Shown here: in pieces, positions 1 through 64,000 of the stretch
Position numbering within the stretch: the first letter of the stretch is position 1
Layout of the letters: the number at the start of each line of letters is the position of its first letter
Assembly (NCBI GenBank): GCA_020161935.1
Contig: JAIUNI010000006.1
Location: 124,001-188,000, forward strand
From: Chloroflexota bacterium
Lineage (GTDB): Bacteria; Chloroflexota; Anaerolineae; Aggregatilineales; Phototrophicaceae
Length of the DNA stretch: 64,000 bases
Reading direction: 5' to 3'
The notes under the pieces: generated by a model
What the model was told of the DNA's origin: nothing
The model's input: the letters and a program-made list of their open reading frames with translations, nothing else
The model's database searches: none
Made by a program: the position numbers and the translations under genes

Positions 1-530
1 TAAAACTTGCCACTTTTAACTTGAAACTATTTTTCAGGTTTATTTTCCGTTTGTGCCACAAACCATTTTCCAACCATTCCCCAACCGCCTTAACAGTCCC
101 ACTCCCTCAAAATGGTTAACGCCAAGCCTTGCTAAAAGTGACCAAATGTTCTGACAAATGTTCACCCTTTCGCAGCACATTTCGCTTAAGCTATTGAATG
201 GACGTAGGGGTTTGGCGATGACAAACCCTCGCTTTTTTACCCGCCGCACCTTAACAACCCGATCCTTGGCGTTCTCTGTCTAGCTTGGCGCATTGTGCCT
301 AGCCTCCTGTGGATGGCGACTCGTATTCGCCTTTGACTGGTAATTCGTCGCGCTGCCTGTGCCGCCTCTGCTGCTTGTTCCGTATATTGTGCTTTTGGGG
401 TGATGATGGACAACTCACATTTGCTCTTGTCTTGGACTGTCAACTGAAAACTGTTGACTGATAACTACTTTTGCAGTTTTTCGCGATTGCTCCCTCAAAT
501 GTTGCAAATGTGGCAAAAACGAAGTTGTAA

Positions 531-559
531 CAACTGCAACAACTGCAACAACTGCAACA
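531..559. repeat. 9-bp tandem repeat (CAACTGCAA)n
   Basis: About three head-to-tail copies of CAACTGCAA, preceded by the related TTGTAA. The unit shares AACTG with the longer array at 733-879, so both may have arisen from the same slippage-prone seed. Confidence 0.8.
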
Positions 560-732
560 TTTATGACGTTTGAAACCATGATGTCGCCGACGACTTCGCC
601 GCCATCGCCGACACAAAAATCTTGAAACGGCATCCAAAAATATTCCGAATCCGACGAATTTGCAGAATTTTCCGAATCAAAAGGCATCAACCAGCATTGA
701 TTCACTGGAAACTCTCTACCAGTCTTTATCTG

Positions 733-879
733 ACAACTGCCAACTGACAACTGCCAACTGATAACTGCCAACTGATAACCGACAACTGATAACTGACAAC
801 TGACAACTGGAAACTGATAACTGATAACTGATAACTGATAACTGATAACTGCCAACTGATAACTGACAACTGACAACTG
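733..879. repeat. 7-bp tandem array NNAACTG, 21 units
   Basis: Exactly 147 bp can be parsed as 21 consecutive heptamers ending AACTG (one unit reads AACCG). The first two bases vary among AC, CC, AT and GA. Because 7 is not a multiple of 3, every frame reads the same 7-residue peptide period (rich in Gln-Leu-Ser-Val on the minus strand). Arrays of this type are common in Chloroflexota and cyanobacterial intergenic DNA (family knowledge). It lacks the unit length and spacers of a CRISPR array. Confidence 0.9.
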
Positions 880-891
880 AATTGGCACCCT

Positions 892-912
892 GCCGCCGCC
901 GCCGCCGCCGCC
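892..912. repeat. GCC trinucleotide run (7 copies)
   Basis: Seven uninterrupted GCC triplets just downstream of the transporter stop codon; a simple microsatellite likely to vary in length between strains. Confidence 0.85.
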
Positions 913-955
913 AATTTCGACAACGCTTGGCGTACTTGGCGACTCGTATTCGCCT

Positions 956-1882
956 TTAATTTGTGACTGCCGCCTTCTTCTGGATTGGCACGCGCCGGAT
1001 AATCGCGATCATACCGATCACAACTGCCGCCGCGCCCAACATGAGTGGCGTAATCTGTTCGCCCAGAAACAACCCTGACCAAATAATCGTCAGGAAGGCT
1101 TGGATCAACTGCACTTGCCCGACCCGCGCGATCCCGCCCAGCGCCAACCCTCGGTACCACGCGAAGAAACCGAGGAACATGCTGAAGACGCAGGTGTAGG
1201 CAAAACCCAACCACGCTGTCGGGCTAGCATTCAGTCCATTCTGCACAACCGAATTCGCCACAGGGATGATAATGAACGGAAACGATACGATCAGCGCCCA
1301 ACAAATTGTCTGCCAACTGCCCATCTCGCGAGACATGCGCCCGCCTTCTACATACCCGATGCTCGCAATAATCACCGCGCCGAGCATCGCCAGATCACCC
1401 GCCACCAACCCTTCGCTGCTCGAAAACAGCACGAAGCCGATCACCGTCCCGGAGCCGATCAGCGCCGCGACCCAGAACAACGGGGCAGGGCGGTCGCCGT
1501 CCCACAGCGCGCTGACGATGGCAACCGCCATCGGTAATAAGCCGTTCATAAGCGCTCCATGCGAGGCCGGAACCTGCCGCAGCGCCCACGACGACAGCAG
1601 TGGGAAACCGACCACCACGCCCAGCGCGACCACCAGCAGCCGAATGGCTTGTCGGCGGGTGGGGATTGGCTGGCGCGTTACGAGGAGCAGGATACCCGCG
1701 AGGCAGGCCGCTACGACTGCCCGCCCAAGTCCAACGAACGTCGTATCAAGGTCGTGTACCGCGAGGCGTGTCATCGGCAGCGTGAAGCTAAAAATAAACA
1801 CACCGAGGAAGCCGAATATGAATCCCCGTGTTTCGCGGCTCAGGCGCGTGGTTTGGGGGATTGCTGCCGTTGAAGATTGCAT
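956..1882 (-). CDS. EamA/DMT-family inner-membrane transporter
   Basis: A 308-residue protein with about ten hydrophobic segments arranged as two EamA halves (about residues 22-150 and 160-300), the layout of drug/metabolite transporters of the RhaT/YdcZ/PecM superfamily. These export or import small metabolites across the cytoplasmic membrane; the substrate cannot be read from sequence. The length is typical. The ATG at 1882 is the first start and precedes the first membrane segment; no strong Shine-Dalgarno is visible. It stands alone, divergent from the FG-GAP gene that starts at 2070. Confidence 0.85.
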   Translation of the reverse strand: MQSSTAAIPQTTRLSRETRGFIFGFLGVFIFSFTLPMTRLAVHDLDTTFVGLGRAVVAACLAGILLLVTRQPIPTRRQAIRLLVVALGVVVGFPLLSSWALRQVPASHGALMNGLLPMAVAIVSALWDGDRPAPLFWVAALIGSGTVIGFVLFSSSEGLVAGDLAMLGAVIIASIGYVEGGRMSREMGSWQTICWALIVSFPFIIIPVANSVVQNGLNASPTAWLGFAYTCVFSMFLGFFAWYRGLALGGIARVGQVQLIQAFLTIIWSGLFLGEQITPLMLGAAAVVIGMIAIIRRVPIQKKAAVTN

Positions 1883-2069
1883 GAAGGTGTACTTTCAAAA
1901 TAGTGATGACCCATTTTTGAAGCATACTCATCCTGCAACCCAATTGAAGTGCCAGCTAAGGCCATTGACTATAACAAGTTGTAATCCTGTTTCCAGTTCG
2001 ACACCCTTACCAGAGTTAGCTAAACTAATCTACAGTAATCAAATAATCATTATCATCACGACAAAGTTC

Positions 2070-3440
2070 ATGTTTATTAATCGCACCGAATTAATTCATC
2101 GTAATCTCGCACAATTTAATTATGGCGTAGCCGTAACCGATATTGATGGTGACGGCGCGTTTGAATGGGTCATCGCCGGTTACGGTTTCCCCAATACCGT
2201 TCTGAAATGGTCAGGCGAAGGCTATGAAAATGTCACGCCAGCTTCCCTCGCCGATGCCGGACGGCAGGCTATCGGGCTTGCTGCCGCCGACTTGGATGGT
2301 GACGGCGATGAGGAACTGTACATCCTGAACACTGACAGCTTTCAGGGCAAGAAGTTGTTCGCGGATCGTCTCTTTGACCGCAGTGAAGGCGAATGGACAG
2401 ACTTATTCGCTTTACCCGCCCACCGCAGCGTCATGAACTTAACGGCTGGCCGCTCGGTCATTGCTGTTGATCGCAATGGCGACGGCCTGTACGGTTTTTT
2501 CGTCGCCAACTACGGTGGTCCGATGCGTCTCTATGAACTTGACGAGGACGGTCGCTTACAGGATGTCGCGCCGCAGGTTGGCCTCGCCCTGACCACCGGC
2601 GGACGCAGCGCCGTATCGCTCCCGCTGCTCACCACACGCATGGATATTTTTGTCGGCAACGAAAACGGCGCGAACTTCTTATTCCTGAATACAGGCGAGG
2701 GCAACTTCGAGGAAGTCGCTGAAATGGCCTTGCTTTCGGATGCGGGTGAACATGCTCGCGGCATCGCCATTCTGGATGCCAACGACGACGGTTTGTTCGA
2801 TATTATCTGTGGTAATTGGGAGGGTCGGAGCCGCCTTTTCCTGCAAAACTTTGGCGGTACGTTTGAAGATGCCGCCCCGCCCCAGATGGCAGCCCCCAGT
2901 CGTGTTCGCACCGTCATCGTCGCCGACTTCGACAACGACGGCTATGAGGAAATATTCTTTAACAACATCGGGGAAGCCAACCGTCTGTTTGCCCGCGGTC
3001 AGGGTAATTGGGTGCTGGCTGATGCTGGTGACGCGCTTGAACCCGGCGGCCTCGGCACAGGCGCAGCCGTCGCGGATATGGATGGTGACGGTCGGCTGGA
3101 ACTGCTGATCGCTCACGGCGAAAGCATCATGCAGCCGCTCACGCTGTACCATACGCCGGATAATGGCAACCACTGGCTGCGTATCCTCCCGCTCACCATC
3201 AACGGTGCGCCGGCTCGTGGAGCGCTCGTCACCCTGACGGCCGGTGGCCGCACCCAGCGCCGCGTAATCGACAGCGGCAGCGGCTACCTCTGCCAGATGG
3301 AACCGGTTGCCCATTTCGGCTTGGGTGGCATCGCCCAAATCGACCGTGTTGAAGTGCGCTGGCCGGATGGGGCTGTCTTCACCTTAAACCGCCCCGGTGC
3401 GGATCAAACGATTAAAGTTCAGCATCCTTACGGGTTTTAA
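2070..3440 (+). CDS. FG-GAP/VCBS repeat protein with C-terminal ASPIC/UnbV domain (CRTAC1 family)
   Basis: A 456-residue protein with repeated calcium-binding-like motifs of the D-x-D-G-D-G type (for example DIDGDGAFEW, DLDGDGDEEL, DRNGDGLYG, DFDNDGYEE, DMDGDGRLEL), which mark blades of an integrin-type beta propeller. The last ~75 residues (GNHWLRI...RVEVRWPDG) match the ASPIC/UnbV domain of CRTAC1-like proteins. The frame is open further upstream (from 1266) but overlaps the transporter antisense and has unlike composition, so I start at the ATG at 2070. No clear signal peptide is seen, unusual for this usually extracellular family. A hairpin terminator follows at 3507. Confidence 0.85.
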   Translation: MFINRTELIHRNLAQFNYGVAVTDIDGDGAFEWVIAGYGFPNTVLKWSGEGYENVTPASLADAGRQAIGLAAADLDGDGDEELYILNTDSFQGKKLFADRLFDRSEGEWTDLFALPAHRSVMNLTAGRSVIAVDRNGDGLYGFFVANYGGPMRLYELDEDGRLQDVAPQVGLALTTGGRSAVSLPLLTTRMDIFVGNENGANFLFLNTGEGNFEEVAEMALLSDAGEHARGIAILDANDDGLFDIICGNWEGRSRLFLQNFGGTFEDAAPPQMAAPSRVRTVIVADFDNDGYEEIFFNNIGEANRLFARGQGNWVLADAGDALEPGGLGTGAAVADMDGDGRLELLIAHGESIMQPLTLYHTPDNGNHWLRILPLTINGAPARGALVTLTAGGRTQRRVIDSGSGYLCQMEPVAHFGLGGIAQIDRVEVRWPDGAVFTLNRPGADQTIKVQHPYGF

Positions 3441-3506
3441 TGCGGTAAGGAAAATCTCTCCTTCCCAAACGGGAATTTTCACCTCCTGAATTTGATGCCG
3501 TTTGTT

Positions 3507-3535
3507 ACCCCTGCTGTATGTAATTAAGCAGGGGT
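3507..3535 (+). terminator. Hairpin terminator after the FG-GAP gene
   Basis: A perfect 9-bp stem (ACCCCTGCT / AGCAGGGGT) with an 11-nt loop followed by TCATTTGATTT, 67 bp after the stop codon at 3440. It is T-rich rather than an unbroken T run, so efficiency is uncertain. Confidence 0.6.
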
Positions 3536-3718
3536 TCATTTGATTTATCTATTTGATAATTATGTTTATAACCATTGAATACTCCATTATGTATATGGGT
3601 ATTGAAAATTGATAAACATTGGTTAAAATAGAATTATCGAGTTTGATGTGATGATGTATAACAATTGTTGTGATCGGCACATCTAATCAGCAGTTGTCTG
3701 GCACTTTGAGGGAACTAC

Positions 3719-5554
3719 ATGATAATGGAAAAACGTATTCTCCAATTCATTCGCGAAAACCCAATTCCATTTTTAGCGCTGTTTGGTCTCGCTCTAGGAG
3801 CAGTCGTTCGCTTTGGTGCAGGGCGTGTTGACCTTGCCGATCTCATTTGGCTCGCCACGCTGGTTATCGGTGGTGCGCCGGTCGTCTACGAAACTACGAA
3901 GGGGATGCTGAAGGGTGACTTCGCATCCGATGTCGTCGCGATGCTGGCGATTATCGCGGCGGTGCTGACGCAGGAGTATTTCGCGGGCGTGATTATCGTC
4001 CTCATGCAGTCGGGTGGGGAGGCGCTCGAAAGTTACAGCCTGCGCCGTGCTTCGTCCTCCCTCGAAAAGCTGCTCGCCCGTGCGCCGCGTACCGCGCATC
4101 GCCGGACGGATACGCGCATTGAGGATATTCAGGTCGAGCAGGTGCAAATCGGCGATACGTTGGTGGTTCGCCCCGGCGACCTGATCCCGGTTGATGGTAA
4201 GCTGCTTTCGGCACAAGCGGAAGTGGATGAGGCCGCCCTCACGGGTGAGCCGCTGGCCGCGCCCAAGAAAGCTGGCGGTGTCCTGCTGAGTGGCAGCGTC
4301 AACGTGGGGGATGCCTTCGAGATGCAGGCTAGCCAACTGAGCGTCGATAGTAAGTACGCCAAGATTGTTGAGCTGGTACGCAAGGCACAGGAGGAAAAGC
4401 CGCCACTGCAACGCCTCGCTGACCGTTACGCTGTGTGGTTCACGCCGGTTACGCTGGTGATGTGCGCCCTCGGTTGGTTGATTACGGGTAATCCCCATAC
4501 TATCTTGTCGGTGCTGGTTGTCGCCACGCCTTGCCCGCTGATTCTTGCGGTTCCGGTCGCCATCATCAGCGGTATCAATCGAGCAGCCAGCTTTGGGATT
4601 ATCGTCAAAGGCGGTACGGCTATCGAGCAAATTGGCCGCGCGCAGGCGATTGTTTTTGACAAGACGGGTACGCTGACCTACGGCAAGCCGACCGTCCAGA
4701 AGATCATTCCCTTTAACGGTCGCCCTCCGGTTGAGATCATGCGGTTAGCGGGTGGGGCGGAACAGCTTTCCGGTCATGTGCTGGCGCAGTCTCTCGCTCA
4801 AGCGGCGCTCAAACAAAACGGCGCTTTACCGATGCCCACCCACGTCCATGAAGTCGCCGGACACGGTATCGAGGCGGAAGTTGAAGGCCATCATATCGCG
4901 ATTGGTTCGCCCAAATTCATCGCCGATACCACGGGGCGAGCGATTGAACCGGAGCGACTCACCGACAGCGAACTTTCGGCCTATATATCCATCGACTGCA
5001 AACCGGCGGGTGTTGTCTCGTTTAGCGACCAACTTCGCCCCGGTGTCCCTGATCTGATGACGCGCTTACGCGGGCTTGGGATTAACCATATCGCCATGCT
5101 CACGGGGGATCGGGCTTCTCACGCGCGGAAGGTTGCCCAAGCGGCTCACCTTGATAGTTTCGAGGCTGGCTTGCTGCCGGAGGATAAAGTCACGGCAGTA
5201 AATAAGCTCAAGCAGAAGTACAACTCCATCGTCATGGTGGGCGACGGCATCAATGATGCCCCCGCGCTGGCGACCGCTACGGTCGGGGTGGCGATGGGCG
5301 CTCACGGTACGGGTATCTCGGCTGAGGCGGCGGATATTGTCTTGATGGTGGACGATGTCAGCCGTGTGGCGGACGCAGTGGAAACCGGTCAGCGGATGGT
5401 GCGGGTCGCCAAGCAGAGTATCTACGTCGGGCTGGGGTTAAGCCTCGGCTTGATGGTGCTGGCGGCTTTGGGTGTCATCCCGCCAGCGGTCGGTGCGCTC
5501 CTTCAAGAAGCGATTGATGTGGCTGTTATCGTGAATGGTTTACGGGCGCGTTAA
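3719..5554 (+). CDS. P1B-type heavy-metal translocating P-type ATPase
   Basis: A 611-residue metal-pumping ATPase of the cytoplasmic membrane. Visible motifs: actuator loop TGEP (175-178), metal-site motif T-P-C-P-L in a membrane helix (270-274), phosphorylation site DKTGT (Asp314), and hinge GDGINDAP (508-515). It has no N-terminal metal-binding domain. The usual His-Pro nucleotide-site motif is present as S-G-H-V-L-A (351-356), with Val in place of Pro. C-terminal QEAIDVAVIVNGLRA is typical of the TPCPL subgroup. The metal (Zn, Cd, Co, Mn) cannot be assigned. It stands alone and its stop abuts the convergent methyltransferase. Confidence 0.9.
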   Translation: MIMEKRILQFIRENPIPFLALFGLALGAVVRFGAGRVDLADLIWLATLVIGGAPVVYETTKGMLKGDFASDVVAMLAIIAAVLTQEYFAGVIIVLMQSGGEALESYSLRRASSSLEKLLARAPRTAHRRTDTRIEDIQVEQVQIGDTLVVRPGDLIPVDGKLLSAQAEVDEAALTGEPLAAPKKAGGVLLSGSVNVGDAFEMQASQLSVDSKYAKIVELVRKAQEEKPPLQRLADRYAVWFTPVTLVMCALGWLITGNPHTILSVLVVATPCPLILAVPVAIISGINRAASFGIIVKGGTAIEQIGRAQAIVFDKTGTLTYGKPTVQKIIPFNGRPPVEIMRLAGGAEQLSGHVLAQSLAQAALKQNGALPMPTHVHEVAGHGIEAEVEGHHIAIGSPKFIADTTGRAIEPERLTDSELSAYISIDCKPAGVVSFSDQLRPGVPDLMTRLRGLGINHIAMLTGDRASHARKVAQAAHLDSFEAGLLPEDKVTAVNKLKQKYNSIVMVGDGINDAPALATATVGVAMGAHGTGISAEAADIVLMVDDVSRVADAVETGQRMVRVAKQSIYVGLGLSLGLMVLAALGVIPPAVGALLQEAIDVAVIVNGLRAR

Positions 5555-6364
5555 TCAGGCCGATTTCGAACCGATTGTAATCAGGTGGGGGCTAGCGCCG
5601 ATCAGCGTGGCCTCCGCCTCGGTTATTTGGAGCAGTTCCAGTACAAAAACTCGGAGCTGCGGGTTTTCCCACTTGGTCATGAAATCATTGTCGGCCCACG
5701 CTACACCTTCTACTGCGAGCGAGGCTTTCCACGTAAAACCAGCCTCTTCCATCTCGGCGGGTACTTCTTCCGGTTTATGAAAATACGCGGTCGTGAAGTA
5801 ACCCGGTTTGCGAGACGGGTTGCGGTGCTGACCTGTCGTTAGTGTTTGCTTGAGCGTCCCGGCGAAATCATCATCCAGTACAAAGTTACGACCGAAGCCG
5901 TCGATCATACTGGCGAAGCGGGAAATGGTCGCCGCGAAAACCTGCCCACCCGGTTTGAGCACGCGGTAGGCTTCTTTGAAGGCTTGAACACGGTCTTCCC
6001 GTTCGGTCAGGTGGTAAAGCGGCCCGAACAACAGAACCGCGTCGGCGCTGTTATCCGCGAAGTCCACATGCCGCGCATCACCAACACGAACGCTGGCAAG
6101 CGGGAAATCCGGCTGCTTGGTGGAGGATTCTTCGGCCTGCTGAACATGCAGGGGCATCAAATCCACCAGATGAACTTGATAGCCAGCTTTAGCAAGGGGC
6201 AGGGCGTAAATACCCGCGCCACCACCGATGTCATAGATGACACCCTTATTAGGCAGGTAACGGTTGAGAATGTCGCGGGTGCGGACTTGTTCCAGTTCGC
6301 TCGCGCCAGTGGTTAAACGGTTCTGTTCCTTGCCCAAGTTGTAATATGCCGCGATCTCATCCAT
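5555..6364 (-). CDS. Class I SAM-dependent methyltransferase
   Basis: A 269-residue protein. Motif I is VIYDIGGGAGIYALPLA, the glycine-rich SAM-binding loop; an acidic residue follows in VHLVDLMP, and VGDARHVDFADNSADAVLLFGPLYHL supplies motifs II-III. This is the Rossmann fold of small-molecule (UbiE/BioC-like) methyltransferases; the substrate is unknown. The ATG at 6364 has GGAG six bases upstream, which favours it over the in-frame TTG four codons earlier. It is convergent with the metal ATPase; the stop codons are adjacent. Confidence 0.85.
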   Translation of the reverse strand: MDEIAAYYNLGKEQNRLTTGASELEQVRTRDILNRYLPNKGVIYDIGGGAGIYALPLAKAGYQVHLVDLMPLHVQQAEESSTKQPDFPLASVRVGDARHVDFADNSADAVLLFGPLYHLTEREDRVQAFKEAYRVLKPGGQVFAATISRFASMIDGFGRNFVLDDDFAGTLKQTLTTGQHRNPSRKPGYFTTAYFHKPEEVPAEMEEAGFTWKASLAVEGVAWADNDFMTKWENPQLRVFVLELLQITEAEATLIGASPHLITIGSKSA

Positions 6365-6438
6365 TTGCTGCTCCAAAGAAATAGAGGTGAGGCGGCTAGT
6401 GTATAAAGTTTTTAAGGATTATGAAGGGTCAAATGGTT

Positions 6439-7017
6439 TCAAGCATGATGGTTAATCGCCTGCTTGAGTGACCCATACGCTTGGCGGAGAAGTTCTTCAC
6501 AACGCAGCCAATCGGCAGTCGGGTTCGTTGAGGTTCGACCGGTGATGGTATCGAGAACGTTGTTGGCTTCGACCCTTAGTTGACCCGATTGAGCAGCCTG
6601 ATCGTGGGTGATGCTAAAGATGGTGGCATGTAAAGCGGTCATGGTTTCGATGAACGGGGTTTTTTCCGTTTGACCGACTAAGCGGCGGTGGTCATCCCAA
6701 TAGCGGGCTTCAAGGGCTGCGGCCTGTTCCGGCTCGAAGGTGAGGCCGGAGTAACGGTGGGCGAGGCGGTAAAACTTGCTCAGATTGGTGAGGATAGCGG
6801 CTTCGTCGTGTTCTTTGGGAACCCACGCGACCGAGGCGCGGGTGATGTAGTAGGCCGCCAGCAGCGAGACAGGGAAGGGGATGTGGAACTGTTCCTGCGC
6901 CAGCGCCACGACGACCCTCAGCAGCCTTAACCATGCCCGATCATAGTAGGCTTTCCAGCCTTCGACCTCGAAATGCGCGACCCGTTCAGGACTGAATTGA
7001 AAACGCTGTGCGGTCAT
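6439..7017 (-). CDS. Conserved-looking protein of unknown function
   Basis: A 192-residue soluble, mostly helical protein that I do not recognise. It has an aromatic-rich N-terminal segment (FEVEGWKAYYDRAW) followed by a long helical stretch and no signal peptide. The ATG has GGGGAGA at good spacing. It lies 74 bp upstream of the methyltransferase gene on the same strand, so the two may be co-transcribed. Confidence 0.7.
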   Translation of the reverse strand: MTAQRFQFSPERVAHFEVEGWKAYYDRAWLRLLRVVVALAQEQFHIPFPVSLLAAYYITRASVAWVPKEHDEAAILTNLSKFYRLAHRYSGLTFEPEQAAALEARYWDDHRRLVGQTEKTPFIETMTALHATIFSITHDQAAQSGQLRVEANNVLDTITGRTSTNPTADWLRCEELLRQAYGSLKQAINHHA

Positions 7018-7112
7018 TATCTCCCCCTATCATGCGTGATCTCCTGTTTATTACGCATGACAGGGGCGAGTTGGATGTGTGAATGCTATTTAGCGGTATG
7101 GCACCGATGACA

Positions 7113-8441
<1,329 letters not shown>

Positions 8442-8634
8442 GAAAAATTTTCTCCTGTGTGGGCAACACTTTTGAGCAATTCCGTTTTGACTACCGATTG
8501 AGAGTTTACAGTTAAACGCCCCTTTTAGCGATTAACTTTTTAGTACCAAATAGGGTTGTTTTAGAAAGTTCGCAAATGTCGGAATTGTCGCAAATTTCGC
8601 AAACTTCCGCCGAATTGTCTGGCGGGAGGCTCCC

Positions 8635-11600
8635 TCATATCCGCCGAGTTGCTATTTTGTGGCGGCGGGAGGCCCGGCTACAACCGCTGAATTGGCATCC
8701 TTTCAGCGGATTGCTCCCGTAATACCACCGCTGACAGCGGTTCGGCGGATGCGAGGGAGCTTGCCGCCGACAGTAGTTACAAGTTTCAAGAAAAGACAAA
8801 GGCGATTGAACCGCCAAGTCGCCAAGAGCGCCAAGGAAATGCAGAGAAGAATAACAAAACGCAAAGGCGCAAGGAGGCAAAAGACGCAAAGATTTTAATA
8901 CAGAAGGCGAATACGAATCGCCAAGAGCGCCAAGAAAATACAGAGAAGTGTTTAACACAAAGACTCCAAGGCACAAGGACACAAAGTATAGATACAGCGT
9001 AGCACAGATTGATGTTGAAAGGGTGAACATTTGGTCTCTTTTAAGCGGGGAAGTTGCCAACCTTTTGAGGGATGATGCGGTGAGGATGGTTGGTGGAGGG
9101 TTAGGAAATGGTTTGTGGGTGAAAAATTCGAGGAGTTCAGCCGAGGTAGTTTTGAGGTCGCGGGTTGTTCCAGCTTGCCATGCTTGATCGTATGCGGTTT
9201 CACCGAGATCGGCTTTCATACGTTCGAAGATGTCTTTGCCGAGGACGCTCTTTAAGAACCACTGTGGTTGAGTGGCGGGGTGGGTGAACCACAAGGCCAA
9301 ACATTCGACCGCCCGTGTTTTTCCCCCATAGTGCCAGAGGATCAGGGCAGCGGGTGGAAGGCTGAGTGAAATGAATGCGATGTTTTCAGACATAATAGCA
9401 AAATTTAAGGCTTCTTTTAAAAATGTCGCTGCAGACGTGTATAGGTGTAAGCCGCATTTGGTAATGGCTTTTCCCCAGTCGGCAAATAGTTTGAGAAATG
9501 GGTTAACGGGGAGGTCGGATCGTAACGCTTTAGCGAATATAGTATCTGCTTTTGCAAAGTCGCCAGAGGTATTTGCCAGATAGCCAAACATCATACTAAA
9601 GATGCGAGTGTAATATGTACCAGCATATTCCCCTGATTTAACCGCATTTTTGAAATAGGTCTCTGCACTCTTAAAATCGCCACGCAAAAAACATAAGAAT
9701 CCCATACGTGCAGGAACAATTACCGTCATACGCCAGTTACCAAACTCCTGAGCAATTGTATAAGCTTCTTCCCCAAGTGATTCAGCTGCTTTATAGTTGC
9801 CGCGTGCAAGCTCTTGTGATGCAAGTTGATGAAGGCATGATACAAGGTTGATTCGATCATCAATTTGTAGGCAAATTCGATAACGTTCTTCTTGACACCT
9901 CACATCTTCATCTTTATTGCCTAGCAAACTATAAATAAAACTTGTTTCGTGCAGCAGCATCTCTACATAGTAAAGTTCATTTATTTGGCGAAAAAGGGCT
10001 AATGACTGTTCCAACCAGTCTATTGCTTCCACATCATCGTCAATGACCTGACCTAGGCTACGTAAAGCAAAAGCTTTCGCACGAATATTATCGGGAAAAT
10101 ATTCAGCAAAACGGAGCGTATTTCTGGCGCTATTTAGCGATTCTTCAGGTGTTTCTGATAAGGTTGTTTGAAGATAGAGTAGATAAGTTTGAACCTCATT
10201 TTCTGGTGTGGTTGAAATGTTCAAATCATTAATTGATTTAAGCAAGAAATCAACTAATTGATCTCGAACTGCAATTTCCACATAAACATGAAGTATTTCC
10301 CACATCTTATTCAAGATAGTGTAATCGCGACACTTAATTGCCCAGCTCCATGCTGAGCGGATGTTTTCGATGTTCATCTCTATTTCGCCGATAGCACGAG
10401 TTTGCTGACCTCCTTTGAGCCACGGCAGCCAAGTTTGCATGTATCGAGCAAAGACGGCAGCGTGAGCATCGCTGATGTTTTCAAGTTCACCAGATGTTTG
10501 AAGCTGTTCATACAGAATTTGTTGAATGAGGGGGTGAAGATCATAGCGGCCTTCACCGGTGACATGGATGAATGAATAATCGACGAGGCGGATGAGTACA
10601 TTAAGGGATGCGCCGGTTACATCCCGAAGTGCTGCCGAGGTGAAGCCGCCGCGAAAGATGGAAAGGGCGCGGAGAATGCGCTGGTCGCCGGATGAGAGGA
10701 GACTCCATGACTGCTCAAAAACGCGCTGAATGCTGTGGTGGCGTTCGGGCATATTTCGTAGGGGGGCAGCGATGGAATTTACATCGGTGCTGAGGTGCTG
10801 GATGATTTCTCGACTGGTGAAGGTGCGTAGAAGGGCAGCGGCTAACTCGATGGCGAGGGGCATTCCCTGCGTGAGTTGGCAGATATGCTGAATATCGGCG
10901 TTTGACTCTGCGGCCAATTTTATGCCCGCACGTGTGGCACAGAGCTTAAACAAGCGAATGGCATCAAACTCGTCAAGGCTTTCAATTGCTTGACGGTCAG
11001 GAAATGCCATACCGCTGACGGGTATGAGCCATTCCTCGTGCAGGTTTAATGGAATACGGGAGGTAGCGAGGATTTTGACATCCGGGGCGTGACGCAGGAT
11101 GGTCAGCAGGTCGGTTTGTGCGTCCAGAAGATGCTCAAAATTATCGAGCAGCAAGAGGAGTTTTTTGTGTTGTAGGAAGTCGAGCAGTTGTTGGAGGGGT
11201 TTGCCCGCGCCAGAGACCGGCAGACGGCAGGCTTGGGCAACCGCGCCGATGACTTGATCGGGTGCAGAAACCGGTTCCAGCGGGACGAAATAGACCCCTT
11301 GTTTGAAATGGGGTTGGGCTAACTCGGCGGCACAAATTGCGAGGCGGGTTTTGCCGATGCCGCCCATGCCGGCGAGTGTGACGAGGCGGCAGTCAGGATC
11401 GTTTAGGCGGGCGATTATGCTATCGAGTTCAGCTTCGCGGCCAACAAACGGGGTGGGTTGGGCAGGAAGGTTCGATTTCGAGGCAGTGGCTAATGGGGTG
11501 AAGGTTTCTTGGAGAAGGCGGAGGTCATGGGTTTTGGCGATGGCTTCAGAGCGTCTGCGAACATCTAATTTATCGAAAATGTTTTTGTTGTGCCATTTGA

Positions 11601-11745
11601 CCGTGCCTTCGGATAAAAAAAGCTGCAAAGCGATTTCACTATTGGACAGCCCTGCCACAATGAGGCGCAGAACATCTTTTTCACGCGCGGTTAGAGGGTC
11701 AAGCGGCACAGATGAAGTATCGAAGGCATTCCAAGATTTGCTCAT
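8635..11745 (-). CDS. LuxR-HTH/NB-ARC-like ATPase/TPR regulator with repeat-derived C-terminal tail
   Basis: A 1036-residue transcription regulator. An N-terminal LuxR-type helix-turn-helix (about 15-75, LTAREKDVLRLI... LSEGTVKWHNKNIF) is followed by an AAA/NB-ARC-like ATPase with Walker A GMGGIGKT, Walker B LLLLLDNFEHLL and a sensor-like ATSR, then TPR-type helical repeats to about residue 890. This layout resembles MalT/AfsR-like signal-transduction ATPases. The last ~140-160 residues (from about 9110 down to 8635) are translated dispersed repeat DNA and have no domain character, so the ancestral stop was probably near 9110. Start at 11745 has AGGGA upstream. Confidence 0.88.
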   Translation of the reverse strand: MSKSWNAFDTSSVPLDPLTAREKDVLRLIVAGLSNSEIALQLFLSEGTVKWHNKNIFDKLDVRRRSEAIAKTHDLRLLQETFTPLATASKSNLPAQPTPFVGREAELDSIIARLNDPDCRLVTLAGMGGIGKTRLAICAAELAQPHFKQGVYFVPLEPVSAPDQVIGAVAQACRLPVSGAGKPLQQLLDFLQHKKLLLLLDNFEHLLDAQTDLLTILRHAPDVKILATSRIPLNLHEEWLIPVSGMAFPDRQAIESLDEFDAIRLFKLCATRAGIKLAAESNADIQHICQLTQGMPLAIELAAALLRTFTSREIIQHLSTDVNSIAAPLRNMPERHHSIQRVFEQSWSLLSSGDQRILRALSIFRGGFTSAALRDVTGASLNVLIRLVDYSFIHVTGEGRYDLHPLIQQILYEQLQTSGELENISDAHAAVFARYMQTWLPWLKGGQQTRAIGEIEMNIENIRSAWSWAIKCRDYTILNKMWEILHVYVEIAVRDQLVDFLLKSINDLNISTTPENEVQTYLLYLQTTLSETPEESLNSARNTLRFAEYFPDNIRAKAFALRSLGQVIDDDVEAIDWLEQSLALFRQINELYYVEMLLHETSFIYSLLGNKDEDVRCQEERYRICLQIDDRINLVSCLHQLASQELARGNYKAAESLGEEAYTIAQEFGNWRMTVIVPARMGFLCFLRGDFKSAETYFKNAVKSGEYAGTYYTRIFSMMFGYLANTSGDFAKADTIFAKALRSDLPVNPFLKLFADWGKAITKCGLHLYTSAATFLKEALNFAIMSENIAFISLSLPPAALILWHYGGKTRAVECLALWFTHPATQPQWFLKSVLGKDIFERMKADLGETAYDQAWQAGTTRDLKTTSAELLEFFTHKPFPNPPPTILTASSLKRLATSPLKRDQMFTLSTSICATLYLYFVSLCLGVFVLNTSLYFLGALGDSYSPSVLKSLRLLPPCAFAFCYSSLHFLGALGDLAVQSPLSFLETCNYCRRQAPSHPPNRCQRWYYGSNPLKGCQFSGCSRASRRHKIATRRI
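8809..8987. repeat. Dispersed CGCCAAG / GCACAAAG-type repeat, inside the regulator reading frame
   Basis: Multiple imperfect copies of CGCCAAG (AACCGCCAAGTCGCCAAG and again at 8918-8935), then CGCAAAGGCGCAAGG and CAAGGCACAAGGACACAAAG. Related copies lie at 34031-34060 and, in reverse orientation, at 55075-55135. It forms most of the C-terminal tail code of the LuxR/TPR regulator. Confidence 0.75.
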
Positions 11746-11815
11746 ATGTCCCTATTCAGGATGTACAAAAACGGTGGTGGTAACAACGTAAGTGATGGGT
11801 GCGATTTTGTGGCGC

Positions 11816-11840
11816 GGACGAGATGTATCTCGTCCCTACA
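11816..11840. repeat. Palindrome GGACGAGAT-gt-ATCTCGTCC plus CTACA flank
   Basis: A perfect 9-bp inverted repeat with a 2-bp centre followed by CTACA. Nearly the same palindrome recurs at 17456, and the flank is shared with many palindromes having different arms. It sits between the LuxR/TPR regulator and the SnoaL-like gene. Confidence 0.8.
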
Positions 11841-12030
11841 CTCTGGATTCTGTTTGTGTTAAAGCAATGAGTTTATCACTTACCCTGTGACCACTATCAC
11901 TAAAACTAGCGAACTAATCTTCTAAAAACCTCACTTTAGGGGGGCGTATAAGGGTGAGTGAGGATATATGATTCTGGCTTAGATGCTATAGCTTCAATCA
12001 TTATGAACCTAATAAAGAGGAAATTCAAAT

Positions 12031-12579
12031 ATGAACCGCTTTGGTCGTTTCACGAGGGTGAGTTTGGTCGTTGGGGTGGTGATAGTGGCGGGGATGATGA
12101 CATTTTCGTTCGTGCGTTCACAAGAAGCCACTGCCGAGCCGGAAGGATTTGTTATGTCGGATGAGGCAGCGCAGCAATTCGCAGATACATTTGACGCGAC
12201 TTTTGATGGGCCGGATTTAGATAAGGTTGACGAGGTGTTTGCGGTTGATTACGTGGGACACCTGCCATTAACTGCTGATCTTGACCGTGATGGGTTGAAG
12301 GCCTATATCCAAAGTTTTTACGATGCCGTCCCAGATATGACGCAAGAAGTGAATGAGATCATCGTCGGTAAAGAATTTGTTGTGCTGCGTGTTACGTATA
12401 CGGGTACGCACAATGGGCCGCTGTTTGGTATTCCGGCGACAGGCAAGCCGGTGTCAATGGCTGCTATGGGTGTATTTCGTTTCAATGAGGATGGCAAAGT
12501 TGTGGAGAATTGGGCAAACCTTGATGTAGCCGGTGTGCTGGCACAAATCGGGGCGTTCCCACCAGCACCGGCTGCGTAA
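12031..12579 (+). CDS. Secreted SnoaL-like (ester cyclase type) protein
   Basis: A 182-residue protein with an N-terminal hydrophobic segment (about 9-28) that looks like a signal peptide or anchor ending near FVRSQEA. The body is a single SnoaL-like alpha+beta barrel: the segments FDATFDGPDLDKVDEVF, DYVGHLP and GTHNGPLFGIPATGKPV are typical of the polyketide-cyclase/ester-cyclase family. Bacterial members outside polyketide clusters mostly have unknown substrates. The ATG has AGAGGAAA at good spacing. A strong terminator follows at 12633. Confidence 0.85.
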   Translation: MNRFGRFTRVSLVVGVVIVAGMMTFSFVRSQEATAEPEGFVMSDEAAQQFADTFDATFDGPDLDKVDEVFAVDYVGHLPLTADLDRDGLKAYIQSFYDAVPDMTQEVNEIIVGKEFVVLRVTYTGTHNGPLFGIPATGKPVSMAAMGVFRFNEDGKVVENWANLDVAGVLAQIGAFPPAPAA

Positions 12580-12632
12580 GCAGGGGTCTCAACTGATTTT
12601 TACGTGACAATTTCGTTACTGTCGGTAGTCAG

Positions 12633-12664
12633 ACAGCGATCATAGCCAAGTGGTCGCTGTTTTT
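12633..12664 (+). terminator. Rho-independent terminator after the SnoaL-like gene
   Basis: Stem ACAGCGATCA / TGGTCGCTGT (10 bp with one G-T pair), 8-nt loop, then TTTTATTT. It lies 53 bp after the stop codon and only a few bases from the stop of the convergent WD40-sortase gene. Confidence 0.85.
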
Positions 12665-12666
12665 AT

Positions 12667-14238
12667 TTATCCGGGGCGGGCGATGACGACGAGGCGTTCA
12701 CTGTAGAACTGGGTGGCGGGGTCGTAGGAGGGGAGGTCACAGGTGATGAGGGTGAGTTTATCGTCGCCGCTGGGGTAGGCGACGGTGAGGTCTTCATAAT
12801 TGACGACGAGCTTTTCGGTGACGACATAACGGCGTTCGCCACCATCGACGTTGACGATGACCGGATCACCAATGTTGAGTTGGTAAAGGCCAGCGAAGAT
12901 GCCGGGTTTGCCGTTGGGGTAAGCGGAGTGACCGCCGAGTACCACGTTGCCGATGTTATTGAACCACGCGGTTCCCTGCAAATGCCCAACCAGCTTTTCC
13001 CACGGGTCGATTGCCCAGCTTGTGCCATCCAACGGAAACGTTTTGATGTTCACGAACACGTTCACGGTAGGCATCGAGAGGGTTGTGCCGCCGAACACGG
13101 GAGCGACGGCGGGCAGGGCGAGCGGCGGGGCAATTGCTGGAACGGGATTGGTAGGCAAAGGGATAGTGGTTGGTAACGGCTGCGGTGTAAACACGGGCAG
13201 GGCGCGAGTGGGCTGCGGGGCAGGGGGTAGGGTGGCGGTGGGGACGATGGCGACCTGTTCGGGGACGCGGTTGCTGATGTTCCATGATTCGATGAGGCCG
13301 TCGATGCCTGCGGTGACTGCCCAACCCCCATCGGCGTTGAGGGCAGTGCTGCCGAGCATAGTGGCGCTGCCCTGTAAGGTGGCGATGGGCTGACCGCTGG
13401 CGGCATTCCAGAAGCGGAGCGTGCCGTCAAGGCTGGCGGTGATGAGGCCGCGCGAGGTGAAGCCTGCGCCAGTTAATGGGCCGTAGTGACCAGTGAGGGT
13501 GAGTAAGGTGCTGGCGGATTGGGGCGGCGATAGGCTGACATCCCACAGGCGAGCAGTGCGATCCCAACTGCTGGAGATAAGGCGTGTGCCATCCGCATTG
13601 AAGGCGAGGGCAGTGACGGAACCGGCGTGACCATCCAAGCGGATGACGGAGTTGTCGTACAAGCCCCACAGCCAGATTGTGCCATCACCGCTGCCGGTTG
13701 CCAAGCGGCGGCCATCGGCGCTAAAGGCGACGCTCCAAACCGCGCCGTTGAAGTTGGTGAGGCGGGCGAGTTCGCGACCGGTGGCGGATTCGCCAATCCA
13801 GATGAACCCGTCGAGGCTGGTGGTGGCGAGTAAGCGGCCATCGGGGCTGAAGGCGACACCCGTGACCGAGCCGGTGTGATGAGTGAGGACGGCGCGCGGC
13901 GTGAGGGTGGCGACATCCCAGAGGCGGACGGTGTTATCCTGACTGCCGGACGCGACAGTTAGATTATCGGGTGAGAGGGCAACACGGGTGACCCATGCGG
14001 TATGCCCGATGAACTGACCGATCAGTTCACCGGAGGCATTCCAGAGGCGCACGATGTTATCGCGCCCGCCGCTGACGAGGAGCGCACCGTCGCGGCTGAT
14101 GGCGACAGCATCCAGCGGGGACGTGGGGATTTGCGAGTCAGGCGTGGTGAGGGTAATCGGCGCGGCTTGAGAACGGGCAACCAGAAGTGGAAGCGCGAGG
14201 GTTAGGCTGATGAGCAGCGGGACAAAACGGCGCAGCAT
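12667..14238 (-). CDS. WD40 beta-propeller fused to a class E/F-like sortase
   Basis: A 523-residue protein from the ATG at 14238. It begins with a signal peptide (MLRRFVPLLISLTLALPLL... SQA), followed by seven WD40 blades (about 35-325), a Pro/Thr/Ala-rich linker (about 330-385) and a C-terminal sortase domain. The sortase residues are present: His437 in LGGHSA, Cys500 in TLITCD and Arg515 in SERLVV. Sortases are extracytoplasmic transpeptidases that cleave and join sorting-signal proteins; here the propeller would sit on the same side of the membrane. The frame is open for 22 more codons upstream but the signal peptide fixes the start. Sortases joined to a propeller are unusual. Confidence 0.88.
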   Translation of the reverse strand: MLRRFVPLLISLTLALPLLVARSQAAPITLTTPDSQIPTSPLDAVAISRDGALLVSGGRDNIVRLWNASGELIGQFIGHTAWVTRVALSPDNLTVASGSQDNTVRLWDVATLTPRAVLTHHTGSVTGVAFSPDGRLLATTSLDGFIWIGESATGRELARLTNFNGAVWSVAFSADGRRLATGSGDGTIWLWGLYDNSVIRLDGHAGSVTALAFNADGTRLISSSWDRTARLWDVSLSPPQSASTLLTLTGHYGPLTGAGFTSRGLITASLDGTLRFWNAASGQPIATLQGSATMLGSTALNADGGWAVTAGIDGLIESWNISNRVPEQVAIVPTATLPPAPQPTRALPVFTPQPLPTTIPLPTNPVPAIAPPLALPAVAPVFGGTTLSMPTVNVFVNIKTFPLDGTSWAIDPWEKLVGHLQGTAWFNNIGNVVLGGHSAYPNGKPGIFAGLYQLNIGDPVIVNVDGGERRYVVTEKLVVNYEDLTVAYPSGDDKLTLITCDLPSYDPATQFYSERLVVIARPG

Positions 14239-14450
14239 ACGATTGCTCGGTTTATTGAAAGTTACGTCGGTTCGATGGAAGGTGATGTGACCCCAGTATG
14301 CCACTAATCACCCCCTCTACGCAAACCGCGATTTTCGCATAGTCTGTAATTCTATTTAGAATTGGTTTAACCTCTCGTAATGAAATCGAAATCTAAAACG
14401 ACTATGCTGGTAGCAGTCAAAATCTCGTCTGAGGGGGTATAAGTGGATTG

Positions 14451-14487
14451 ACCCTCACCCCTAACCCCTCTCCCTCAGGGCGAGGGG
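14451..14487. repeat. REP-like ACCCTCACCCCTAACCCCTC element
   Basis: A dispersed motif of the widespread CCCTCACCCC(x)ACCCCTCTCCC...GGGAGAGGGG class with a short terminal hairpin (CCCTC agggc GAGGGG). A second, diverged copy lies at 41719-41756. It is located in the promoter region of msrB. Confidence 0.75.
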
Positions 14488-14560
14488 CAAATGCAAGTAG
14501 AGGTTCTTCTATAAGGTATTTAAAACAATACCTACTCTTGAGCATGAAAGGATGTACAAG

Positions 14561-14980
14561 ATGGCGGAGACAAAAGAAAAGGTTATCAAGACCGAGGCGG
14601 AGTGGCGGGCACAGCTTACGCCGATGCAATTTGCGGTGACACGGCAGCAGGCGACCGAACGACCCTTCACGGGCGAATATGTGCATAACAAGGCATCCGG
14701 CACCTACAACTGCGTGGCTTGCGGGCAGAAGTTGTTTTCGTCGGAAACCAAGTATGAGTCCGGCAGCGGTTGGCCGAGCTTCTGGGATGTGATTCAGGAA
14801 GGCAACGTCGAACTGCGTGAGGACAACAGCCACGGGATGCGGCGTGTGGAGGCGGTGTGCAGTCGTTGTGGTTCACACTTAGGGCATGTGTTTGATGACG
14901 GCCCACGCGACACGACGGGACAACGCTACTGCATCAATTCGGCGGCATTGAATTTTAACAAGGCCGAGGACGCGGAGTAG
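14561..14980 (+). CDS. msrB: Peptide-methionine (R)-S-oxide reductase
   Basis: A 139-residue MsrB that repairs the R epimer of methionine sulfoxide in proteins. Two CxxC zinc motifs are visible (NCVACGQ and CSRCGSH), as is the conserved GSGWPSFWDV. The catalytic cysteine is in RYCINSAAL. Family-typical length. I chose the second ATG (14561) because AAAGG is nine bases upstream; the ATG at 14552 would touch the Shine-Dalgarno. No msrA is seen nearby. Confidence 0.95.
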   Translation: MAETKEKVIKTEAEWRAQLTPMQFAVTRQQATERPFTGEYVHNKASGTYNCVACGQKLFSSETKYESGSGWPSFWDVIQEGNVELREDNSHGMRRVEAVCSRCGSHLGHVFDDGPRDTTGQRYCINSAALNFNKAEDAE

Positions 14981-15000
14981 GGGCGAAGCGTTAAGGGTAT

Positions 15001-15150
15001 TTGCCAGCGGATAACCCCACAAGGGGACTATAGACCCGCTGGCAAGGCGAATAAACCCCCGTAAACGGAGATGATTGGAAAGCGGCACGTACGCAACGTG
15101 AAAATGGTTGTAGGAGGGAAGCAGCGGACAGCCTGTCTGCTGTCCCTACA
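15001..15150. repeat. Compound hairpin element, copy 1
   Basis: Starts TTGCCAGCGG, with an inner hairpin CCCC acaa GGGG and outer arms GCCAGCGG / CCGCTGGC. It continues with AAGGCGAATAAACCCCC, AAACGGAGATG and CGTACG, and ends with the palindrome GGACAGC...GCTGTCC plus CTACA. Copy 2 at 22824-22999 keeps the same order with 20-odd inserted bases, and copy 3 at 36712-36762 keeps only the first half. Confidence 0.8.
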
Positions 15151-15223
15151 ACTGTGGTGATGGAGGTGGTGGCGCGGTAGTGTTAGCGCGTAATCTGTTT
15201 AAGTTATGGCTGAGGTGGGAATC

Positions 15224-15253
15224 AAAAAGCCGCTCGAATGGGGGATGAGCGGC
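15224..15253 (-). terminator. Terminator downstream of the YggT gene
   Basis: On the minus strand a 7-bp stem GCCGCTC / GAGCGGC with an 11-nt loop is followed by TTTTTGAT, 37 bp beyond the YggT stop codon. On the plus strand only TTCTTG follows. Confidence 0.7.
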
Positions 15254-15289
15254 TTCTTGCGTATCTAGCAGTAAGAGGGTTTTAGCTGC

Positions 15290-15700
15290 TTAACGCTCGA
15301 CATCAACTTGAGTGACTTGGCGCAGACGATTGGTATCGGCAAAGGCCAAGCGGAACAGGGTGATTAGCAACCAACCGACGATCATATAGACGAAGATGGC
15401 GACGATGGACGCGACATCAATGCCGGGTGTGTTGACGATGTTCTGGAAAGGCGCAACCAGCGGGTTGGTGATGTTATAGATGAAGTTGACGAAGCCGGTG
15501 CCGGCGTTCGCGTTAATCAGTACAAACGCAAAGCGCAGCGCGAGTAGGATGACGATTACCGAGACGAGCAGCCACAAAAATTGGCTGAAGCGCGACACAA
15601 AGACATGGCGCGTGGTGGGTGCGGTTTCGGTAATGCGCTGGCGGCGCTCGATGCCGTTCCCTTGAATAACCTCAATGCGTTCACGTTTCTGTTGAGCCAT
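15290..15700 (-). CDS. YggT-family membrane protein
   Basis: A 136-residue protein with a charged N-terminus of about 40 residues and hydrophobic segments at about 43-65 and 90-120. The segment NITNPLVAPFQNIV matches the YggT signature (typically PLLxPIRRIIP) found in proteins linked to osmotic stress and cell-division loci. GGAGG lies six bases before the second of two adjacent ATGs, so I start there. Its function in this organism is unknown. Confidence 0.8.
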   Translation of the reverse strand: MAQQKRERIEVIQGNGIERRQRITETAPTTRHVFVSRFSQFLWLLVSVIVILLALRFAFVLINANAGTGFVNFIYNITNPLVAPFQNIVNTPGIDVASIVAIFVYMIVGWLLITLFRLAFADTNRLRQVTQVDVER

Positions 15701-15832
15701 CATATACCTCCGATAAAAGCTGATGATTACTGTGATTGATGGAAGTATATGTTAGCTAAACGTATTTAACGTGAGCCTAGTGATGGAACTTTTTTTAGGA
15801 AGGGTGGACAAGACTGGTTAGGATGAGAGGGG

Positions 15833-16240
15833 TTAGGGATAACGTTTAAGTTTGATAAGTTCTTCGCGCAAGTCAAGTTGTTCATCATCGTTCATATGAA
15901 GCAGCCGAATTGTTGCGCGACCTTTAGGGATAATGCCCTCGATAGAAGGGCCATTAAGCTGAAAATGATCTACCCAATGGTCAAGACGCGGGTGAAATAA
16001 TAATACAATTTCGCCTGAATGGGGATCAACTGAGGCAAGGTCACTGCCTTTATGACGGTTACATTGAACACAGCTTAAACACAGATTGGCTTCAACCGTT
16101 TTACCCTCATGTTTTTCAGCAAGAATATGGTCAACTTCGTGAGGATAGTACGTGACAAAATTAGGCAGCAGGCAGTATTCGCACCGATGGTGAGCGCGTT
16201 CCTGCACAAGCTGACGTAACGCGGTTGGTATATAGCTCAT
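15833..16240 (-). CDS. HNH endonuclease-family protein
   Basis: A 135-residue protein with a compact HNH domain: CEYCLLP supplies the first zinc CxxC, EVDHIL the catalytic His region, LCLSCVQCNRHKGSD the second CxxC and the His-Asn ending. A ~60-residue tail follows. It overlaps the small upstream gene by four bases (ATGA), which implies translational coupling. Stand-alone HNH proteins like this occur in many Chloroflexota and cyanobacteria; target DNA is unknown. Confidence 0.85.
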   Translation of the reverse strand: MSYIPTALRQLVQERAHHRCEYCLLPNFVTYYPHEVDHILAEKHEGKTVEANLCLSCVQCNRHKGSDLASVDPHSGEIVLLFHPRLDHWVDHFQLNGPSIEGIIPKGRATIRLLHMNDDEQLDLREELIKLKRYP

Positions 16241-16482
16241 GGAGCAACTTTCGCTAAGGCTTTGACCTTTAAGCGGCGCATGAAGTTTTCGAGCGCCATG
16301 TGCTCATTTAACTCTGCTTGCTCGGCGGGCAAAATTTCACCATTGCGATTAGCCTCGAGCAGAACGGAAAGCCGCTGCTGGGAGGCATTTGAGGGACGGA
16401 ATGCTAAGATTTGTTCGGGTGTTGGTGTGGAAATTAAGAACTCATCTACTTCATCCCAGACCGATAGACGCTGAACTGCCAT
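16237..16482 (-). CDS. Small protein coupled to the HNH gene
   Basis: An 81-residue, acidic, helix-rich protein; I recognise no catalytic motif. It contains SVWDEVDEFLISTPTPEQIL near the N-terminus and ends in a basic stretch. It overlaps the HNH gene by 4 bp and is translated first, an arrangement like antitoxin-toxin or specificity-nuclease pairs, but that role is inference only. Confidence 0.7.
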   Translation of the reverse strand: MAVQRLSVWDEVDEFLISTPTPEQILAFRPSNASQQRLSVLLEANRNGEILPAEQAELNEHMALENFMRRLKVKALAKVAP

Positions 16483-16690
16483 GCGCGTTAATCCCTGACT
16501 TGTTTAACCCTTTTATTATACAACGTTTGAAAACATAGAGCTTGTTAGAGGCATGGCTATCTATTATCGCCCCTCACTCATTACCACCTGACGACGTTGA
16601 AAATAAGCGATGATAACGGTTATGAATAAGCCGCCTAGACGATGAGGCGGAGGATGTCACCAACCGTTTCGTAGGCGTTTTGCGGCTGGT

Positions 16691-17284
16691 TTACGACTCA
16701 AGGATGTAGCCTCTTTCGACCGCTTGGGCGATGATGTGCTGCACGTACTCGCCGAGGGCAGGGGAGACCGCGCCAATCGGTTCCATACGCTTTTGGACTT
16801 TGGGTAGGTTGACACCGGCTTTTTTCCATGAGCCGCCACCAGCAGCAAAGTTGCCGATAAGGGGTTCGAGGCGGTCAAGGGCGTTGGCGAAGCGGGCTTC
16901 CGGCGTGGCGATGGCTTCAAACTCGCGCCAGAGTGCCATGATGCTGTCGCGGATGTCATCCGGCAGGAGGCCAAAGATGCGGGCGGCGGCTAATTCCTCA
17001 CGGTCGGCTTTATCGACATAGCCCTGTGTATCGTAGGCGAAGGTATCACCCGCGTCGATTTCAACAATGTCGTGGATGAGCACCATTTTTACCACGCGGG
17101 TTATATCGGTGCCGGGTTCGGCATATTCGGCGAGGGTGAGCGCCATGACCGCGAGGTGCCACGAGTGTTCGGCGCTGTTTTCGCGGCGGGAGTTATCCAT
17201 GAGCGGGGTTTGGCGCAAGATGGTTTTGAGCTTGTCAATTTCGCTGATGAAGGCGATTTGCTGTTCGAGGCGGGAGAGAGTCAT
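16691..17284 (-). CDS. HD-domain phosphohydrolase (YfbR/HDDC2-like)
   Basis: A 197-residue metal-dependent hydrolase. The HD metal ligands are visible as ENSAEHSWH (first His), VLIHDIVE (His-Asp pair) and NALDRLEP (last Asp). This matches the HDDC2/YfbR group of 5'-deoxynucleotidases. The ATG at 17284 has AAGGA upstream and begins exactly where the family usually begins; the nine extra in-frame codons are unlikely to be translated. Confidence 0.88.
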   Translation of the reverse strand: MTLSRLEQQIAFISEIDKLKTILRQTPLMDNSRRENSAEHSWHLAVMALTLAEYAEPGTDITRVVKMVLIHDIVEIDAGDTFAYDTQGYVDKADREELAAARIFGLLPDDIRDSIMALWREFEAIATPEARFANALDRLEPLIGNFAAGGGSWKKAGVNLPKVQKRMEPIGAVSPALGEYVQHIIAQAVERGYILES

Positions 17285-17455
17285 GGGGCATCCTTCGCTG
17301 GCGCACGGCAACAGGCCACCCGAAAAGCGGAGTGGAACTGGTCGCCGGATTAGGCTGATTTGTTGATAGGGTTATTATGACACAAAGCGGCGAGGTGGTG
17401 GAGCGTTAAATAGCTGCTCCCCTCCAAGAAGATGATTGGTGAGGTTGGTGACGCA

Positions 17456-17480
17456 GACGAGATGTATCTCGTCCCTACAC
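17456..17480. repeat. Palindrome GACGAGAT-gt-ATCTCGTC plus CCTACA flank
   Basis: Same core as the element at 11816, with the shared 3' flank CCTACAC. A weaker relative (TGAG...CTCA then GCCCTACAG) lies at 17592-17612. The rest of 17285-17623 shows no gene. Confidence 0.8.
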
Positions 17481-17623
17481 ACGCCCCGTTGTAACTGTTT
17501 GTAAAATATCGCACCATGAACCATCATTGGGACTTCAAAACCGAGGCAGAAACAGGCGTGTTATAGGGACTGTTGTGGTCGGTGGTGCGCTTGAGACACG
17601 CCTCAGCCCTACAGTGAAATCCC

Positions 17624-18016
17624 TTATTTTTTCTTGGGGGCGAAGGCCAGACCTTTTTCGGCGAGGGCTTCGCCGAGGATGCGGGTGGCTTTTGGGCCGA
17701 CACCGTGAATTTTGAGCAGTTCGGCCTCGCTGACGGCGGGCAACTGCTCAAGGCGGGTATAGCCTGCGTTGGCGAGTTCACGCTTGGCGACCTTGCCGAT
17801 GAAGGGGAAATCGGAGTCGGCAGCATCGCCTTTAAAGGAGAGGCCGTTATCAGCGAGGGCTTGGCGCAGGACTTTTAGGGCGTTGGGACCCATACCGTGC
17901 AGTTCGCTTAACTCGACTTCGCTCACCTTCGTTAATTGTTCGAGGTGGGTGTATCCCGCACCAGCGAGGGCGCGTTGGGCAGGGGCGGCGAGTTTGGGGA
18001 AGGATGTACTGGACAT
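17624..18016 (-). CDS. Tandem helix-hairpin-helix protein
   Basis: A 130-residue protein made of two repeated ~60-residue units: GYTHLEQLTKVSEVELSELH then GMGPNALKVL, and again GYTRLEQLPAVSEAELLKIH then GVGPKATRIL. Each unit resembles the RNA polymerase alpha C-terminal/HhH fold, which binds DNA through its G-x-G-P hairpin. No catalytic domain. GGAGG eight bases upstream supports the ATG. Role likely DNA-associated but unproven. Confidence 0.85.
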   Translation of the reverse strand: MSSTSFPKLAAPAQRALAGAGYTHLEQLTKVSEVELSELHGMGPNALKVLRQALADNGLSFKGDAADSDFPFIGKVAKRELANAGYTRLEQLPAVSEAELLKIHGVGPKATRILGEALAEKGLAFAPKKK

Positions 18017-18062
18017 GGGTTTTACCTCCGATATATCCGTTATGCGGGTTCATCGAATAGGA

Positions 18063-18647
18063 TTACGACACCGGTTTTGTGGGCTTGGCATGATAGACAA
18101 GGTTGACCGCGCCGCTTTTGTAGCTGTGGCTTTCTACCAATTCCAAGTTGATTTTGTGGTCAATATTGGCGAACAGTGGTTTGCCCCTGCCGAGGATGAC
18201 CGGACTCATATTTAAGAGGTATTCGTCGATCAAGCCGAGCGCGATGAGGCTTTGCGCCAGTGTGGGGCTGCCCATGAGCCATATATCTTTGCCGGCCTGC
18301 GCCTTGAGCTTGGCGATTTCCTCTTTGAGATTGCCGTTGATAATCAGTGTGTTTTCCCAATCGGTGTGTTTGAGCGTTTTGGAGACCACGATTCGCCGGG
18401 CGGTCTTGTGCCATTCGGCATGGTTGCGGTCATCCTGCGAGCTGGCGGGATTGGAAAGGACAGTCGGCCAGTACGATGCCATCTCGTTATATGTCACGCG
18501 ACCAAACAGCGCCGCGTCAGTTCTGGCATGTAACTGCTGGACATGAGCCTGTGCTTCACGGTCGTGTGCCATCCAGCCGGTTTCGCCGTTCGGGCCAGCC
18601 GCAAAGCCATCCAGTGAGACGTGCATAAACAGGATAATTTTCCGCAT
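18063..18647 (-). CDS. RibD C-terminal/dihydrofolate reductase-like protein
   Basis: A 194-residue protein of the RibD_C fold: VSLDGFAAGPNGETGWM at the N-terminus, LFGRVTYNEMASYWP and IWLMGSPTLAQSLIALGLIDEYLL are typical. These proteins reduce pterin/flavin-like or other substrates with NADPH; the substrate here is unknown. GGAGTG precedes the ATG. It is followed at 46 bp by the HhH gene on the same strand. A related reductase is encoded at 23916-24494. Confidence 0.88.
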   Translation of the reverse strand: MRKIILFMHVSLDGFAAGPNGETGWMAHDREAQAHVQQLHARTDAALFGRVTYNEMASYWPTVLSNPASSQDDRNHAEWHKTARRIVVSKTLKHTDWENTLIINGNLKEEIAKLKAQAGKDIWLMGSPTLAQSLIALGLIDEYLLNMSPVILGRGKPLFANIDHKINLELVESHSYKSGAVNLVYHAKPTKPVS

Positions 18648-18719
18648 GAAACACTCCAGTTGTTGTTATTCCTTCAGGATAGCATTCGGATAGGGCGAGT
18701 CTCCCATAAAACAGTCACC

Positions 18720-19397
18720 TTACTCGGCGGCACTCATCCGCGCGAGTTGAGCGGGGGTTGTACCGATAAAGCGCTTCAACGAGCGTGTCATGTGAGGTTG
18801 ATCGGAGTAACCCAGTTGGTAGACGGTATCCAAGATTGAAACGCCTTGTTGCAGCAGATCAGAGGCCTGCTGGGCGCGGTTAATTTGTTGGATGATTTTG
18901 GGGGTTAGGCCCGTGGCTTGGAGGAAGCGCCGCCGCACGGTGCGGAAGGACACATTCTGTTCTTCTTCCTGCATGACCGAGTTGACGACCGGCTCGACCG
19001 CCAGCACATCCTCGCGGACAAGGCGCTCAACAAAGGTTTCGACATTTTCGAAGGTGGGCAACTGCCACGACGCGCCATTCAACCAGAAGGAATGACTGCT
19101 GGCATCCGGCAAATCGGTGTTGGTATTCAGGAGGTGATGCACGGGTATAACGGGCATATACATGCCGAGTTTAAACCGGATGACTAAGAACTCGCTACCC
19201 TCGAAGTTGTGTTTCTGGATGGTTTGGTCGGTCGCGCCTTCGACCTTGACGTTAATGTGTTTGCCGCGCTGGGTGAACAGCAAGTTCCAATGCGGGTCGG
19301 CAGGGCAGACAGGTTGATAGTCTTTGTCGACGTGGCCGCGCCAGATCATGTGGATATAGGGGGAGTCTGATGAACGACCTTCAAAGACAGCGCTCAT
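18720..19397 (-). CDS. AraC-family transcriptional regulator
   Basis: A 225-residue regulator. The C-terminal ~95 residues carry two helix-turn-helix motifs (VRRRFLQATGLTPKIIQQINRA and VYQLGYSDQPHMTRSLKRF, the latter matching the AraC signature). The N-terminal part is a DUF6597-like sensing domain (PADPHWNLLFTQRGKH). It lies 19 bp after the NmrA-like gene and 72 bp before the reductase gene, so it may control this small cluster. Confidence 0.88.
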   Translation of the reverse strand: MSAVFEGRSSDSPYIHMIWRGHVDKDYQPVCPADPHWNLLFTQRGKHINVKVEGATDQTIQKHNFEGSEFLVIRFKLGMYMPVIPVHHLLNTNTDLPDASSHSFWLNGASWQLPTFENVETFVERLVREDVLAVEPVVNSVMQEEEQNVSFRTVRRRFLQATGLTPKIIQQINRAQQASDLLQQGVSILDTVYQLGYSDQPHMTRSLKRFIGTTPAQLARMSAAE

Positions 19398-19416
19398 GGA
19401 TGTTGACCTCGCTCTA

Positions 19417-20271
19417 TTATGACTTTACTTGCCACACATGGGCGTAATCGTGCAGGAATTGGTCGAAGGTGCGCGGCTGGCGATGCAAAACGGCTTGGAC
19501 ATCGTTGGTTGTTATTGCTGCGTAACCTCGCTGAATATCTTCAAACAACCATTCCATGAAGCTGACATGTTCACTGGCGGCGTTTGATTCCCGCATCCGT
19601 TGGATTTCATCTTCGGGTGTCGGGCTTTGATGGGTGATGGTTCTGCCTGTAAGTGCTGATAGACGAGCGGCAACCTCGGCATAGGTTAAGGCTTCGCTAC
19701 CGGTCAGTGTGTATTCCATACCGGATTCGACACCATCGAGCAGGAGTTTGGCAGCGACGGCGGCGATGTCGCGCGTATCAATGAGGGCAATGTGCGCGGT
19801 GCCGGAGGGCATCCAGATTTCATTTTTGGTGTTGATTGACCGTAAGTCCTGCGTGCTGAAGTTTTGCATGAACCAGTTGGGACGCAGAATGGTAAAGCGT
19901 GCGCCACTTTGGGCGACATGCTGTTCAACCATGTATAGCGGGTCGGTGGGATGCAGATCCGCACCCAGCGCGGACATGAATACGATTTCTTCAATGCCTG
20001 CTTCAATGGCAGCGTCAATGAACACAAATAATTGAAGGTGCCGTTCAGGTACATCCTCCGGGTGCAGCAGGAAAAGGCTGGTTACACCCTGTAGGGCAGG
20101 CGAGAAAGAAGCAGGATCATCGTAGCTGAAGTACACCGCAGGGGCGGGGAAGTCCCAGACCGTTTTTGCACGGTCGAGCGACTGCGTTGCCGCCCGATAG
20201 TCAGCTCCAGCGGCGTTCAATGCGCGTACGATTTCTTGCCCGACTTTTCCGGTCGAATTGGTTACGAGCAT
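19417..20271 (-). CDS. NmrA-like NAD(P)-binding reductase
   Basis: A 284-residue Rossmann-fold protein beginning MLVTNSTGKVGQEIVRAL, a variant of the GxxGxxG dinucleotide site. VTSLFLLHPEDVP, EIVFMSALGAD and FTILRPNWFMQNF match the NmrA/quinone-reductase-2 (QOR2) atypical SDR group. The longer frame (to 20454) adds 61 residues unlike the family, so I start at 20271. First gene of a minus-strand run with the AraC regulator. Confidence 0.88.
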   Translation of the reverse strand: MLVTNSTGKVGQEIVRALNAAGADYRAATQSLDRAKTVWDFPAPAVYFSYDDPASFSPALQGVTSLFLLHPEDVPERHLQLFVFIDAAIEAGIEEIVFMSALGADLHPTDPLYMVEQHVAQSGARFTILRPNWFMQNFSTQDLRSINTKNEIWMPSGTAHIALIDTRDIAAVAAKLLLDGVESGMEYTLTGSEALTYAEVAARLSALTGRTITHQSPTPEDEIQRMRESNAASEHVSFMEWLFEDIQRGYAAITTNDVQAVLHRQPRTFDQFLHDYAHVWQVKS

Positions 20272-20439
20272 AGTCAAGGTGATGATACCTGATGAATAAT
20301 GTTTGGAGATTAATTTAGCACGGGTGTTCCGATAGGGCAAGCATGTTGGGCGATGGCTGTGAGTGAGGATTGGATATTCAATCGAAGGTCGGATTGAGAA
20401 TATTGGCAAACACACTTTTAATTGGGGGGTGGTTTTTAC

Positions 20440-20467
20440 GGAATTGATGAGCAAATTCCTGTATACT
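20440..20467 (+). promoter_or_regulatory. Possible promoter/operator of the nfeD-flotillin operon
   Basis: A 6-bp inverted repeat GGAATT...AATTCC (20440-20459) sits directly before a TATACT box (20462-20467), about 150 bp upstream of the nfeD start. No convincing -35 box is at standard spacing. Apart from this, 20272-20615 shows only AT-rich DNA. Confidence 0.3.
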
Positions 20468-20615
20468 TTATTGCAAAGTTAATTTCAGGTGAAAACCTGT
20501 AATAATCTATCAAGAGGCCAAAGACGACCTCTAAAAAATAGACCAAATTATTATTATTTTATGTTTTTGTTTTAAGTTATAGTTCGATTTGATGCGTGAG
20601 TGAGAGGAGGATCTG

Positions 20616-21137
20616 TTGGAAGGCAATCCCATGTTTTGGGTCTTCGCCGTCATGACCCTGATCGGCGTGTTGTACTTTTTAGTGACGATTTTTACGGGCA
20701 GTGATTTGCTGGGTGACATTGATATACCCGGCATTGACCTTGGGGATGGGTTCGGTTTCACTGTGCTGGCGGTATTCCTTGCGGGGTTCGGTTCTATCGG
20801 TTTGCTGGGGTCACTATCGGGGTGGGGTTTAGGGCTGACGCTGATCGCGGCGTTGATCTTCGGTGTGATCCTCGGACGGATGGCGCTGACCCTGCTGCGG
20901 TGGGTGTTTAAGCAGCAGTCGGGCAAGATTGTCAGCCGCGAGGCAGAACTGATTGGCATATCAGGGCGAGTCACGATTGAGGTTCCCGAAGGTAAGATCG
21001 GCGAGGTGATGATCGAGCGCGATTTTGTCCAGCGCTACCCGATTAAGGAAATGAATGGCGCGGCACTACAACGCGGCGATCAAGTTGAAGTTGTTGACAT
21101 CAACGGCGGCATTTTAACGGTTAAGAAGAAGCGGTAA
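20616..21137 (+). CDS. NfeD-like membrane protein (flotillin partner)
   Basis: A 173-residue protein with hydrophobic segments at about 6-25, 45-65 and 70-90 and a C-terminal OB-fold NfeD domain (GISGRVTIEVPEGKIGEVMI ... GDQVEVVDINGGILTV). Partners of this kind work with SPFH/flotillin proteins in membrane organisation. The start appears to be TTG: AGGAGGA lies five bases before it, whereas the ATG five codons later has no site. It is followed 25 bp later by the flotillin gene. Confidence 0.85.
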   Translation: MEGNPMFWVFAVMTLIGVLYFLVTIFTGSDLLGDIDIPGIDLGDGFGFTVLAVFLAGFGSIGLLGSLSGWGLGLTLIAALIFGVILGRMALTLLRWVFKQQSGKIVSREAELIGISGRVTIEVPEGKIGEVMIERDFVQRYPIKEMNGAALQRGDQVEVVDINGGILTVKKKR

Positions 21138-21162
21138 TCGCTTTACAGAGAAGGAGCGTGGG

Positions 21163-22695
21163 ATGGAACTCGGTTTGGTTATTGTTCTGATTGTTGTTGC
21201 AGTCCTATTTTTGGGGTTATTAGCCCTTGTCAGGAGTGTGTATCACCGCGTACCGCCGAGTGAAGTGATGGTGGTATACGGGCGCGGCGACTCGCGTATG
21301 GTCACGAACGGGGGTGTGTTCGTCATTCCGCTGTTGGAGACGTATAAGAAACTTGACATCACCATTATGACGATCAAGCAGGAGCGCGACGAGGTTTATA
21401 CGGTCAGCGGTGTGCCGATCAAGCTGGACTGGGTGGCGCAGGTGCAGATTGACTCAGAGGAAATCGCCCTGCGGACGGCAGCACGCGCGTTTTTGGATAA
21501 GAAACGTGATGAAGTGCAGAAGATTATTACTGAGACGTTGAGCGCAAACTTCCGCGCCATCGTCGGTCAGCTTTCGGTCGAGGCCATTCACCGCGACCGC
21601 GACGAGTTCGTGCAGAAGGTGCAAGACCTCGCGCGGGATGATGTGGCCGCGATGGGCATTAAGGTGATCTCGATGGGTATTGAGGAAATCACCGACGACC
21701 AAGGCTACCTGATCGCGATGGCTGCTCCGCAGATTGCGGCGGTCAAACGTGACGCGACAATCGCACAGGCGGATGCTGAACGCGAAGCCCGTGTCCGCGC
21801 GGCGACAGCGACCCGCGAAGCCGAACAAGCGGAATTGGATGCCCAGCGTGAAATCCTCGCCCAGCGTGAAGCGCTCTCGATCCGCGAGGTGGAAGTGCAA
21901 AAGCGCGTCGGGTTGGCGAACGCGACCTCCGAACAAGAAGTGCAGAAGTTACGCGCGTTGGCTGTCGAGCAGCAGCAAGAAGCGGAAGTACTGGTTCCAG
22001 CGCGGGCGAAGCGGCAGTCGATTGAAATTGAGGCCGAAGCTGAACGCCGCCGCATGATTATTAACGCGGAAGCCCAAGCGGACTCGACCCGTAAGCGTGC
22101 CGAGGCGGAAGCGCAGGCGACCGAGCAGCGTGGTCGTGCAGACGCGGTTGCGTACCAAGCGATGAAGGAAGCCGAAGCGCAAGGTGCGAAGGCGGAAGCG
22201 TCCGCCGTTCAGGCGCTTAAAATGGCGGAAGCGGAAGGTAATCGCGCACAACTGCTAGCGGAAGCCGAAGGTCGTCGTGAGCTGGCGGCTGCAAGCGCGG
22301 CGGAAGATGCGATCAACCTGCGCCAATTCTTGATCGAGCAGATTACGAAGGCGGATGTTTCCAAAACCGAAGCGATGGCGAAGGCGCTGGCTGGCCTCGG
22401 TGGCAATGTGCGCGTGGTGCAGATCGGTAATAACGGCAACGGCGCGAACGGCGGCAGCGGGAACACCTTCATGGATATGCTGATGAACATTCCTGAAGTA
22501 GCGGAAACGTTCCGCACGAAGGTGGAAGCGTTGAGCGGCGAGGACTTCCAAGTGACGCTGGCACGGATGGCACTGATGTTCGAAACCCTGCGGAATGCGG
22601 GCGGCTTTGACGGCAACGGCAGCGCGAAGCCGAACGAAACGATCACGCCGAGCGCACCCAGTACACCGGCTGCTGGTGAGACACCGGAAGGGTAA
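21163..22695 (+). CDS. Flotillin-like SPFH-domain protein
   Basis: A 510-residue protein: one N-terminal membrane segment (about 3-25), an SPFH/band-7 domain (about 30-200), a long Ala/Glu/Arg-rich coiled coil (about 205-400) and a C-terminal tail with Gly/Asn-rich and Pro/Thr-rich stretches. This is the layout of FloT/YuaG-type flotillins, which organise ordered membrane regions at the inner face of the membrane. GGAG upstream. Forms an operon with the NfeD-like gene and ends in a strong terminator. Confidence 0.92.
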   Translation: MELGLVIVLIVVAVLFLGLLALVRSVYHRVPPSEVMVVYGRGDSRMVTNGGVFVIPLLETYKKLDITIMTIKQERDEVYTVSGVPIKLDWVAQVQIDSEEIALRTAARAFLDKKRDEVQKIITETLSANFRAIVGQLSVEAIHRDRDEFVQKVQDLARDDVAAMGIKVISMGIEEITDDQGYLIAMAAPQIAAVKRDATIAQADAEREARVRAATATREAEQAELDAQREILAQREALSIREVEVQKRVGLANATSEQEVQKLRALAVEQQQEAEVLVPARAKRQSIEIEAEAERRRMIINAEAQADSTRKRAEAEAQATEQRGRADAVAYQAMKEAEAQGAKAEASAVQALKMAEAEGNRAQLLAEAEGRRELAAASAAEDAINLRQFLIEQITKADVSKTEAMAKALAGLGGNVRVVQIGNNGNGANGGSGNTFMDMLMNIPEVAETFRTKVEALSGEDFQVTLARMALMFETLRNAGGFDGNGSAKPNETITPSAPSTPAAGETPEG

Positions 22696-22723
22696 GGGCA
22701 GTAGTCAAATAGGCATGTTGAAG

Positions 22724-22748
22724 GGCGACCCAAGCGGTCGCCTTTTTT
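22724..22748 (+). terminator. Rho-independent terminator of the nfeD-flotillin operon
   Basis: Perfect 7-bp stem GGCGACC / GGTCGCC, loop CAAGC, followed by six T. Twenty-eight bases after the flotillin stop codon. Confidence 0.92.
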
Positions 22749-22823
22749 GATTCGAGCAAGAAAGGCGCGGATGAGGCACGACTCGCCCATATGCAGCAAG
22801 TTAAGGGTTTTGAGGGTAGGCAT

Positions 22824-22999
22824 TTGCCAGCGGATAACCTCACAAGGGGACTATAGACCCGCTGGCAAGGCGAATAAACCCCCACCCTAAAGGACTTCCT
22901 TCGGTCGTAAACGGGGATGCTCGGAAAGGAGTGCGTACGAAGCGGAAGAAAATGTTTGTGGGCAGGGAAGCAGCGGACAGCCTATCTGCTGTCCCTACA
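22824..22999. repeat. Compound hairpin element, copy 2
   Basis: Matches copy 1 (15001-15150) from TTGCCAGCGG through GCTGGCAAGGCGAATAAAC. It then carries an insertion of about 23 bases containing GGACTTCCTTCGGTC, and re-joins the shared order AAACGG.GATG, CGTACG, AGGGAAGCAGCGGACAGCC and the palindrome with CTACA. It fills most of the gap after the flotillin operon. Confidence 0.8.
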
Positions 23000-23062
23000 C
23001 ACGTACGATATGTTTGTTTAGGTGGGGCGACGCAGCACGCGGCTTCCTTACACGAGTTAGCG

Positions 23063-23914
23063 TTATCGTTTGAGGGCGTGTTTTAAGCCCCATTGAATCC
23101 CCGGGGCGGCGACCTCACAGTGATTCTGGTCAAGGAATAGGTGTTTGACCAATGAGAGACCCCCGTACTTGCGGCCTTGCAGAATGGCGGCGAGGCGCAG
23201 GGTGTCGGTCATGGTGGTGTCGTCGGCTGTCTCCTCCAGTTCGCCTACAAACAGATAAACTTTTGCCGGAAGCTGCTGGTTGGTTTTGGCAAAGGCGGCT
23301 TCTTGGTCGAAGGTGAAGCGGTTGTCATAGGAGAGGGTGGGGCTGCCGAGGATTAAGCTGCTGAACAGCGTGGGTGCTTCGAACATGGTGAACAGTCCAA
23401 ACAAGCCGCCGTAGGAATGACCCGCGAGGATACGCTTGGCAGGGTCGGCGCGAAAGTCGGTTTCAATGGTGGGGATGAGTTCGTCCTGTAAGAATTTGAG
23501 GAAGCCTGCCGCGTCGCCGTTGGGGACAGGGCGCTTATAAAATTCGGACATGGACGCTTCGACCTTGGGGTCATGAGTGGGGGTGAGGTCGTGGTCGCGG
23601 CGGGTGAAGGAGTCGCGGGTGTCCGCAATCGGGTTGCCTGTTTCGGGGTAGCCGATACCGACGACGATGGCATCAGTCGTGCTGCCACACCACGCCATCG
23701 GACGGATGATGCCGGTGACCATTCCAGCATACCAATTACCATCCAGCACATAGACCACCGGCCAGCGTTCGGGTGTCTCGTTAAACGGCCAGCCTTCATC
23801 TGCGGCCTTGTTATAGCCGAGGGGCAGGCTGATGGTGATCTGGTATTGGCGGCCTGAATGTTTGGACTGCATCAGGCGCAATTCGCTGCCGGATATAGTT
23901 ACGGGTTGGGACAT
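23063..23914 (-). CDS. Alpha/beta-hydrolase, IroE/Fes-like esterase
   Basis: A 283-residue soluble esterase. The nucleophile elbow is AGHSYGGLFGLF (G-x-S-x-G), with an acid in YLFVGELEE and the final His in LDQNHCEVAAP. VVYVLDGNWYAGM and GIGYPETG are typical of putative esterases related to IroE and esterase D; the substrate is not predictable. No signal peptide. AAAGGA precedes the ATG at 23914, one base after the stop of the upstream reductase gene: a tight operon. Confidence 0.85.
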   Translation of the reverse strand: MSQPVTISGSELRLMQSKHSGRQYQITISLPLGYNKAADEGWPFNETPERWPVVYVLDGNWYAGMVTGIIRPMAWCGSTTDAIVVGIGYPETGNPIADTRDSFTRRDHDLTPTHDPKVEASMSEFYKRPVPNGDAAGFLKFLQDELIPTIETDFRADPAKRILAGHSYGGLFGLFTMFEAPTLFSSLILGSPTLSYDNRFTFDQEAAFAKTNQQLPAKVYLFVGELEETADDTTMTDTLRLAAILQGRKYGGLSLVKHLFLDQNHCEVAAPGIQWGLKHALKR

Positions 23915-23915
23915 A

Positions 23916-24494
23916 CTATTTTCCTTTGGTGTAGTGAAGATGGGTCGCGGCGGGTGTTTGGATGGTTTCGACCACTTTGAATTCGCGCGGATAGCTGCCG
24001 AGGTTATCGAACAGGCGCGTACCCGCACCGAGCAGCACGGGAACGAGGTGAATATAGAGGTCGTCGATCAGTCCTGCTTTGAGGTACTGTTGGGCGAGGG
24101 TTGCACCGCCGCCAATGACCACATCTTTATCACCTGCGGCGGCTTTGGCCTGTGTGAGGGCGCTTTCGATGCCGTCGGTGACGAAGGTGAAGGTGGTTGG
24201 CCCTTTGATGAGAACCGGCTGCGGGTGGTGGGTGGGGACGAAGCAGGGCATCCCAAATGTGCCATCGTCGCCCCAGTAGACGAGGCCGAGATCGACCATA
24301 CGCTTGCCGAGGATGAACGCGCCCGTTTTGGCAAAGTAGTCCGAACTCAACTGCTTATCAGTCTCGGTGGCGGCATCGAACATCCAGTTGTGCAGCAGTT
24401 CACCATTTTCGCCGAGCGGGTGCTGTGGGCCGCTATTTGTGCCAGCGGTGAAACCATCCAAGGACATTGAAATTTGGAGTGTTACGCGACCCAT
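23916..24494 (-). CDS. RibD C-terminal/dihydrofolate reductase-like protein
   Basis: A 192-residue NADPH-dependent reductase-like protein with ISMSLDGFTAGTN, FILGKRMVDLG, DVVIGGGATLAQQYLKAGLIDDLYI. Same superfamily as the protein at 18063-18647, but not a close duplicate. Strong AAAGGAG before the ATG at 24494; the longer frame adds 12 unsupported codons. Co-transcribed with the downstream esterase. Confidence 0.88.
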   Translation of the reverse strand: MGRVTLQISMSLDGFTAGTNSGPQHPLGENGELLHNWMFDAATETDKQLSSDYFAKTGAFILGKRMVDLGLVYWGDDGTFGMPCFVPTHHPQPVLIKGPTTFTFVTDGIESALTQAKAAAGDKDVVIGGGATLAQQYLKAGLIDDLYIHLVPVLLGAGTRLFDNLGSYPREFKVVETIQTPAATHLHYTKGK

Positions 24495-24920
24495 AAGTTC
24501 TCCTTTGGTGAATGTGTGAAGATGAAGCACGGACGAGATGTCAGGCTTGTCCGTAGTTAAATATGAGGCTCTTTGCGTCGCATGAGGCTAAAGCCGTCAT
24601 GCTAACCACCGGACAAGTCCACTAAAGGGACTTCAGATCCTCGGCTAATTAACCATTTTGACGCTCAAATCTAGCAGGACTGGATCAATACAGATCCTAC
24701 ATCCATGCACAAGTAATGACATAAACTACGGACAAGCCTTGTATCGCGTCCCTACACTGTGAACATACAGCAACATTTACCTCATGACGGTTATCTTGCT
24801 GTTGGATGCACATATGTTCTAAGGACTATACTGGTTTTTAGCGAATCCGTAAAGATACCTTTGGACTTTTGTAACACTTAGGTGGGTGAGGGGTCTTAGT
24901 GAAGGAATAGCTTTGGAGGG
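24495..24920. other. Intergenic region with palindromic repeats
   Basis: No gene seen. It holds diverged members of the palindrome family: GGACGAG...CTTGTCC at 24534-24552 and ACAAGCCTTGT followed by CGTCCCTACAC at 24732-24756. Two genes diverge from it, so promoters for the reductase-esterase pair and the sigma-factor operon must lie here. Confidence 0.6.
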
Positions 24921-24926
24921 GTGAAT

Positions 24927-25481
24927 GTGCATCGTCCGGCGATGACACCTGACGACGAAATCCGCATTCTACGACTGGCACAGCATGACCGCTTGTTGTT
25001 CGCGCCTATTTACGAGGCGTATTTTGAGCGTGTGTATGCCTACTGCCTGCGGCGAACCGGCAACGTACAGGAGGCGGAGGACTTGTGCAGTCTGGTGTTC
25101 ATACGGGCGCTGGGAGGGTTGGCAGGATACCGAGGTGGGATGGTAGCGGCGTGGTTATTCACGATTGCCCACAATACAGTCGTGAAGCACTACCGCGCTA
25201 AACATCCGATTACGGCGTTGGACGATGCAGTCGAGATCGCGGTGGAGTCCGACCTGAACGAGGTGGATGAGATGGAAATGTGGCGCACGGTGGCGGGGTT
25301 GGTGAAGGCTTTACCGGATGAACAGCGGGAACTGCTGGCGCTGACATTGGACGCGGGTTTGAACTCGCAGCAGGTGGGCGAGATTATGGGCAAGAACGCG
25401 ACGGCGGTGCGGGTGCAGCTCCACCGGCTGCTGAAGCAGTTACGCGAACAGTACGAGAAGATCAGCGGGGAACCGGCGTGA
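24927..25481 (+). CDS. ECF-type RNA polymerase sigma factor
   Basis: A ~184-residue sigma-70-family protein with region 2 (YEAYFERVYAYCLRRTGN ... EDLCSLVFIRAL) and region 4 (LKALPDEQRELLALTL-like, then QVGEIMGKNATAVRVQLHRL), and no region 3, as in ECF sigmas. GGAGG lies seven bases before the GTG at 24927; an in-frame GTG at 24921 would be too close. It overlaps the next gene by 4 bp, the usual arrangement of an ECF sigma with its anti-sigma partner. Confidence 0.88.
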   Translation: MHRPAMTPDDEIRILRLAQHDRLLFAPIYEAYFERVYAYCLRRTGNVQEAEDLCSLVFIRALGGLAGYRGGMVAAWLFTIAHNTVVKHYRAKHPITALDDAVEIAVESDLNEVDEMEMWRTVAGLVKALPDEQRELLALTLDAGLNSQQVGEIMGKNATAVRVQLHRLLKQLREQYEKISGEPA

Positions 25482-27730
25482 TGAACGACCAATCCGAACT
25501 CTTAGAGCAGTTTTTAGAGCTGCTGCGGGGCGACCCCCAAACCTTGCCACCGGAAGGACTTGATCCAGCGCTGGCGGACTTCGCGCGGCGGATGCTGCAA
25601 ACGCCGAAGCCGGATGCTAACCTGCGGGGGCGCATCTGGGAGCAAGCTATTCAGTCCCAACCCTATTCTAATGGGCGCGTGCAAGAACCTGTCGATATGG
25701 ATAAGGAGAACGAGTTTATGGTCATTAAAACCCCAACCACACGGCGCAGTACATGGGCGTGGACGGTATTGGTGGCAGCGGCGGCCTGTGTCGTCGGGAT
25801 TATCTTCATCATGCGGTCGCCAACGCCGAACGTATTTAGCAGCATCAGCTTGCAGAACGCGGCGACCTTAACACCGAGCGCGACCCTGACACCTAGCCTG
25901 ACGATTACGCCGAGTTTAACCGTGACACCCAGCCTGACGATTACGCCCAGTTTGACGGTCACACCCAGCGCTACACTGACACGCGACCCGCAGATGCAGT
26001 TCCCGACGTTTACGTCCGAAGGTCTATTTAGTGAATCATCGTTGCAATCCATGATAATGACGTGGGAGGCATGTACCCAGCGTTTAGATGCTGGATCTAG
26101 TCCATATGAATATACGATTCAGCCCGGTGACACACTGGGTACTATCATTCAGCAATACTGCTATTACGATATGAGTGTTGGGTCAGGTGGTATTATCGAT
26201 CAAGTCATGCAATTGAATAACATCCAAGACCCTGATAAGCCGTTGGAGATGGGTACAGTTATCCTGATCCCCCGACCAACACCCACGACGTTAGGGGGAA
26301 TGTCACCTGCTGCACCGACACCTGATCTACAGATGCAACTGCCGACGTTTACGTTTACGCCGTTCGTGAACGCCTCGATGGGGGCGTATGAATACACGAT
26401 TCAAGAAGGGGATACGCTTGGTTATATCATCGCGCAATTTGGCTACCGTGACCTGAGTGTTGGGCAGGGAGGTATTGTCGACCAAGTGATGCGCCTGAAT
26501 AATATTCAGGACGCTAACGCGCTGCCGCCAGCCGGTACGGTGATGCTGATCCCACTACCGACCGCAACCCCCACCGCGCCGACTGCCGAGGAAGCCGTGT
26601 ATATGACGGCAACGGCGTTGGTTCAAGGCGCAACCGCGACCGCACAGGCCATGCCGGTTATCCAACCCATCCAAATAATTCCCGGTCATGCCAATCGAAA
26701 TGATGGACTGAGTACAGGAACACTTTCGGAGAATAATCCGGTGATGAGTTATCAGTTTACAGCCGATGCTGAGGGCGTGGTGGTGCTGAGTCTTTCGACC
26801 AGCAGCGAAATTAATCTTGTGAGCCTCGACCATACGGTTATTAACGCGAACAGTTCAGGTGGTGGGGGTGGCGGCAGCAGCGGTGGGGGCGGCAGCGTGA
26901 ACCCGATTGTCATGCAGAGTGTGAGCAGCCATTTCCTTGTACATCAGGGGGACACTGTACAGGTGAACGTGCGATTGAACGCGCCTCCCGGTATCTTTTC
27001 ACCTGAGCAAGAGATTCCTTATGAACTCGATATTCGGTTGCAGAATGTGGTGGCGCTGAACCAAGACCCGTTTGATGCGACGGCAGAAGATACACTGAAC
27101 GACTTTAACCCGATGGTGCTGTATTCGTTCGACGCGGCGGCTGGTGACCGTGTGACGATTAAGGCGACGGGTGTGGATGGCTTCGACTCGACACTTGAGC
27201 TTTATGACGCGACGTTTAATCCGGTGGGCGATATTTCAGTGGCATTCGACTATGACAGCGGCGCGGGTTATGACCCTGAAATTCACCAAATGGTACTGCC
27301 GACCAGTGGCAAATACTATGTGCTGGTGACATCCGGCAACCTCGGCTACGGGGCGTTCAAACTCGAACTGACGAAAGCCCAGATTCCATCGTTGGACGCT
27401 GGGACACAAGTCGCACGGTTTAATACACCGATTAACCCGCAGTTTGTGTTTGAAGGTAGGGCGGGGCAAGCGGTAATGCTCGAGATCACGCTGCCGGAAG
27501 ATGCCAGCGATTACATGGTACAGTCGGTTGATGTGCATGTGTACCAGAATGGGGCGCTGGTGGAGGTGTTGAACCACACTGCGGTTGCCAGACCTGTTCA
27601 AGGTATTGTACTGGTTGCCAACATCAATCCCCCGGCGGATGGGCCGGTTGTGGTGGAGATTGCCGCGAAGGGCAAGCTGACCCAGCCGAGCGAGCAGGTT
27701 TTCCGGCTGGAGGTCAGGTTGGGGGAGTAG
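25478..27730 (+). CDS. Single-pass membrane LysM protein, candidate anti-sigma factor
   Basis: A 750-residue protein: a ~90-residue cytoplasmic part, one membrane helix (about 94-112), a Thr/Pro/Ser repeat stalk (129-168), two LysM-like modules (about 205-262 and 305-362, each starting YEYTIQ.GDTLG), a Gly/Ser hinge near 465-480 and C-terminal beta domains of pre-peptidase type. The 4-bp overlap with the ECF sigma gene suggests that the cytoplasmic part holds the sigma factor. No zinc anti-sigma HxxxCxxC motif is visible, so this is inferred from context. LysM binds N-acetylglucosamine polymers such as peptidoglycan. Confidence 0.8.
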   Translation: MMNDQSELLEQFLELLRGDPQTLPPEGLDPALADFARRMLQTPKPDANLRGRIWEQAIQSQPYSNGRVQEPVDMDKENEFMVIKTPTTRRSTWAWTVLVAAAACVVGIIFIMRSPTPNVFSSISLQNAATLTPSATLTPSLTITPSLTVTPSLTITPSLTVTPSATLTRDPQMQFPTFTSEGLFSESSLQSMIMTWEACTQRLDAGSSPYEYTIQPGDTLGTIIQQYCYYDMSVGSGGIIDQVMQLNNIQDPDKPLEMGTVILIPRPTPTTLGGMSPAAPTPDLQMQLPTFTFTPFVNASMGAYEYTIQEGDTLGYIIAQFGYRDLSVGQGGIVDQVMRLNNIQDANALPPAGTVMLIPLPTATPTAPTAEEAVYMTATALVQGATATAQAMPVIQPIQIIPGHANRNDGLSTGTLSENNPVMSYQFTADAEGVVVLSLSTSSEINLVSLDHTVINANSSGGGGGGSSGGGGSVNPIVMQSVSSHFLVHQGDTVQVNVRLNAPPGIFSPEQEIPYELDIRLQNVVALNQDPFDATAEDTLNDFNPMVLYSFDAAAGDRVTIKATGVDGFDSTLELYDATFNPVGDISVAFDYDSGAGYDPEIHQMVLPTSGKYYVLVTSGNLGYGAFKLELTKAQIPSLDAGTQVARFNTPINPQFVFEGRAGQAVMLEITLPEDASDYMVQSVDVHVYQNGALVEVLNHTAVARPVQGIVLVANINPPADGPVVVEIAAKGKLTQPSEQVFRLEVRLGE
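25867..25983. repeat. 18-bp coding repeats (Thr-Pro-Ser stalk)
   Basis: About six in-frame 18-bp units encode alternating TITPSL / TVTPSL / SATLTP hexapeptides just outside the membrane helix of the LysM protein. Near-identical DNA units mean the stalk could change length by slippage without a frameshift. Confidence 0.8.
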
Positions 27731-27761
27731 CGAAAAACCCCATCCCTATATCTAGCAAGAT

Positions 27762-27787
27762 GGGAGGGTCACACACCCTCCCCTACA
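27762..27787. repeat. Palindrome GGGAGGGT-cacac-ACCCTCCC plus CTACA flank
   Basis: Perfect 8-bp arms followed by CTACA, 31 bp after the LysM-protein stop codon. Arms unlike those at 11816 or 15126, same 3' flank. No T run follows, so it is not a standard terminator. Confidence 0.8.
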
Positions 27788-27913
27788 TAAATTGTTATTC
27801 CCTGACGAGCGACAAATTTCGGTTAAATCGTCTGTAAATTGTCCAAGATTGCAACCTTTTGAGGGCGAGAGTCGTTTAGTGAGTGTGCGTCAACCACCAC
27901 ACAAGGATGTGCT

Positions 27914-28351
27914 ATGCCTGTACAACGCTCACACTTTCGCCCTGTTTCGGCATTCGCGCTGCTCATCGCGGTGGTCAGCTTATCGGCTTGCGGGTTGCTT
28001 GGGATTAACCGGTCGGATTGCAGCCAAGAAGTTTTGCTGATGCTGGAGCTTGACCCACCGGAGAGCGCGACCTTTACCGAGGAACACTGCTCGATGGGGA
28101 TCGTCAACCCGACTTATACGGCGACCCTGACGATACCGGCGGTTGATCTGGTGGCCTTCCAGCAGAACACACACATTGAAAGCTGGCTGACGACAGCGGT
28201 TTCCGCCCTGTCCTTAAAGGATCAGGCAGAGGGAATGGACTCGATCCTGTTTGGAAGTTTCAGCGATGGGGCGATTAGCGAAGAAGTGCTGATTGATACC
28301 CGCAACCCGCAAGCCTATACCGTGTATGTGGTGCGGACGTTTATTGACTAG
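27914..28351 (+). CDS. Predicted lipoprotein of unknown function
   Basis: A 145-residue protein with a signal peptide ending in the lipobox LSAC (Cys26). The mature part has two further cysteines (CSQEV, EHCSM) and no family I recognise. It ends immediately next to the stop of the convergent gene at 28352. The ATG is preceded by AAGGA. Confidence 0.75.
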   Translation: MPVQRSHFRPVSAFALLIAVVSLSACGLLGINRSDCSQEVLLMLELDPPESATFTEEHCSMGIVNPTYTATLTIPAVDLVAFQQNTHIESWLTTAVSALSLKDQAEGMDSILFGSFSDGAISEEVLIDTRNPQAYTVYVVRTFID

Positions 28352-28735
28352 TTACCAGATGTTACCCGCGCCGGGGGTATAGGTCGTACCGGCTACGGTG
28401 TTGGCGATGATAGTATCACACTGAACCGTACCGCTGACCTTGACCATGCCGGAGTTGATTTGTATCAGGCTGCTGTTGATGACCATTTGTGACGCATCCA
28501 TTTTGATGTTGGCTGCTGCCTGAATGTGTACGCCATCCGAATCTAATGTGACGGTGTTGCCATTGGTATCCTGAATGGTGATGCTGTTTTTGTTCAGATT
28601 AATTTGCTGACCGGTGCTGTTTTGAAGCCCAATCGTTTCGGCATTTTGGGTGGTGCGGATGCCGAGCGCGGTTAACTGGTCGGTGATGCTGCTGCCGCGA
28701 AACAGGTTGAATAGGGTATTCAGAAAGCTGTTCAT
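28352..28735 (-). CDS. Repetitive beta-rich protein of unknown function
   Basis: A 127-residue protein. After a short helical start (SFLNTLFNLFRG) it is a run of short beta repeats rich in Asn, Thr, Ile and Val (INLNKNSITIQDTNGNTVTL, DGVHIQAAANIKMDAS). This resembles the beta-helix spikes of phage baseplate/VgrG tips, but no other phage or secretion gene is near, so I make no functional claim. GAGGTG supports the ATG at 28735. Last gene of the long minus-strand run. Confidence 0.65.
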   Translation of the reverse strand: MNSFLNTLFNLFRGSSITDQLTALGIRTTQNAETIGLQNSTGQQINLNKNSITIQDTNGNTVTLDSDGVHIQAAANIKMDASQMVINSSLIQINSGMVKVSGTVQCDTIIANTVAGTTYTPGAGNIW

Positions 28736-28762
28736 ATGCACCTCACCAGTGAACGATTTTAT

Positions 28763-29248
28763 TTAGCCGAATTTCTTTTGCAGCATGGGCAGCAAACCGC
28801 CCGCGTCCATGATGGCCTGCACGGAAGGCGAGAGGCGCGGGAAGTTGAAGGTTTGCCCGGCGGCGGTGATGCTGGCACTGGCGAGGTCGATCTCAAGGCT
28901 GTCGCCGGATTTTACGACGGCGTTGAGGCCGGGGCAGACAATGGGCAGCACGCCCTGATTAATGCAGTTGCGGAAGTAGAGGCCGCTGAACGAGGCGGCG
29001 ATGATGATGCTTACGCCGCTGTATTTGATGCTCGTTACCCCTTGTTCGCGGCTGCTGCCCATCCCCCAATTGGAACCCGCCACAATCGCATCACCCACTT
29101 GAACACCGCTGGCAAAGGTTGGGTCGAGGTCTTCGAGCGCGTGGGCGGCGATGTCCTCCGGCGTTTTGAGGGTGTAAGTGTACTTGCCGGGGAAAATGAC
29201 ATCGGTGTTGACGTTATCGCCGTATACCCAGCAGCGGTGTGTGGACAT
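28763..29248 (-). CDS. leuD: 3-isopropylmalate dehydratase small subunit (LeuD)
   Basis: A 161-residue swivel-domain subunit of isopropylmalate isomerase (leucine pathway). GDNVNTDVIFPGKY, GSNWGMGSSREQG and FRNCINQGVLPIV are the family signatures. The short length fits the archaeal-type/homoaconitase-like LeuCD pair, in which activity needs the separate LeuC. Its partner leuC lies at 34144-35448, five kilobases upstream on the same strand with seven genes between. AAGGA lies about 11 bases before the ATG. Confidence 0.92.
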   Translation of the reverse strand: MSTHRCWVYGDNVNTDVIFPGKYTYTLKTPEDIAAHALEDLDPTFASGVQVGDAIVAGSNWGMGSSREQGVTSIKYSGVSIIIAASFSGLYFRNCINQGVLPIVCPGLNAVVKSGDSLEIDLASASITAAGQTFNFPRLSPSVQAIMDAGGLLPMLQKKFG

Positions 29249-29296
29249 GGGTTGGTGTTCCTTCGGTTTTAGCAGGTGTAATCAAGATGATTGTAA

Positions 29297-29884
29297 CTAT
29301 GAATTGGGATTCTTATACAACCAAATTGAATTCGGTAGTTCGACGTGAATAATCTGGTTTTCACGCGATAATTTGAATGCCCAATTATAGTCATAAACTT
29401 TACCGGATGTGGACTGAAAATGCAGTTCAGCGAGGTTAAGACCATCTGGAATATTATCTGTTCTGAAACAAACACTCATCGGGCCGCCATGTGAACCAAG
29501 TGGTTTGCCACTTAGGCCATTTTCAAAACGTGTAATCCCTATTGCTACTGCTGAAATTATGGTATCAAAACGATGTAAAACAACATTATTCACTTTCAAT
29601 ACCGGGGAGTGAACCACTTCTCCAAAATCCCCCGGCTCCCAAATATGAAATTGACTGAGTGCGACACAAATTTCCAATACTGTTCCTGTATCAACTCTCC
29701 ATCGTAATTCTATTCCCTTAAAAACATCAGTTGTGGGTTGCGGGTTTTCCCACAGATGTTGGGCGAGGGGCAGGGCTTCAGCGGATAAGGGTTGATGTGG
29801 CGTAGGTAAAAAGTAGATGAAGTTCGACATACCCAGATACCAAACAGCAACTATTACGGCGACAAGCATAAAACGCTTACTCAT
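29297..29884 (-). CDS. Membrane-anchored protein of unknown function
   Basis: A 195-residue protein with one N-terminal membrane segment (about 5-28) and an extracytoplasmic remainder of mixed beta character. I recognise no family. Its ATG follows the stop codon of the histidine phosphatase gene directly (TAAATG), so the two are translationally coupled. The composition is more AT-rich than its neighbours. Confidence 0.7.
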   Translation of the reverse strand: MSKRFMLVAVIVAVWYLGMSNFIYFLPTPHQPLSAEALPLAQHLWENPQPTTDVFKGIELRWRVDTGTVLEICVALSQFHIWEPGDFGEVVHSPVLKVNNVVLHRFDTIISAVAIGITRFENGLSGKPLGSHGGPMSVCFRTDNIPDGLNLAELHFQSTSGKVYDYNWAFKLSRENQIIHVELPNSIWLYKNPNS

Positions 29885-30463
29885 TTAGAGATGTCTCAGC
29901 GAGAAGCACAGTTCGCGCACCTGCAAATCGGGCAGGGTGAGGATGGCGTAGGCGGGCATGTCGAGCAGCGACCAAATGGAGTAGGGTGGGACGTTCATGC
30001 GGTGGGCAAGGAACAGCGAGAGAATGGTGCCGTGCGAGACGAGGGCGATGGTTTCGTCGGGATGGGCGCTCGTCAGGCGGTCGACGGCTGCCGAGAAGCG
30101 TAAACGCGCGGCCTCAAAGGTTTCTTCGCCATAAAGTAGTTTCTGCGGCTGGTGCATGGCGGTTGCAATCGCCTCACGGAATGCGGTTTCATCGGCGAAG
30201 AACGGCGCGGTTTTGCGGTGGGTTTCGCGGAGGTCAGCCGCTTGCGACAGTGGAAGATCGCCTAAATAGCTGGCGAGCAGTGTACCCGTTTGCACAGCTT
30301 TCGGCTCGTCGCTGGTGATGATGTGGCGAATGTTGTAGGGACGCAGACGGTCGGCGAGTAAGCGGCATTGGTCGTGACCGGCGTTGGCAAGCTGCCAGTT
30401 GTGGGCGGAGGTTCCCGGCTGCGGCTGGGAAGCGGCGTGGCGAACTAAAACGAGCCGTACCAT
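29885..30463 (-). CDS. Histidine phosphatase (phosphoglycerate mutase-like)
   Basis: A 192-residue enzyme of the RHG superfamily. The catalytic-site motif is LVLVRHAASQ, with Ala in place of the usual Gly; the second catalytic His is in IALVSHGTILS. Such proteins act as small-molecule or protein phosphatases; the substrate is unknown. AGGGGGT precedes the start. It lies between the sensor kinase gene and a membrane protein in one operon. Confidence 0.88.
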   Translation of the reverse strand: MVRLVLVRHAASQPQPGTSAHNWQLANAGHDQCRLLADRLRPYNIRHIITSDEPKAVQTGTLLASYLGDLPLSQAADLRETHRKTAPFFADETAFREAIATAMHQPQKLLYGEETFEAARLRFSAAVDRLTSAHPDETIALVSHGTILSLFLAHRMNVPPYSIWSLLDMPAYAILTLPDLQVRELCFSLRHL

Positions 30464-30478
30464 CTAAACCCCCTTATT

Positions 30479-31819
30479 TTAAACGGCGATTAGGGACGGG
30501 ACTCCGGTAACATCTCCGGGTTCAATTTGGGTTTCGGCAGCCGGTAAGCTGAACCAGAAGGTGCTGCCTGTACCGGGAAGGCTTTCGACCCCTAACTGCC
30601 CACCCATGCGGGTGATCATCCGGTGAACGATGGATAAGCCCAGTCCCAACCCTTCGGCCTTGACCGTGTGCAAGCGGGTAAACATCGTGAACAATCGCTG
30701 CTGGTCATCTTTGCTGATGCCGACACCCGTATCGACGACTTCATAGCGAACGGTGCTGCCCATTTGATAGCCCTGAATAGTGATGCATGGATTGGTTTTA
30801 CCGAAACCCATATATTTGATGGCGTTGCTGATGAGGTTGGCGAAAATTTCCTCCAACCATTGGCTGTGACCCATCACAGGCGGTAGATCAGTGCCGATAA
30901 TGACCTGAATGCTGCTGGCATCCAATTGAAGCTGGAAACGGTTGACAGCCGCGTCAATCGGCAGCTTGGTATCGACCGTCGAGACAAGCTCACTGGTATT
31001 GCGGGATTTCGCCAGCCACAGCAGTTGTTCGATCATATCCGCCATTTTGAACGACGACGCTTTGATATTGTTCAAGTACTGGACTGCTTTGGGCGGTAGG
31101 GCATCTTTTGCAATGCGCTGCACCATATCGGCGTTGAGTCCGATGCTGGTGAGGGGTGATTTGAGATCGTGGGCGATGGTGTGATTATAAGCATCCAATT
31201 CTTGATTGCTGGCGATGAGTTCCTCGTTATAGGCTTGCATCGCAAGCTGGATTTCATTGAGCTGGCGAACATGCTCGGCATTGCTGATGGCGCTTGCAAG
31301 CTGTAATGCCAGCATATAGCCGATGCGAAGATCATCCTGCGTATAGGCTTTGGGTTCGGTGGTGGCGAAATTAATAGTCCCAGTGACAAGGCCATGATCG
31401 AGCAGGGGGATGATGATCTGTGAGGCGAAGTGATCTAGGAACATGCCCGGTTCGGCCTGCTGCACAAGCCGAGACTGGGCGGTTTTTAGCACCGAGCCGA
31501 GGTTTTTGGTTTCGGAGAGCTGATCGCTGTTCATCGTAAAGGGTTTGCCGAACAGCGTGATCACTTTCCATTCACCGTTTGGCTGACGTAAGCAAGCGCT
31601 GAAGTGCTGGTAATCGAGCAGCCATTTGGCTTGACGCGCCACAACTTGGAGTATTTCATCTAGGTCGAAGGTGCGATTGATGGCGACCCCAATTTCGTTC
31701 AAGGCTGCAATCCGGCTGGATAGAGCCTGAGTTTCTGCTAGGAGATGGCGGGTCGTGGCTAATAATTCCTCACGGTCAAGCTGGTCGAGCTTCCGTGCGC
31801 CCAAAGGCGCGGTTGTCAT
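30479..31819 (-). CDS. GAF-domain sensor histidine kinase
   Basis: A 446-residue kinase without membrane segments: an N-terminal coiled segment, a GAF domain (about 40-195), a HisKA dimerisation domain with the phospho-acceptor in TIAHDLKSPLTSIG, and a HATPase domain (N box NLISNAIKY, G1 DTGVG, G2 GLGLGLSIV). It would be a cytoplasmic sensor of a soluble ligand. No response regulator is adjacent; the CheY-like protein at 43161 is a possible but distant partner. Overlaps the upstream gene by 4 bp. Confidence 0.92.
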   Translation of the reverse strand: MTTAPLGARKLDQLDREELLATTRHLLAETQALSSRIAALNEIGVAINRTFDLDEILQVVARQAKWLLDYQHFSACLRQPNGEWKVITLFGKPFTMNSDQLSETKNLGSVLKTAQSRLVQQAEPGMFLDHFASQIIIPLLDHGLVTGTINFATTEPKAYTQDDLRIGYMLALQLASAISNAEHVRQLNEIQLAMQAYNEELIASNQELDAYNHTIAHDLKSPLTSIGLNADMVQRIAKDALPPKAVQYLNNIKASSFKMADMIEQLLWLAKSRNTSELVSTVDTKLPIDAAVNRFQLQLDASSIQVIIGTDLPPVMGHSQWLEEIFANLISNAIKYMGFGKTNPCITIQGYQMGSTVRYEVVDTGVGISKDDQQRLFTMFTRLHTVKAEGLGLGLSIVHRMITRMGGQLGVESLPGTGSTFWFSLPAAETQIEPGDVTGVPSLIAV

Positions 31820-32358
31820 AGTGAATCGATCTCCAGCTTTATCGCATCCGTATACTGGTTTACCCCGGTAAAAAGGTTGGCAGTCGCTAGGATTTCATAT
31901 ATCTCTGTTTCATCGAGGCCGAGGTTCCTTAGTGCTTGGTAGTCGGCGCTCGTTAACCCTTTTGGATTGACAGCGGCTTTTAGGCCGAACTGGATGACGG
32001 CTTTTTCACGGATGGGCAGCGGACAGGCATCAAAGTCCGAGACGAGGGTTTGCAATACTTCTTCGCTCATGCCAAGCGCCGAAAGGCCGTGCAAATGAAC
32101 GCGCAGGGCGTACTGGCTGTCGTTTGCCTGTGAAATGGCGACCCCGATCATCTCTTTGAGGGTGCGGGGCAGATTGCCCTGAAGCATGGTCGAACGAAAC
32201 TTCTTCCAGTTGGCTTCCAGAATATCAGGATTAGCTGCCATTGACTTGAAGAGGTTCGGGACGATGCCAAAACCGAGTTCAGTGGTGATTTCATCAAAAA
32301 CAGCTTTGGTTTTGGGATGGGTGACGGTTGTAGGGTCGAAAAGTGTGACGAGGGACAT
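31816..32358 (-). CDS. Carboxymuconolactone decarboxylase/AhpD-like protein lacking the CxxC site
   Basis: A 180-residue helical protein of the CMD/AhpD superfamily: LPRTLKEMIGVAISQANDSQYALRVHLHG is the core motif. In redox-active members this segment carries E..C.YC...H; here the cysteines are replaced by Asp-Ser and Ala, so peroxidase or disulfide activity is unlikely. The gene overlaps the sensor kinase gene by 4 bp, which suggests a shared function such as sensing, by inference. GGAG precedes the start. Confidence 0.85.
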   Translation of the reverse strand: MSLVTLFDPTTVTHPKTKAVFDEITTELGFGIVPNLFKSMAANPDILEANWKKFRSTMLQGNLPRTLKEMIGVAISQANDSQYALRVHLHGLSALGMSEEVLQTLVSDFDACPLPIREKAVIQFGLKAAVNPKGLTSADYQALRNLGLDETEIYEILATANLFTGVNQYTDAIKLEIDSL

Positions 32359-32477
32359 TTGTTCTCCAATGTATATCGCTTTGTAACGATCTGTAATTCA
32401 TATTATCACGGCACTTTTTCAAAATGCCGGAAAATTTCGTGAAAAAATAATACATTCAAGCAACATGACCCAATAGG

Positions 32478-32999
32478 CTAGTCGGGAATCGTCTTTACCG
32501 TGTGGTCGGTGTAGTTGACGGCGAAGCGACCGCTGCCCTGAATGAAGGGCTGCATGATAGCGCGTTCGGCTTGTACCAAGTGGTTGAGGTCGTGGGCGGC
32601 GATATGGTGCAAGAGTTGGCTCATCGTGACCCAGCCGTACTCCGCGTGAAGCCCCTGTTTTTCTAAATCTCCTTCGGTGAGGCTGGCAATCAACGCGAGG
32701 GTTTGCCCGCGCAGCAGGTTAAATTCACCCGCCAGCGCAATGGTCGGAGCAAGTTTCTTTGGGCGGTCGGCAGGGTTGAAAGCGGGGAAGGGCTGACCGG
32801 CGAGGATGGCCTTGATGCGTACCGGAAACGACACGGCTTCGACCTCGGTCATATGCTGTAGGCATTCGAGCGCCGACCACTCGTCGGGGGCAGGGCGAGC
32901 GGTGAGCAGCTCCAGTGGAACCGACTGCACGAGGCTGAACCAGCGGGCGGGCGTGATGGACGCTACGGATTTACACCACGCTAGGATGTTATTGGTCAT
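32478..32999 (-). CDS. DinB/YfiT-like metal-binding protein
   Basis: A 173-residue four-helix protein. The DinB-like signature includes ARPAPDEWSALECLQHMTEVE with the first metal His, and LLHHIAAHDLNHLVQAE with the C-terminal His pair. Family members are often thiol-S-transferases or damage-inducible proteins; no substrate can be assigned. It overlaps the desaturase gene by 4 bp (ATGA). Confidence 0.88.
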   Translation of the reverse strand: MTNNILAWCKSVASITPARWFSLVQSVPLELLTARPAPDEWSALECLQHMTEVEAVSFPVRIKAILAGQPFPAFNPADRPKKLAPTIALAGEFNLLRGQTLALIASLTEGDLEKQGLHAEYGWVTMSQLLHHIAAHDLNHLVQAERAIMQPFIQGSGRFAVNYTDHTVKTIPD

Positions 33000-33925
33000 T
33001 GTTCGTACCCCGGCGACAGTATCTCGCTCATTCGGTGGAAGTAGGTCGTGGTGCGGATGAGCGTTTCCGGCACTTCACGGTAATCCTCATGGGCGATCTG
33101 GTTCAGGTTATAGTTGGGTACGGACGGCTCGGTATGATGCGACCCGTGATAATTATAGCCAAACTGTGCGCCGAGCAAGTGCCGCTGAATGCCAGCTTGG
33201 AAGTCATAAAACGCACCGTAGCAAGTTTCGCCGGTGGCAGGATCTTGCCACGTTTGGGGGTTGTAGTGTTCGAGCAGCGTGCGGAAGTGGCTGATGCCAT
33301 AGGTGAGGGTGATGAGGGGCGCGAACCAGAAGGCGAAGTAGAAGAAAGGCTGCCCAACCAACACGCCGATGACGAACACCACGAATTGAACGACGAGCGT
33401 AAAGCCCGGATGCTGCCATGAGGGTTGGCCGGTGGTGAGCGTACTTTGTGCGCCGAGTAAGGATGTGATGGCACCATAGCCGGTGAAGTTGACGGCGATG
33501 TATTGAAGCCAACCTTTTACCCCTGATGGACAGGTTTGGTACTGCGGCAGGTCAGGGTCTCGCGGGGTGCCGAAATGCCGGTGGTGCATATGGTGGCGGA
33601 CGCGGAAATTATCGAGCGATATGCCCATGAGGCTGCCGTAAAATCCTGCGAGATATTCGTTCAAGCGGCGTGAGGAAGCGAGGCGATAATGTGCGCCTTC
33701 GTGCAGTTCCTCGAAGACGGCGTGCTGCACCCATGTGACGGTCAGAAACGCGAGAATGTAAAAGGGGAAGAACGGTTGGACGGTGCCGAGGTGGGCGAGG
33801 AGGAATGCCAGACAGAACGCGAGAGTGATCTCGATGAACTTCAGCGCCGTGCGGTGGGGGAGCAGGCGGCTGAGTCTGCGAATCTGATCTTTTTCGACTG
33901 TCGTAACAGGTGATTTTGGGAACAT
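32996..33925 (-). CDS. Membrane fatty acid desaturase
   Basis: A 309-residue di-iron membrane enzyme. Three histidine boxes are present: HEGAH (about 76), HHMHH (about 111) and HGSHH (near 263, in NYHGSHHTEP). Four membrane helices surround them. It would introduce a double bond or hydroxyl into fatty-acyl or carotenoid-type lipids; regiochemistry is unknown. No Shine-Dalgarno is visible before the ATG at 33925. Transcribed with the DinB gene. Confidence 0.9.
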   Translation of the reverse strand: MFPKSPVTTVEKDQIRRLSRLLPHRTALKFIEITLAFCLAFLLAHLGTVQPFFPFYILAFLTVTWVQHAVFEELHEGAHYRLASSRRLNEYLAGFYGSLMGISLDNFRVRHHMHHRHFGTPRDPDLPQYQTCPSGVKGWLQYIAVNFTGYGAITSLLGAQSTLTTGQPSWQHPGFTLVVQFVVFVIGVLVGQPFFYFAFWFAPLITLTYGISHFRTLLEHYNPQTWQDPATGETCYGAFYDFQAGIQRHLLGAQFGYNYHGSHHTEPSVPNYNLNQIAHEDYREVPETLIRTTTYFHRMSEILSPGYEQ

Positions 33926-34030
33926 GATATAAGTATATGAAAATTATTTTGACGCATAGTCTGATATTAGCGAGGATATTGCTTCTGGACAAGTTTAGAG
34001 TTTTTATGCATAAACATAAGAAACAAGATT

Positions 34031-34060
34031 AACCGCCAAGTCGCCAAGTACGCCAAGAAT
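34031..34060. repeat. Dispersed CGCCAAG repeat, short copy
   Basis: AACCGCCAAGTCGCCAAGTA then CGCCAAGAAT. Same type as 8809-8987. A palindrome with one mismatch, GGGTCTGCC-agc-GGCAAACCC plus TAC, follows at 34104-34127. Confidence 0.75.
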
Positions 34061-34143
34061 TTAAATTAAAGAGGGGTTGCGGAAGGAAGCAAATCAGAAG
34101 GAAGGGTCTGCCAGCGGCAAACCCTACGCGGAGATGATGAAGA

Positions 34144-35448
34144 TTAGGCGAAGGTTTGGGGGTCGGCGATGGCTCCGGCGAGGGCGCTGGCGGCGACCAC
34201 ATACGGGTTGCTGAGGTAGATGGTCGAGTCGTTGGTTCCCAAGCGGCCTTTGAAGTTGCGGCTGCCGGACATGATGGTGGCTTCGTTGGGTGCTGGGACA
34301 CCCTGATGGTTACCCATGCACGGGCCGCAGCCGGGGGTGCTGATGGTGACACCGGCTTCGAGCAGGGTCGCCAACGTGCCATCCTTGGAGGCATCTAGCA
34401 GGACTTGAGCGCTGGCGGGAATGATGACGAAGCGGCAGGTGACCTGTTTACCGCGCACGACCTCGGCAGCGGCTTGCAGGTCGGAGAGGCGACCACCGGT
34501 GCAGGTGCCGATCAACGCTTGCTGGATGGGTGTACCGATGGCTTGGTCGAGGTTGACGACGTTATCCGGCAGGTGAGGCAGGGCAATTTGTGGTTGAAGC
34601 CCGGTGACATCGAGGGTGTAAACTTCGTCGTAAACCGCGTCGTCATCGGGGTACAGCGGTGTATAACTGCGGTAGCGGTAGGGGTTACGCTCGTTGCCTT
34701 CGGTGCCGCGATGGTTGGCGGGTTTGCGGCGTTCCTCGATGTAGGCGAGGACGCGCTCATCAGGGGCGATATAGGCGGACATGGCACCAAACTCGGCCAT
34801 CATGTTGGGCATGACGGGCAGTTCATCAATCGACCAGTGTTTGACCGTATCCCCCGTGATTTCGATGGCGCGGTACTGACCACCACCGACGGTTTTATCC
34901 TTCATAAGGCGCAGGGTGATGTCCTTGGCGGTGACACCCGGACGCGGCTTACCGTTGAGGACGACCTTCATGGTTTCCGGCACGCGCAGCCAGAGTTCGC
35001 CGGTCGCCCAGATGGCGGCGATTTCGGTGCGGCCTAGACCCATGCCGAACGCACCGAGCCAGCCGAAGTGCGGGGTGTGGCTATCCGACCCCATGATGAC
35101 CTCGCCGGGGAGGACAATGGCTTCCTCGCTGAGGACTTGGTGGCAGATACCGCGCCCGACCTCGAAGAAGTGACCGACCCCCTGCGCCTTGACCCACTCG
35201 CGGATTTCGGCGTGGTTTTGGGCGTGTTCGGTGGTGGGGGCAGGGACGGCATGGTCTAGGGTGATCGCCATGCGTTCGGGATGCAGGACTTTGGGTGCGC
35301 CGATTTTCTCGAAGATTTTACGGATGGGTGCGGTGTTGTCGTGGCTGAGGTAAATATCCGGTTTTACGTCGAGGATGTCGCCCGCGCGGGCGGTGGACAC
35401 GCCAGCGGCACGGGCGAGGGCTTTTTCGGCAAAGGTGTATCCGGTCAT
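34144..35448 (-). CDS. leuC: 3-isopropylmalate dehydratase large subunit (LeuC)
   Basis: A 434-residue aconitase-superfamily subunit carrying the 4Fe-4S cluster of isopropylmalate isomerase. Cluster cysteines are Cys316 (GTCTGGR) and Cys374/Cys377 (GCGPCMGN); DSHTPHFGWLGAFGMGLG is the substrate-binding core. Residues about 242-261 (KPANHRGTEG...) look like an in-frame insertion of repeat-derived sequence before SYTPLYPDD and are absent from the family pattern as I know it. Partner leuD is at 28763. AGGAAA precedes the start. Confidence 0.92.
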   Translation of the reverse strand: MTGYTFAEKALARAAGVSTARAGDILDVKPDIYLSHDNTAPIRKIFEKIGAPKVLHPERMAITLDHAVPAPTTEHAQNHAEIREWVKAQGVGHFFEVGRGICHQVLSEEAIVLPGEVIMGSDSHTPHFGWLGAFGMGLGRTEIAAIWATGELWLRVPETMKVVLNGKPRPGVTAKDITLRLMKDKTVGGGQYRAIEITGDTVKHWSIDELPVMPNMMAEFGAMSAYIAPDERVLAYIEERRKPANHRGTEGNERNPYRYRSYTPLYPDDDAVYDEVYTLDVTGLQPQIALPHLPDNVVNLDQAIGTPIQQALIGTCTGGRLSDLQAAAEVVRGKQVTCRFVIIPASAQVLLDASKDGTLATLLEAGVTISTPGCGPCMGNHQGVPAPNEATIMSGSRNFKGRLGTNDSTIYLSNPYVVAASALAGAIADPQTFA

Positions 35449-35471
35449 GGGTGGGTGATTTCCTAGTGAAT

Positions 35472-35777
35472 TTATGATGCGGCTTCGGGAACAGCTTCCC
35501 CTGCGTAAGCTAAAATAATGTCTTTGCGGTCAATCCCTGCTTGTATTAGGGCATCAACGGCAGCTTTGTTGTTTAAGTCTCGTTCGATGATGACTTGTGT
35601 GCCGATTATCCGCACGACAAGGCTGATACCGATATCGTGTACCTGTGGGCTATCCTCAATATCCACGACCGTCAGTAAGCTGCCATCGGCATTTTGCGTT
35701 AAATAGCTGATGCAGTTTAGGCCATCTTTGGCGTATTCAGAAACGACTTGATGTACGGTTTGTTTTAGGGTCGCCAT
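35472..35777 (-). CDS. XisI-like protein
   Basis: A 101-residue protein resembling XisI, named for excision of the fdxN element in cyanobacteria but widespread as XisH-XisI pairs of unclear function. The C-terminal block QVIIERDLNNKAAVDALIQA followed by GIDRKDIILAYAG matches the family ending. No XisH gene is adjacent and no excisable element is visible, so it is an orphan. It lies 24 bp upstream of leuC on the same strand. Confidence 0.7.
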   Translation of the reverse strand: MATLKQTVHQVVSEYAKDGLNCISYLTQNADGSLLTVVDIEDSPQVHDIGISLVVRIIGTQVIIERDLNNKAAVDALIQAGIDRKDIILAYAGEAVPEAAS

Positions 35778-35918
35778 TCGGTAGATCTCTCAGCCATGTT
35801 GCACAATGCTACCACGTTCGTGGGGGAAGGGCGATAGAAGTGTGCTATCCTTATGGACATAGGCGACTGTCACTGTAGTTTGAAACCTCCGAGACGAGTT
35901 TACTTCGGGAGTGCGACT

Positions 35919-36356
35919 ATGAAAGTACAGGACATCTTACAGAAGAAGTCAGCCAACGTGCTGATGATCCATCCCCAACAAACCCTCTATGAAGCGAGCA
36001 AAATTTTAGCGGAACACAACATCGGTGCGCTGCTGGTCGAGGACGACGCGCACGAGGTTGTGGGCATCCTTTCCGAGCGCGACATCGTGCGGGAACTGGC
36101 GAAGGTGGGCGACCGTATCGCCTCGGTTCGCGTGGGCGAGGTGATGACGACCGACCTCGTGACCGTGCTGCCGGAAGACGAGGTGGCCGACCTGAGTGTT
36201 ACGATGACGCACAAGCGCATCCGGCACCTGCCGGTGATGGTCGATGGGAAGCTGGTGGGCATTGTTTCCATCGGCGATGTGGTGAAGGCCCAGCTTGAAT
36301 ACTACGAAGGCGAGTCCCAGTATTTACAGACGTATATTGCGGGTGGTTACACCTGA
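35919..36356 (+). CDS. Two-CBS-domain protein
   Basis: A 145-residue protein made of a CBS pair: VLMIHPQQTLYEASKILAEH ... GILSERDIVREL and DLVTVLPEDEVADLSVTMTH ... GIVSIGDVVKAQ. CBS pairs bind adenine nucleotides and regulate partner proteins. GGGAG precedes the ATG at 35919; the longer frame adds 22 residues without support. It stands alone on the plus strand. Confidence 0.9.
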   Translation: MKVQDILQKKSANVLMIHPQQTLYEASKILAEHNIGALLVEDDAHEVVGILSERDIVRELAKVGDRIASVRVGEVMTTDLVTVLPEDEVADLSVTMTHKRIRHLPVMVDGKLVGIVSIGDVVKAQLEYYEGESQYLQTYIAGGYT

Positions 36357-36835
36357 GTCCCGTTGTGGTTGTGGTCAGTCGCCTGTTTGGAAGCAAGTCG
36401 CCAGCTATCAGTCTCCAGTCAAAAGTCTAAAATGTTGCAAATATTGATAAAGTTGCAGTTGCAACTGCGCTTGCTAATCGGCGGGAACACGGAAGCGAGC
36501 CGCCGAAACGTCACAATATTCTTCAAATTCTGCAATTTCACTCGTGCATTTTATGTTGTTGATGCTGTTGTTGCAGTTGAGAATCTCTGTGTTTGTCACA
36601 AATGTCGTCAGTGTCGTCAGTGTCAGGAATGTCAGTGCTGGCAAAATTGGCACTATAGATTTCGGCAATGGCAAAGGGTTTGTTGTTGCCAAGAACCGCC
36701 AGCCAAGAACCGCCAGTGGATAAACCCACTGGCTAGACGAATAAACCCCCATAAACGGGGATATAAAGGCAAAGCATATCAAACTCTATTTTAGAACATT
36801 CGTGTTGTTGAGTCAACCAGTTTGGGTTAGAGTTT
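36357..36835. other. Intergenic repeat-rich region
   Basis: No credible gene. It contains short repeats (GTTGCAGTTGCAACTGC near 36450; TGTCGTCAGTGTCGTCAGTG near 36602) and copy 3 of the hairpin element at 36712-36762. The open frames here are low complexity. Confidence 0.65.
36712..36762. repeat. Hairpin element, copy 3 (first half only)
   Basis: GCCAGTGG / CCACTGGC arms followed by AGACGAATAAACCCCC and ATAAACGGGGAT. The arms differ from copies 1 and 2 (GCCAGCGG / CCGCTGGC) by a paired change, so the stem is kept. The palindrome with CTACA that ends copies 1 and 2 is missing. Confidence 0.8.
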
Positions 36836-37831
36836 TCAAACTTTAGTGTCCGTTTTTGTGGGGGCAGCGGTTTGAAGGGCGCTGGCGAGGGTGAGCAGCG
36901 GTTCCGGCCATTTGAGGGTATCGCGCAGCCAAGCGGGGTTGGTGTACTCCGGGTTGAGGGTGATGGCTTGCTGCCACGCGATTTGGGCTTCGGCGTGGCG
37001 ATTGAGGGCTTGGTAGGCGAGGGCTTTTAGGGCGAGTAATTCAGGGGTTATTTTATCTTCAAGGCGCAGGCTATCGAGATCTGCTAACGCACCCTGATAG
37101 TTACCCATGAGCAATTGAGCATGTCCCCGGCGCAAGTAGAGCATCGACTTAACGGCTGGTTGATTCTCTTTGACTGCTAAACCGCTGTTGCATTCAAAGA
37201 GTGCTTGCTGCGGATCATGCTTTTGCAAGTAAATATCGGCTTTGTTGGCATAGATGTTGGTGAGGCTGTAGGTGAAAGACCACAACGCAGGTTGAGGCTG
37301 AACGGGCTTTGTCTTAGCAAGCTTAAGTGCCGTATCGTAATCATTTAGCGCCACATCGTGAGCTTTTAAATTCTGGTTCAAAACAGCTCGTTGGGCGTAC
37401 AGAATACCTGAATTTGGACTTAACTTCATGAAATAACTGTAGAAACGTACGCCGACACCTGGCTTGCCCAAATTGGCGGATAACTGCCCTGTATACATCA
37501 CGAAAATCGGCGGCCACACGAATATGACAATGAGCAGGAACAAGAAAATGACCATGAAAACATCTAGGGGGAAAATGCCTAACAGGGAAAGCATGAGCAC
37601 TAACAGAGGGCCGAAAACCGCGATGATCGGATAAAGCAGGTTGTAGCTCACACGCAGAATGTTCTTGAAACGTGGAAAGCGGTTAGCGGCTATGACCGTT
37701 GCAATCATTAAGCCAATCAGGCCAATACCAACTGGCAGACTTGGATCATTTACGCCCGATGTCATCACAAAAATGACGATTAAAACTCCAACCATAAGCG
37801 TTATTGCCACTTGTCGCGCTATAGACTGCAT
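36836..37831 (-). CDS. TPR-containing membrane protein
   Basis: A 331-residue protein with four hydrophobic segments in the first ~120 residues and TPR-like repeats after that. The C-terminus (ALKALAYQALNRHAEAQIAW ... NPAWLRDTLKWPEPLLTLA) is nearly the same as that of its neighbour at 37926, so the two are tandem duplicates that have diverged mainly in the membrane part. Function unknown; probably a scaffold. Start at the ATG at 37831. Confidence 0.78.
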   Translation of the reverse strand: MQSIARQVAITLMVGVLIVIFVMTSGVNDPSLPVGIGLIGLMIATVIAANRFPRFKNILRVSYNLLYPIIAVFGPLLVLMLSLLGIFPLDVFMVIFLFLLIVIFVWPPIFVMYTGQLSANLGKPGVGVRFYSYFMKLSPNSGILYAQRAVLNQNLKAHDVALNDYDTALKLAKTKPVQPQPALWSFTYSLTNIYANKADIYLQKHDPQQALFECNSGLAVKENQPAVKSMLYLRRGHAQLLMGNYQGALADLDSLRLEDKITPELLALKALAYQALNRHAEAQIAWQQAITLNPEYTNPAWLRDTLKWPEPLLTLASALQTAAPTKTDTKV

Positions 37832-37925
37832 CTGCAATTTGCCCCTAAAAATCTATGACTGAGTTCGATGTATTAGTCTTATTTTAGGGGCTTAGGTGCA
37901 CGTTGTTCGGTTGAGATTTAGCTGT

Positions 37926-38783
37926 TTACGGCATATGCTGTTGGATGGCGGTGGCGAGGGTGAGAAGCGGTTCAGGCAGTAGGAGCGTATCGCGCAGCCA
38001 AGCGGGATTGGCATAGTTGGGGTTGAGGGTGATAGCTTGCTGCCATGCGGCTTGAGCTTCAGCAGGGCGGTTGAGAGCTTGGTAGGCGAGGGCTTTTAGG
38101 GCGTGTATATCGTTTTCAACTGCCGCCTCGTCTGGTTCGAGTTCATTATCGAAGTAGAGCGAATCGAGATTGTTCAGTGCATCCTCATAGCTACCGCTGA
38201 TGATTTGAGCATAGGCTCGACGGTATTCCCAATAGAGAGTTAATGACTGCTTCGCCTCGTTTAGTTGAAGCGCGGCATCAAATTCTGTAACTGCCTCTTG
38301 GGGCTTACCTTGAACAAGATAAAGCTCGGCTTTGCTGACATGAATAAAGGCAGCACTGTAACTGACTGACCAAAATGGTGGTTTTGCCAAATGCGCTTTT
38401 TGGTCAGCGATTGCCAGCGCCTTGTCATAATCCGCAAGAGCGTTTTCAACATCACCACGTTTTTGCCTGACGACAGCGCGATTGGCGAAGGCAAATCCAA
38501 ATTGGGGTGCGAACCGGAGCATAAGGGAATAATATGTTTCGGCGGAATTCAGCAAGCCAAATGAGATTAGCAGCGGCCCCAGCGCAAATACAAATAGCGG
38601 GCGGTAGAAAATTATTACCAAGCCTGCAAGCGATAGGACAAAGATTAGGGCATCCATTTCGCCCCGTAAAAAACCGACCACTAAACCAATAGGCAATATT
38701 AAAAGGGCAGCAAACATCACGAGCAGCGCAATTTGCCCAATAACTTGGTTGGTTGATTTGGGTCGCGGGAACATTTCAGCCAA
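37926..38783 (-). CDS. TPR-containing membrane protein (tandem paralogue)
   Basis: A 285-residue protein, two to four membrane segments near the N-terminus, then TPR repeats ending in ALKALAYQALNRPAEAQAAW and NPAWLRDTLLLPEPLLTLA, matching the gene at 36836. The start may be TTG at 38783, with AAAGGA about nine bases upstream; an ATG three codons on is the alternative. Transcribed toward its paralogue with a 94-bp gap. Confidence 0.78.
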   Translation of the reverse strand: MAEMFPRPKSTNQVIGQIALLVMFAALLILPIGLVVGFLRGEMDALIFVLSLAGLVIIFYRPLFVFALGPLLISFGLLNSAETYYSLMLRFAPQFGFAFANRAVVRQKRGDVENALADYDKALAIADQKAHLAKPPFWSVSYSAAFIHVSKAELYLVQGKPQEAVTEFDAALQLNEAKQSLTLYWEYRRAYAQIISGSYEDALNNLDSLYFDNELEPDEAAVENDIHALKALAYQALNRPAEAQAAWQQAITLNPNYANPAWLRDTLLLPEPLLTLATAIQQHMP

Positions 38784-38922
38784 GTGGCGGCATCCTTTAT
38801 AAGCGGTTATCGCATGATTATAGGCGAGAAGAGAATATGTTAGACCCCATAAAACGGGTGGGTTTGTAGAAGGTGTACAGTCGTGTGGTTGTAGAGCGGA
38901 TGATGTGTGTGATGGGTGGGGC

Positions 38923-39047
38923 GGACAGCCTGTCTGCTGTCCCTACAGCCGTGGGGAGGTGGGTGGCACGGAGGAGGCGCGCCTCCTCCCTACAGGTAGT
39001 CGAACTATGAGATTGGGGCAGTGGGCTTGCCAGCGGCAAGCCCCTAC
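38923..39047. repeat. Cluster of three palindromes with CTACA flanks
   Basis: Within 125 bp: GGACAGC...GCTGTCC then CTACAG (38923-38947); GGAGGAGGCGCGCCTCCTCC, a perfect 20-bp palindrome, then CTACAG (38970-38994); and GGGCTTGCC-agc-GGCAAGCCC then CTACAA (39023-39048). Three different stems, one shared flank. No gene lies in 38784-39069. Confidence 0.85.
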
Positions 39048-39069
39048 AACGTGGTTCGATTGTGCGCGG

Positions 39070-40455
39070 TTACTGCACATCCTCTTGAACAAGGTCATAT
39101 AACATTTCGGCGGCGAGGCGGTTGGCTTCGATGCTGGGGTGCGAGTCGAAGCGGTTCACCAAGAGGCTGAGGGTAGGCTCATCCGCGAGGACGGTGCTGA
39201 TGTCGGCGATCTGGGCGTTCGGCTTATCGGCGAAGAAGTCACGCACACGCTGGAGGGCAGGCTGCGATTCCTTGATGGCGGCGAGCTGAGGCCAGAGCAG
39301 GACGATCAGTTTGGCATCGTGGTCAACTGTCCAGTCATAGAATTTTTGCAGGTTGCCCTGATGTTCACCCCACACGGCATCATCCAAGTGGGCGCGGATG
39401 AGAATGTCGGTGAAGTTGGTGTTCTTTTGCGGCGAGGTGAACTGGGCGATGTTGTAGTAGGCGTAGTTGGGGGCGAAGAAGTTCAGGATGAACCAGCCGA
39501 GGGGCGTGTTCAAATCTTGAAAGTTAAAGACGCTGTTGGGGTTGGTTTCAGGGTTGCGGAATAGGATGTAGTCGACATCGTTCATGTAGTAGGAAAGGAC
39601 GACGACCTTCGGCACACGCGGCGGCTTAAGGTTATCGTAGTATGCGCCGAGGTAAGCGGTTTCGACATCGGTATCCCAGCCGGATTGGGCGACGGTGTTG
39701 ACATCGAAAGTATCGCCGAGCATCTTTTCGAGTACCTGCGGGTAGGTGTCGTCGATGTTGCTGATGCCATGACCAGCGGTGAACGAGTCGCCAACGATGG
39801 CGATGGTCGTCAGGTCGGGCGAATCGGGCTTGGGTTCGTGGTCACGGTAGCCGAGCGAATTCTTGAAGGGGTAGTAGAAGTTCTCGTACCACCAGTAGTT
39901 CATGGCGGTGAAGCCGTAGCCATCGGTGGTGATGTAGAAAATCCGCAGGTAGGCTTCCGCACCCCAGAATAAGAGCAGGATAGTCGTCAGGGTGACGAGT
40001 ACGCCTGTCCATTTGCTGCTGCCGAGGCGTGCGCCCATCGCGCGGGTGGTCGCCACGTCAGCATCATAACCCACAAGGAAAATGAACAGCCAGCCGAGGC
40101 TGAACAGGTAGCAGAACTCCGGGTTGGATAAGCCGCGCCCGTTGGTGGGTTGGGCTTTATAGACCCACCAGCCGACCGCCAGCGTGAGGAACACCAGCAT
40201 CAAGAACCAGTAGAGTACCGGATGGGCGCGCAGCCAGCGGACGGGCGCACGCAGCAGGGCAGGGCGGGTGCTGGTGAACACGGTGAGCAGGGTTACGCCG
40301 ATAATGATGACCACGGCGGGCATGATCCATAGGGTCGGTGATAACGTGCTGCCGGTGTCGGTTGCTGTGGTGACGGTTGGCGCAGCGGCGATGCCGGTGA
40401 TGACCGCGCCAATCGCCAGCAGTATCCAGATGATTTTGAGGAAGCGTGAGTTCAT
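39070..40455 (-). CDS. SGNH/GDSL-type hydrolase with N-terminal membrane domain
   Basis: A 461-residue protein: five or so membrane helices in the first ~180 residues, then an extracytoplasmic SGNH hydrolase domain. The nucleophile block is IAIVGDSFTAGHG, an oxyanion Asn is likely in VVVLSYYMND, and the catalytic Asp-His pair is DSHPSIEAN near the C-terminus. Similar proteins act in cell-surface polysaccharide acyl turnover, but the substrate here is not known. Confidence 0.85.
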   Translation of the reverse strand: MNSRFLKIIWILLAIGAVITGIAAAPTVTTATDTGSTLSPTLWIMPAVVIIIGVTLLTVFTSTRPALLRAPVRWLRAHPVLYWFLMLVFLTLAVGWWVYKAQPTNGRGLSNPEFCYLFSLGWLFIFLVGYDADVATTRAMGARLGSSKWTGVLVTLTTILLLFWGAEAYLRIFYITTDGYGFTAMNYWWYENFYYPFKNSLGYRDHEPKPDSPDLTTIAIVGDSFTAGHGISNIDDTYPQVLEKMLGDTFDVNTVAQSGWDTDVETAYLGAYYDNLKPPRVPKVVVLSYYMNDVDYILFRNPETNPNSVFNFQDLNTPLGWFILNFFAPNYAYYNIAQFTSPQKNTNFTDILIRAHLDDAVWGEHQGNLQKFYDWTVDHDAKLIVLLWPQLAAIKESQPALQRVRDFFADKPNAQIADISTVLADEPTLSLLVNRFDSHPSIEANRLAAEMLYDLVQEDVQ

Positions 40456-40484
40456 GAAAGTTACTTTGTGGTTAGCCTGATTGG

Positions 40485-40778
40485 TTATAGAGTCTTTTGC
40501 TTTTTGCGTTTGCGGGCTTCGGCAATTGCAGCCTGCCGTTCTGCGATGATCGCCGGGTCGGGTGGCTGCGCCTGATGATCTTTGGTGTAGTAAGTCATGA
40601 CAACCGACAGCGGATCGATGCCCATCTGACGAACGTTGAGGACTTCGATGCCTACAATTTGATCGTTCTCATCTAAGTCAATTGTGATTGAGTCACTTAA
40701 TGCGCGGGTATCAATCGCCAAGTTATCAGTTAGTTTAATGTACATCGCATCGACGGTATGGTCGTAGGTCATGTTCAT
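40485..40778 (-). CDS. DUF2283-family protein
   Basis: A 97-residue protein with the DUF2283 pattern: an N-terminal YDHTVDAMYIKLTD, then ITIDLDENDQIVGIEVLN. The family is small, of unknown function, and often found beside toxin-antitoxin genes; no partner is visible here. GAGGTG places the start at the ATG at 40778 rather than the TTG four codons earlier. The C-terminus is strongly basic. Confidence 0.85.
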   Translation of the reverse strand: MNMTYDHTVDAMYIKLTDNLAIDTRALSDSITIDLDENDQIVGIEVLNVRQMGIDPLSVVMTYYTKDHQAQPPDPAIIAERQAAIAEARKRKKQKTL

Positions 40779-40812
40779 GACGCACCTCAAAAATTATGTG
40801 AAAGTTTGGCGC

Positions 40813-40837
40813 GGATGAGGCACGCCTCATCCCTACA
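40813..40837. repeat. Palindrome GGATGAGGC-ac-GCCTCATCC plus CTACAG flank
   Basis: Perfect 9-bp arms and the shared CTACAG flank. A decayed relative, GCCAGCGGC...CCCTACA, follows near 40887-40910. Confidence 0.85.
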
Positions 40838-40945
40838 GTAATTATCACGCGACCATTATAAAGCATTCTGTGTCTGGTGAGGGTTTGCCAGCGGCACTTC
40901 CAGCCCTACAACCCCACCAATTGCTTACTGCGTTTGTTGTAAATG

Positions 40946-41725
40946 TTACAGCGTGTCCTTCACACAGCGGAAGCCGACGAACCAGTCGCGGGTTTCTTGA
41001 TCGGCGCTGAAGCGCGAGGTCATGCCTGCGCCGAAGTCGATGTAGTTATGGACACCGCCGCGATACACACGGTCGACGGTGGTGTCGGCTAAATCCTCAC
41101 GGCCATCAGTAGCGGTGTAGGGGTAGCGGGCGTAGGCGCTGCTAACCCATTCCCAGACGTTGCCCGCCATATCGAGCGCACCGACCCACGACGCACCATC
41201 GGGCTTGCTGCCGACTTCGGCGGTCTGGTTGTTGTTGTTCTGGTCGAACACCAAGAAGTCGCCTACAAGGTCGCTGCCCCACGGGTACATCAGGTTATCC
41301 GGCCCGCGTCCGGCGTACTCCCACTCGGCCTCGGTGGGGAGGCGACCGCCACGGCTGACGCAGAAATCCCGCGCTTCCGACCAGAGCAGGTTGCCGCGCG
41401 GCTGGTTATCACCGGGAAACGCGCCTTCCGAGCCGAACTGTTTATTGGTCACTTCGGTTTTGTCGATCCAATAGGGCGCGGTGAAACATACCTGCGAGGC
41501 AGGGCGTTCGTCGCGGCGGCCCGCGTCGCTGCCCATCATGAAGCAGCCGGGCGGCACCTGCACCATGACCACGCCGTCAACCGTTTGTTCGACCGGAGTC
41601 CAATCGGCGTTGGCGGTGACGGGTTCAACAGGCACAGTCGTTGGTGGTGGGGGAGTCGCGGTGGGCGCGGCGGGTGTCGGGTTGCAGGCGGCGAGGAGGG
41701 CGAGAGCGGCGAGGGAAACCCCCAC
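40946..41725 (-). CDS. Formylglycine-generating-enzyme-like (SUMF1) lipoprotein
   Basis: The body is an FGE-sulfatase domain: PGCFMMGSDAGRRDERP, YWIDKTEVTNKQFG, GGRLPTEAEWEYAGRG, GNVWEWVSS, VYRGGVHN and the ending FVGFRCVKD. It lacks the obvious paired cysteines of active FGE near the C-terminus, so it may be a binding relative. The frame is open to 41914, but those codons cross a REP-like repeat; from the GTG at 41725 the protein starts MGVSLAALALLAAC, a short signal peptide with a lipobox. A GGGAGG within the repeat lies six bases before this GTG. Confidence 0.82.
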   Translation of the reverse strand: MGVSLAALALLAACNPTPAAPTATPPPPTTVPVEPVTANADWTPVEQTVDGVVMVQVPPGCFMMGSDAGRRDERPASQVCFTAPYWIDKTEVTNKQFGSEGAFPGDNQPRGNLLWSEARDFCVSRGGRLPTEAEWEYAGRGPDNLMYPWGSDLVGDFLVFDQNNNNQTAEVGSKPDGASWVGALDMAGNVWEWVSSAYARYPYTATDGREDLADTTVDRVYRGGVHNYIDFGAGMTSRFSADQETRDWFVGFRCVKDTL

Positions 41726-41756
41726 CCCAGCCCTCCCCCGCAAGCGAGGGAGGGAG
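41719..41756. repeat. REP-like element overlapping the start of the SUMF1-like gene
   Basis: CCCCCACCCCAGCCCTCCCC followed by CGCAAGCGAGGGAGGG, the same class as 14451-14487. Read on the minus strand it supplies both a purine-rich ribosome-binding-like tract and the GTG start of the lipoprotein. Confidence 0.75.
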
Positions 41757-41972
41757 AAAATACGAGGAACGGTCTTAGACCATTCCCTACGAAAATCAAA
41801 AAAATGGACGATGCCCAATGTTGATTTTTGAACTTGTGACTTGAAACTTGTAACTTGAGTCTTCATAGACACTTGCAACTTGATAATGGTGACGAAAGAC
41901 CAATGACTACCCATTGGCGACTGTTATAATACCCTACGTTGCTAGGGTTGGATATAAGGAAAGCACGCGCTT

Positions 41973-43160
41973 ATGCACCGCCGAATACTGCTCATTATCA
42001 CGTTTTTATTCATGGTCAATATCGCTGCCGCGCAGGACGCGACCGCTGAACCCATGCCGCTGCCGGAGGGTGTCCCTGATCCGGCGGGATACGAGTGGGC
42101 GCTGGTGGCGGATGGGTTCGACAGCCCGATTGGAATTGTTCCGGCGAACGATGGCACAAGCCGCATGTTCGCGTGGGAGCAAAACGGCAAGATGTGGGTC
42201 ATTAACGGCGAGGAAGTGAGCTTTGAACCGTTCCTCGACATCGGCGATTTGATCCCGCCATCGGTATTCCAAGGTGGCTACAGCGAACAGGGTTTGCTGG
42301 GCGTGGCGTTCCATCCGCAGTATGCCGAAAACGGCTACTTCTACATCCACTATTCGGATGTGAACGGCGATACGACCATCGCGCGGTACAAGGTGAGCAG
42401 CGACCCTGAGGTAGCTGACCCCGCCAGCGGCACGATCTTGCTCTCGGTTGACCAACCGTACCCTGACCACAACGGCGGACAGCTTGCTTTCGGGCCGGAT
42501 GGCTACCTGTACATCGGACTCGGTGACGGCGGCAACCCTGATGACCCGCTGCGGAACGGGCAGAACCTGAACACGCTGCTGGGTAAGCTCCTGCGGATTG
42601 ACGTGAACGCCACGCCGTACAAAGTGCCAGCGGATAACCCGTTCGTCGGGCGTTCGGATGCCAAGCCGGAAATCTGGGCGTACGGGCTGCGGAATCCGTT
42701 CCGTTTCAGCTTCGACCGCGAGACCGGCGACCTGTTCATCGGCGACGTGGGACAGTGGGATTACGAGGAAGTTGACTTCGCACCAGCGGGGGTGGGCGGG
42801 CAGAATTACGGCTGGAGCGCGTATCAGGGGATGCACGAGTACATCAAGCAGACCAAGCCGATTGACGACAGCCGATTGACGCTGCCGATTTTAGAGTACA
42901 CGCATGTGTATGGCTGCTCGATTACCGGCGGTTATATCTACCGCGGCGAGGCGCTGCCGGACATGAACGGCGTGTACATCTACGGTGATTATTGCAACGG
43001 GCGCATGTGGGCGGCGGTGAAGAACGGCGATGTGTGGCAGGGTGGGGTATGGATGGAAACCGGACTCACCATTACTTCTTTTGGCGAAGATGAATCCGGT
43101 GAACTTTATCTGATCGATTATAAGGGCGGTATTTATAAGCTGGTGGCGGCGCAGTCGTAA
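41973..43160 (+). CDS. Secreted PQQ-type glucose/sorbosone dehydrogenase-like protein
   Basis: A 395-residue protein with a signal peptide (about 1-20, cleaved near AAAQD) and a six-bladed propeller of the soluble glucose dehydrogenase/Hhip-like family. EQGLLGVAFHPQYAENGYFY, GQLAFGPDGYLYIGLGDGG, NTLLGKLLRIDV and EIWAYGLRNPFRFSFD are family signatures. It would oxidise aldose sugars outside the membrane with PQQ; no PQQ biosynthesis genes are in the window. AAGGAAA lies nine bases before the ATG. Confidence 0.92.
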   Translation: MHRRILLIITFLFMVNIAAAQDATAEPMPLPEGVPDPAGYEWALVADGFDSPIGIVPANDGTSRMFAWEQNGKMWVINGEEVSFEPFLDIGDLIPPSVFQGGYSEQGLLGVAFHPQYAENGYFYIHYSDVNGDTTIARYKVSSDPEVADPASGTILLSVDQPYPDHNGGQLAFGPDGYLYIGLGDGGNPDDPLRNGQNLNTLLGKLLRIDVNATPYKVPADNPFVGRSDAKPEIWAYGLRNPFRFSFDRETGDLFIGDVGQWDYEEVDFAPAGVGGQNYGWSAYQGMHEYIKQTKPIDDSRLTLPILEYTHVYGCSITGGYIYRGEALPDMNGVYIYGDYCNGRMWAAVKNGDVWQGGVWMETGLTITSFGEDESGELYLIDYKGGIYKLVAAQS

Positions 43161-43595
43161 TTACGGTTCGCGCGGTGGCAGCTTGGCAATGTCGAACCAG
43201 AAGTTTTCGACGCTCTTGACCACATCCAAGAACTCGTCCATATCCGCCGGTTTGGTGATGTACGAGTTGGCGTGACGGGCATAGCTGGACACGATGTCGT
43301 CGTGGCTGCTGGATGTCGTCAAGACCAGTACCGGAATCAGTTTGAAGTCAGTGTCGTTTTTGATTTCTTCGAGCAGTTCACGCCCATCTTTGCGGGGCAG
43401 GTTGAGGTCGAGCAGCATGATGTCGGGACGCAGCGCGTTGGCATAACGGCCTTCGCGGCGGAGGAAGGACATGGCTTCCACGCCATCAGAAACCATGCTC
43501 ACCTGTGTTTTCAGTTTGCTTTCTTTGAGCGCCTCTAAAATCAGCCGGGCATCCCCCGGATTATCCTCAACGAGTAGTATATGAATATCATTCAT
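43161..43595 (-). CDS. CheY-like response regulator (Rcp1 type)
   Basis: A 144-residue single receiver domain. Acidic pocket in LLVEDNPGDARLI, phosphorylated Asp in DIMLLDLNLPRKDG, Thr in VLVLTTSSS and Lys in SYITKPADMDEF. The spacing and the NLPRKDG motif match the Rcp1-like group that pairs with phytochrome- or GAF-type kinases. No output domain. AAGGG precedes the ATG at 43595. Stop codon adjacent to that of the convergent dehydrogenase. Confidence 0.92.
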   Translation of the reverse strand: MNDIHILLVEDNPGDARLILEALKESKLKTQVSMVSDGVEAMSFLRREGRYANALRPDIMLLDLNLPRKDGRELLEEIKNDTDFKLIPVLVLTTSSSHDDIVSSYARHANSYITKPADMDEFLDVVKSVENFWFDIAKLPPREP

Positions 43596-43746
43596 GATTG
43601 CACCCTTGTTGGTTGATGCGTGCATCTTAAGGTAATGTAATGCAGCTTACCACAATCTTCCCGCGAGGGTATGGGGTAATGCGCCTAGTCGTAAAGGCTA
43701 GGTGACTGGTCGGGTATCACCCATATGGACTATTTCGAGGAAGATG

Positions 43747-45777
43747 ATGCAATCTGAGGGGAAGGCTTTGCCTCAAAGGCGCGAACGCACAGCCATCATG
43801 CGCGTTACGCCGATTTTACTTTGCCTTCTTTCGCTGGGGTGTTTGTTGGTTTTCACGCTCTTATCCCGTGCCAGCGGGAACAACCTCGCGCTGCTGCCTG
43901 TGGTGGGGCTGGTGTTCGTTCTGGCAGGGGGGCTTGTTGGCTTGTTATCGCGATACCAGCCGCTGGACGCACTCGTTCGAGGTTGGCACATCGAACCCCA
44001 AAGTGGTGCAAGTCACCCGACCCGTTCGAGTTCCCTCAACCGGCTGCTTGTGGGGGCAGGGGTGCTGCTAGAACTGGCTGTGATTGAAATCAACGGGTCA
44101 TTTTTTCAAATCGGTTTATTCAAAAACGTTCACTATCTGGTTCAAGCCGCGCTGCTGCTCGGCGGTATCGCGCTGATCGTCGTTGGACTCAGCAGGCGCG
44201 ACTGGTGTTGGCCGACGATGAGCCGCAGTGATGGCGTTATGTTGGGCGGAGTCGTCCTGCTCGCCTTCGTGCTGCGGCTGGTGATGATCGACACCAGTAT
44301 TCGCCATTTCGTCGACGAGATCAATTTTATGGATGCTGTCGTCCGCCTTTGGGACAATCCCAATGTGGCGATCCTGCGCCCCTTTAGCGAGGTGACGGCC
44401 TTCACATGGCTTTACCCCATCGCGCAGCAGTTGAGCAGCAGCGTACTGGGTACCAACCTCGTCGGGCTGCGGGCGGTCAGCGCGGTTTTTGGAACGCTTA
44501 CGGTGGCGGTAGTGTATTTTTTCGCAAAGATGCTGTTTCATGACCAGAAGCTGGCGCTGTTGGCGGCCTTCCTGCTGGCGACCTTTCCACCGCACCTGCA
44601 CTTTAGCCGGATCGCGCTCAACAATATTGCAGACCCGTTCTTTGGCGTGATGGCGCTGGCCTTTTTGACACGCGGGTTGCAGTCGCAGCGTCGATCTGAC
44701 TATGTGGTGGCGGGGGCGCTGTTGGGGATGACGCAATATTTCTACGAGGGCGGGCGGCTGTTATTTCCGGGGTTAGCCGTGCTTGTGGGCGTGGTTTACG
44801 GCCTGACATTGGCTTATAAGCGACGGCATTGGCAAGGGTTCATATGGATGCTGCTGGTGGCGCTGATTGTGGCAGCACCGGTATACACGACATTGGCTGC
44901 TAACCGCGCGATTATGCTCCCCCGTTTATACAACGAGTCCATCGAGCCGAATTGGTATTTCAGCCTATTGACGTATGCCGACGCGGGACAAGGGGCATGG
45001 CTCAAACAACGCTACCTTGACCCCCTGCTGCTGTATTTCGCCCAGCCGGATTCGGGCTGGTTTTATGGTGGTCATGAGGCGCTCATTTTGCCCGTGATTG
45101 CGCCCTTTTTTCTATTGGGCATCCTGTGCCTGTTCTGGCGGCTGCGGTCGCACGGGAGTATCGTGCTGCTGTCGTGGATTTTGCTGACGGCGCTTGGCAA
45201 CAGTTTTCTGCGGGAGAGTGCTTCATCGCCGCGTTATGTGGTTGTGTTTCCGGCGCTGGTACTGGTTACCGCCATAGGATTGCGGTACGCGCTGAACGTT
45301 TTATTTGGCGAAACGCTAGCAAAGAGCCGGTACGCTTTGGTCAGCGGGGGCATCATTGTGGGGATGGCCTTCGGGCAGGTTGTTTATTATTTTTACGATC
45401 ATCTGCCGGTGTTTGAGCAGCAGATGACCAAGCCAGAAGAATGGGAGGATGCGCTTTTCCGGCTCACTGATTTGCCGGAAGGCACACACGCCCATTTCAT
45501 CATGGATGCACCGGTGCGGGATTTTAACGTCAGCACTTTTGTCCGCTACTGGCGGCTGGATGTTCGGGTGGATGTGAAGGCAGCGGATGCGATCACGGAT
45601 GCGTATCTTCAATCACTCGACCCCAATGCACCTCATGTCTTTTTTGTGAACGAGGTGCAAAGCGAAATCTTGACACGACTACGCGACTATTTCGTGCTAG
45701 CGCCGCCCGAACTCAGCCCATATGATGTGCCGTTGGCGAACCAGTTGATGCGGTATCGGGCTTCACCCTTACAATAA
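43747..45777 (+). CDS. GT39-like membrane glycosyltransferase
   Basis: A ~676-residue multispanning protein. The acidic catalytic motif is in IRHFVDEINFMDAV in the first large external loop, as in PMT/ArnT (GT39/GT83) enzymes that use polyprenyl-phosphate sugars. LRAVSAVFGTLTVAVVY followed by a run of membrane helices supports this. The C-terminal ~130 residues form an extracytoplasmic domain. GAGGA precedes the ATG at 43747 by six bases; the frame is open upstream without support. Confidence 0.85.
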   Translation: MQSEGKALPQRRERTAIMRVTPILLCLLSLGCLLVFTLLSRASGNNLALLPVVGLVFVLAGGLVGLLSRYQPLDALVRGWHIEPQSGASHPTRSSSLNRLLVGAGVLLELAVIEINGSFFQIGLFKNVHYLVQAALLLGGIALIVVGLSRRDWCWPTMSRSDGVMLGGVVLLAFVLRLVMIDTSIRHFVDEINFMDAVVRLWDNPNVAILRPFSEVTAFTWLYPIAQQLSSSVLGTNLVGLRAVSAVFGTLTVAVVYFFAKMLFHDQKLALLAAFLLATFPPHLHFSRIALNNIADPFFGVMALAFLTRGLQSQRRSDYVVAGALLGMTQYFYEGGRLLFPGLAVLVGVVYGLTLAYKRRHWQGFIWMLLVALIVAAPVYTTLAANRAIMLPRLYNESIEPNWYFSLLTYADAGQGAWLKQRYLDPLLLYFAQPDSGWFYGGHEALILPVIAPFFLLGILCLFWRLRSHGSIVLLSWILLTALGNSFLRESASSPRYVVVFPALVLVTAIGLRYALNVLFGETLAKSRYALVSGGIIVGMAFGQVVYYFYDHLPVFEQQMTKPEEWEDALFRLTDLPEGTHAHFIMDAPVRDFNVSTFVRYWRLDVRVDVKAADAITDAYLQSLDPNAPHVFFVNEVQSEILTRLRDYFVLAPPELSPYDVPLANQLMRYRASPLQ

Positions 45778-45830
45778 GCCCCCTATTCGAGCGTTATTGG
45801 ATTACGCACAGAATAATCATAAGGCCATGC

Positions 45831-46637
45831 TTATGTCATCGCCAGCCACGCGCCGATTTTGGCGGCGTAGGCATCCGGCGCTTCGAGGGGCAGCCAATGG
45901 CTGTAGTCGGTGAAGTGGTGAACCTGCTGTGCGCCAAACTTATCCGCAAAGGCTTTGTCCGCGAACGGGTCTTTATCGCCCCACAGCACCATTGACGGTT
46001 TCTGGTGCATCAGCGCCTTCGACTGCTCATCCCAACCGATAAAATCACGCTCCGGGTTGCGTTCGCGGTACATCCGCAGAATGGTTTTGCGAACCTTCGA
46101 TGAGCCGAAGCCGACGGGGTAGGTCTCATCGACGTAGGTGGCGGGTAGGGCAGGGGCGAACTGCTTCATCGACTGCTTGAGCATGGCTTTCGGCGTGGCG
46201 ATGAGGAGTTCACCGAGAACCGGTACGCGGTAGAGTTTAGCGAAGCCGTGCCAGCCATATTCGCGGTGGAAGGTGGAGTTGCTGACGACGATGCCGCGTA
46301 CCCGTTCAGGATATTTGACGAGAAATGCCTGTGAATAGTGGGTGCCAAAATCGGCGCTGACCAAGTACACCGGCTCGTGAATATCGAGTTTATCCAGCAG
46401 GTCGTTGATTAACGCCGCGTAGTTATCGAGCGACAGCTTGTAGCCAGCGGGCAGGGTCGAGCGACCGAAGCCCGGTAAATCCGGTGCAATGCAGCGGACT
46501 TTATCCTTGAGGCGGCTGATGAGTGGCTGCCACATCGCGCCTGTATCGGGCGAACCGTGCAGCATCAGCATCGGCACGCCCTGACCTTCTTCATGCACAT
46601 ATATCTTCATCCCTTGAATGTTTATCTCTTGATTCAT
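45831..46637 (-). CDS. Alpha/beta-hydrolase of the haloalkane dehalogenase/epoxide hydrolase type
   Basis: A 268-residue enzyme. HGSPDTGAMW gives the oxyanion HG motif; the nucleophile elbow is YLVSADFGTHY, with Asp instead of Ser, as in dehalogenases and epoxide hydrolases. VLWGDKDPF carries the acid region and DYSHWLPLEAPD the catalytic His. Substrate unknown. Divergent from the TetR gene with palindromic operators in between, so it is probably that repressor's target. Confidence 0.88.
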   Translation of the reverse strand: MNQEINIQGMKIYVHEEGQGVPMLMLHGSPDTGAMWQPLISRLKDKVRCIAPDLPGFGRSTLPAGYKLSLDNYAALINDLLDKLDIHEPVYLVSADFGTHYSQAFLVKYPERVRGIVVSNSTFHREYGWHGFAKLYRVPVLGELLIATPKAMLKQSMKQFAPALPATYVDETYPVGFGSSKVRKTILRMYRERNPERDFIGWDEQSKALMHQKPSMVLWGDKDPFADKAFADKFGAQQVHHFTDYSHWLPLEAPDAYAAKIGAWLAMT

Positions 46638-46662
46638 GCTGTTCTTCTTGCTTATAATTTAA

Positions 46663-46680
46663 GAATGTGAATTCACATTC
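46663..46680. promoter_or_regulatory. Perfect 18-bp palindrome, probable TetR operator 1
   Basis: GAATGTGAATTCACATTC lies 26 bp before the hydrolase start on its side of the intergenic gap and 83 bp from the TetR start. Size and symmetry fit a TetR-family operator. Confidence 0.75.
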
Positions 46681-46698
46681 ATATTTCGGATATACCGT

Positions 46699-46715
46699 CA
46701 TTCTATGCTAGAATG
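46699..46715. promoter_or_regulatory. Second palindrome CATTCTA-tgc-TAGAATG, probable TetR operator 2
   Basis: Perfect 7-bp arms with a 3-bp centre, 19 bp from operator 1. It contains TATGCT, a possible -10 box for the repressor gene, so binding here could give autoregulation. It overlaps an upstream in-frame ATG (46713), which argues for the later start at 46746. Confidence 0.65.
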
Positions 46716-46745
46716 AAGACTTGTCAAGAGATTCCACCACTTTCT

Positions 46746-47363
46746 ATGCCAAAAGTCGTCGTTCGCACTCAGCCTAAACAAAAACGCGGTCAACAACGGG
46801 TTGAAGCCATTCTAAACGCCGCCTCCGCACTGTTCGCCGAGGTGGGTTATGAGGCCGCGACCATTGTTGAAATCGCGGCGCGGTCGGATACCTCGGTCGG
46901 GTCACTGTACCAATTTTTCTCGAATAAAGAAGCGATTCTCTATGCCATCGTCGAGCGCTATGTAGCGGCTGCGACTGTCACCTTTGCCAATATGGAAGTC
47001 GAGTCCTTCCCGGAGATGACACTGGAGCAGAGCATCCGCGCGATCATCCGACCGCTGAAAGAATTTATCCGCGATAATCAGGATTTCAGGGCGATCTTCG
47101 CCAGTTCGCACGGGCCGGACTTCCTTGAGCAGACGATCCGCGCGATGGATGAGGCGATGCTGGCGCGTACGGATGCCGCGCTGGCGGAGGCACGCCCGCA
47201 CGTCAGGCCCACCGACCGGCGCAAGGCGAGCCTCGTGTGCATGGTGATTATGAAGGCGATGCTGGGGATGACGACCACCAACAGCGAACTGAGCTTCGAT
47301 GAAATTTTCGAGGAGATGGAAGCGGTTTACATCCGCTACCTGACCCCGCTGATGGGGGGATAA
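46746..47363 (+). CDS. TetR/AcrR-family repressor
   Basis: A 205-residue regulator. The helix-turn-helix lies at about 20-65 (ILNAASALFAEVGYEAATIV, SVGSLYQFFSNKEAILY), and the rest is the helical ligand-binding domain, with SVGSLYQFF typical of the TetR recognition helix. The start at 46746 leaves both operators upstream; an ATG at 46713 is possible but overlaps operator 2 and has no ribosome-binding site. Divergent hydrolase gene is the likely target. Confidence 0.9.
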   Translation: MPKVVVRTQPKQKRGQQRVEAILNAASALFAEVGYEAATIVEIAARSDTSVGSLYQFFSNKEAILYAIVERYVAAATVTFANMEVESFPEMTLEQSIRAIIRPLKEFIRDNQDFRAIFASSHGPDFLEQTIRAMDEAMLARTDAALAEARPHVRPTDRRKASLVCMVIMKAMLGMTTTNSELSFDEIFEEMEAVYIRYLTPLMGG

Positions 47364-47408
47364 CGTGCATACCACTGCCGGTATGCACGTTATGAAAATG
47401 CGTACGGG

Positions 47409-48683
47409 TTAAACCCAACCGCGCAGTTGCACGGCTTCGGCTACGCGCGATACAGCTACACAGTATGCGCCTAGTCGATTGTGAACCTGCAAATTTCGGG
47501 CGCGGTCGTGTACAGCGTGGAAAGCATTGGTAATCTTCTCATTCAGCCGTTCATGCACGGTCTTTTCTGACCAATAACGCCCATAAGCATTCTGCACCAT
47601 CTCGAAATATGAAACCGTTACCCCGCCCGCATTACACAAGAAGTCTGGAATGACGTATACGCCATTTTCATAGAGGATTTTATCGGCTTCGGGCGTGGTT
47701 GGCCCATTCGCGAGTTCGGCGACAATTTTCGCCTTAATACAATGGGCGTTTTCGGAGGTGATGACATTTTCCAATGCAGAGGGAACGAGAATATCGACCT
47801 TGAGTTCAAGCAGATCAGCGTTTGAAATGGGCTGCGCGTTTGGATAGCCAACAACGGTGCCATGCTGCTTTTTATAGGCGATCACATCGGCGGCATTCAA
47901 GCCATCAGGGTTATAAATGCCACCCTGCGAGTCGGAGACTGCGACGGTGACGGTGCCTAGCAGCTCCGGTCCTAACAGAGCGGCGAACTGCCCGGCATTA
48001 CCGAAGCCTTGAATCGCCATCGTCGCCCCCTGTGTGTCGAAGTCGAGCACTTTTGCGGCTTCGCGCACACAGTACAGCCCACCCCGCGCGGTCGCATCTT
48101 CGCGCCCTTTGGAGCCGCCTAGGGGCAGGGGTTTACCGGTGATAACCCCAAATTGGTTCTGTCCTTTGATGATCGAATACTCATCTGCCATCCAAGCCAT
48201 TATTTGTGGGGTCGTGTAAACATCCGGTGCGGGGATGTCCATTTCGGGGCCGATGATGCGCCCAACCTGACGGATATAGGCACGACTGAGCCGTTCGAGT
48301 TCGTTGGTGGATAACTCTTTAGGATTGCAGATGACACCCCCTTTGCCACCCCCTAACGGAATATCCACAACCGCGCATTTCCATGTCATCCATGCTGCTA
48401 ATGCTTTTACGGTGTCGATGGTTTCTTCGGGGTGAAAACGGATGCCGCCTTTGGTTGGCCCGCGTGAGTCGTTGTATTGAACACGGAAGCCTTTAAAGAT
48501 ACGGCTTGAACCATCATCCATACGGATCGACAACGTGACATGGAGTTCGCGGACTGGCTCGCGCAGGTACGCATGGACAGCGGGTTCGAGTTGGAGGATG
48601 GCAGCGGCTTCATCGAGCTGCGACTGGGCAATGTCAAACGGATTCAGATCTTCCTGACGGTGTACAGGCACTAAAGTAACCAT
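47409..48683 (-). CDS. Glu/Leu/Phe/Val dehydrogenase
   Basis: A 424-residue NAD(P)-dependent amino acid dehydrogenase, most like glutamate dehydrogenase of the ~420-residue hexameric type. GGIRFHPEE, catalytic Lys region [28 protein letters not shown] and the nucleotide fold [12 protein letters not shown] are visible. It interconverts glutamate and 2-oxoglutarate plus ammonia. GAAGGAG gives the start at 48683. Single gene. Confidence 0.92.
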
Positions 48684-49150
48684 TATTCTCCTTCGATACG
48701 GGGCATATGGCCCAACTGAAATCTTGTAAATGAGCCAACTACGGTGCATTTGATCAGGGGGAATACACACCACAGGTCAATCGATTCCATACGCTGTTTG
48801 CTCACGTTTGACGATAACGCCAACACTACCTTCACGCATTGTTTATTATCAACAATTTCAACAAAGAAGGACTTAGATAATTTGTTGAAATTGACCTTGA
48901 AACAAAAATTTTAACAATTGTGCATAAAATCTTAGAAGATAAATTGTTGAATATTGACAGCCCGGATGAGCCAAAACAGTTTGTGTTATGCAGATCGACA
49001 TGGCGCATTCCACCCGACACCTCTTTAACTTCGTACGTTTGCATTTCGATGCGCGTGGTTTATCATTAGCGCCAATGTCCAACAAGACCACGCCGCCATT
49101 CGCCAGCCGCTTTCCCTGACGACTGGTGACTGTAGACTGGCGACCGTTTT
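48684..49150. other. Intergenic region between divergent genes
   Basis: No gene seen in 467 bp. It contains the 13-bp inverted repeat at 48853-48893 within an AT-rich stretch (48840-48960), and near 49098-49145 short GACTGG/GCGAC repeats just before the glycosyltransferase start. Promoters for both flanking genes must lie here. Confidence 0.6.
48853..48893. repeat. 13-bp perfect inverted repeat, AT-rich
   Basis: CAATTTCAACAAA and its exact complement TTTGTTGAAATTG, separated by 15 bp. A third related half-site, AAATTGTTGAATATTG, follows near 48942. It may be an operator with repeated half-sites or a relic of mobile-element ends. Confidence 0.7.
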
Positions 49151-49957
49151 ATGAAACTCTCGATTGTCATCCCCGCACGCAACGAAGAAGGCAATATCGG
49201 CAAGACACTCCATCTGCTGAGTTCGCATTTGGACGGCGCGGGTGTGACCAACTTCGAAATCCTCGTGGTGGATGATGGCAGCAAAGACCGCACGAATGAG
49301 ATCGTACAGGCGGAAAACGCCCGCGACCCGCGCATCCGCGTCGTCCGCAATACGGGGCGCAACGGCTTCGGTCGGGCGGTGACGGTGGGGCTGAACAACT
49401 TCACCGGTGAGGCAGTCATTGTGTATATGGCGGATGCCTCCGACGCGCCGGAAGATGTCGTGCGCTACTATCACATCCTGCGTGATGAAGCCGACTGTGC
49501 CTTTGGCTCCCGCTTTATGCGCGAGTCGAAAGTCTATGATTACCCGCGCTTCAAGCTGGTCATCAACCGTATCGCCAATTTCGCCATCCGCAGCATGTTC
49601 AGCCTGCGCTACAACGATGTCACCAACGCCTTCAAGGGCTACCGCCGTAACGTGATTGAGGGCTGCCGCCCGTTCGTCTCGCCGCACTTCAACCTCACGA
49701 TTGAAATCCCGCTGAAGGCCATCGTGCGCGGTTACAGCTACAAGACGCTGCCGATTACATGGCGCAACCGTGATATTGGCGAGTCGGCGCTGAAGTTGAA
49801 GGAGCAGGGCAGCCGCTACCTGTATACGCTGCTGACGGTGTGGTTCGAGTATCTGCTGGTGAGCCACGACACGCGCCGGACGGACAGCGGCGAGTTCGTT
49901 CCGTGGCGGGCGGAGGATGCCGCCGAGGCGGAACACATCGCTAGGCAGGAAAAGTAA
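49151..49957 (+). CDS. GT2 glycosyltransferase (dolichyl-phosphate mannose synthase-like)
   Basis: A 268-residue GT-A fold enzyme: LSIVIPARNEEGNIGKTL, ILVVDDGSKDRTNEIV, nucleotide-metal motif MADASDAPEDV (DxD-like) and SRFMRESKVYDYPRFK. It would transfer a sugar from an NDP-sugar to polyprenyl phosphate or another acceptor, which could feed the GT39-like enzyme at 43747 (inference). No membrane helix. No clear ribosome-binding site before the ATG. Confidence 0.9.
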   Translation: MKLSIVIPARNEEGNIGKTLHLLSSHLDGAGVTNFEILVVDDGSKDRTNEIVQAENARDPRIRVVRNTGRNGFGRAVTVGLNNFTGEAVIVYMADASDAPEDVVRYYHILRDEADCAFGSRFMRESKVYDYPRFKLVINRIANFAIRSMFSLRYNDVTNAFKGYRRNVIEGCRPFVSPHFNLTIEIPLKAIVRGYSYKTLPITWRNRDIGESALKLKEQGSRYLYTLLTVWFEYLLVSHDTRRTDSGEFVPWRAEDAAEAEHIARQEK

Positions 49958-49990
49958 AACTTATCGCGCTCTGCATTGGAGGTCAATTTG

Positions 49991-50104
49991 ATGGCAATAT
50001 CCGGCTTACTGCTTTTACTCTTGCTTTTCATCTTCAACCCCGTCTTTGGTATGCTGTTTGTGATGCTCGGCTTGTTTGGGTTCGGTGCATTCGGCTGGAT
50101 GTAG
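49991..50104 (+). CDS. Small hydrophobic protein (37 aa)
   Basis: A 37-residue frame: MAISGLLLLLLLFIFNPVFG then MLFVMLGLFGFGAFGWM. GGAGG lies seven bases before the ATG. Almost entirely membrane-spanning residues, with no charged residue, as in small membrane proteins. It lies 33 bp after the GT2 gene on the same strand and so could belong to its transcript. Too short for homology claims. Confidence 0.55.
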   Translation: MAISGLLLLLLLFIFNPVFGMLFVMLGLFGFGAFGWM

Positions 50105-50164
50105 TTGACAACCACCTCAAAGGTCGATTAGGATGGGTCACAATGGTTCTCTTGAGGTGTGGCG

Positions 50165-50614
50165 ATGGACTACAGTCAGCTTTCCCCCGGTCAATTAGTT
50201 GACCTGTTCGCGGATAAAACGCAGCGTAATCTGGCGGTTGTGGCGCTGGTCGGCGGCCTGACCGCGACTGAACTCCGTAAAGCCAACGTATCGCCGGCAG
50301 CCAAGCAGGCGCTCATCAATGGGCTGAAACACCCGAACAGCAAAGTGCGCTGGTGGTGTATTCAACTCATGGATCATCTCGCCGACGAGAGTTATGTGCC
50401 GTCCCTGATGGAAGTGGCGCATACCGACCCCACACCGAAGAACCGCCGCCATGCCATCCACGCCACCACCTGCGAGATCTGCAAACCCAACCGCCAGCGG
50501 CTGAACGTTGATGTCCGCGCCGAACTGATGGCGATTGCCGCCACCGACACCGACGCTTCGGTACGCGAAATGGCGCTGCAAGAACTGGCGGAGATCAACG
50601 GCGAGATGGGCTAA
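50165..50614 (+). CDS. HEAT-repeat-like protein
   Basis: A 149-residue all-helical protein: QALINGLKHPNSKVRWWCIQ, LMDHLADESYVPSLMEVAHT and DTDASVREMALQELAEING are HEAT/armadillo-type repeats. CEICKPNRQR is a small Cys-containing insertion. Such proteins bind other proteins. GAGGTG lies six bases before the ATG at 50165; the GTG two codons earlier is less likely. Confidence 0.8.
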   Translation: MDYSQLSPGQLVDLFADKTQRNLAVVALVGGLTATELRKANVSPAAKQALINGLKHPNSKVRWWCIQLMDHLADESYVPSLMEVAHTDPTPKNRRHAIHATTCEICKPNRQRLNVDVRAELMAIAATDTDASVREMALQELAEINGEMG

Positions 50615-50919
50615 CCGCTACACGCAGCTTTTCCGCACATTCGCATCCGCTTCGGCATCTTTCCACAACGGGGCGTAACCCCTCCACGCGGTCGGTGCTT
50701 TTGTTGAACTTGGGTCAGCGTGATCTGCGTGACCAGCGTTTGCGGCGACAGGGAGTCGTCAGTCGTTGTCGTGAGCGAGATCGTACCCTTGTTGTAGTGC
50801 AGAATGCCCCCGCACGCGGCAATCATCTCCGGCGTTCCGGCCAGCAGAATATAGTCGCCCAACGGCATCGGGCAGTCGAGGCTGATGCGCCCGCGTCCGG
50901 CTTGTGAGCCGCCGCACAC
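50611..50919 (-). pseudogene. Possible 3' remnant of a gene cut by the RHS fragment
   Basis: On the minus strand a frame of about 100 residues reads LDCPMPLGDYILLAGTPEMI and ISLTTTTDDSLSPQTLVTQI, which looks protein-like. It loses that character at about 50920, exactly where RHS-type sequence begins on the other strand. It may be the tail of a gene displaced by rearrangement. I cannot exclude chance. Confidence 0.35.
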
Positions 50920-53171
50920 TCGCCCATTTTGCCTACGAAGTAGATAAACGCGGTAATCGAACACTCGCATCCGAGACTTTGGCTCATCCTACGACACCTC
51001 CTGATACTGTCATTGCCGCGACTGATAAGGGCATTCTTGTCAGTGGTACATGGTCAAATGTCAGTAGTTACAAAGAAAGCACTCAGGTGAGTGCGCGACT
51101 CAAGCTGACCTTCTTGGGTGATGAAGCCACACTCTCGATGGGGGAGGGGCCAGATCACTCGCTGTATGATGTCTATATCAACGGTACGTTGTGGCATTCG
51201 TTTGATGGCTATGCTGCGACTCCCGCCCAGCGTGATATTGTGGTGACGACCGATGTGGATGGTCAGAAACTACAAGGTGAAGGCCCGCATGTACTTGAAA
51301 TTCGTAACCGTTCTGAAAAGAATGCCAGTTCGACCGATTACAAAGTGCGTTTCAAACAGCTCGCGGTTGAAAATCGGACTTGGACACAGCAAACGATTAA
51401 ATACGAGTATGATAAGCTCTCTCGGTTGAAAGAAGCTCGTTACAATCCGGGTTTGAATATCACAGATGTCAATGACGATTTGCTGCGGCATTATCTCTAT
51501 GAATACGATTTGGCGGGTAATCGTGAGATGCAGTCAGTTGCCGTTGATGGTGGTTCACCAACTGTCACCAACTACACCTACAACGCTGCCAACCAACTGA
51601 CATCGGGCAGCGCAGCCTACGACAACAACGGCAATATGACCAGCGATGGCGTGAACAGCTACACATGGGATAGAGCTAATCGTTTGCTCTCAATGGACAG
51701 TGTTGACTACCAATACGACGGTGAAGGTCGTCGTGTACAGCAAACCGTCAGTAGCGTGGCGACGAAATACCTGCTGGATATTCAGCCGGGACTTGCTGTC
51801 GTTCTCAGCGAAACTGAAGGTTCAAATGTCATTCGCAATGTCTTTAGTCCGCGTGGCATCCATGCTCAACAAGCCTCATTCAACAACTGGCAATGGATTG
51901 CACAGGATGGTTTGGGCAACGTGCGCGGCGTGATTGATAACAGCATTGGCGTTCTTGAAAGTCGGAACTATGGCCCATATGGCGATACGTTTGATGGCAC
52001 AATGACTGATGATCTTGATTACGAAGCGCCAAACTTTGGGTTCACAGGTGAGTTGGTGGATGGAAGCGGACTGCTTGATTTGAGGGCGCGGCGGTATAAC
52101 GCGGGGATGGGTGTATTTGCCAATTTAGACCCGTTTGAGGGGGTGCGTGATTGGGCAATGAGCCTGAACAGATACGGATATGTAGCGGGTAATCCTATTA
52201 ATTTGGCTGACCCATCAGGGATGATCTATGAGCGTCCTGAGCAATTCGCTACTTGCCTAGGTACGTCATCAGTCCATAATGATGATTGCTATTGTTACGA
52301 TAATGAACTAACTGGTTTTAGAGCATTTCAGTGCAGAATTGGTGAAATTCCAACTTGCACAGATCGCTATGCAGGTAATGGAGGGTTGATTTCAGATAAC
52401 AAACCTCCAATTATTAAAGTAAATACACCTGAAATACGATGCGCGAAGATTCGTGAGTACGCTAGAGGATTACGAACCACTATTGATAATAAAGCAACAC
52501 GCAATCCGAATGTTTTGCACAACGATGTAGATGCTCTGACTGAAATAATAAAGTATGCTGTAAGTTTTCCCGGTGTAACACCTCAACAAGCAGCAGATGA
52601 TATAAGCTGTGCTTTACTGAACGCACGTGGATCAATGACACTTATTAGTGCTTTGCCACAGGTATTTACTAACAAAAATCAGACAGCATGGGATTGGTTT
52701 GGGGACAATGGTTTTAATTCCGATTACCAAGATGGTGGAAACCAAATCAATCATTTTTGGTCGTATGTTAATAGTGCAGCACAAGGAGGGCTTCAAATAT
52801 CTGTGATAGGTCACGTAATTCATGAATATCTAGCTATTCCAGAGATTTTGGTTGGAGAACGTGGAGCGTCTATACAAGATGATCGCTTAACCTTTTTAGG
52901 CTGGGGATTAGGACTCGCAATCAAAGATGGTTATGTTACATCAGACAGTATGGCTGCTGCGTTCAATAAGTTTTTGACCTCACCTTACCCTTTAGATAAC
53001 CCAACAAATCCAGATAATTGGCCTGCAATATCGCTTTGCAGATGGTTTGGTATAGTCGTGACAAAGTATAAAGAAGCGGAAGGTGTTAAAGGATTTATAG
53101 ATAGACAGGGTAATGTTTATCCTGTACCTTCAGATTGTGCACCAGATGCATCTATTTATCGTCACGAGTAA
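50904..53171 (+). CDS. 5'-truncated RHS-repeat protein with AT-rich C-terminal tip domain
   Basis: A 755-residue frame that opens inside an RHS/YD repeat (FAYEVDKRGNRTLA), so the N-terminal signal and most repeats of a full RHS protein are missing. A beta-sandwich-like insert (about 35-150), YD repeats (about 165-330) and the RHS-associated core (LDLRARRYNAGMGVFANLDP, ending near NPINLADPSG) follow. The last ~316 residues, from 52221, are AT-rich and variable, as in polymorphic toxin tips; they contain NQINHFWSYVNSA, VIGHVIHEYLAIPEIL and LTFLGWGLGLAI, which I cannot assign. A membrane protein gene follows at 53249. Confidence 0.82.
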   Translation: MSRRTLAHFAYEVDKRGNRTLASETLAHPTTPPDTVIAATDKGILVSGTWSNVSSYKESTQVSARLKLTFLGDEATLSMGEGPDHSLYDVYINGTLWHSFDGYAATPAQRDIVVTTDVDGQKLQGEGPHVLEIRNRSEKNASSTDYKVRFKQLAVENRTWTQQTIKYEYDKLSRLKEARYNPGLNITDVNDDLLRHYLYEYDLAGNREMQSVAVDGGSPTVTNYTYNAANQLTSGSAAYDNNGNMTSDGVNSYTWDRANRLLSMDSVDYQYDGEGRRVQQTVSSVATKYLLDIQPGLAVVLSETEGSNVIRNVFSPRGIHAQQASFNNWQWIAQDGLGNVRGVIDNSIGVLESRNYGPYGDTFDGTMTDDLDYEAPNFGFTGELVDGSGLLDLRARRYNAGMGVFANLDPFEGVRDWAMSLNRYGYVAGNPINLADPSGMIYERPEQFATCLGTSSVHNDDCYCYDNELTGFRAFQCRIGEIPTCTDRYAGNGGLISDNKPPIIKVNTPEIRCAKIREYARGLRTTIDNKATRNPNVLHNDVDALTEIIKYAVSFPGVTPQQAADDISCALLNARGSMTLISALPQVFTNKNQTAWDWFGDNGFNSDYQDGGNQINHFWSYVNSAAQGGLQISVIGHVIHEYLAIPEILVGERGASIQDDRLTFLGWGLGLAIKDGYVTSDSMAAAFNKFLTSPYPLDNPTNPDNWPAISLCRWFGIVVTKYKEAEGVKGFIDRQGNVYPVPSDCAPDASIYRHE

Positions 53172-53189
53172 TGAATAATAGTTAGCGTT

Positions 53190-53219
53190 CTCAGTAGAGG
53201 GTGGAAATCCTCTACTGAG
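53190..53219 (+). promoter_or_regulatory. 11-bp perfect hairpin between RHS gene and downstream gene
   Basis: CTCAGTAGAGG and CCTCTACTGAG with an 8-nt loop, 19 bp after the RHS stop. No T run follows, so it could be a partial terminator, a processing site or a recombination scar. Confidence 0.65.
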
Positions 53220-53248
53220 GTAAGTCAAACTGACAGAGGGATATAAGC

Positions 53249-53713
53249 ATGAAAAAGGGTATATGGGCATTAGTTACCGAATACTTTCTTGCTGCACCTA
53301 TTCTCGGTATACCTTGTTATGCTGTTGTTCCCGTATGGGCTAGTAAAAATGGTATGGCTGCAATCGGGCCAATAATACTTGCATTCTTTTACGTGGGTTT
53401 GGCTATTTATCAACTAAAGAGGGTGTCAGTTTTGGGGTCAGGAAAAGATACTAAGTTACCTGTTTTTTTAGGGGCAATTTCCATTGTTATATCCTTGTTT
53501 TTCCTTTTGAGTTTTGTACAGACGTTCTCTTCTTTTAGTGTCAGTGGCGAATCAATGGGTACGGGTGATCCTGTCATAATTTCCGGTGTCACTTCAATAT
53601 TGTCCTCTCTTGGTTTTGGCTTCCTTCTAGGCTTTGGCATCTTATTTTTGGGATACGCTAGATTAGAGTATATAGCGAGTCAAAAGAGCGATTCTATCAA
53701 AGCAGAAAACTAG
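53249..53713 (+). CDS. Four-helix membrane protein, candidate immunity protein
   Basis: A 154-residue protein with four hydrophobic segments (about 8-28, 33-55, 72-95 and 113-142) and short charged loops. No known family. GAGGGA precedes the ATG. It follows the RHS tip domain by 77 bp on the same strand and has the same low GC, the usual place of an immunity gene; membrane immunity proteins usually counter toxins that act at the membrane or periplasm. Role inferred from position only. Confidence 0.65.
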   Translation: MKKGIWALVTEYFLAAPILGIPCYAVVPVWASKNGMAAIGPIILAFFYVGLAIYQLKRVSVLGSGKDTKLPVFLGAISIVISLFFLLSFVQTFSSFSVSGESMGTGDPVIISGVTSILSSLGFGFLLGFGILFLGYARLEYIASQKSDSIKAEN

Positions 53714-54156
53714 CTGAAGTTTCCAGCATTTTTGACTGTGTTATTTTCCCTCACTTCGCCCATTTCAGTCCTAACACTCCAACTTGATTGACCTAAAAGA
53801 TCAACCTAACCAACCGAAAGAGCCTGCACTCCGCAGGCTCTTTCATTCTTGTTCGGCCTCACTCAACTCAAGTCGTTCGTGCATGAAGCGCGACTAAAAG
53901 GCGAGAGGTGCAGCAAGGGCAAAGCGGGTCTGTGTTGGCGTGAGGGTTGGGTGAATTTTCACGGTTAGTGTGCAGATAGGGCGAAGATGCGTTGGTGTGG
54001 TGGAAACGCGCAAAAAGGTGGGTTGTGGGGCGTTCAAGAGCCTGTGAAAAGGGAAACACTATAGCTTGCTTCTCAAATCAGCTAAGGTCTGCCGACACTG
54101 TGTCAATGCGTCGTCTATCAACTTGTAGTGGATACTTAGTCTATCCTCCCTCAAAT
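53714..54156. other. Gene-poor region with remnants
   Basis: Holds the terminator at 53817 and otherwise no convincing gene. The one sizeable frame on the minus strand (53868-54059) is His/Thr-rich and shows no domain. Confidence 0.55.
53817..53843. terminator. Strong bidirectional hairpin terminator
   Basis: Perfect 11-bp stem AAAGAGCCTGC / GCAGGCTCTTT with loop ACTCC, followed by CATTCTT; the A run on the left would give a T run for minus-strand transcripts. Placed 104 bp after the membrane protein gene, it ends the RHS cassette. Confidence 0.85.
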
Positions 54157-54588
54157 TTAAGCAACACGACGATAATCATGATGCAAACCACCTAGCACAG
54201 GACTGCTGAAAATCTTACTCGATGCAATGTCTTTAATGGGTAGTTGTGGTTCTGGTATGCGTTGTCCAATTCCCTGATGGGGTCTCGACCGATTGAAATA
54301 GGTTACATATTCAAGAACGATACGATGCAGATGTGATGTACTTAAGATCAGCAGGTGGTCAAGACACTCCCTCCGCAAGCTGCCCATGAACCGTTCACAA
54401 ATCGCGTTGGCTTTGGGCGCTCGATAGGGTGTTTTGAGTAGGGTAATGCCACTGTCAATGGCGACATGGGCAAAGGTTTCGCCGTAATTGCTAGCACGGT
54501 CATGAATGAGGTAGCGTGGTGCGATTCCAAAAGGAGTTGCTTCGCGCAACTGCTGGGCTAACCAGAAATCGGTCGGTTGGCGGGTCAC
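54157..54588 (-). pseudogene. Truncated integrase-core (DDE) transposase
   Basis: The C-terminal 143 residues of an rve-type integrase: IHDRASNYGETFAHVA (second Asp), TPYRAPKANAICERFMGSLR (catalytic Glu) and the tail YVTYFNRSRPHQGIGQ. The helix-turn-helix half and the first catalytic Asp are missing; sequence character changes at about 54590. It cannot be an active transposase. Related full-length elements often sit between genes in these genomes. Confidence 0.85.
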
Positions 54589-54647
54589 ACCGAAAGACTT
54601 CTCTACAGTGCAGTTGGTGCTACTATGTTAGCTGGAATGATGGATAG

Positions 54648-54890
54648 ATTTATGGGTTCTCCCTCTCAGTTATCTTCTTAAATAAGCCCACACTCGCCTA
54701 TTTCACGAACATGAGCGCAAGTGTGGTGATTGGTCAATCCGTTTTCAATTCAAACAGCGCGAATCAAGGTGGAACAGCATCAGCTAACACATTGAACAAT
54801 CCTGCTGATCTGTTTATCTCTGGCAGCAAAATTGTTGTTGCTAATCGAGGTAACAATCGTGTGCTTATCTATAGTACATCCGTTTTCTGA
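54648..54890 (+). pseudogene. C-terminal remnant of an NHL-repeat protein
   Basis: An open stretch of 80 residues whose last part reads SVVIGQSVFNSNSANQGGTA, ANTLNNPADLF and KIVVANRGNNRVLIYS, the pattern of NHL beta-propeller repeats in secreted proteins. An internal ATG at 54711 exists, but the propeller is reduced to one blade. It abuts the transposase remnant at about 54590-54650, which suggests that insertion and deletion removed the rest. Confidence 0.75.
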
Positions 54891-54896
54891 CAGTAA

Positions 54897-54930
54897 CGAC
54901 CTTATTGAGCCTCATTTAAGGTCGATTTTC
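54897..54930 (+). terminator. Terminator after the NHL remnant
   Basis: Stem CGACCTTA / TAAGGTCG with a 12-nt loop followed by ATTTTCTTC, six bases after the stop codon. Probably the original terminator of the broken gene. Confidence 0.7.
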
Positions 54931-55465
54931 TTCGTATAAATAGTTATTTCTTGTTCCATTTGGCTGTATTTTGCACAAAATTTACGCGCTTGACTTTGTA
55001 GCCCTTTTGTTCTAAAATAGATCTATCTTTACGCTCAAATTAGCCGAAACCACATGATATTTCACCGTCCTCTTTTTTATCTGAGTGCTTTGTGCCTTTG
55101 TGGTAAAAATGCCTTGTCTTTGTTTTTTGCATCTTTGCTGCACACTTGGCGGCTGGCTCCCGTACATTCGCTGCGGCGGCACCCCAATTGGCACGGCGGC
55201 GAATTGCTCCCGTACAATTGCCGCACGAGTGCCATTTCAGCGCCGTTCTCCCGTAATCCCGCCGCCACAAAATGACAGTTCAGCGGCACTGAGGCAGTGA
55301 ACCGCCAGACAATTCGGCGGAACTTGTGCAAAATCGGCCAAAGCTGCAACTATTATCGCATTCAAATAATTGTCTCTGTTTCCCCGCCGCTTGTCATTGA
55401 TTCTTGCCAACTTGCCTCACTACCTGTTATCTTTACGCCATACTATATGAAGAAAGTAAAAAGTG
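54931..55465. other. Intergenic region with degenerate dispersed repeats
   Basis: No gene. It contains reverse-oriented CTTTGTGCCTTTGTGG/CTTTGTTTTTTGC repeats (55075-55135) of the class at 8809-8987. A GC-rich stretch (55145-55320) follows with GGCTCCCGTA, GAATTGCTCCCGTA and CTCCCGTAATCCCGCCGCCA. Near-identical pieces occur at 8695-8730 (GGATTGCTCCCGTAATACCA), so the same pair of repeats flanks two distant loci. Confidence 0.65.
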
Positions 55466-56896
55466 ATGGCGAACGCGACTGTAACCCCGACACGTCCTTA
55501 CGGTCTTGGTGTGCTGCCCAAGCTGGCCGCCAACCCGCCGGAATTCTTCCTCGAAACGCTGAAAGAACGCGGGAACTTAGTTGAAATTAACCTCGGTGGC
55601 TCAAAGCTGCTGCTTGTCCATCACCCCGATTATGTCAAGCACGTCATGACCGACCACGCCAAACACTACGGGAAAGGCTCGATGTGGGTCGCCATCCGTA
55701 AAATGGTCGGGAACGGTTTACTGGGGAGCGAGGGCGAAATCTGGCTCCGCCAGCGCCGCCTGATGCAGCCCGCGTTCCATCGCCAGAAGTTAGCAGGATT
55801 CGCTAACAGTATGACCGCAACGATTGCCGAGATGCTCGATCAGTGGGCGACTCTGGCGAAAGCGGATAAGTCGGTGGATGTCACCCGCGCGATGGCTGAC
55901 CTCACCATGCAGATCATCGTCCGCACCATGTTTGGCTCCGGCCTCGAACTGAACGAGATGCAGGAGATTGGAGATGCGTTTGCGACCGCGCTTAAGCTGA
56001 TGAACACCCGCATGTGGACATCGTTCCTGCCGATTTCCATCCCGCTGCCCGGCGACCGCGCCTTTAAGGAAGCGATTGAGAAGGTTGACCGCTTCGTCTA
56101 CCGCCTGATCGCCGAACGCCGCCATAACCCGAACGCCTCTGACGACCTGCTGACCATGCTGCTTGACATCCGCGACGAGGAAACCGGCGAGGGGATGTCC
56201 GATCAGCAGGTGCGCGACGAAGTGTTTACCGTGTTCCTCGCGGGGCATGAGACGACCGCGACGGTGATGGCGTGGGTGTGGTATCTGCTCGAAAAGTACC
56301 CGGAAGTCGAGCGCAAGCTGCACGCTGAACTCGACACGGTGCTGGCGGGGAAACTGCCCGCGCTGGCGACCTTGCCACGCTTGAAATATACCAAAATGGT
56401 GATCGAGGAAACGATGCGCTATTACCCGCCGTCGTGGATGATCCCGCGCTCGACCGAGATTGACGATGTAATCGGCGGTTTGCCGGTGAAGAAGGGAACA
56501 ACGGTTCTCATCAGCCCGTATGTCGTTCACCGCCATCCCGACTTCTGGGAAAACCCCGACCAGTTCGACCCTGAACGCTTCGACCCTGATAAAGTCGTCC
56601 CGCGCAGCGCCTATATCCCATTCGGCAGTGGGCCGCGCTTGTGCATTGGCAACAGCTTCGCTACTATGGAAATGCAGCTCATCCTCGCCATGACCGCGCA
56701 GGCGTTTCGCCTCCGCCTTCTGCCGGGGATCAAAATTAAGCCGACGACCATGCCGACGCTGCGCCCCAACAAGGCTTTGCAGATGACACTCGAAACCCGC
56801 ACCAAGCCCGTTTCCAGCGCCACATGGCAGATCGCCACCGAAACCGGGGAATACGCGGTCGTCCCATCCGACACAACAACAGGTGAACGTGGCTAG
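55466..56896 (+). CDS. Cytochrome P450
   Basis: A 476-residue haem monooxygenase of the bacterial CYP102/CYP4-like soluble type. I-helix oxygen motif FLAGHETTATVMAW, ExxR in VIEETMRYYPPSW, PERF-type segment FDPERFDPDKV and the haem-binding loop FGSGPRLCIGNSFA are all intact. No membrane anchor. Fatty-acid or terpenoid oxidation is plausible, but the substrate is unknown. The ATG at 55466 follows an AAAAG tract; no redox partner gene is adjacent. First gene of a plus-strand operon. Confidence 0.95.
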   Translation: MANATVTPTRPYGLGVLPKLAANPPEFFLETLKERGNLVEINLGGSKLLLVHHPDYVKHVMTDHAKHYGKGSMWVAIRKMVGNGLLGSEGEIWLRQRRLMQPAFHRQKLAGFANSMTATIAEMLDQWATLAKADKSVDVTRAMADLTMQIIVRTMFGSGLELNEMQEIGDAFATALKLMNTRMWTSFLPISIPLPGDRAFKEAIEKVDRFVYRLIAERRHNPNASDDLLTMLLDIRDEETGEGMSDQQVRDEVFTVFLAGHETTATVMAWVWYLLEKYPEVERKLHAELDTVLAGKLPALATLPRLKYTKMVIEETMRYYPPSWMIPRSTEIDDVIGGLPVKKGTTVLISPYVVHRHPDFWENPDQFDPERFDPDKVVPRSAYIPFGSGPRLCIGNSFATMEMQLILAMTAQAFRLRLLPGIKIKPTTMPTLRPNKALQMTLETRTKPVSSATWQIATETGEYAVVPSDTTTGERG

Positions 56897-57839
56897 ACGC
56901 ATTCTTATAACAGGTGGGGCAGGGTTTATCGGTGGGCATATCGCGGAACTGCTGCTCACCCGTGGCTATGAGGTGATCGCGCTCGACAACCTCAATACCG
57001 GCAAGATCGACAATGTGCCGTCGGGCGCGGATTTTATTCAGGGTGATGTCACCGACGCGGCGCTGCTCGACAGTGTTTTCGCGGGCGGTATCGACGCGGT
57101 GATGCACATCGCGGGGCAAGCCTCGATCAGCTTGTCGTTCGCTGATCCCTCGGCTGACCTGAGCATCAACACACTCGGCACGATCCGCGTTTTACAAGCG
57201 TGTATCAACCATCGGGTCTCGCGGCTGCTGTTCGCCAGCAGTATGACGATCTACGGCGCGTCGCCCATCACGCCCACGCCGGAGACCACACCCGCCGACC
57301 CTATCTCGTACTATGCCATCACCAAGTACGCTGCTGAACGCTATATCCATGCCACAGCTATGCGCCCCGACCTCGATTTTAAGTTCAACGTGACTTCATT
57401 CCGCATGTTCAACGTGTATGGCCCGCGCCAGAGCCTGACCAACGCCTATCAGGGCGTGTTCGCCATTTTCGTGGGTAAGGTGCTGCGCGGTGAACCGATT
57501 GTCATTTATTCCGATGGTAAGCAAGCACGCGATTTCGTCCATGTGACGGATGTCGCCCGCGCATGGGTGAACGCACTGGACTCGGCAGTGAGCTTCGGGC
57601 AGGTCATCAACATCGGCACCGGCCAGCCCACCTCGGTCAACCAATTGGCTGATCTGGTACTCGCCGCGTTCGGTCACACCCGTGATACCTATCCGGTTGA
57701 GTACCGCACTGCCCAAGCCGGTGACATGCGCGTTTCAGCCGCCGACATCAGCCGTGCTTACCAACTGCTAGGGTGGTCACCGCGTATCGGCATCGACGAA
57801 GGCATGGCGGAAACCATCGACTGGGCACGTGGCGGATAA
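56889..57839 (+). CDS. NAD-dependent sugar epimerase/dehydratase (extended SDR)
   Basis: A ~316-residue enzyme of the UDP-glucose 4-epimerase/GDP-mannose dehydratase group. ILITGGAGFIGGHIAELL binds NAD, the catalytic pair is in SYYAITKYAAE (Tyr and Lys), and SSMTIYGAS carries the catalytic Ser/Thr region. It overlaps the P450 stop, so translation is coupled. The start is a GTG, with AGGTG upstream favouring 56889. Possibly supplies a nucleotide sugar for the product oxidised by the P450, by inference only. Confidence 0.9.
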   Translation: MARRILITGGAGFIGGHIAELLLTRGYEVIALDNLNTGKIDNVPSGADFIQGDVTDAALLDSVFAGGIDAVMHIAGQASISLSFADPSADLSINTLGTIRVLQACINHRVSRLLFASSMTIYGASPITPTPETTPADPISYYAITKYAAERYIHATAMRPDLDFKFNVTSFRMFNVYGPRQSLTNAYQGVFAIFVGKVLRGEPIVIYSDGKQARDFVHVTDVARAWVNALDSAVSFGQVINIGTGQPTSVNQLADLVLAAFGHTRDTYPVEYRTAQAGDMRVSAADISRAYQLLGWSPRIGIDEGMAETIDWARGG

Positions 57840-57896
57840 ACCAACAAATCTACTTCAAAAACATACAAAAATTCGCGTAGTCATTAAGGAAATAAG

Positions 57897-59123
57897 GTGA
57901 AGAGGTTTGTAAAAGCTCTCGTTATTCTTATGTTCCTCTGTTCGTGTACAGTTGGGATCATTAACTATGCAACTTACGTCATTGACTACTGTCAGTGGTC
58001 TGGTGCAAGAACTTCTTACAGCACTTCAGCTCATCCCTACATTCCAATTAACACAAAAACAATTTCATCTTTGGAAACCATATATAACGTAGAAGCAACC
58101 GGCGGGACTTCACAACCGCGCCTCGACGTAACCTTTAGCCCCGATGGTCAGTTGTTGATCGCTTCGGGGCGGGTTGTTTCCTATGACCTTAGCTCTAGTG
58201 GTGGTGGACCGTCCAGTTGTGGTTCTCTTTGGGGAATAAGCCTACAAAATGATGGTCAAAGCTGGAGCAGTGACATAGCCGTATTCCACACAAAATACAC
58301 TGGGGATACCGTGACCAGTGTTACTTTTAGCGAGAACGGTGAATTCATCATCGTGAACCAATCGCGAGGGGCAGAAGTGTGGAAAACAAATCCGTTCCAA
58401 CTCCTTTATAGCTTGGACACTCCACATGAGCCGGCGGTCTTTATCGCTCGAGGAGAGATGATCGCCTATCAGGTAAAAAATGAAATCCGCTTGATCGACA
58501 CGGAAACACAACAGCCCGTCAGTCACTTTACCAAGCAAACCTATAAATCGGGACTCGCTGGCGATTTTAATAATCTTTTAGCAACGGACGATGGAAATGG
58601 AACTGTTCAAGTATGGGATGCCACAACGGGGACAACCATCTCCGAAATTGCATCCGATATTAACCTCCCATACTCACCAATGGCTTTTAGTCTGGATTCG
58701 AACTTACTCGCTTTTGGAACAGATACAGGCGCTTATCTATGGGACTTTCACAATAACAGTATCAAACATCTCGTTAAGACTAAAACTGGTGAGATAAAAT
58801 TTGACGCTCAAGGCAACTATATTGCTGTTCGTAATGGTCTAAGTTTAGCCCTATGGAACTTAAATGAATCGCGGCTTATCATTGAGATGAACCGAAGTGG
58901 TGGCGCATTCGGTATTGCCTTTAATCATTCGGGCGATCTGCTGGCGAGTGGTTGGAAGGATTCGTTAGAGTTTGTTGACCTGTCAACTGGGGCAGTTATC
59001 AAGACGGTTCCCAATCTCAGGGGTTCTATTCGTGATCTTGAGTTTAGCCCTGATGATCGGTTTCTGGCAGCCGCTTTCCTAAATGGCGATGTCATGATCT
59101 GGGGAGTGCCCCAAAATACGTAA
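57897..59123 (+). CDS. WD40-like propeller lipoprotein
   Basis: A 408-residue protein starting at a GTG with AAGGA at good spacing. The N-terminus MKRFVKALVILMFLCSC is a signal peptide with a lipobox (Cys17). The remainder is a beta propeller of degenerate WD40 repeats (VTFSPDGQLLIASG, TVQVWDATTGTTISE, LEFSPDDRFLAAAF, DVMIWGVPQ). AT-richer than the neighbouring P450 and epimerase genes. Function unknown; probably a surface scaffold. Confidence 0.82.
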   Translation: MKRFVKALVILMFLCSCTVGIINYATYVIDYCQWSGARTSYSTSAHPYIPINTKTISSLETIYNVEATGGTSQPRLDVTFSPDGQLLIASGRVVSYDLSSSGGGPSSCGSLWGISLQNDGQSWSSDIAVFHTKYTGDTVTSVTFSENGEFIIVNQSRGAEVWKTNPFQLLYSLDTPHEPAVFIARGEMIAYQVKNEIRLIDTETQQPVSHFTKQTYKSGLAGDFNNLLATDDGNGTVQVWDATTGTTISEIASDINLPYSPMAFSLDSNLLAFGTDTGAYLWDFHNNSIKHLVKTKTGEIKFDAQGNYIAVRNGLSLALWNLNESRLIIEMNRSGGAFGIAFNHSGDLLASGWKDSLEFVDLSTGAVIKTVPNLRGSIRDLEFSPDDRFLAAAFLNGDVMIWGVPQNT

Positions 59124-59144
59124 GTGATACACAAGGAAACATAA

Positions 59145-59405
59145 ATGGCTAAGGTACACGATTCAATTACCCCACCGCTGCAAGCGTTTATCCAGAAGCA
59201 GCATATATTTTTTGTCGCCAGCGCACCCTTGAGCGGGGAAGGGCATGTCAATGTCTCACCCAAAGGCTATGACTGCTTCCGTATCCTCTCGGACATGCAA
59301 GTCGCCTACCTTGATGGAACCGGCAGCGGAAACGAAACCTCCGCCCATCTAATGGAAAACGGACGTATCACCATGGTGTTTTGTGGTCAATTGTGTCAGT
59401 TGTAA
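59145..59405 (+). pseudogene. Pyridoxamine 5'-phosphate oxidase-like gene cut by element insertion
   Basis: The first ~80 residues match the flavin-binding split-barrel of PNPOx-like proteins (FVASAPLSGEGHVNVSPKGY, YLDGTGSGNETSAHLMENGR, ITMVFC). The frame then runs into foreign sequence (GQLCQL) and stops; family members are usually about 190 residues. The break at 59380-59385 is the left junction of the serine-recombinase element. The missing 3' half would be at the other junction, outside the window. Confidence 0.88.
59368..59390. other. Left attachment junction (attL) candidate
   Basis: Host PNPOx code runs through ATCACCATGGTGTTTTGTG (CACCATGGTG is a 10-bp palindrome) and changes to element sequence at about 59384. 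The recombinase stop codon lies at 59368-59370, so its last codons (Thr-Pro-Trp-stop) are read from junction or host DNA. Serine integrases typically insert next to their own gene at a short core like this. Confidence 0.65.
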
Positions 59406-60993
59406 TTTTTGGAAAATACCCACTCAATACAAGCCGTACCCCGTTCTCATCGCGCGTTACCAATGCAGTCACGTTCAAAGACTCAATAATCATCTGCTTA
59501 TCCTCAAAAGTAAATTCATCAAGCCCACCTTGTACCTTCTCACAGAATTTCTTGATGTTTTCAATGTCTGTGGTTTTAGGTGTTGACCTGTTGAGTTGAT
59601 CGCGCAGTGAAAATACTTCAGTTTCAAACTTACCGATTGTTAGTTTAATTTCAGCCATTTTTTCATCTAGTAAATCTCGTGGAACATCTCCATTCAAGTA
59701 AAGATTTAACAGACGTTCGCGCTGACTGACAAAACTTTTAAGTTGGCTTTCAGCAATTTCCAACCGATCATGAATAATGGTGGTTGCAGCTTCATGTTCG
59801 TGTGCCTCTTGTTGCAGAGCGTCAATAATCACATCTGGTGATTGAAGAACCGCTTTGATTTCTTTCCAAATAGCCTCATCAATAATGGTTGACTTTACAT
59901 TACCTCGGCAAATTGGGGTCTTTAGGTCGTCATGATGGTCATAGGTTTTACCTCTATTGCAAACATATTCTCCTCGTAGTACCTTAGTACGATTATCGGT
60001 ACGACACCCCATGATGTGTCCACATTTCGCACACCGCAATCTACCGCGCATAAGATACGAGTATTGAGTATTGCGAATAGCCCGCTTTTTGTTTTCATCC
60101 CTCAAACGCTGTGCGGTTTCCCATATTTCTCTACTGATAATTGCTGGAACGTCAATGGCTATCCATTCACTGCGATCCCTAACTCTCGGTTCTCCTGATG
60201 CGCGTTTTGGGTTCAAGCGATTATAGTAGTGTGTGCCAGCATATATTTCTGACATAAGGATTTCTCGAATGGTGCTTTCACCCCACATTCCTGTGGGTCT
60301 AGTTTTGGCACTGCGTTTGCCCTTCGTATTGATACCATCATAACGAGTAGGGATTTTCATTTCAGAAAGGCGCTTGGCGATTTTGTTCATCCCGAATCGT
60401 TGCCCGTTCTCGTCTCCTATGACATACCATGTATAAATCAGATTGACGACCCTTGCCTCTTGGCTATTGATAACATAACTGCCTTTATGCCCGTCGGGGT
60501 TTGGAACATAGTCAAAACCGTACTTTGCCACTCTGCCGGGATTGATTTGCCCTGCTTTTGCTCGACCTCGTTTGCCGCGTATTGATCGCTCAATAATCTT
60601 TTCGCGTTCATATTCCGCAACTACAGCTCGGACATTTTTCTGAAGTCTTCCCTCTGGATTATCTTCATACTCGGCAAGGACATATTCAACTTTTACGTCC
60701 CATTTTGCGAATTCTTCCTCAAGGAGAATTTGTTTGACCATCCCACGCGCAAGACGATCAAGTTCAAAGGCAACAACCTTGTTTATCGAACCTGCCCGTG
60801 CTAACTCGCGTACTTTGTCGAGTTCCGGGCGGTCAAGTTTTGTCCCGGTATAATCATCAGCAAACTCACCCACAATAACGTCATTGCATTTTTGGACGTA
60901 TTCACGACACCCTTCAAGTTGAGTTTCAAGACTGTACCCTTTGCCTTGTTCGTCGGTTGATACACGATTATAAATAGCTACAAGGTTACTCAT
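59368..60993 (-). CDS. Large serine recombinase/integrase
   Basis: A 541-residue site-specific recombinase. Resolvase catalytic domain about 1-150 with nucleophile Ser12 (YNRVSTDEQ) and FELDRLARG; recombinase domain about 165-280; zinc ribbon (CAKCGHIMGC ... VCNRG ... ICRGN); a coiled coil (about 395-470) and C-terminal DNA-binding part. This is the size and order of phage and island integrases. It sits at the element edge pointing outward. Translation is coupled to the 59-residue gene upstream (4-bp ATGA overlap). Confidence 0.95.
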   Translation of the reverse strand: MSNLVAIYNRVSTDEQGKGYSLETQLEGCREYVQKCNDVIVGEFADDYTGTKLDRPELDKVRELARAGSINKVVAFELDRLARGMVKQILLEEEFAKWDVKVEYVLAEYEDNPEGRLQKNVRAVVAEYEREKIIERSIRGKRGRAKAGQINPGRVAKYGFDYVPNPDGHKGSYVINSQEARVVNLIYTWYVIGDENGQRFGMNKIAKRLSEMKIPTRYDGINTKGKRSAKTRPTGMWGESTIREILMSEIYAGTHYYNRLNPKRASGEPRVRDRSEWIAIDVPAIISREIWETAQRLRDENKKRAIRNTQYSYLMRGRLRCAKCGHIMGCRTDNRTKVLRGEYVCNRGKTYDHHDDLKTPICRGNVKSTIIDEAIWKEIKAVLQSPDVIIDALQQEAHEHEAATTIIHDRLEIAESQLKSFVSQRERLLNLYLNGDVPRDLLDEKMAEIKLTIGKFETEVFSLRDQLNRSTPKTTDIENIKKFCEKVQGGLDEFTFEDKQMIIESLNVTALVTRDENGVRLVLSGYFPKITTDTIDHKTPW

Positions 60994-61169
60994 ACGTCGT
61001 TCCCTTCTTCTACGGGTTTCTCAAAAATTCGTTTTTTCTCGTATCTGGTAATGGCTATTGTGTAAATGTTTCGCAACCGTTGTCGAAGATCCTCACATGG
61101 TAAAACCTCGCCAATAACAACACTTGGCTTTGGCAAATTGAATGGTTCATTCTTTGAGCGGTCATACAT
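60990..61169 (-). CDS. 59-residue protein coupled to the recombinase
   Basis: Frame MYDRSKNEPFNLPKPSVVIG, EVLPCEDLRQRLRNIYTIAI, TRYEKKRIFEKPVEEGNDV. AAAGGA lies six bases before the ATG, and the stop TGA overlaps the recombinase ATG. It is basic and helical in the middle, like small DNA-binding accessory factors. Position suggests a role in integration or excision direction, which is inference; no known family recognised. Confidence 0.75.
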   Translation of the reverse strand: MYDRSKNEPFNLPKPSVVIGEVLPCEDLRQRLRNIYTIAITRYEKKRIFEKPVEEGNDV

Positions 61170-61208
61170 ATGTTCCTTTCTGAGAAAATGCCTTCAGATA
61201 AATAAAAA

Positions 61209-61240
61209 GTCGCCAACCGCTAGGAATAGCAATTGACGAC
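61209..61240 (+). ncRNA. Interrupted hairpin with GGAA tetraloop
   Basis: On the plus strand GTCG-c-CAA-cc-GCTA is followed by GGAA and then TAGC-aa-TTG-a-CGAC: three stem blocks in register with symmetric internal loops and a GNRA-type loop. Together with the tRNA-like segment at 61266 it makes the gap between the recombinase operon and the XRE gene highly structured. On the minus strand it is the 5' leader of the recombinase operon. Confidence 0.45.
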
Positions 61241-61265
61241 CCAAAAAGTTAGAATCGTTTTAGCC

Positions 61266-61340
61266 TTCCATGCTGGTAACTCAGCTAGGTTGGTTAGCTC
61301 CCGTCAGGTGTTGAAGTCACCTTTCGGGGGCGTTCAATAT
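61266..61340 (+). ncRNA. Partial tRNA-like segment (GAA anticodon loop)
   Basis: GGTAACTCAGCTAGGTTGGT resembles a tRNA D arm. It is followed by AGGTG-TTGAAGT-CACCT (61306-61322), a 5-bp stem with a seven-base loop in which GAA would be the anticodon (Phe), and then TTCGGGGGCGTTCAAT resembling a variable/T-loop region. No acceptor stem or proper T stem can be drawn, so it is not an intact tRNA gene. Confidence 0.35.
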
Positions 61341-61354
61341 AGTTTACCCGTTTA

Positions 61355-61389
61355 TTGCTACATTTGAGTTGTAGACGTAAACGTAGCAA
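61355..61389. promoter_or_regulatory. Nested inverted repeats upstream of the XRE gene
   Basis: Outer arms TTGCTAC / GTAGCAA (61355-61361 and 61383-61389), with inner CTACA...TGTAG repeats in the left part. They lie 38 bp before the XRE start, a likely operator for that repressor. Confidence 0.6.
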
Positions 61390-61426
61390 AAGAATATCAT
61401 AGACAAGTATGGAAGTCAATTAGCTT

Positions 61427-61690
61427 ATGCTTAAACACAACCCAACTAGTGATGAGCTTGCCAGCGCATTCGGACAGCGAGTGCGAGAACTTCGCACACA
61501 AAGAAGCGAACTTTCCCAAGAAAGATTAGCCGATATAGTTGGTGTTCACAGATCATTTATTGGGCGCGTAGAGCGTGGTGAAACAAATGTTACACTGGCA
61601 AACTTGTATCGGATTTGTACAGGGCTAGACGTAACTCTCGCTGAGTTTTTTTATGATTTTGAAAATCTGATTTTGCCTAAAAATAAGTGA
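61427..61690 (+). CDS. XRE-family helix-turn-helix regulator
   Basis: An 87-residue protein consisting of one Cro/C1-type HTH: FGQRVRELRTQRSELSQERL, ADIVGVHRSFIGRVERGETN, VTLANLYRICTGLDVTLAEF. Divergent from the recombinase operon and close to inverted repeats, so it is the likely switch of the element. The short AT-rich tail has no extra domain. Confidence 0.9.
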   Translation: MLKHNPTSDELASAFGQRVRELRTQRSELSQERLADIVGVHRSFIGRVERGETNVTLANLYRICTGLDVTLAEFFYDFENLILPKNK

Positions 61691-62069
61691 ATATTCAATA
61701 TCGCTTAGAATGTGATTGCTATGTCTATGCTCCCTAAATTTGCAGGATTAATACCTGTGCATTTAGGAAGAAAAGTAAAGATAGACCAATTCACAGGCCA
61801 ATCGCTAATGTGCCTTAAAGATTGAGTTGCCAATTGCGTTGTATTAGAAAAACACGCCTATCTTCGGTAAAAATCCCCTAATATATCCTAATAGAGTGTG
61901 TTGTAGATAAATGGTTTTGGAGAATGAAATTTCGCCATATAAATAATCAGCTTAATGATCCTATACTGCCATTTGTCGCAAAACAATAATGAACTTGTCA
62001 ATGTGACAAGTAAACTAGACTTATAGAAACCGCAATCAAAGCGTCCCAAGATTGTGGTTTCCATCCATA
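61691..62069. other. Intergenic region within the element
   Basis: No supported gene. A 34-codon frame from 61721 to 61825 (MSMLPKFAGLIPVHLGRKVK...) has no ribosome-binding site and is doubtful. The main feature is the palindrome at 61993-62011. Confidence 0.5.
61993..62011. promoter_or_regulatory. Perfect palindrome ACTTGTCA-atg-TGACAAGT
   Basis: Perfect 8-bp arms with a 3-bp centre in AT-rich DNA, suitable as a dimeric-repressor operator. It lies just beyond the 3' end of the minus-strand membrane-protein gene and about 350 bp before the LuxR/TPR gene. Confidence 0.6.
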
Positions 62070-62240
62070 TTAGTCAATTATCAAGGCTTGTCCAATCGCA
62101 ATGAGCAGTGAAGCCGCAATAAGCAGTGAAGGTGCTTGGCAAAAGAGTACCAAGTAAATTACGGTAGCACAGCCAAACATGATTATGGCTAACGCCTTTT
62201 TCTTGGATTTGTGAGGAAATGTTGGTTTATCCAATTTCAT
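62070..62240 (-). CDS. 56-residue membrane protein
   Basis: Frame MKLDKPTFPHKSKKKALAII, MFGCATVIYLVLFCQAPSLL, IAASLLIAIGQALIID. A basic N-terminus is followed by two membrane segments (about 17-34 and 37-54). AAAGG lies seven bases before the ATG. Small two-helix proteins on mobile elements include holin-like and immunity proteins; no assignment is possible. Opposite strand to its neighbours. Confidence 0.65.
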   Translation of the reverse strand: MKLDKPTFPHKSKKKALAIIMFGCATVIYLVLFCQAPSLLIAASLLIAIGQALIID

Positions 62241-62363
62241 TGCATTACCTTTCTGAGTTTGTTTAATTCCTTGATAAGATCGATCTTAAAATCAGAATAC
62301 CAATAACGTCAGGAACAATATTAGACGCTTAAGCGCCCAGTTCATCTGTTCTGGAGGTTTGAA

Positions 62364-63440
62364 ATGCGTAATTACACCTATTTGGGGGGATTTCAATTTC
62401 CTGAACTTGAGTGGAAAGTTCTTGAAAAAATTGCATCTGGTTTGTCTGATAAAGAAACCGCCGTGTTACTTAATAAAGAGGAAAACACAATTAAGAATTA
62501 TGCTCGACGGCTATTTGCAAAGATTAATGTATCGAATAGAAAAGAGCTAATTTCTTGGTATAAGGAACAGGTTCTTTTGGAAGAATTTAAACAACTTGTA
62601 GAGGACTGGGGTAACGATGTGTATAAAGCTCGGATTGAAACCAACCCTACTAATACGATTGCAATAGCCGACCGACGAGAAGCAACATTGATCAAACGTA
62701 TTGAAAAACAACAACCAAATTCGATATTGCTACCTATCTATAAAAATGGTTTAGTTCGAGTTCAGTATGAAAAAACTGCTGCATTGCGTGAGCAATCATT
62801 TCATGCAAAATTGTTAGATTTGGTAGGCCCGGTAGCTCTAAATATTGAAAAACTGGCAAAGGAAACGGAAAATCCCGAACATTACGGATTATTCAATTAT
62901 GCTATGGGAGATAGCTATTACATCGTACGGGATTTTGCAACAGCAATTCGTTATTTATCTGAAGCGGCAAAATACTTAAAAAACCCTGATGATCGATTGG
63001 CTGTACTTCGTGTTCTAGGGATAGTAACTGCTAAGTTAGTACAACGTCATATGATGGATGAAAAAAGATATGATGCCATAATCGAAGAAATGTTGTTCAT
63101 TATCAAAAACGATACTGATAACGTTGAGAGGATGTGCGAAACATATGAAGGGATAGGTCGTAGTTTAGGTATCATGTTGAGACTTGATGAGGCTCTTGAA
63201 ATGACAGAAACTGGGTACAAACTTTATATTGAAGCTTCCCAAATTATGACAATCTCAAAAATACGACACTATCAAATAGCAAGAACAGAGGGTAATCTAT
63301 TACTTGATTTTGACATTCGGGACGAAGAAATTCTCAGGCGATTAAGAGAGCTTTTATCAGACAGAGATGACCGCTATCCTCGTATAACTGAACAACTTAT
63401 CGAAATCATAAACAAGCTAAAAAAACCTATCCAAGATTGA
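62364..63440 (+). CDS. LuxR-type HTH protein with TPR-like C-terminal domain
   Basis: A 358-residue protein. Residues about 12-68 are a LuxR/GerE helix-turn-helix (LEWKVLEKIASGLSDKETAV, LLNKEENTIKNYARRLFAKI). The remainder is helical with TPR-like repeats (YGLFNYAMGDSYYIVRDFAT, MLRLDEALEMTETGYKLYIE). Unlike the host regulator at 8635 it has no ATPase domain. GGAGG precedes the ATG. It overlaps the convergent gene at 63417 by 24 bp at the 3' ends. Confidence 0.82.
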   Translation: MRNYTYLGGFQFPELEWKVLEKIASGLSDKETAVLLNKEENTIKNYARRLFAKINVSNRKELISWYKEQVLLEEFKQLVEDWGNDVYKARIETNPTNTIAIADRREATLIKRIEKQQPNSILLPIYKNGLVRVQYEKTAALREQSFHAKLLDLVGPVALNIEKLAKETENPEHYGLFNYAMGDSYYIVRDFATAIRYLSEAAKYLKNPDDRLAVLRVLGIVTAKLVQRHMMDEKRYDAIIEEMLFIIKNDTDNVERMCETYEGIGRSLGIMLRLDEALEMTETGYKLYIEASQIMTISKIRHYQIARTEGNLLLDFDIRDEEILRRLRELLSDRDDRYPRITEQLIEIINKLKKPIQD

Positions 63441-63686
63441 TGGTTTTTTCTCTTCCATCCGAATTTCTTTATCCAGTTGTTTTAATTCTATTAATTCATC
63501 AACAAGTTCCCGTACATTTAGGTCATCCATTAGGAGATCTACTGCCGTACGGATGGTATCTTCAGGAATATTGAAGGTATGGTTACGAATACCATTCTCA
63601 ATAAACTTTCTGATTTCCTGATTCTTAGCTATGTTATCGTTTTCTACTTCATTCGGATGAGGTGAAATATCTATCTCATTTTTCAT
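63417..63686 (-). CDS. Small acidic helical protein of unknown function
   Basis: An 89-residue protein from the ATG at 63686 (MKNEIDISPHPNEVENDNIA ...), with a helical body IPEDTIRTAVDLLMDDLNVR and a charged C-terminus. Not recognised. There is no strong ribosome-binding site; a start at 63731 would add 15 residues. Its 3' end overlaps that of the LuxR/TPR gene, so antisense effects are possible. Confidence 0.6.
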   Translation of the reverse strand: MKNEIDISPHPNEVENDNIAKNQEIRKFIENGIRNHTFNIPEDTIRTAVDLLMDDLNVRELVDELIELKQLDKEIRMEEKKPSILDRFF

Positions 63687-63855
63687 ATTAAAGAATAAAT
63701 GGTAAAAAGTGTAAGCAAGATTGCTGTACACATCTCAAGAATTTTATTTACCGGAATACATTTATTTTTACAATTTTATATTTTATGATATTAAATCATA
63801 GAAGTAAAGTTCATTCAGCCCTGTCATTATTTGGAGTCAACCCATTAGCTAAATC

Positions 63856-63960
63856 ATGGGCAACTATAACCAACAGCGGTGGCATTCTGCACTCGGTTAT
63901 CTCAGTCCCGTCATGTTCAAACGGCAGTTAAAGAGAAACTGTAGCTCGCTATTAAATTAG
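63856..63960 (+). pseudogene. C-terminal remnant of an IS3-family transposase
   Basis: Reading frame NYNQQRWHSALGYLSPVMFK followed by RQLKRNCSSLLN and a stop. YNxxRxHSALGYLSP is the highly conserved end of IS3/IS150-type OrfB. A stop lies just upstream in frame and no DDE core is visible, so only the tail remains. Confidence 0.78.
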
Positions 63961-64000
63961 GATGTTGCCACACTCCGCAAAGAATTTACAGTAATGTATT

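Follow-up and report, generated by a model that had tools for sequence, protein, structure and literature searches.

A putative ECF sigma/anti-sigma pair with outer LysM modules in a Chloroflexota bacterium, and the apparently undescribed zinc-free domain family to which its inner part belongs

Anti-sigma factors of class I place a three-helix bundle on sigma4 and a fourth helix on sigma2, and those of class III, exemplified by RsbN, place two helices on sigma4 and the third on sigma2 (PMC7406223). In RsgI, the inner domain binds the sigma factor, the outer module binds glycan, and intramembrane proteolysis frees the sigma factor (PMC4711584, PMC12203970). The locus described here lies in a stretch of 64,000 nucleotides from a Chloroflexota bacterium of the order Aggregatilineales (contig JAIUNI010000006.1), which we call the window. 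Judging from its sequence and that of its relatives, we consider it quite probable that the locus encodes an autoregulated switch made of an ECF sigma factor and a membrane anti-sigma factor, the latter with a zinc-free inner domain and an outer LysM sensor.

The first gene of the pair (24927..25481, + strand) encodes an ECF sigma factor with regions 2 and 4 only. Its open reading frame (24921-25481) scores 51.1 bits against Sigma70_r2 and 29.1 bits against Sigma70_r4_2, both above the Pfam cut-offs and with no other Pfam domain between them (no region 3), and 71 bits against TIGR02937 of NCBIfam (cut-off 42.9). The closest families are BldN and SigW, and 6dxo_A is a good PDB match. The top NCBIfam model is TIGR02952 (BldN family) at 97.4 bits, far under its curated cut-off of 206.45, and membership of the BldN subfamily was rejected on this ground. 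Although the frame opens with GTG 24921, the start given in the initial annotation, GTG 24927, fits best, because GGAGG stands ahead of it at about 24914-24919 and the orthologous locus L035 has no in-frame start just 5' of the matching position. The downstream gene (25478..27730, + strand; 750 aa) starts with GTG 25478 or ATG 25481, giving an overlap of 4 or 1 nt with the end of the sigma gene; its product is a putative membrane-anchored anti-sigma factor with LysM modules. The Pfam domains and this overlap agree with the earlier description of an ECF sigma gene overlapping a LysM membrane-protein gene. A small lipoprotein gene (27914..28351), 3' of the LysM gene on the same strand and conserved in position in L035, is a possible third gene of the operon. 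Beyond it, an open reading frame on the reverse strand (28352-28741), present in L035 too, contains repeats such as VHIQAAANIKMDASQMVINSS and resembles the C-terminal spike of VgrG/gp5-type proteins. Elsewhere in the window, about 21 tandem copies of the 7-bp unit CTGACAA occupy 730-880, and 12667-14304 (reverse strand) encodes a single protein with WD40-like repeats followed by an apparent sortase domain.

Upstream of the sigma gene lies an ECF-type promoter, TGTAAC-N17-GTCTTAG (24870..24899, + strand; -35 at 24870-24875, -10 near 24893-24899). It is the sole match to the pattern within the window, where shuffles expect a mean of 0.02, and in the whole 7.6-Mb genome (G000) the extended form stands at one place only, ahead of this sigma gene; just one other sigma gene in that genome has the promoter within one mismatch. 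Upstream of 26 homologous sigma genes, the form TGTAAC-N16-18-GTCTYW was exact in 18, carried one mismatch in 6 and two in 2, the window's copy being exact; 24 of the 26 thus show the promoter with at most one mismatch, compared with two to five mismatches before 20 ECF genes of other kinds and mostly three to four in shuffled upstream regions. Since these sigma genes have a conserved ECF-type promoter in common, the sequences point to autoregulation of the sigma factor. The promoter search found no regulon beyond the operon itself, looser patterns being no commoner than reversed controls. One-mismatch sites common to G000 and a second genome, G010, are TATAACAATTGG..., ahead of a membrane protein, and TGCAACGTTTGC..., which is repeated. 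Nearly unchanged copies of TGCAACGTTTGCTGCAAAAGGCAGTCTTTA were also seen at L197, L198 and five more places (four times in G000, three times in G010), and may represent a repressor operator or a repeat element.

The layout first proposed for the downstream product, namely a short cytoplasmic part, one membrane helix, a Thr-Pro-Ser stalk, two LysM modules and beta domains, agrees with both Pfam and hydropathy. The cytoplasmic three-helix domain (residues 2-60; 25481..25657, all features of this protein being on the + strand) carries the motif LLxxYLxxLxxDPxxxPPxGLDxxLAxFxRxL...RxWxxA, as defined from alignments. This segment holds no His or Cys and hence no Hx3Cx2C, in line with the initial annotation, which had recognized no zinc anti-sigma motif; assignment to the zinc-binding class I anti-sigma factors was rejected for the same reason. 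Hydropathy indicates a single membrane helix at residues ~94-114, preceded by RR (25757..25819), and one membrane segment at the same location across the family, that of L036 lying slightly under the threshold. The stalk (25862..25981) consists of LTPSxT units encoded by an 18/36-bp tandem repeat (25862-25969). LysM (PF01476) scores 52.1 bits against a gathering cut-off of 20.9 over two stretches: module 1 (residues 212-265; 26111..26272) is the best of them and is absent from the orthologue L035, and module 2 (residues 304-359; 26387..26554) takes its coordinates from an HMM with module 2 itself among its seeds. An outer region rich in beta structure and containing a Gly-rich insert (26705..27727) includes a PPC domain at residues 548-619 (27119-27334; Pfam 32.3 bits, cut-off 25.9), and is common to relatives without LysM, with 39-40% identity in genome G013. 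The earlier suggestion of a stalk of variable length is not borne out by L035, whose stalk has as many repeats as the window's, at 83% identity; the difference lies in the LysM modules, of which the window has two and L035 one. This difference, together with the 57% identity between the window's two stretches, indicates a recent gain or loss of one module. Elsewhere, the closest LysM relatives are lipoproteins whose stalks are similar, and the flanking sequence seen contains no sigma gene.

Among relatives found by whole-protein search, the first ~100 residues occur independently of the outer parts; a whole-protein search of genome contigs returned no related loci. A profile built from eight aligned N-terminal domains (hereafter the first type) was searched against 154 Aggregatilineales genomes and matched in 27 of them at E <= 0.01. 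All 16 strong new matches with flanking sequence, seeds excluded, are immediately preceded by an ECF sigma gene of the same orientation, and almost every one overlaps it or begins within ~60 nt of it. At the level of the class, three of four weak matches were sigma-linked, the weakest (L112) being unlinked, and a sigma-based search recovered the pairs already known along with four additional sigma loci that contain the domain. The first type is centred on Aggregatilineales, since only 6 of 400 genomes in a sample of the phylum gave a match. Comparison of the inner domain with Pfam, NCBIfam and PDB sequences yielded no convincing match, and it apparently represents an undescribed family, absent from Pfam and NCBIfam. 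Distances between sigma factors correlate with those between inner domains (r 0.67 over 28 pairs; the highest of 2000 permutations gave 0.35), and shared ancestry accounts for part of this co-variation. Two loci deserve separate mention. L104 is a homologous pair in genome G047 whose anti-sigma domain is split across two frames, either broken or a sequencing error, and L113 (JAPUDW010000142.1), titled Bacteroidetes bacterium, is the closest orthologue pair with conserved synteny and is probably mislabelled.

A second type of domain in the anti-sigma position, DCxxRLxxGxxxxxCLxxYPxxAxxLRPLL, is found in 67 of the 154 Aggregatilineales genomes. Each of the 30 loci inspected is linked to a sigma gene, and LysM is present in 13. 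The profiles of the two types align over all three helices (hhalign 88.9%, E 2.4e-6; 0.2% for the control with the sigma factor), with a profile score of 33.6 versus at most 15.3 in 60 column shuffles. Because this alignment exceeds both controls, the two types are taken as distant homologues that probably descend from one ancestral anti-sigma domain. Putative sensing by LysM is a recurrent arrangement in Aggregatilineales.

Structure prediction of the cytoplasmic part, proposed earlier as a test, gave a three-helix domain rather than disorder. AlphaFold2 places helices at 3-17, 29-40 and 46-58 of the window's fragment, with pLDDT of ~77-81, 79 and 61, respectively. In L098, translating past the sigma stop, with TAA and TGA as residues, fuses the two proteins, and the three helices of this divergent member reach a pLDDT of ~82-92; the joined model has a pTM of 0.49, which does not resolve the docking of domain and sigma factor. 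The higher helix confidence in the joined model is suggestive only, since the models come from two distinct members. A fold search with the 77-aa model returned a single, unrelated match (Z 2.4), and the joined L098 model in VIA-align was covered mainly in its sigma part.

The outer parts behind the membrane helix are far more varied. Pfam detects LysM in the window, L035, L096 and L101, and PPC in L035, L036, L092 and L102; L103 carries SH3, along with a LysM-like module detected only by an HMM with that module among its seeds. WD40 is found in L130 and L131, a SecDF P1 head in L126, and C39, TPR and M23 in L100, so that these four are putative anti-sigma factors with WD40 propellers, a SecDF head or C39/TPR/M23 peptidase parts; L109 shows weak MucB_RseB and DUF4367 matches. 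LysM occurs in 5 of 31 first-type proteins, and because most members lack it, LysM is one among several interchangeable outer modules. The initial annotation had read the LysM protein as an anti-sigma factor and had suggested looking for sigma/LysM co-occurrence elsewhere in Chloroflexota. Such co-occurrence was found with both domain types. Comparative evidence gives good support for an anti-sigma role of the first ~60 residues, namely the constant linkage to ECF sigma genes, the co-variation, the predicted three-helix domain and the homology to the second type.

How might such a switch operate? The N-terminal ~60 residues, as a zinc-free three-helix domain, would hold the sigma factor at the membrane, with the single helix spanning it and the stalk, the two LysM modules and the PPC-like beta domains projecting outside. 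The expected ligand of LysM is glycan that contains GlcNAc, for example the cell's own peptidoglycan, and the sigma factor could be freed by a changed glycan contact, or by cleavage outside followed by intramembrane proteolysis. Both a protease and peptidoglycan are likely present, since the genome encodes M50 proteases and transglycosylases (glycosyltransferase family 51). Free sigma factor would act on TGTAAC-N17-GTCT to transcribe the operon that encodes it, and possibly a few other genes as well. It is plausible that peptidoglycan is read by the LysM modules themselves and that this frees the sigma factor.

In one alternative to this scheme, the inner domain is an anti-sigma domain, LysM is merely a tether to the wall, and sensing falls to the PPC/beta part, or else the signal is of a proteolytic or mechanical kind. 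L036, L038-L040 and L092 combine the same inner domain and a similar PPC-like outer part with no LysM, and orthologues vary in LysM number, as this alternative would have it; however, the recurrence of LysM in both domain types suggests more than an incidental anchor, and we regard a mere tether as a real but lesser possibility. Far less credible is that the LysM protein is simply an envelope protein under sigma control. Its gene does share an operon and a promoter with the sigma gene, yet what is conserved with the sigma factor is the short inner domain, the outer part varying from genome to genome, and the co-variation of sigma factor and inner domain speaks against this reading as well, as does the overlap of the genes in the order usual for sigma/anti-sigma pairs.

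A different question is whether the inner domain could be a divergent class III domain of the RsbN type. BldN is the family closest to the sigma factor, which has TIGR02952 as its best NCBIfam model and 6dxo_A as a good PDB match, and RsbN, compared here by description, likewise has three helices (PMC7406223). Against this stand the distance of the TIGR02952 score from its cut-off, the lack of a sequence match between the inner domain and any PDB chain, and the uninformative outcome of the fold search; we consider a domain of the RsbN type possible but less likely than not. The reading of the pair as a sigma/anti-sigma switch with an outer LysM sensor is the one we prefer.

To our knowledge, envelope sensing by Chloroflexota is largely uncharted. 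In the mostly open-access literature searched, we found no LysM-bearing anti-sigma factor. On balance, we lean toward the view that zinc-free three-helix anti-sigma domains form a large and so far undescribed superfamily in Chloroflexota, the inner domain with its cognate sigma factor and promoter serving as a socket for LysM, PPC, WD40 propeller, SecDF-head, SH3 and C39/M23 modules. If so, these proteins would make up a repertoire of envelope and glycan sensors in which wall sensing by LysM is frequent, at least in the second type, and LysM on an anti-sigma factor would link wall glycan directly to transcription. With a defined inner domain, a promoter and natural sensor swaps, anti-sigma sensing becomes testable by changing the outer module alone.

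Among known systems, the class I anti-sigma factors RseA, RsiW, RskA and ChrR share with this locus an adjoining ECF partner, an inner helical domain and often a membrane anchor (PMC7406223). Unlike the zinc-binding proteins of that class, the inner domain here has no Hx3Cx2C, a motif held by only part of class I (PMC7406223); it also has no profile match, and its conserved part has three predicted helices rather than four. RsbN/BldN, of class III, resembles the pair in its sigma family, the nearest one, in its three helices and in its membrane anchor (PMC7406223, PMC8103513), but the sigma factor here falls well under the BldN cut-off and the domain has no detectable sequence match. RsiV/SigV of Bacillus subtilis follows a like design, with a membrane anti-sigma factor, a cell-wall-related cue and regulated proteolysis; RsiV senses lysozyme (PMC6066255), whereas the outer modules here are LysM and PPC-like domains. 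Pfam scans gave no match to the RsgI N-terminal domain, and membership of that family was rejected. SigI, moreover, falls outside the ECF factors, which comprise just regions 2 and 4, and the outer modules of RsgI (CBM3, PA14, GH10 and others) differ from the LysM, PPC, WD40 and other modules found here. In its organization, however, SigI/RsgI of Clostridium thermocellum is like the present locus, with overlapping sigma and anti-sigma genes and an autoregulated promoter (PMC4711584, PMC12203970), and RsgI likewise combines a short inner domain, one membrane helix, a stalk and interchangeable outer modules.
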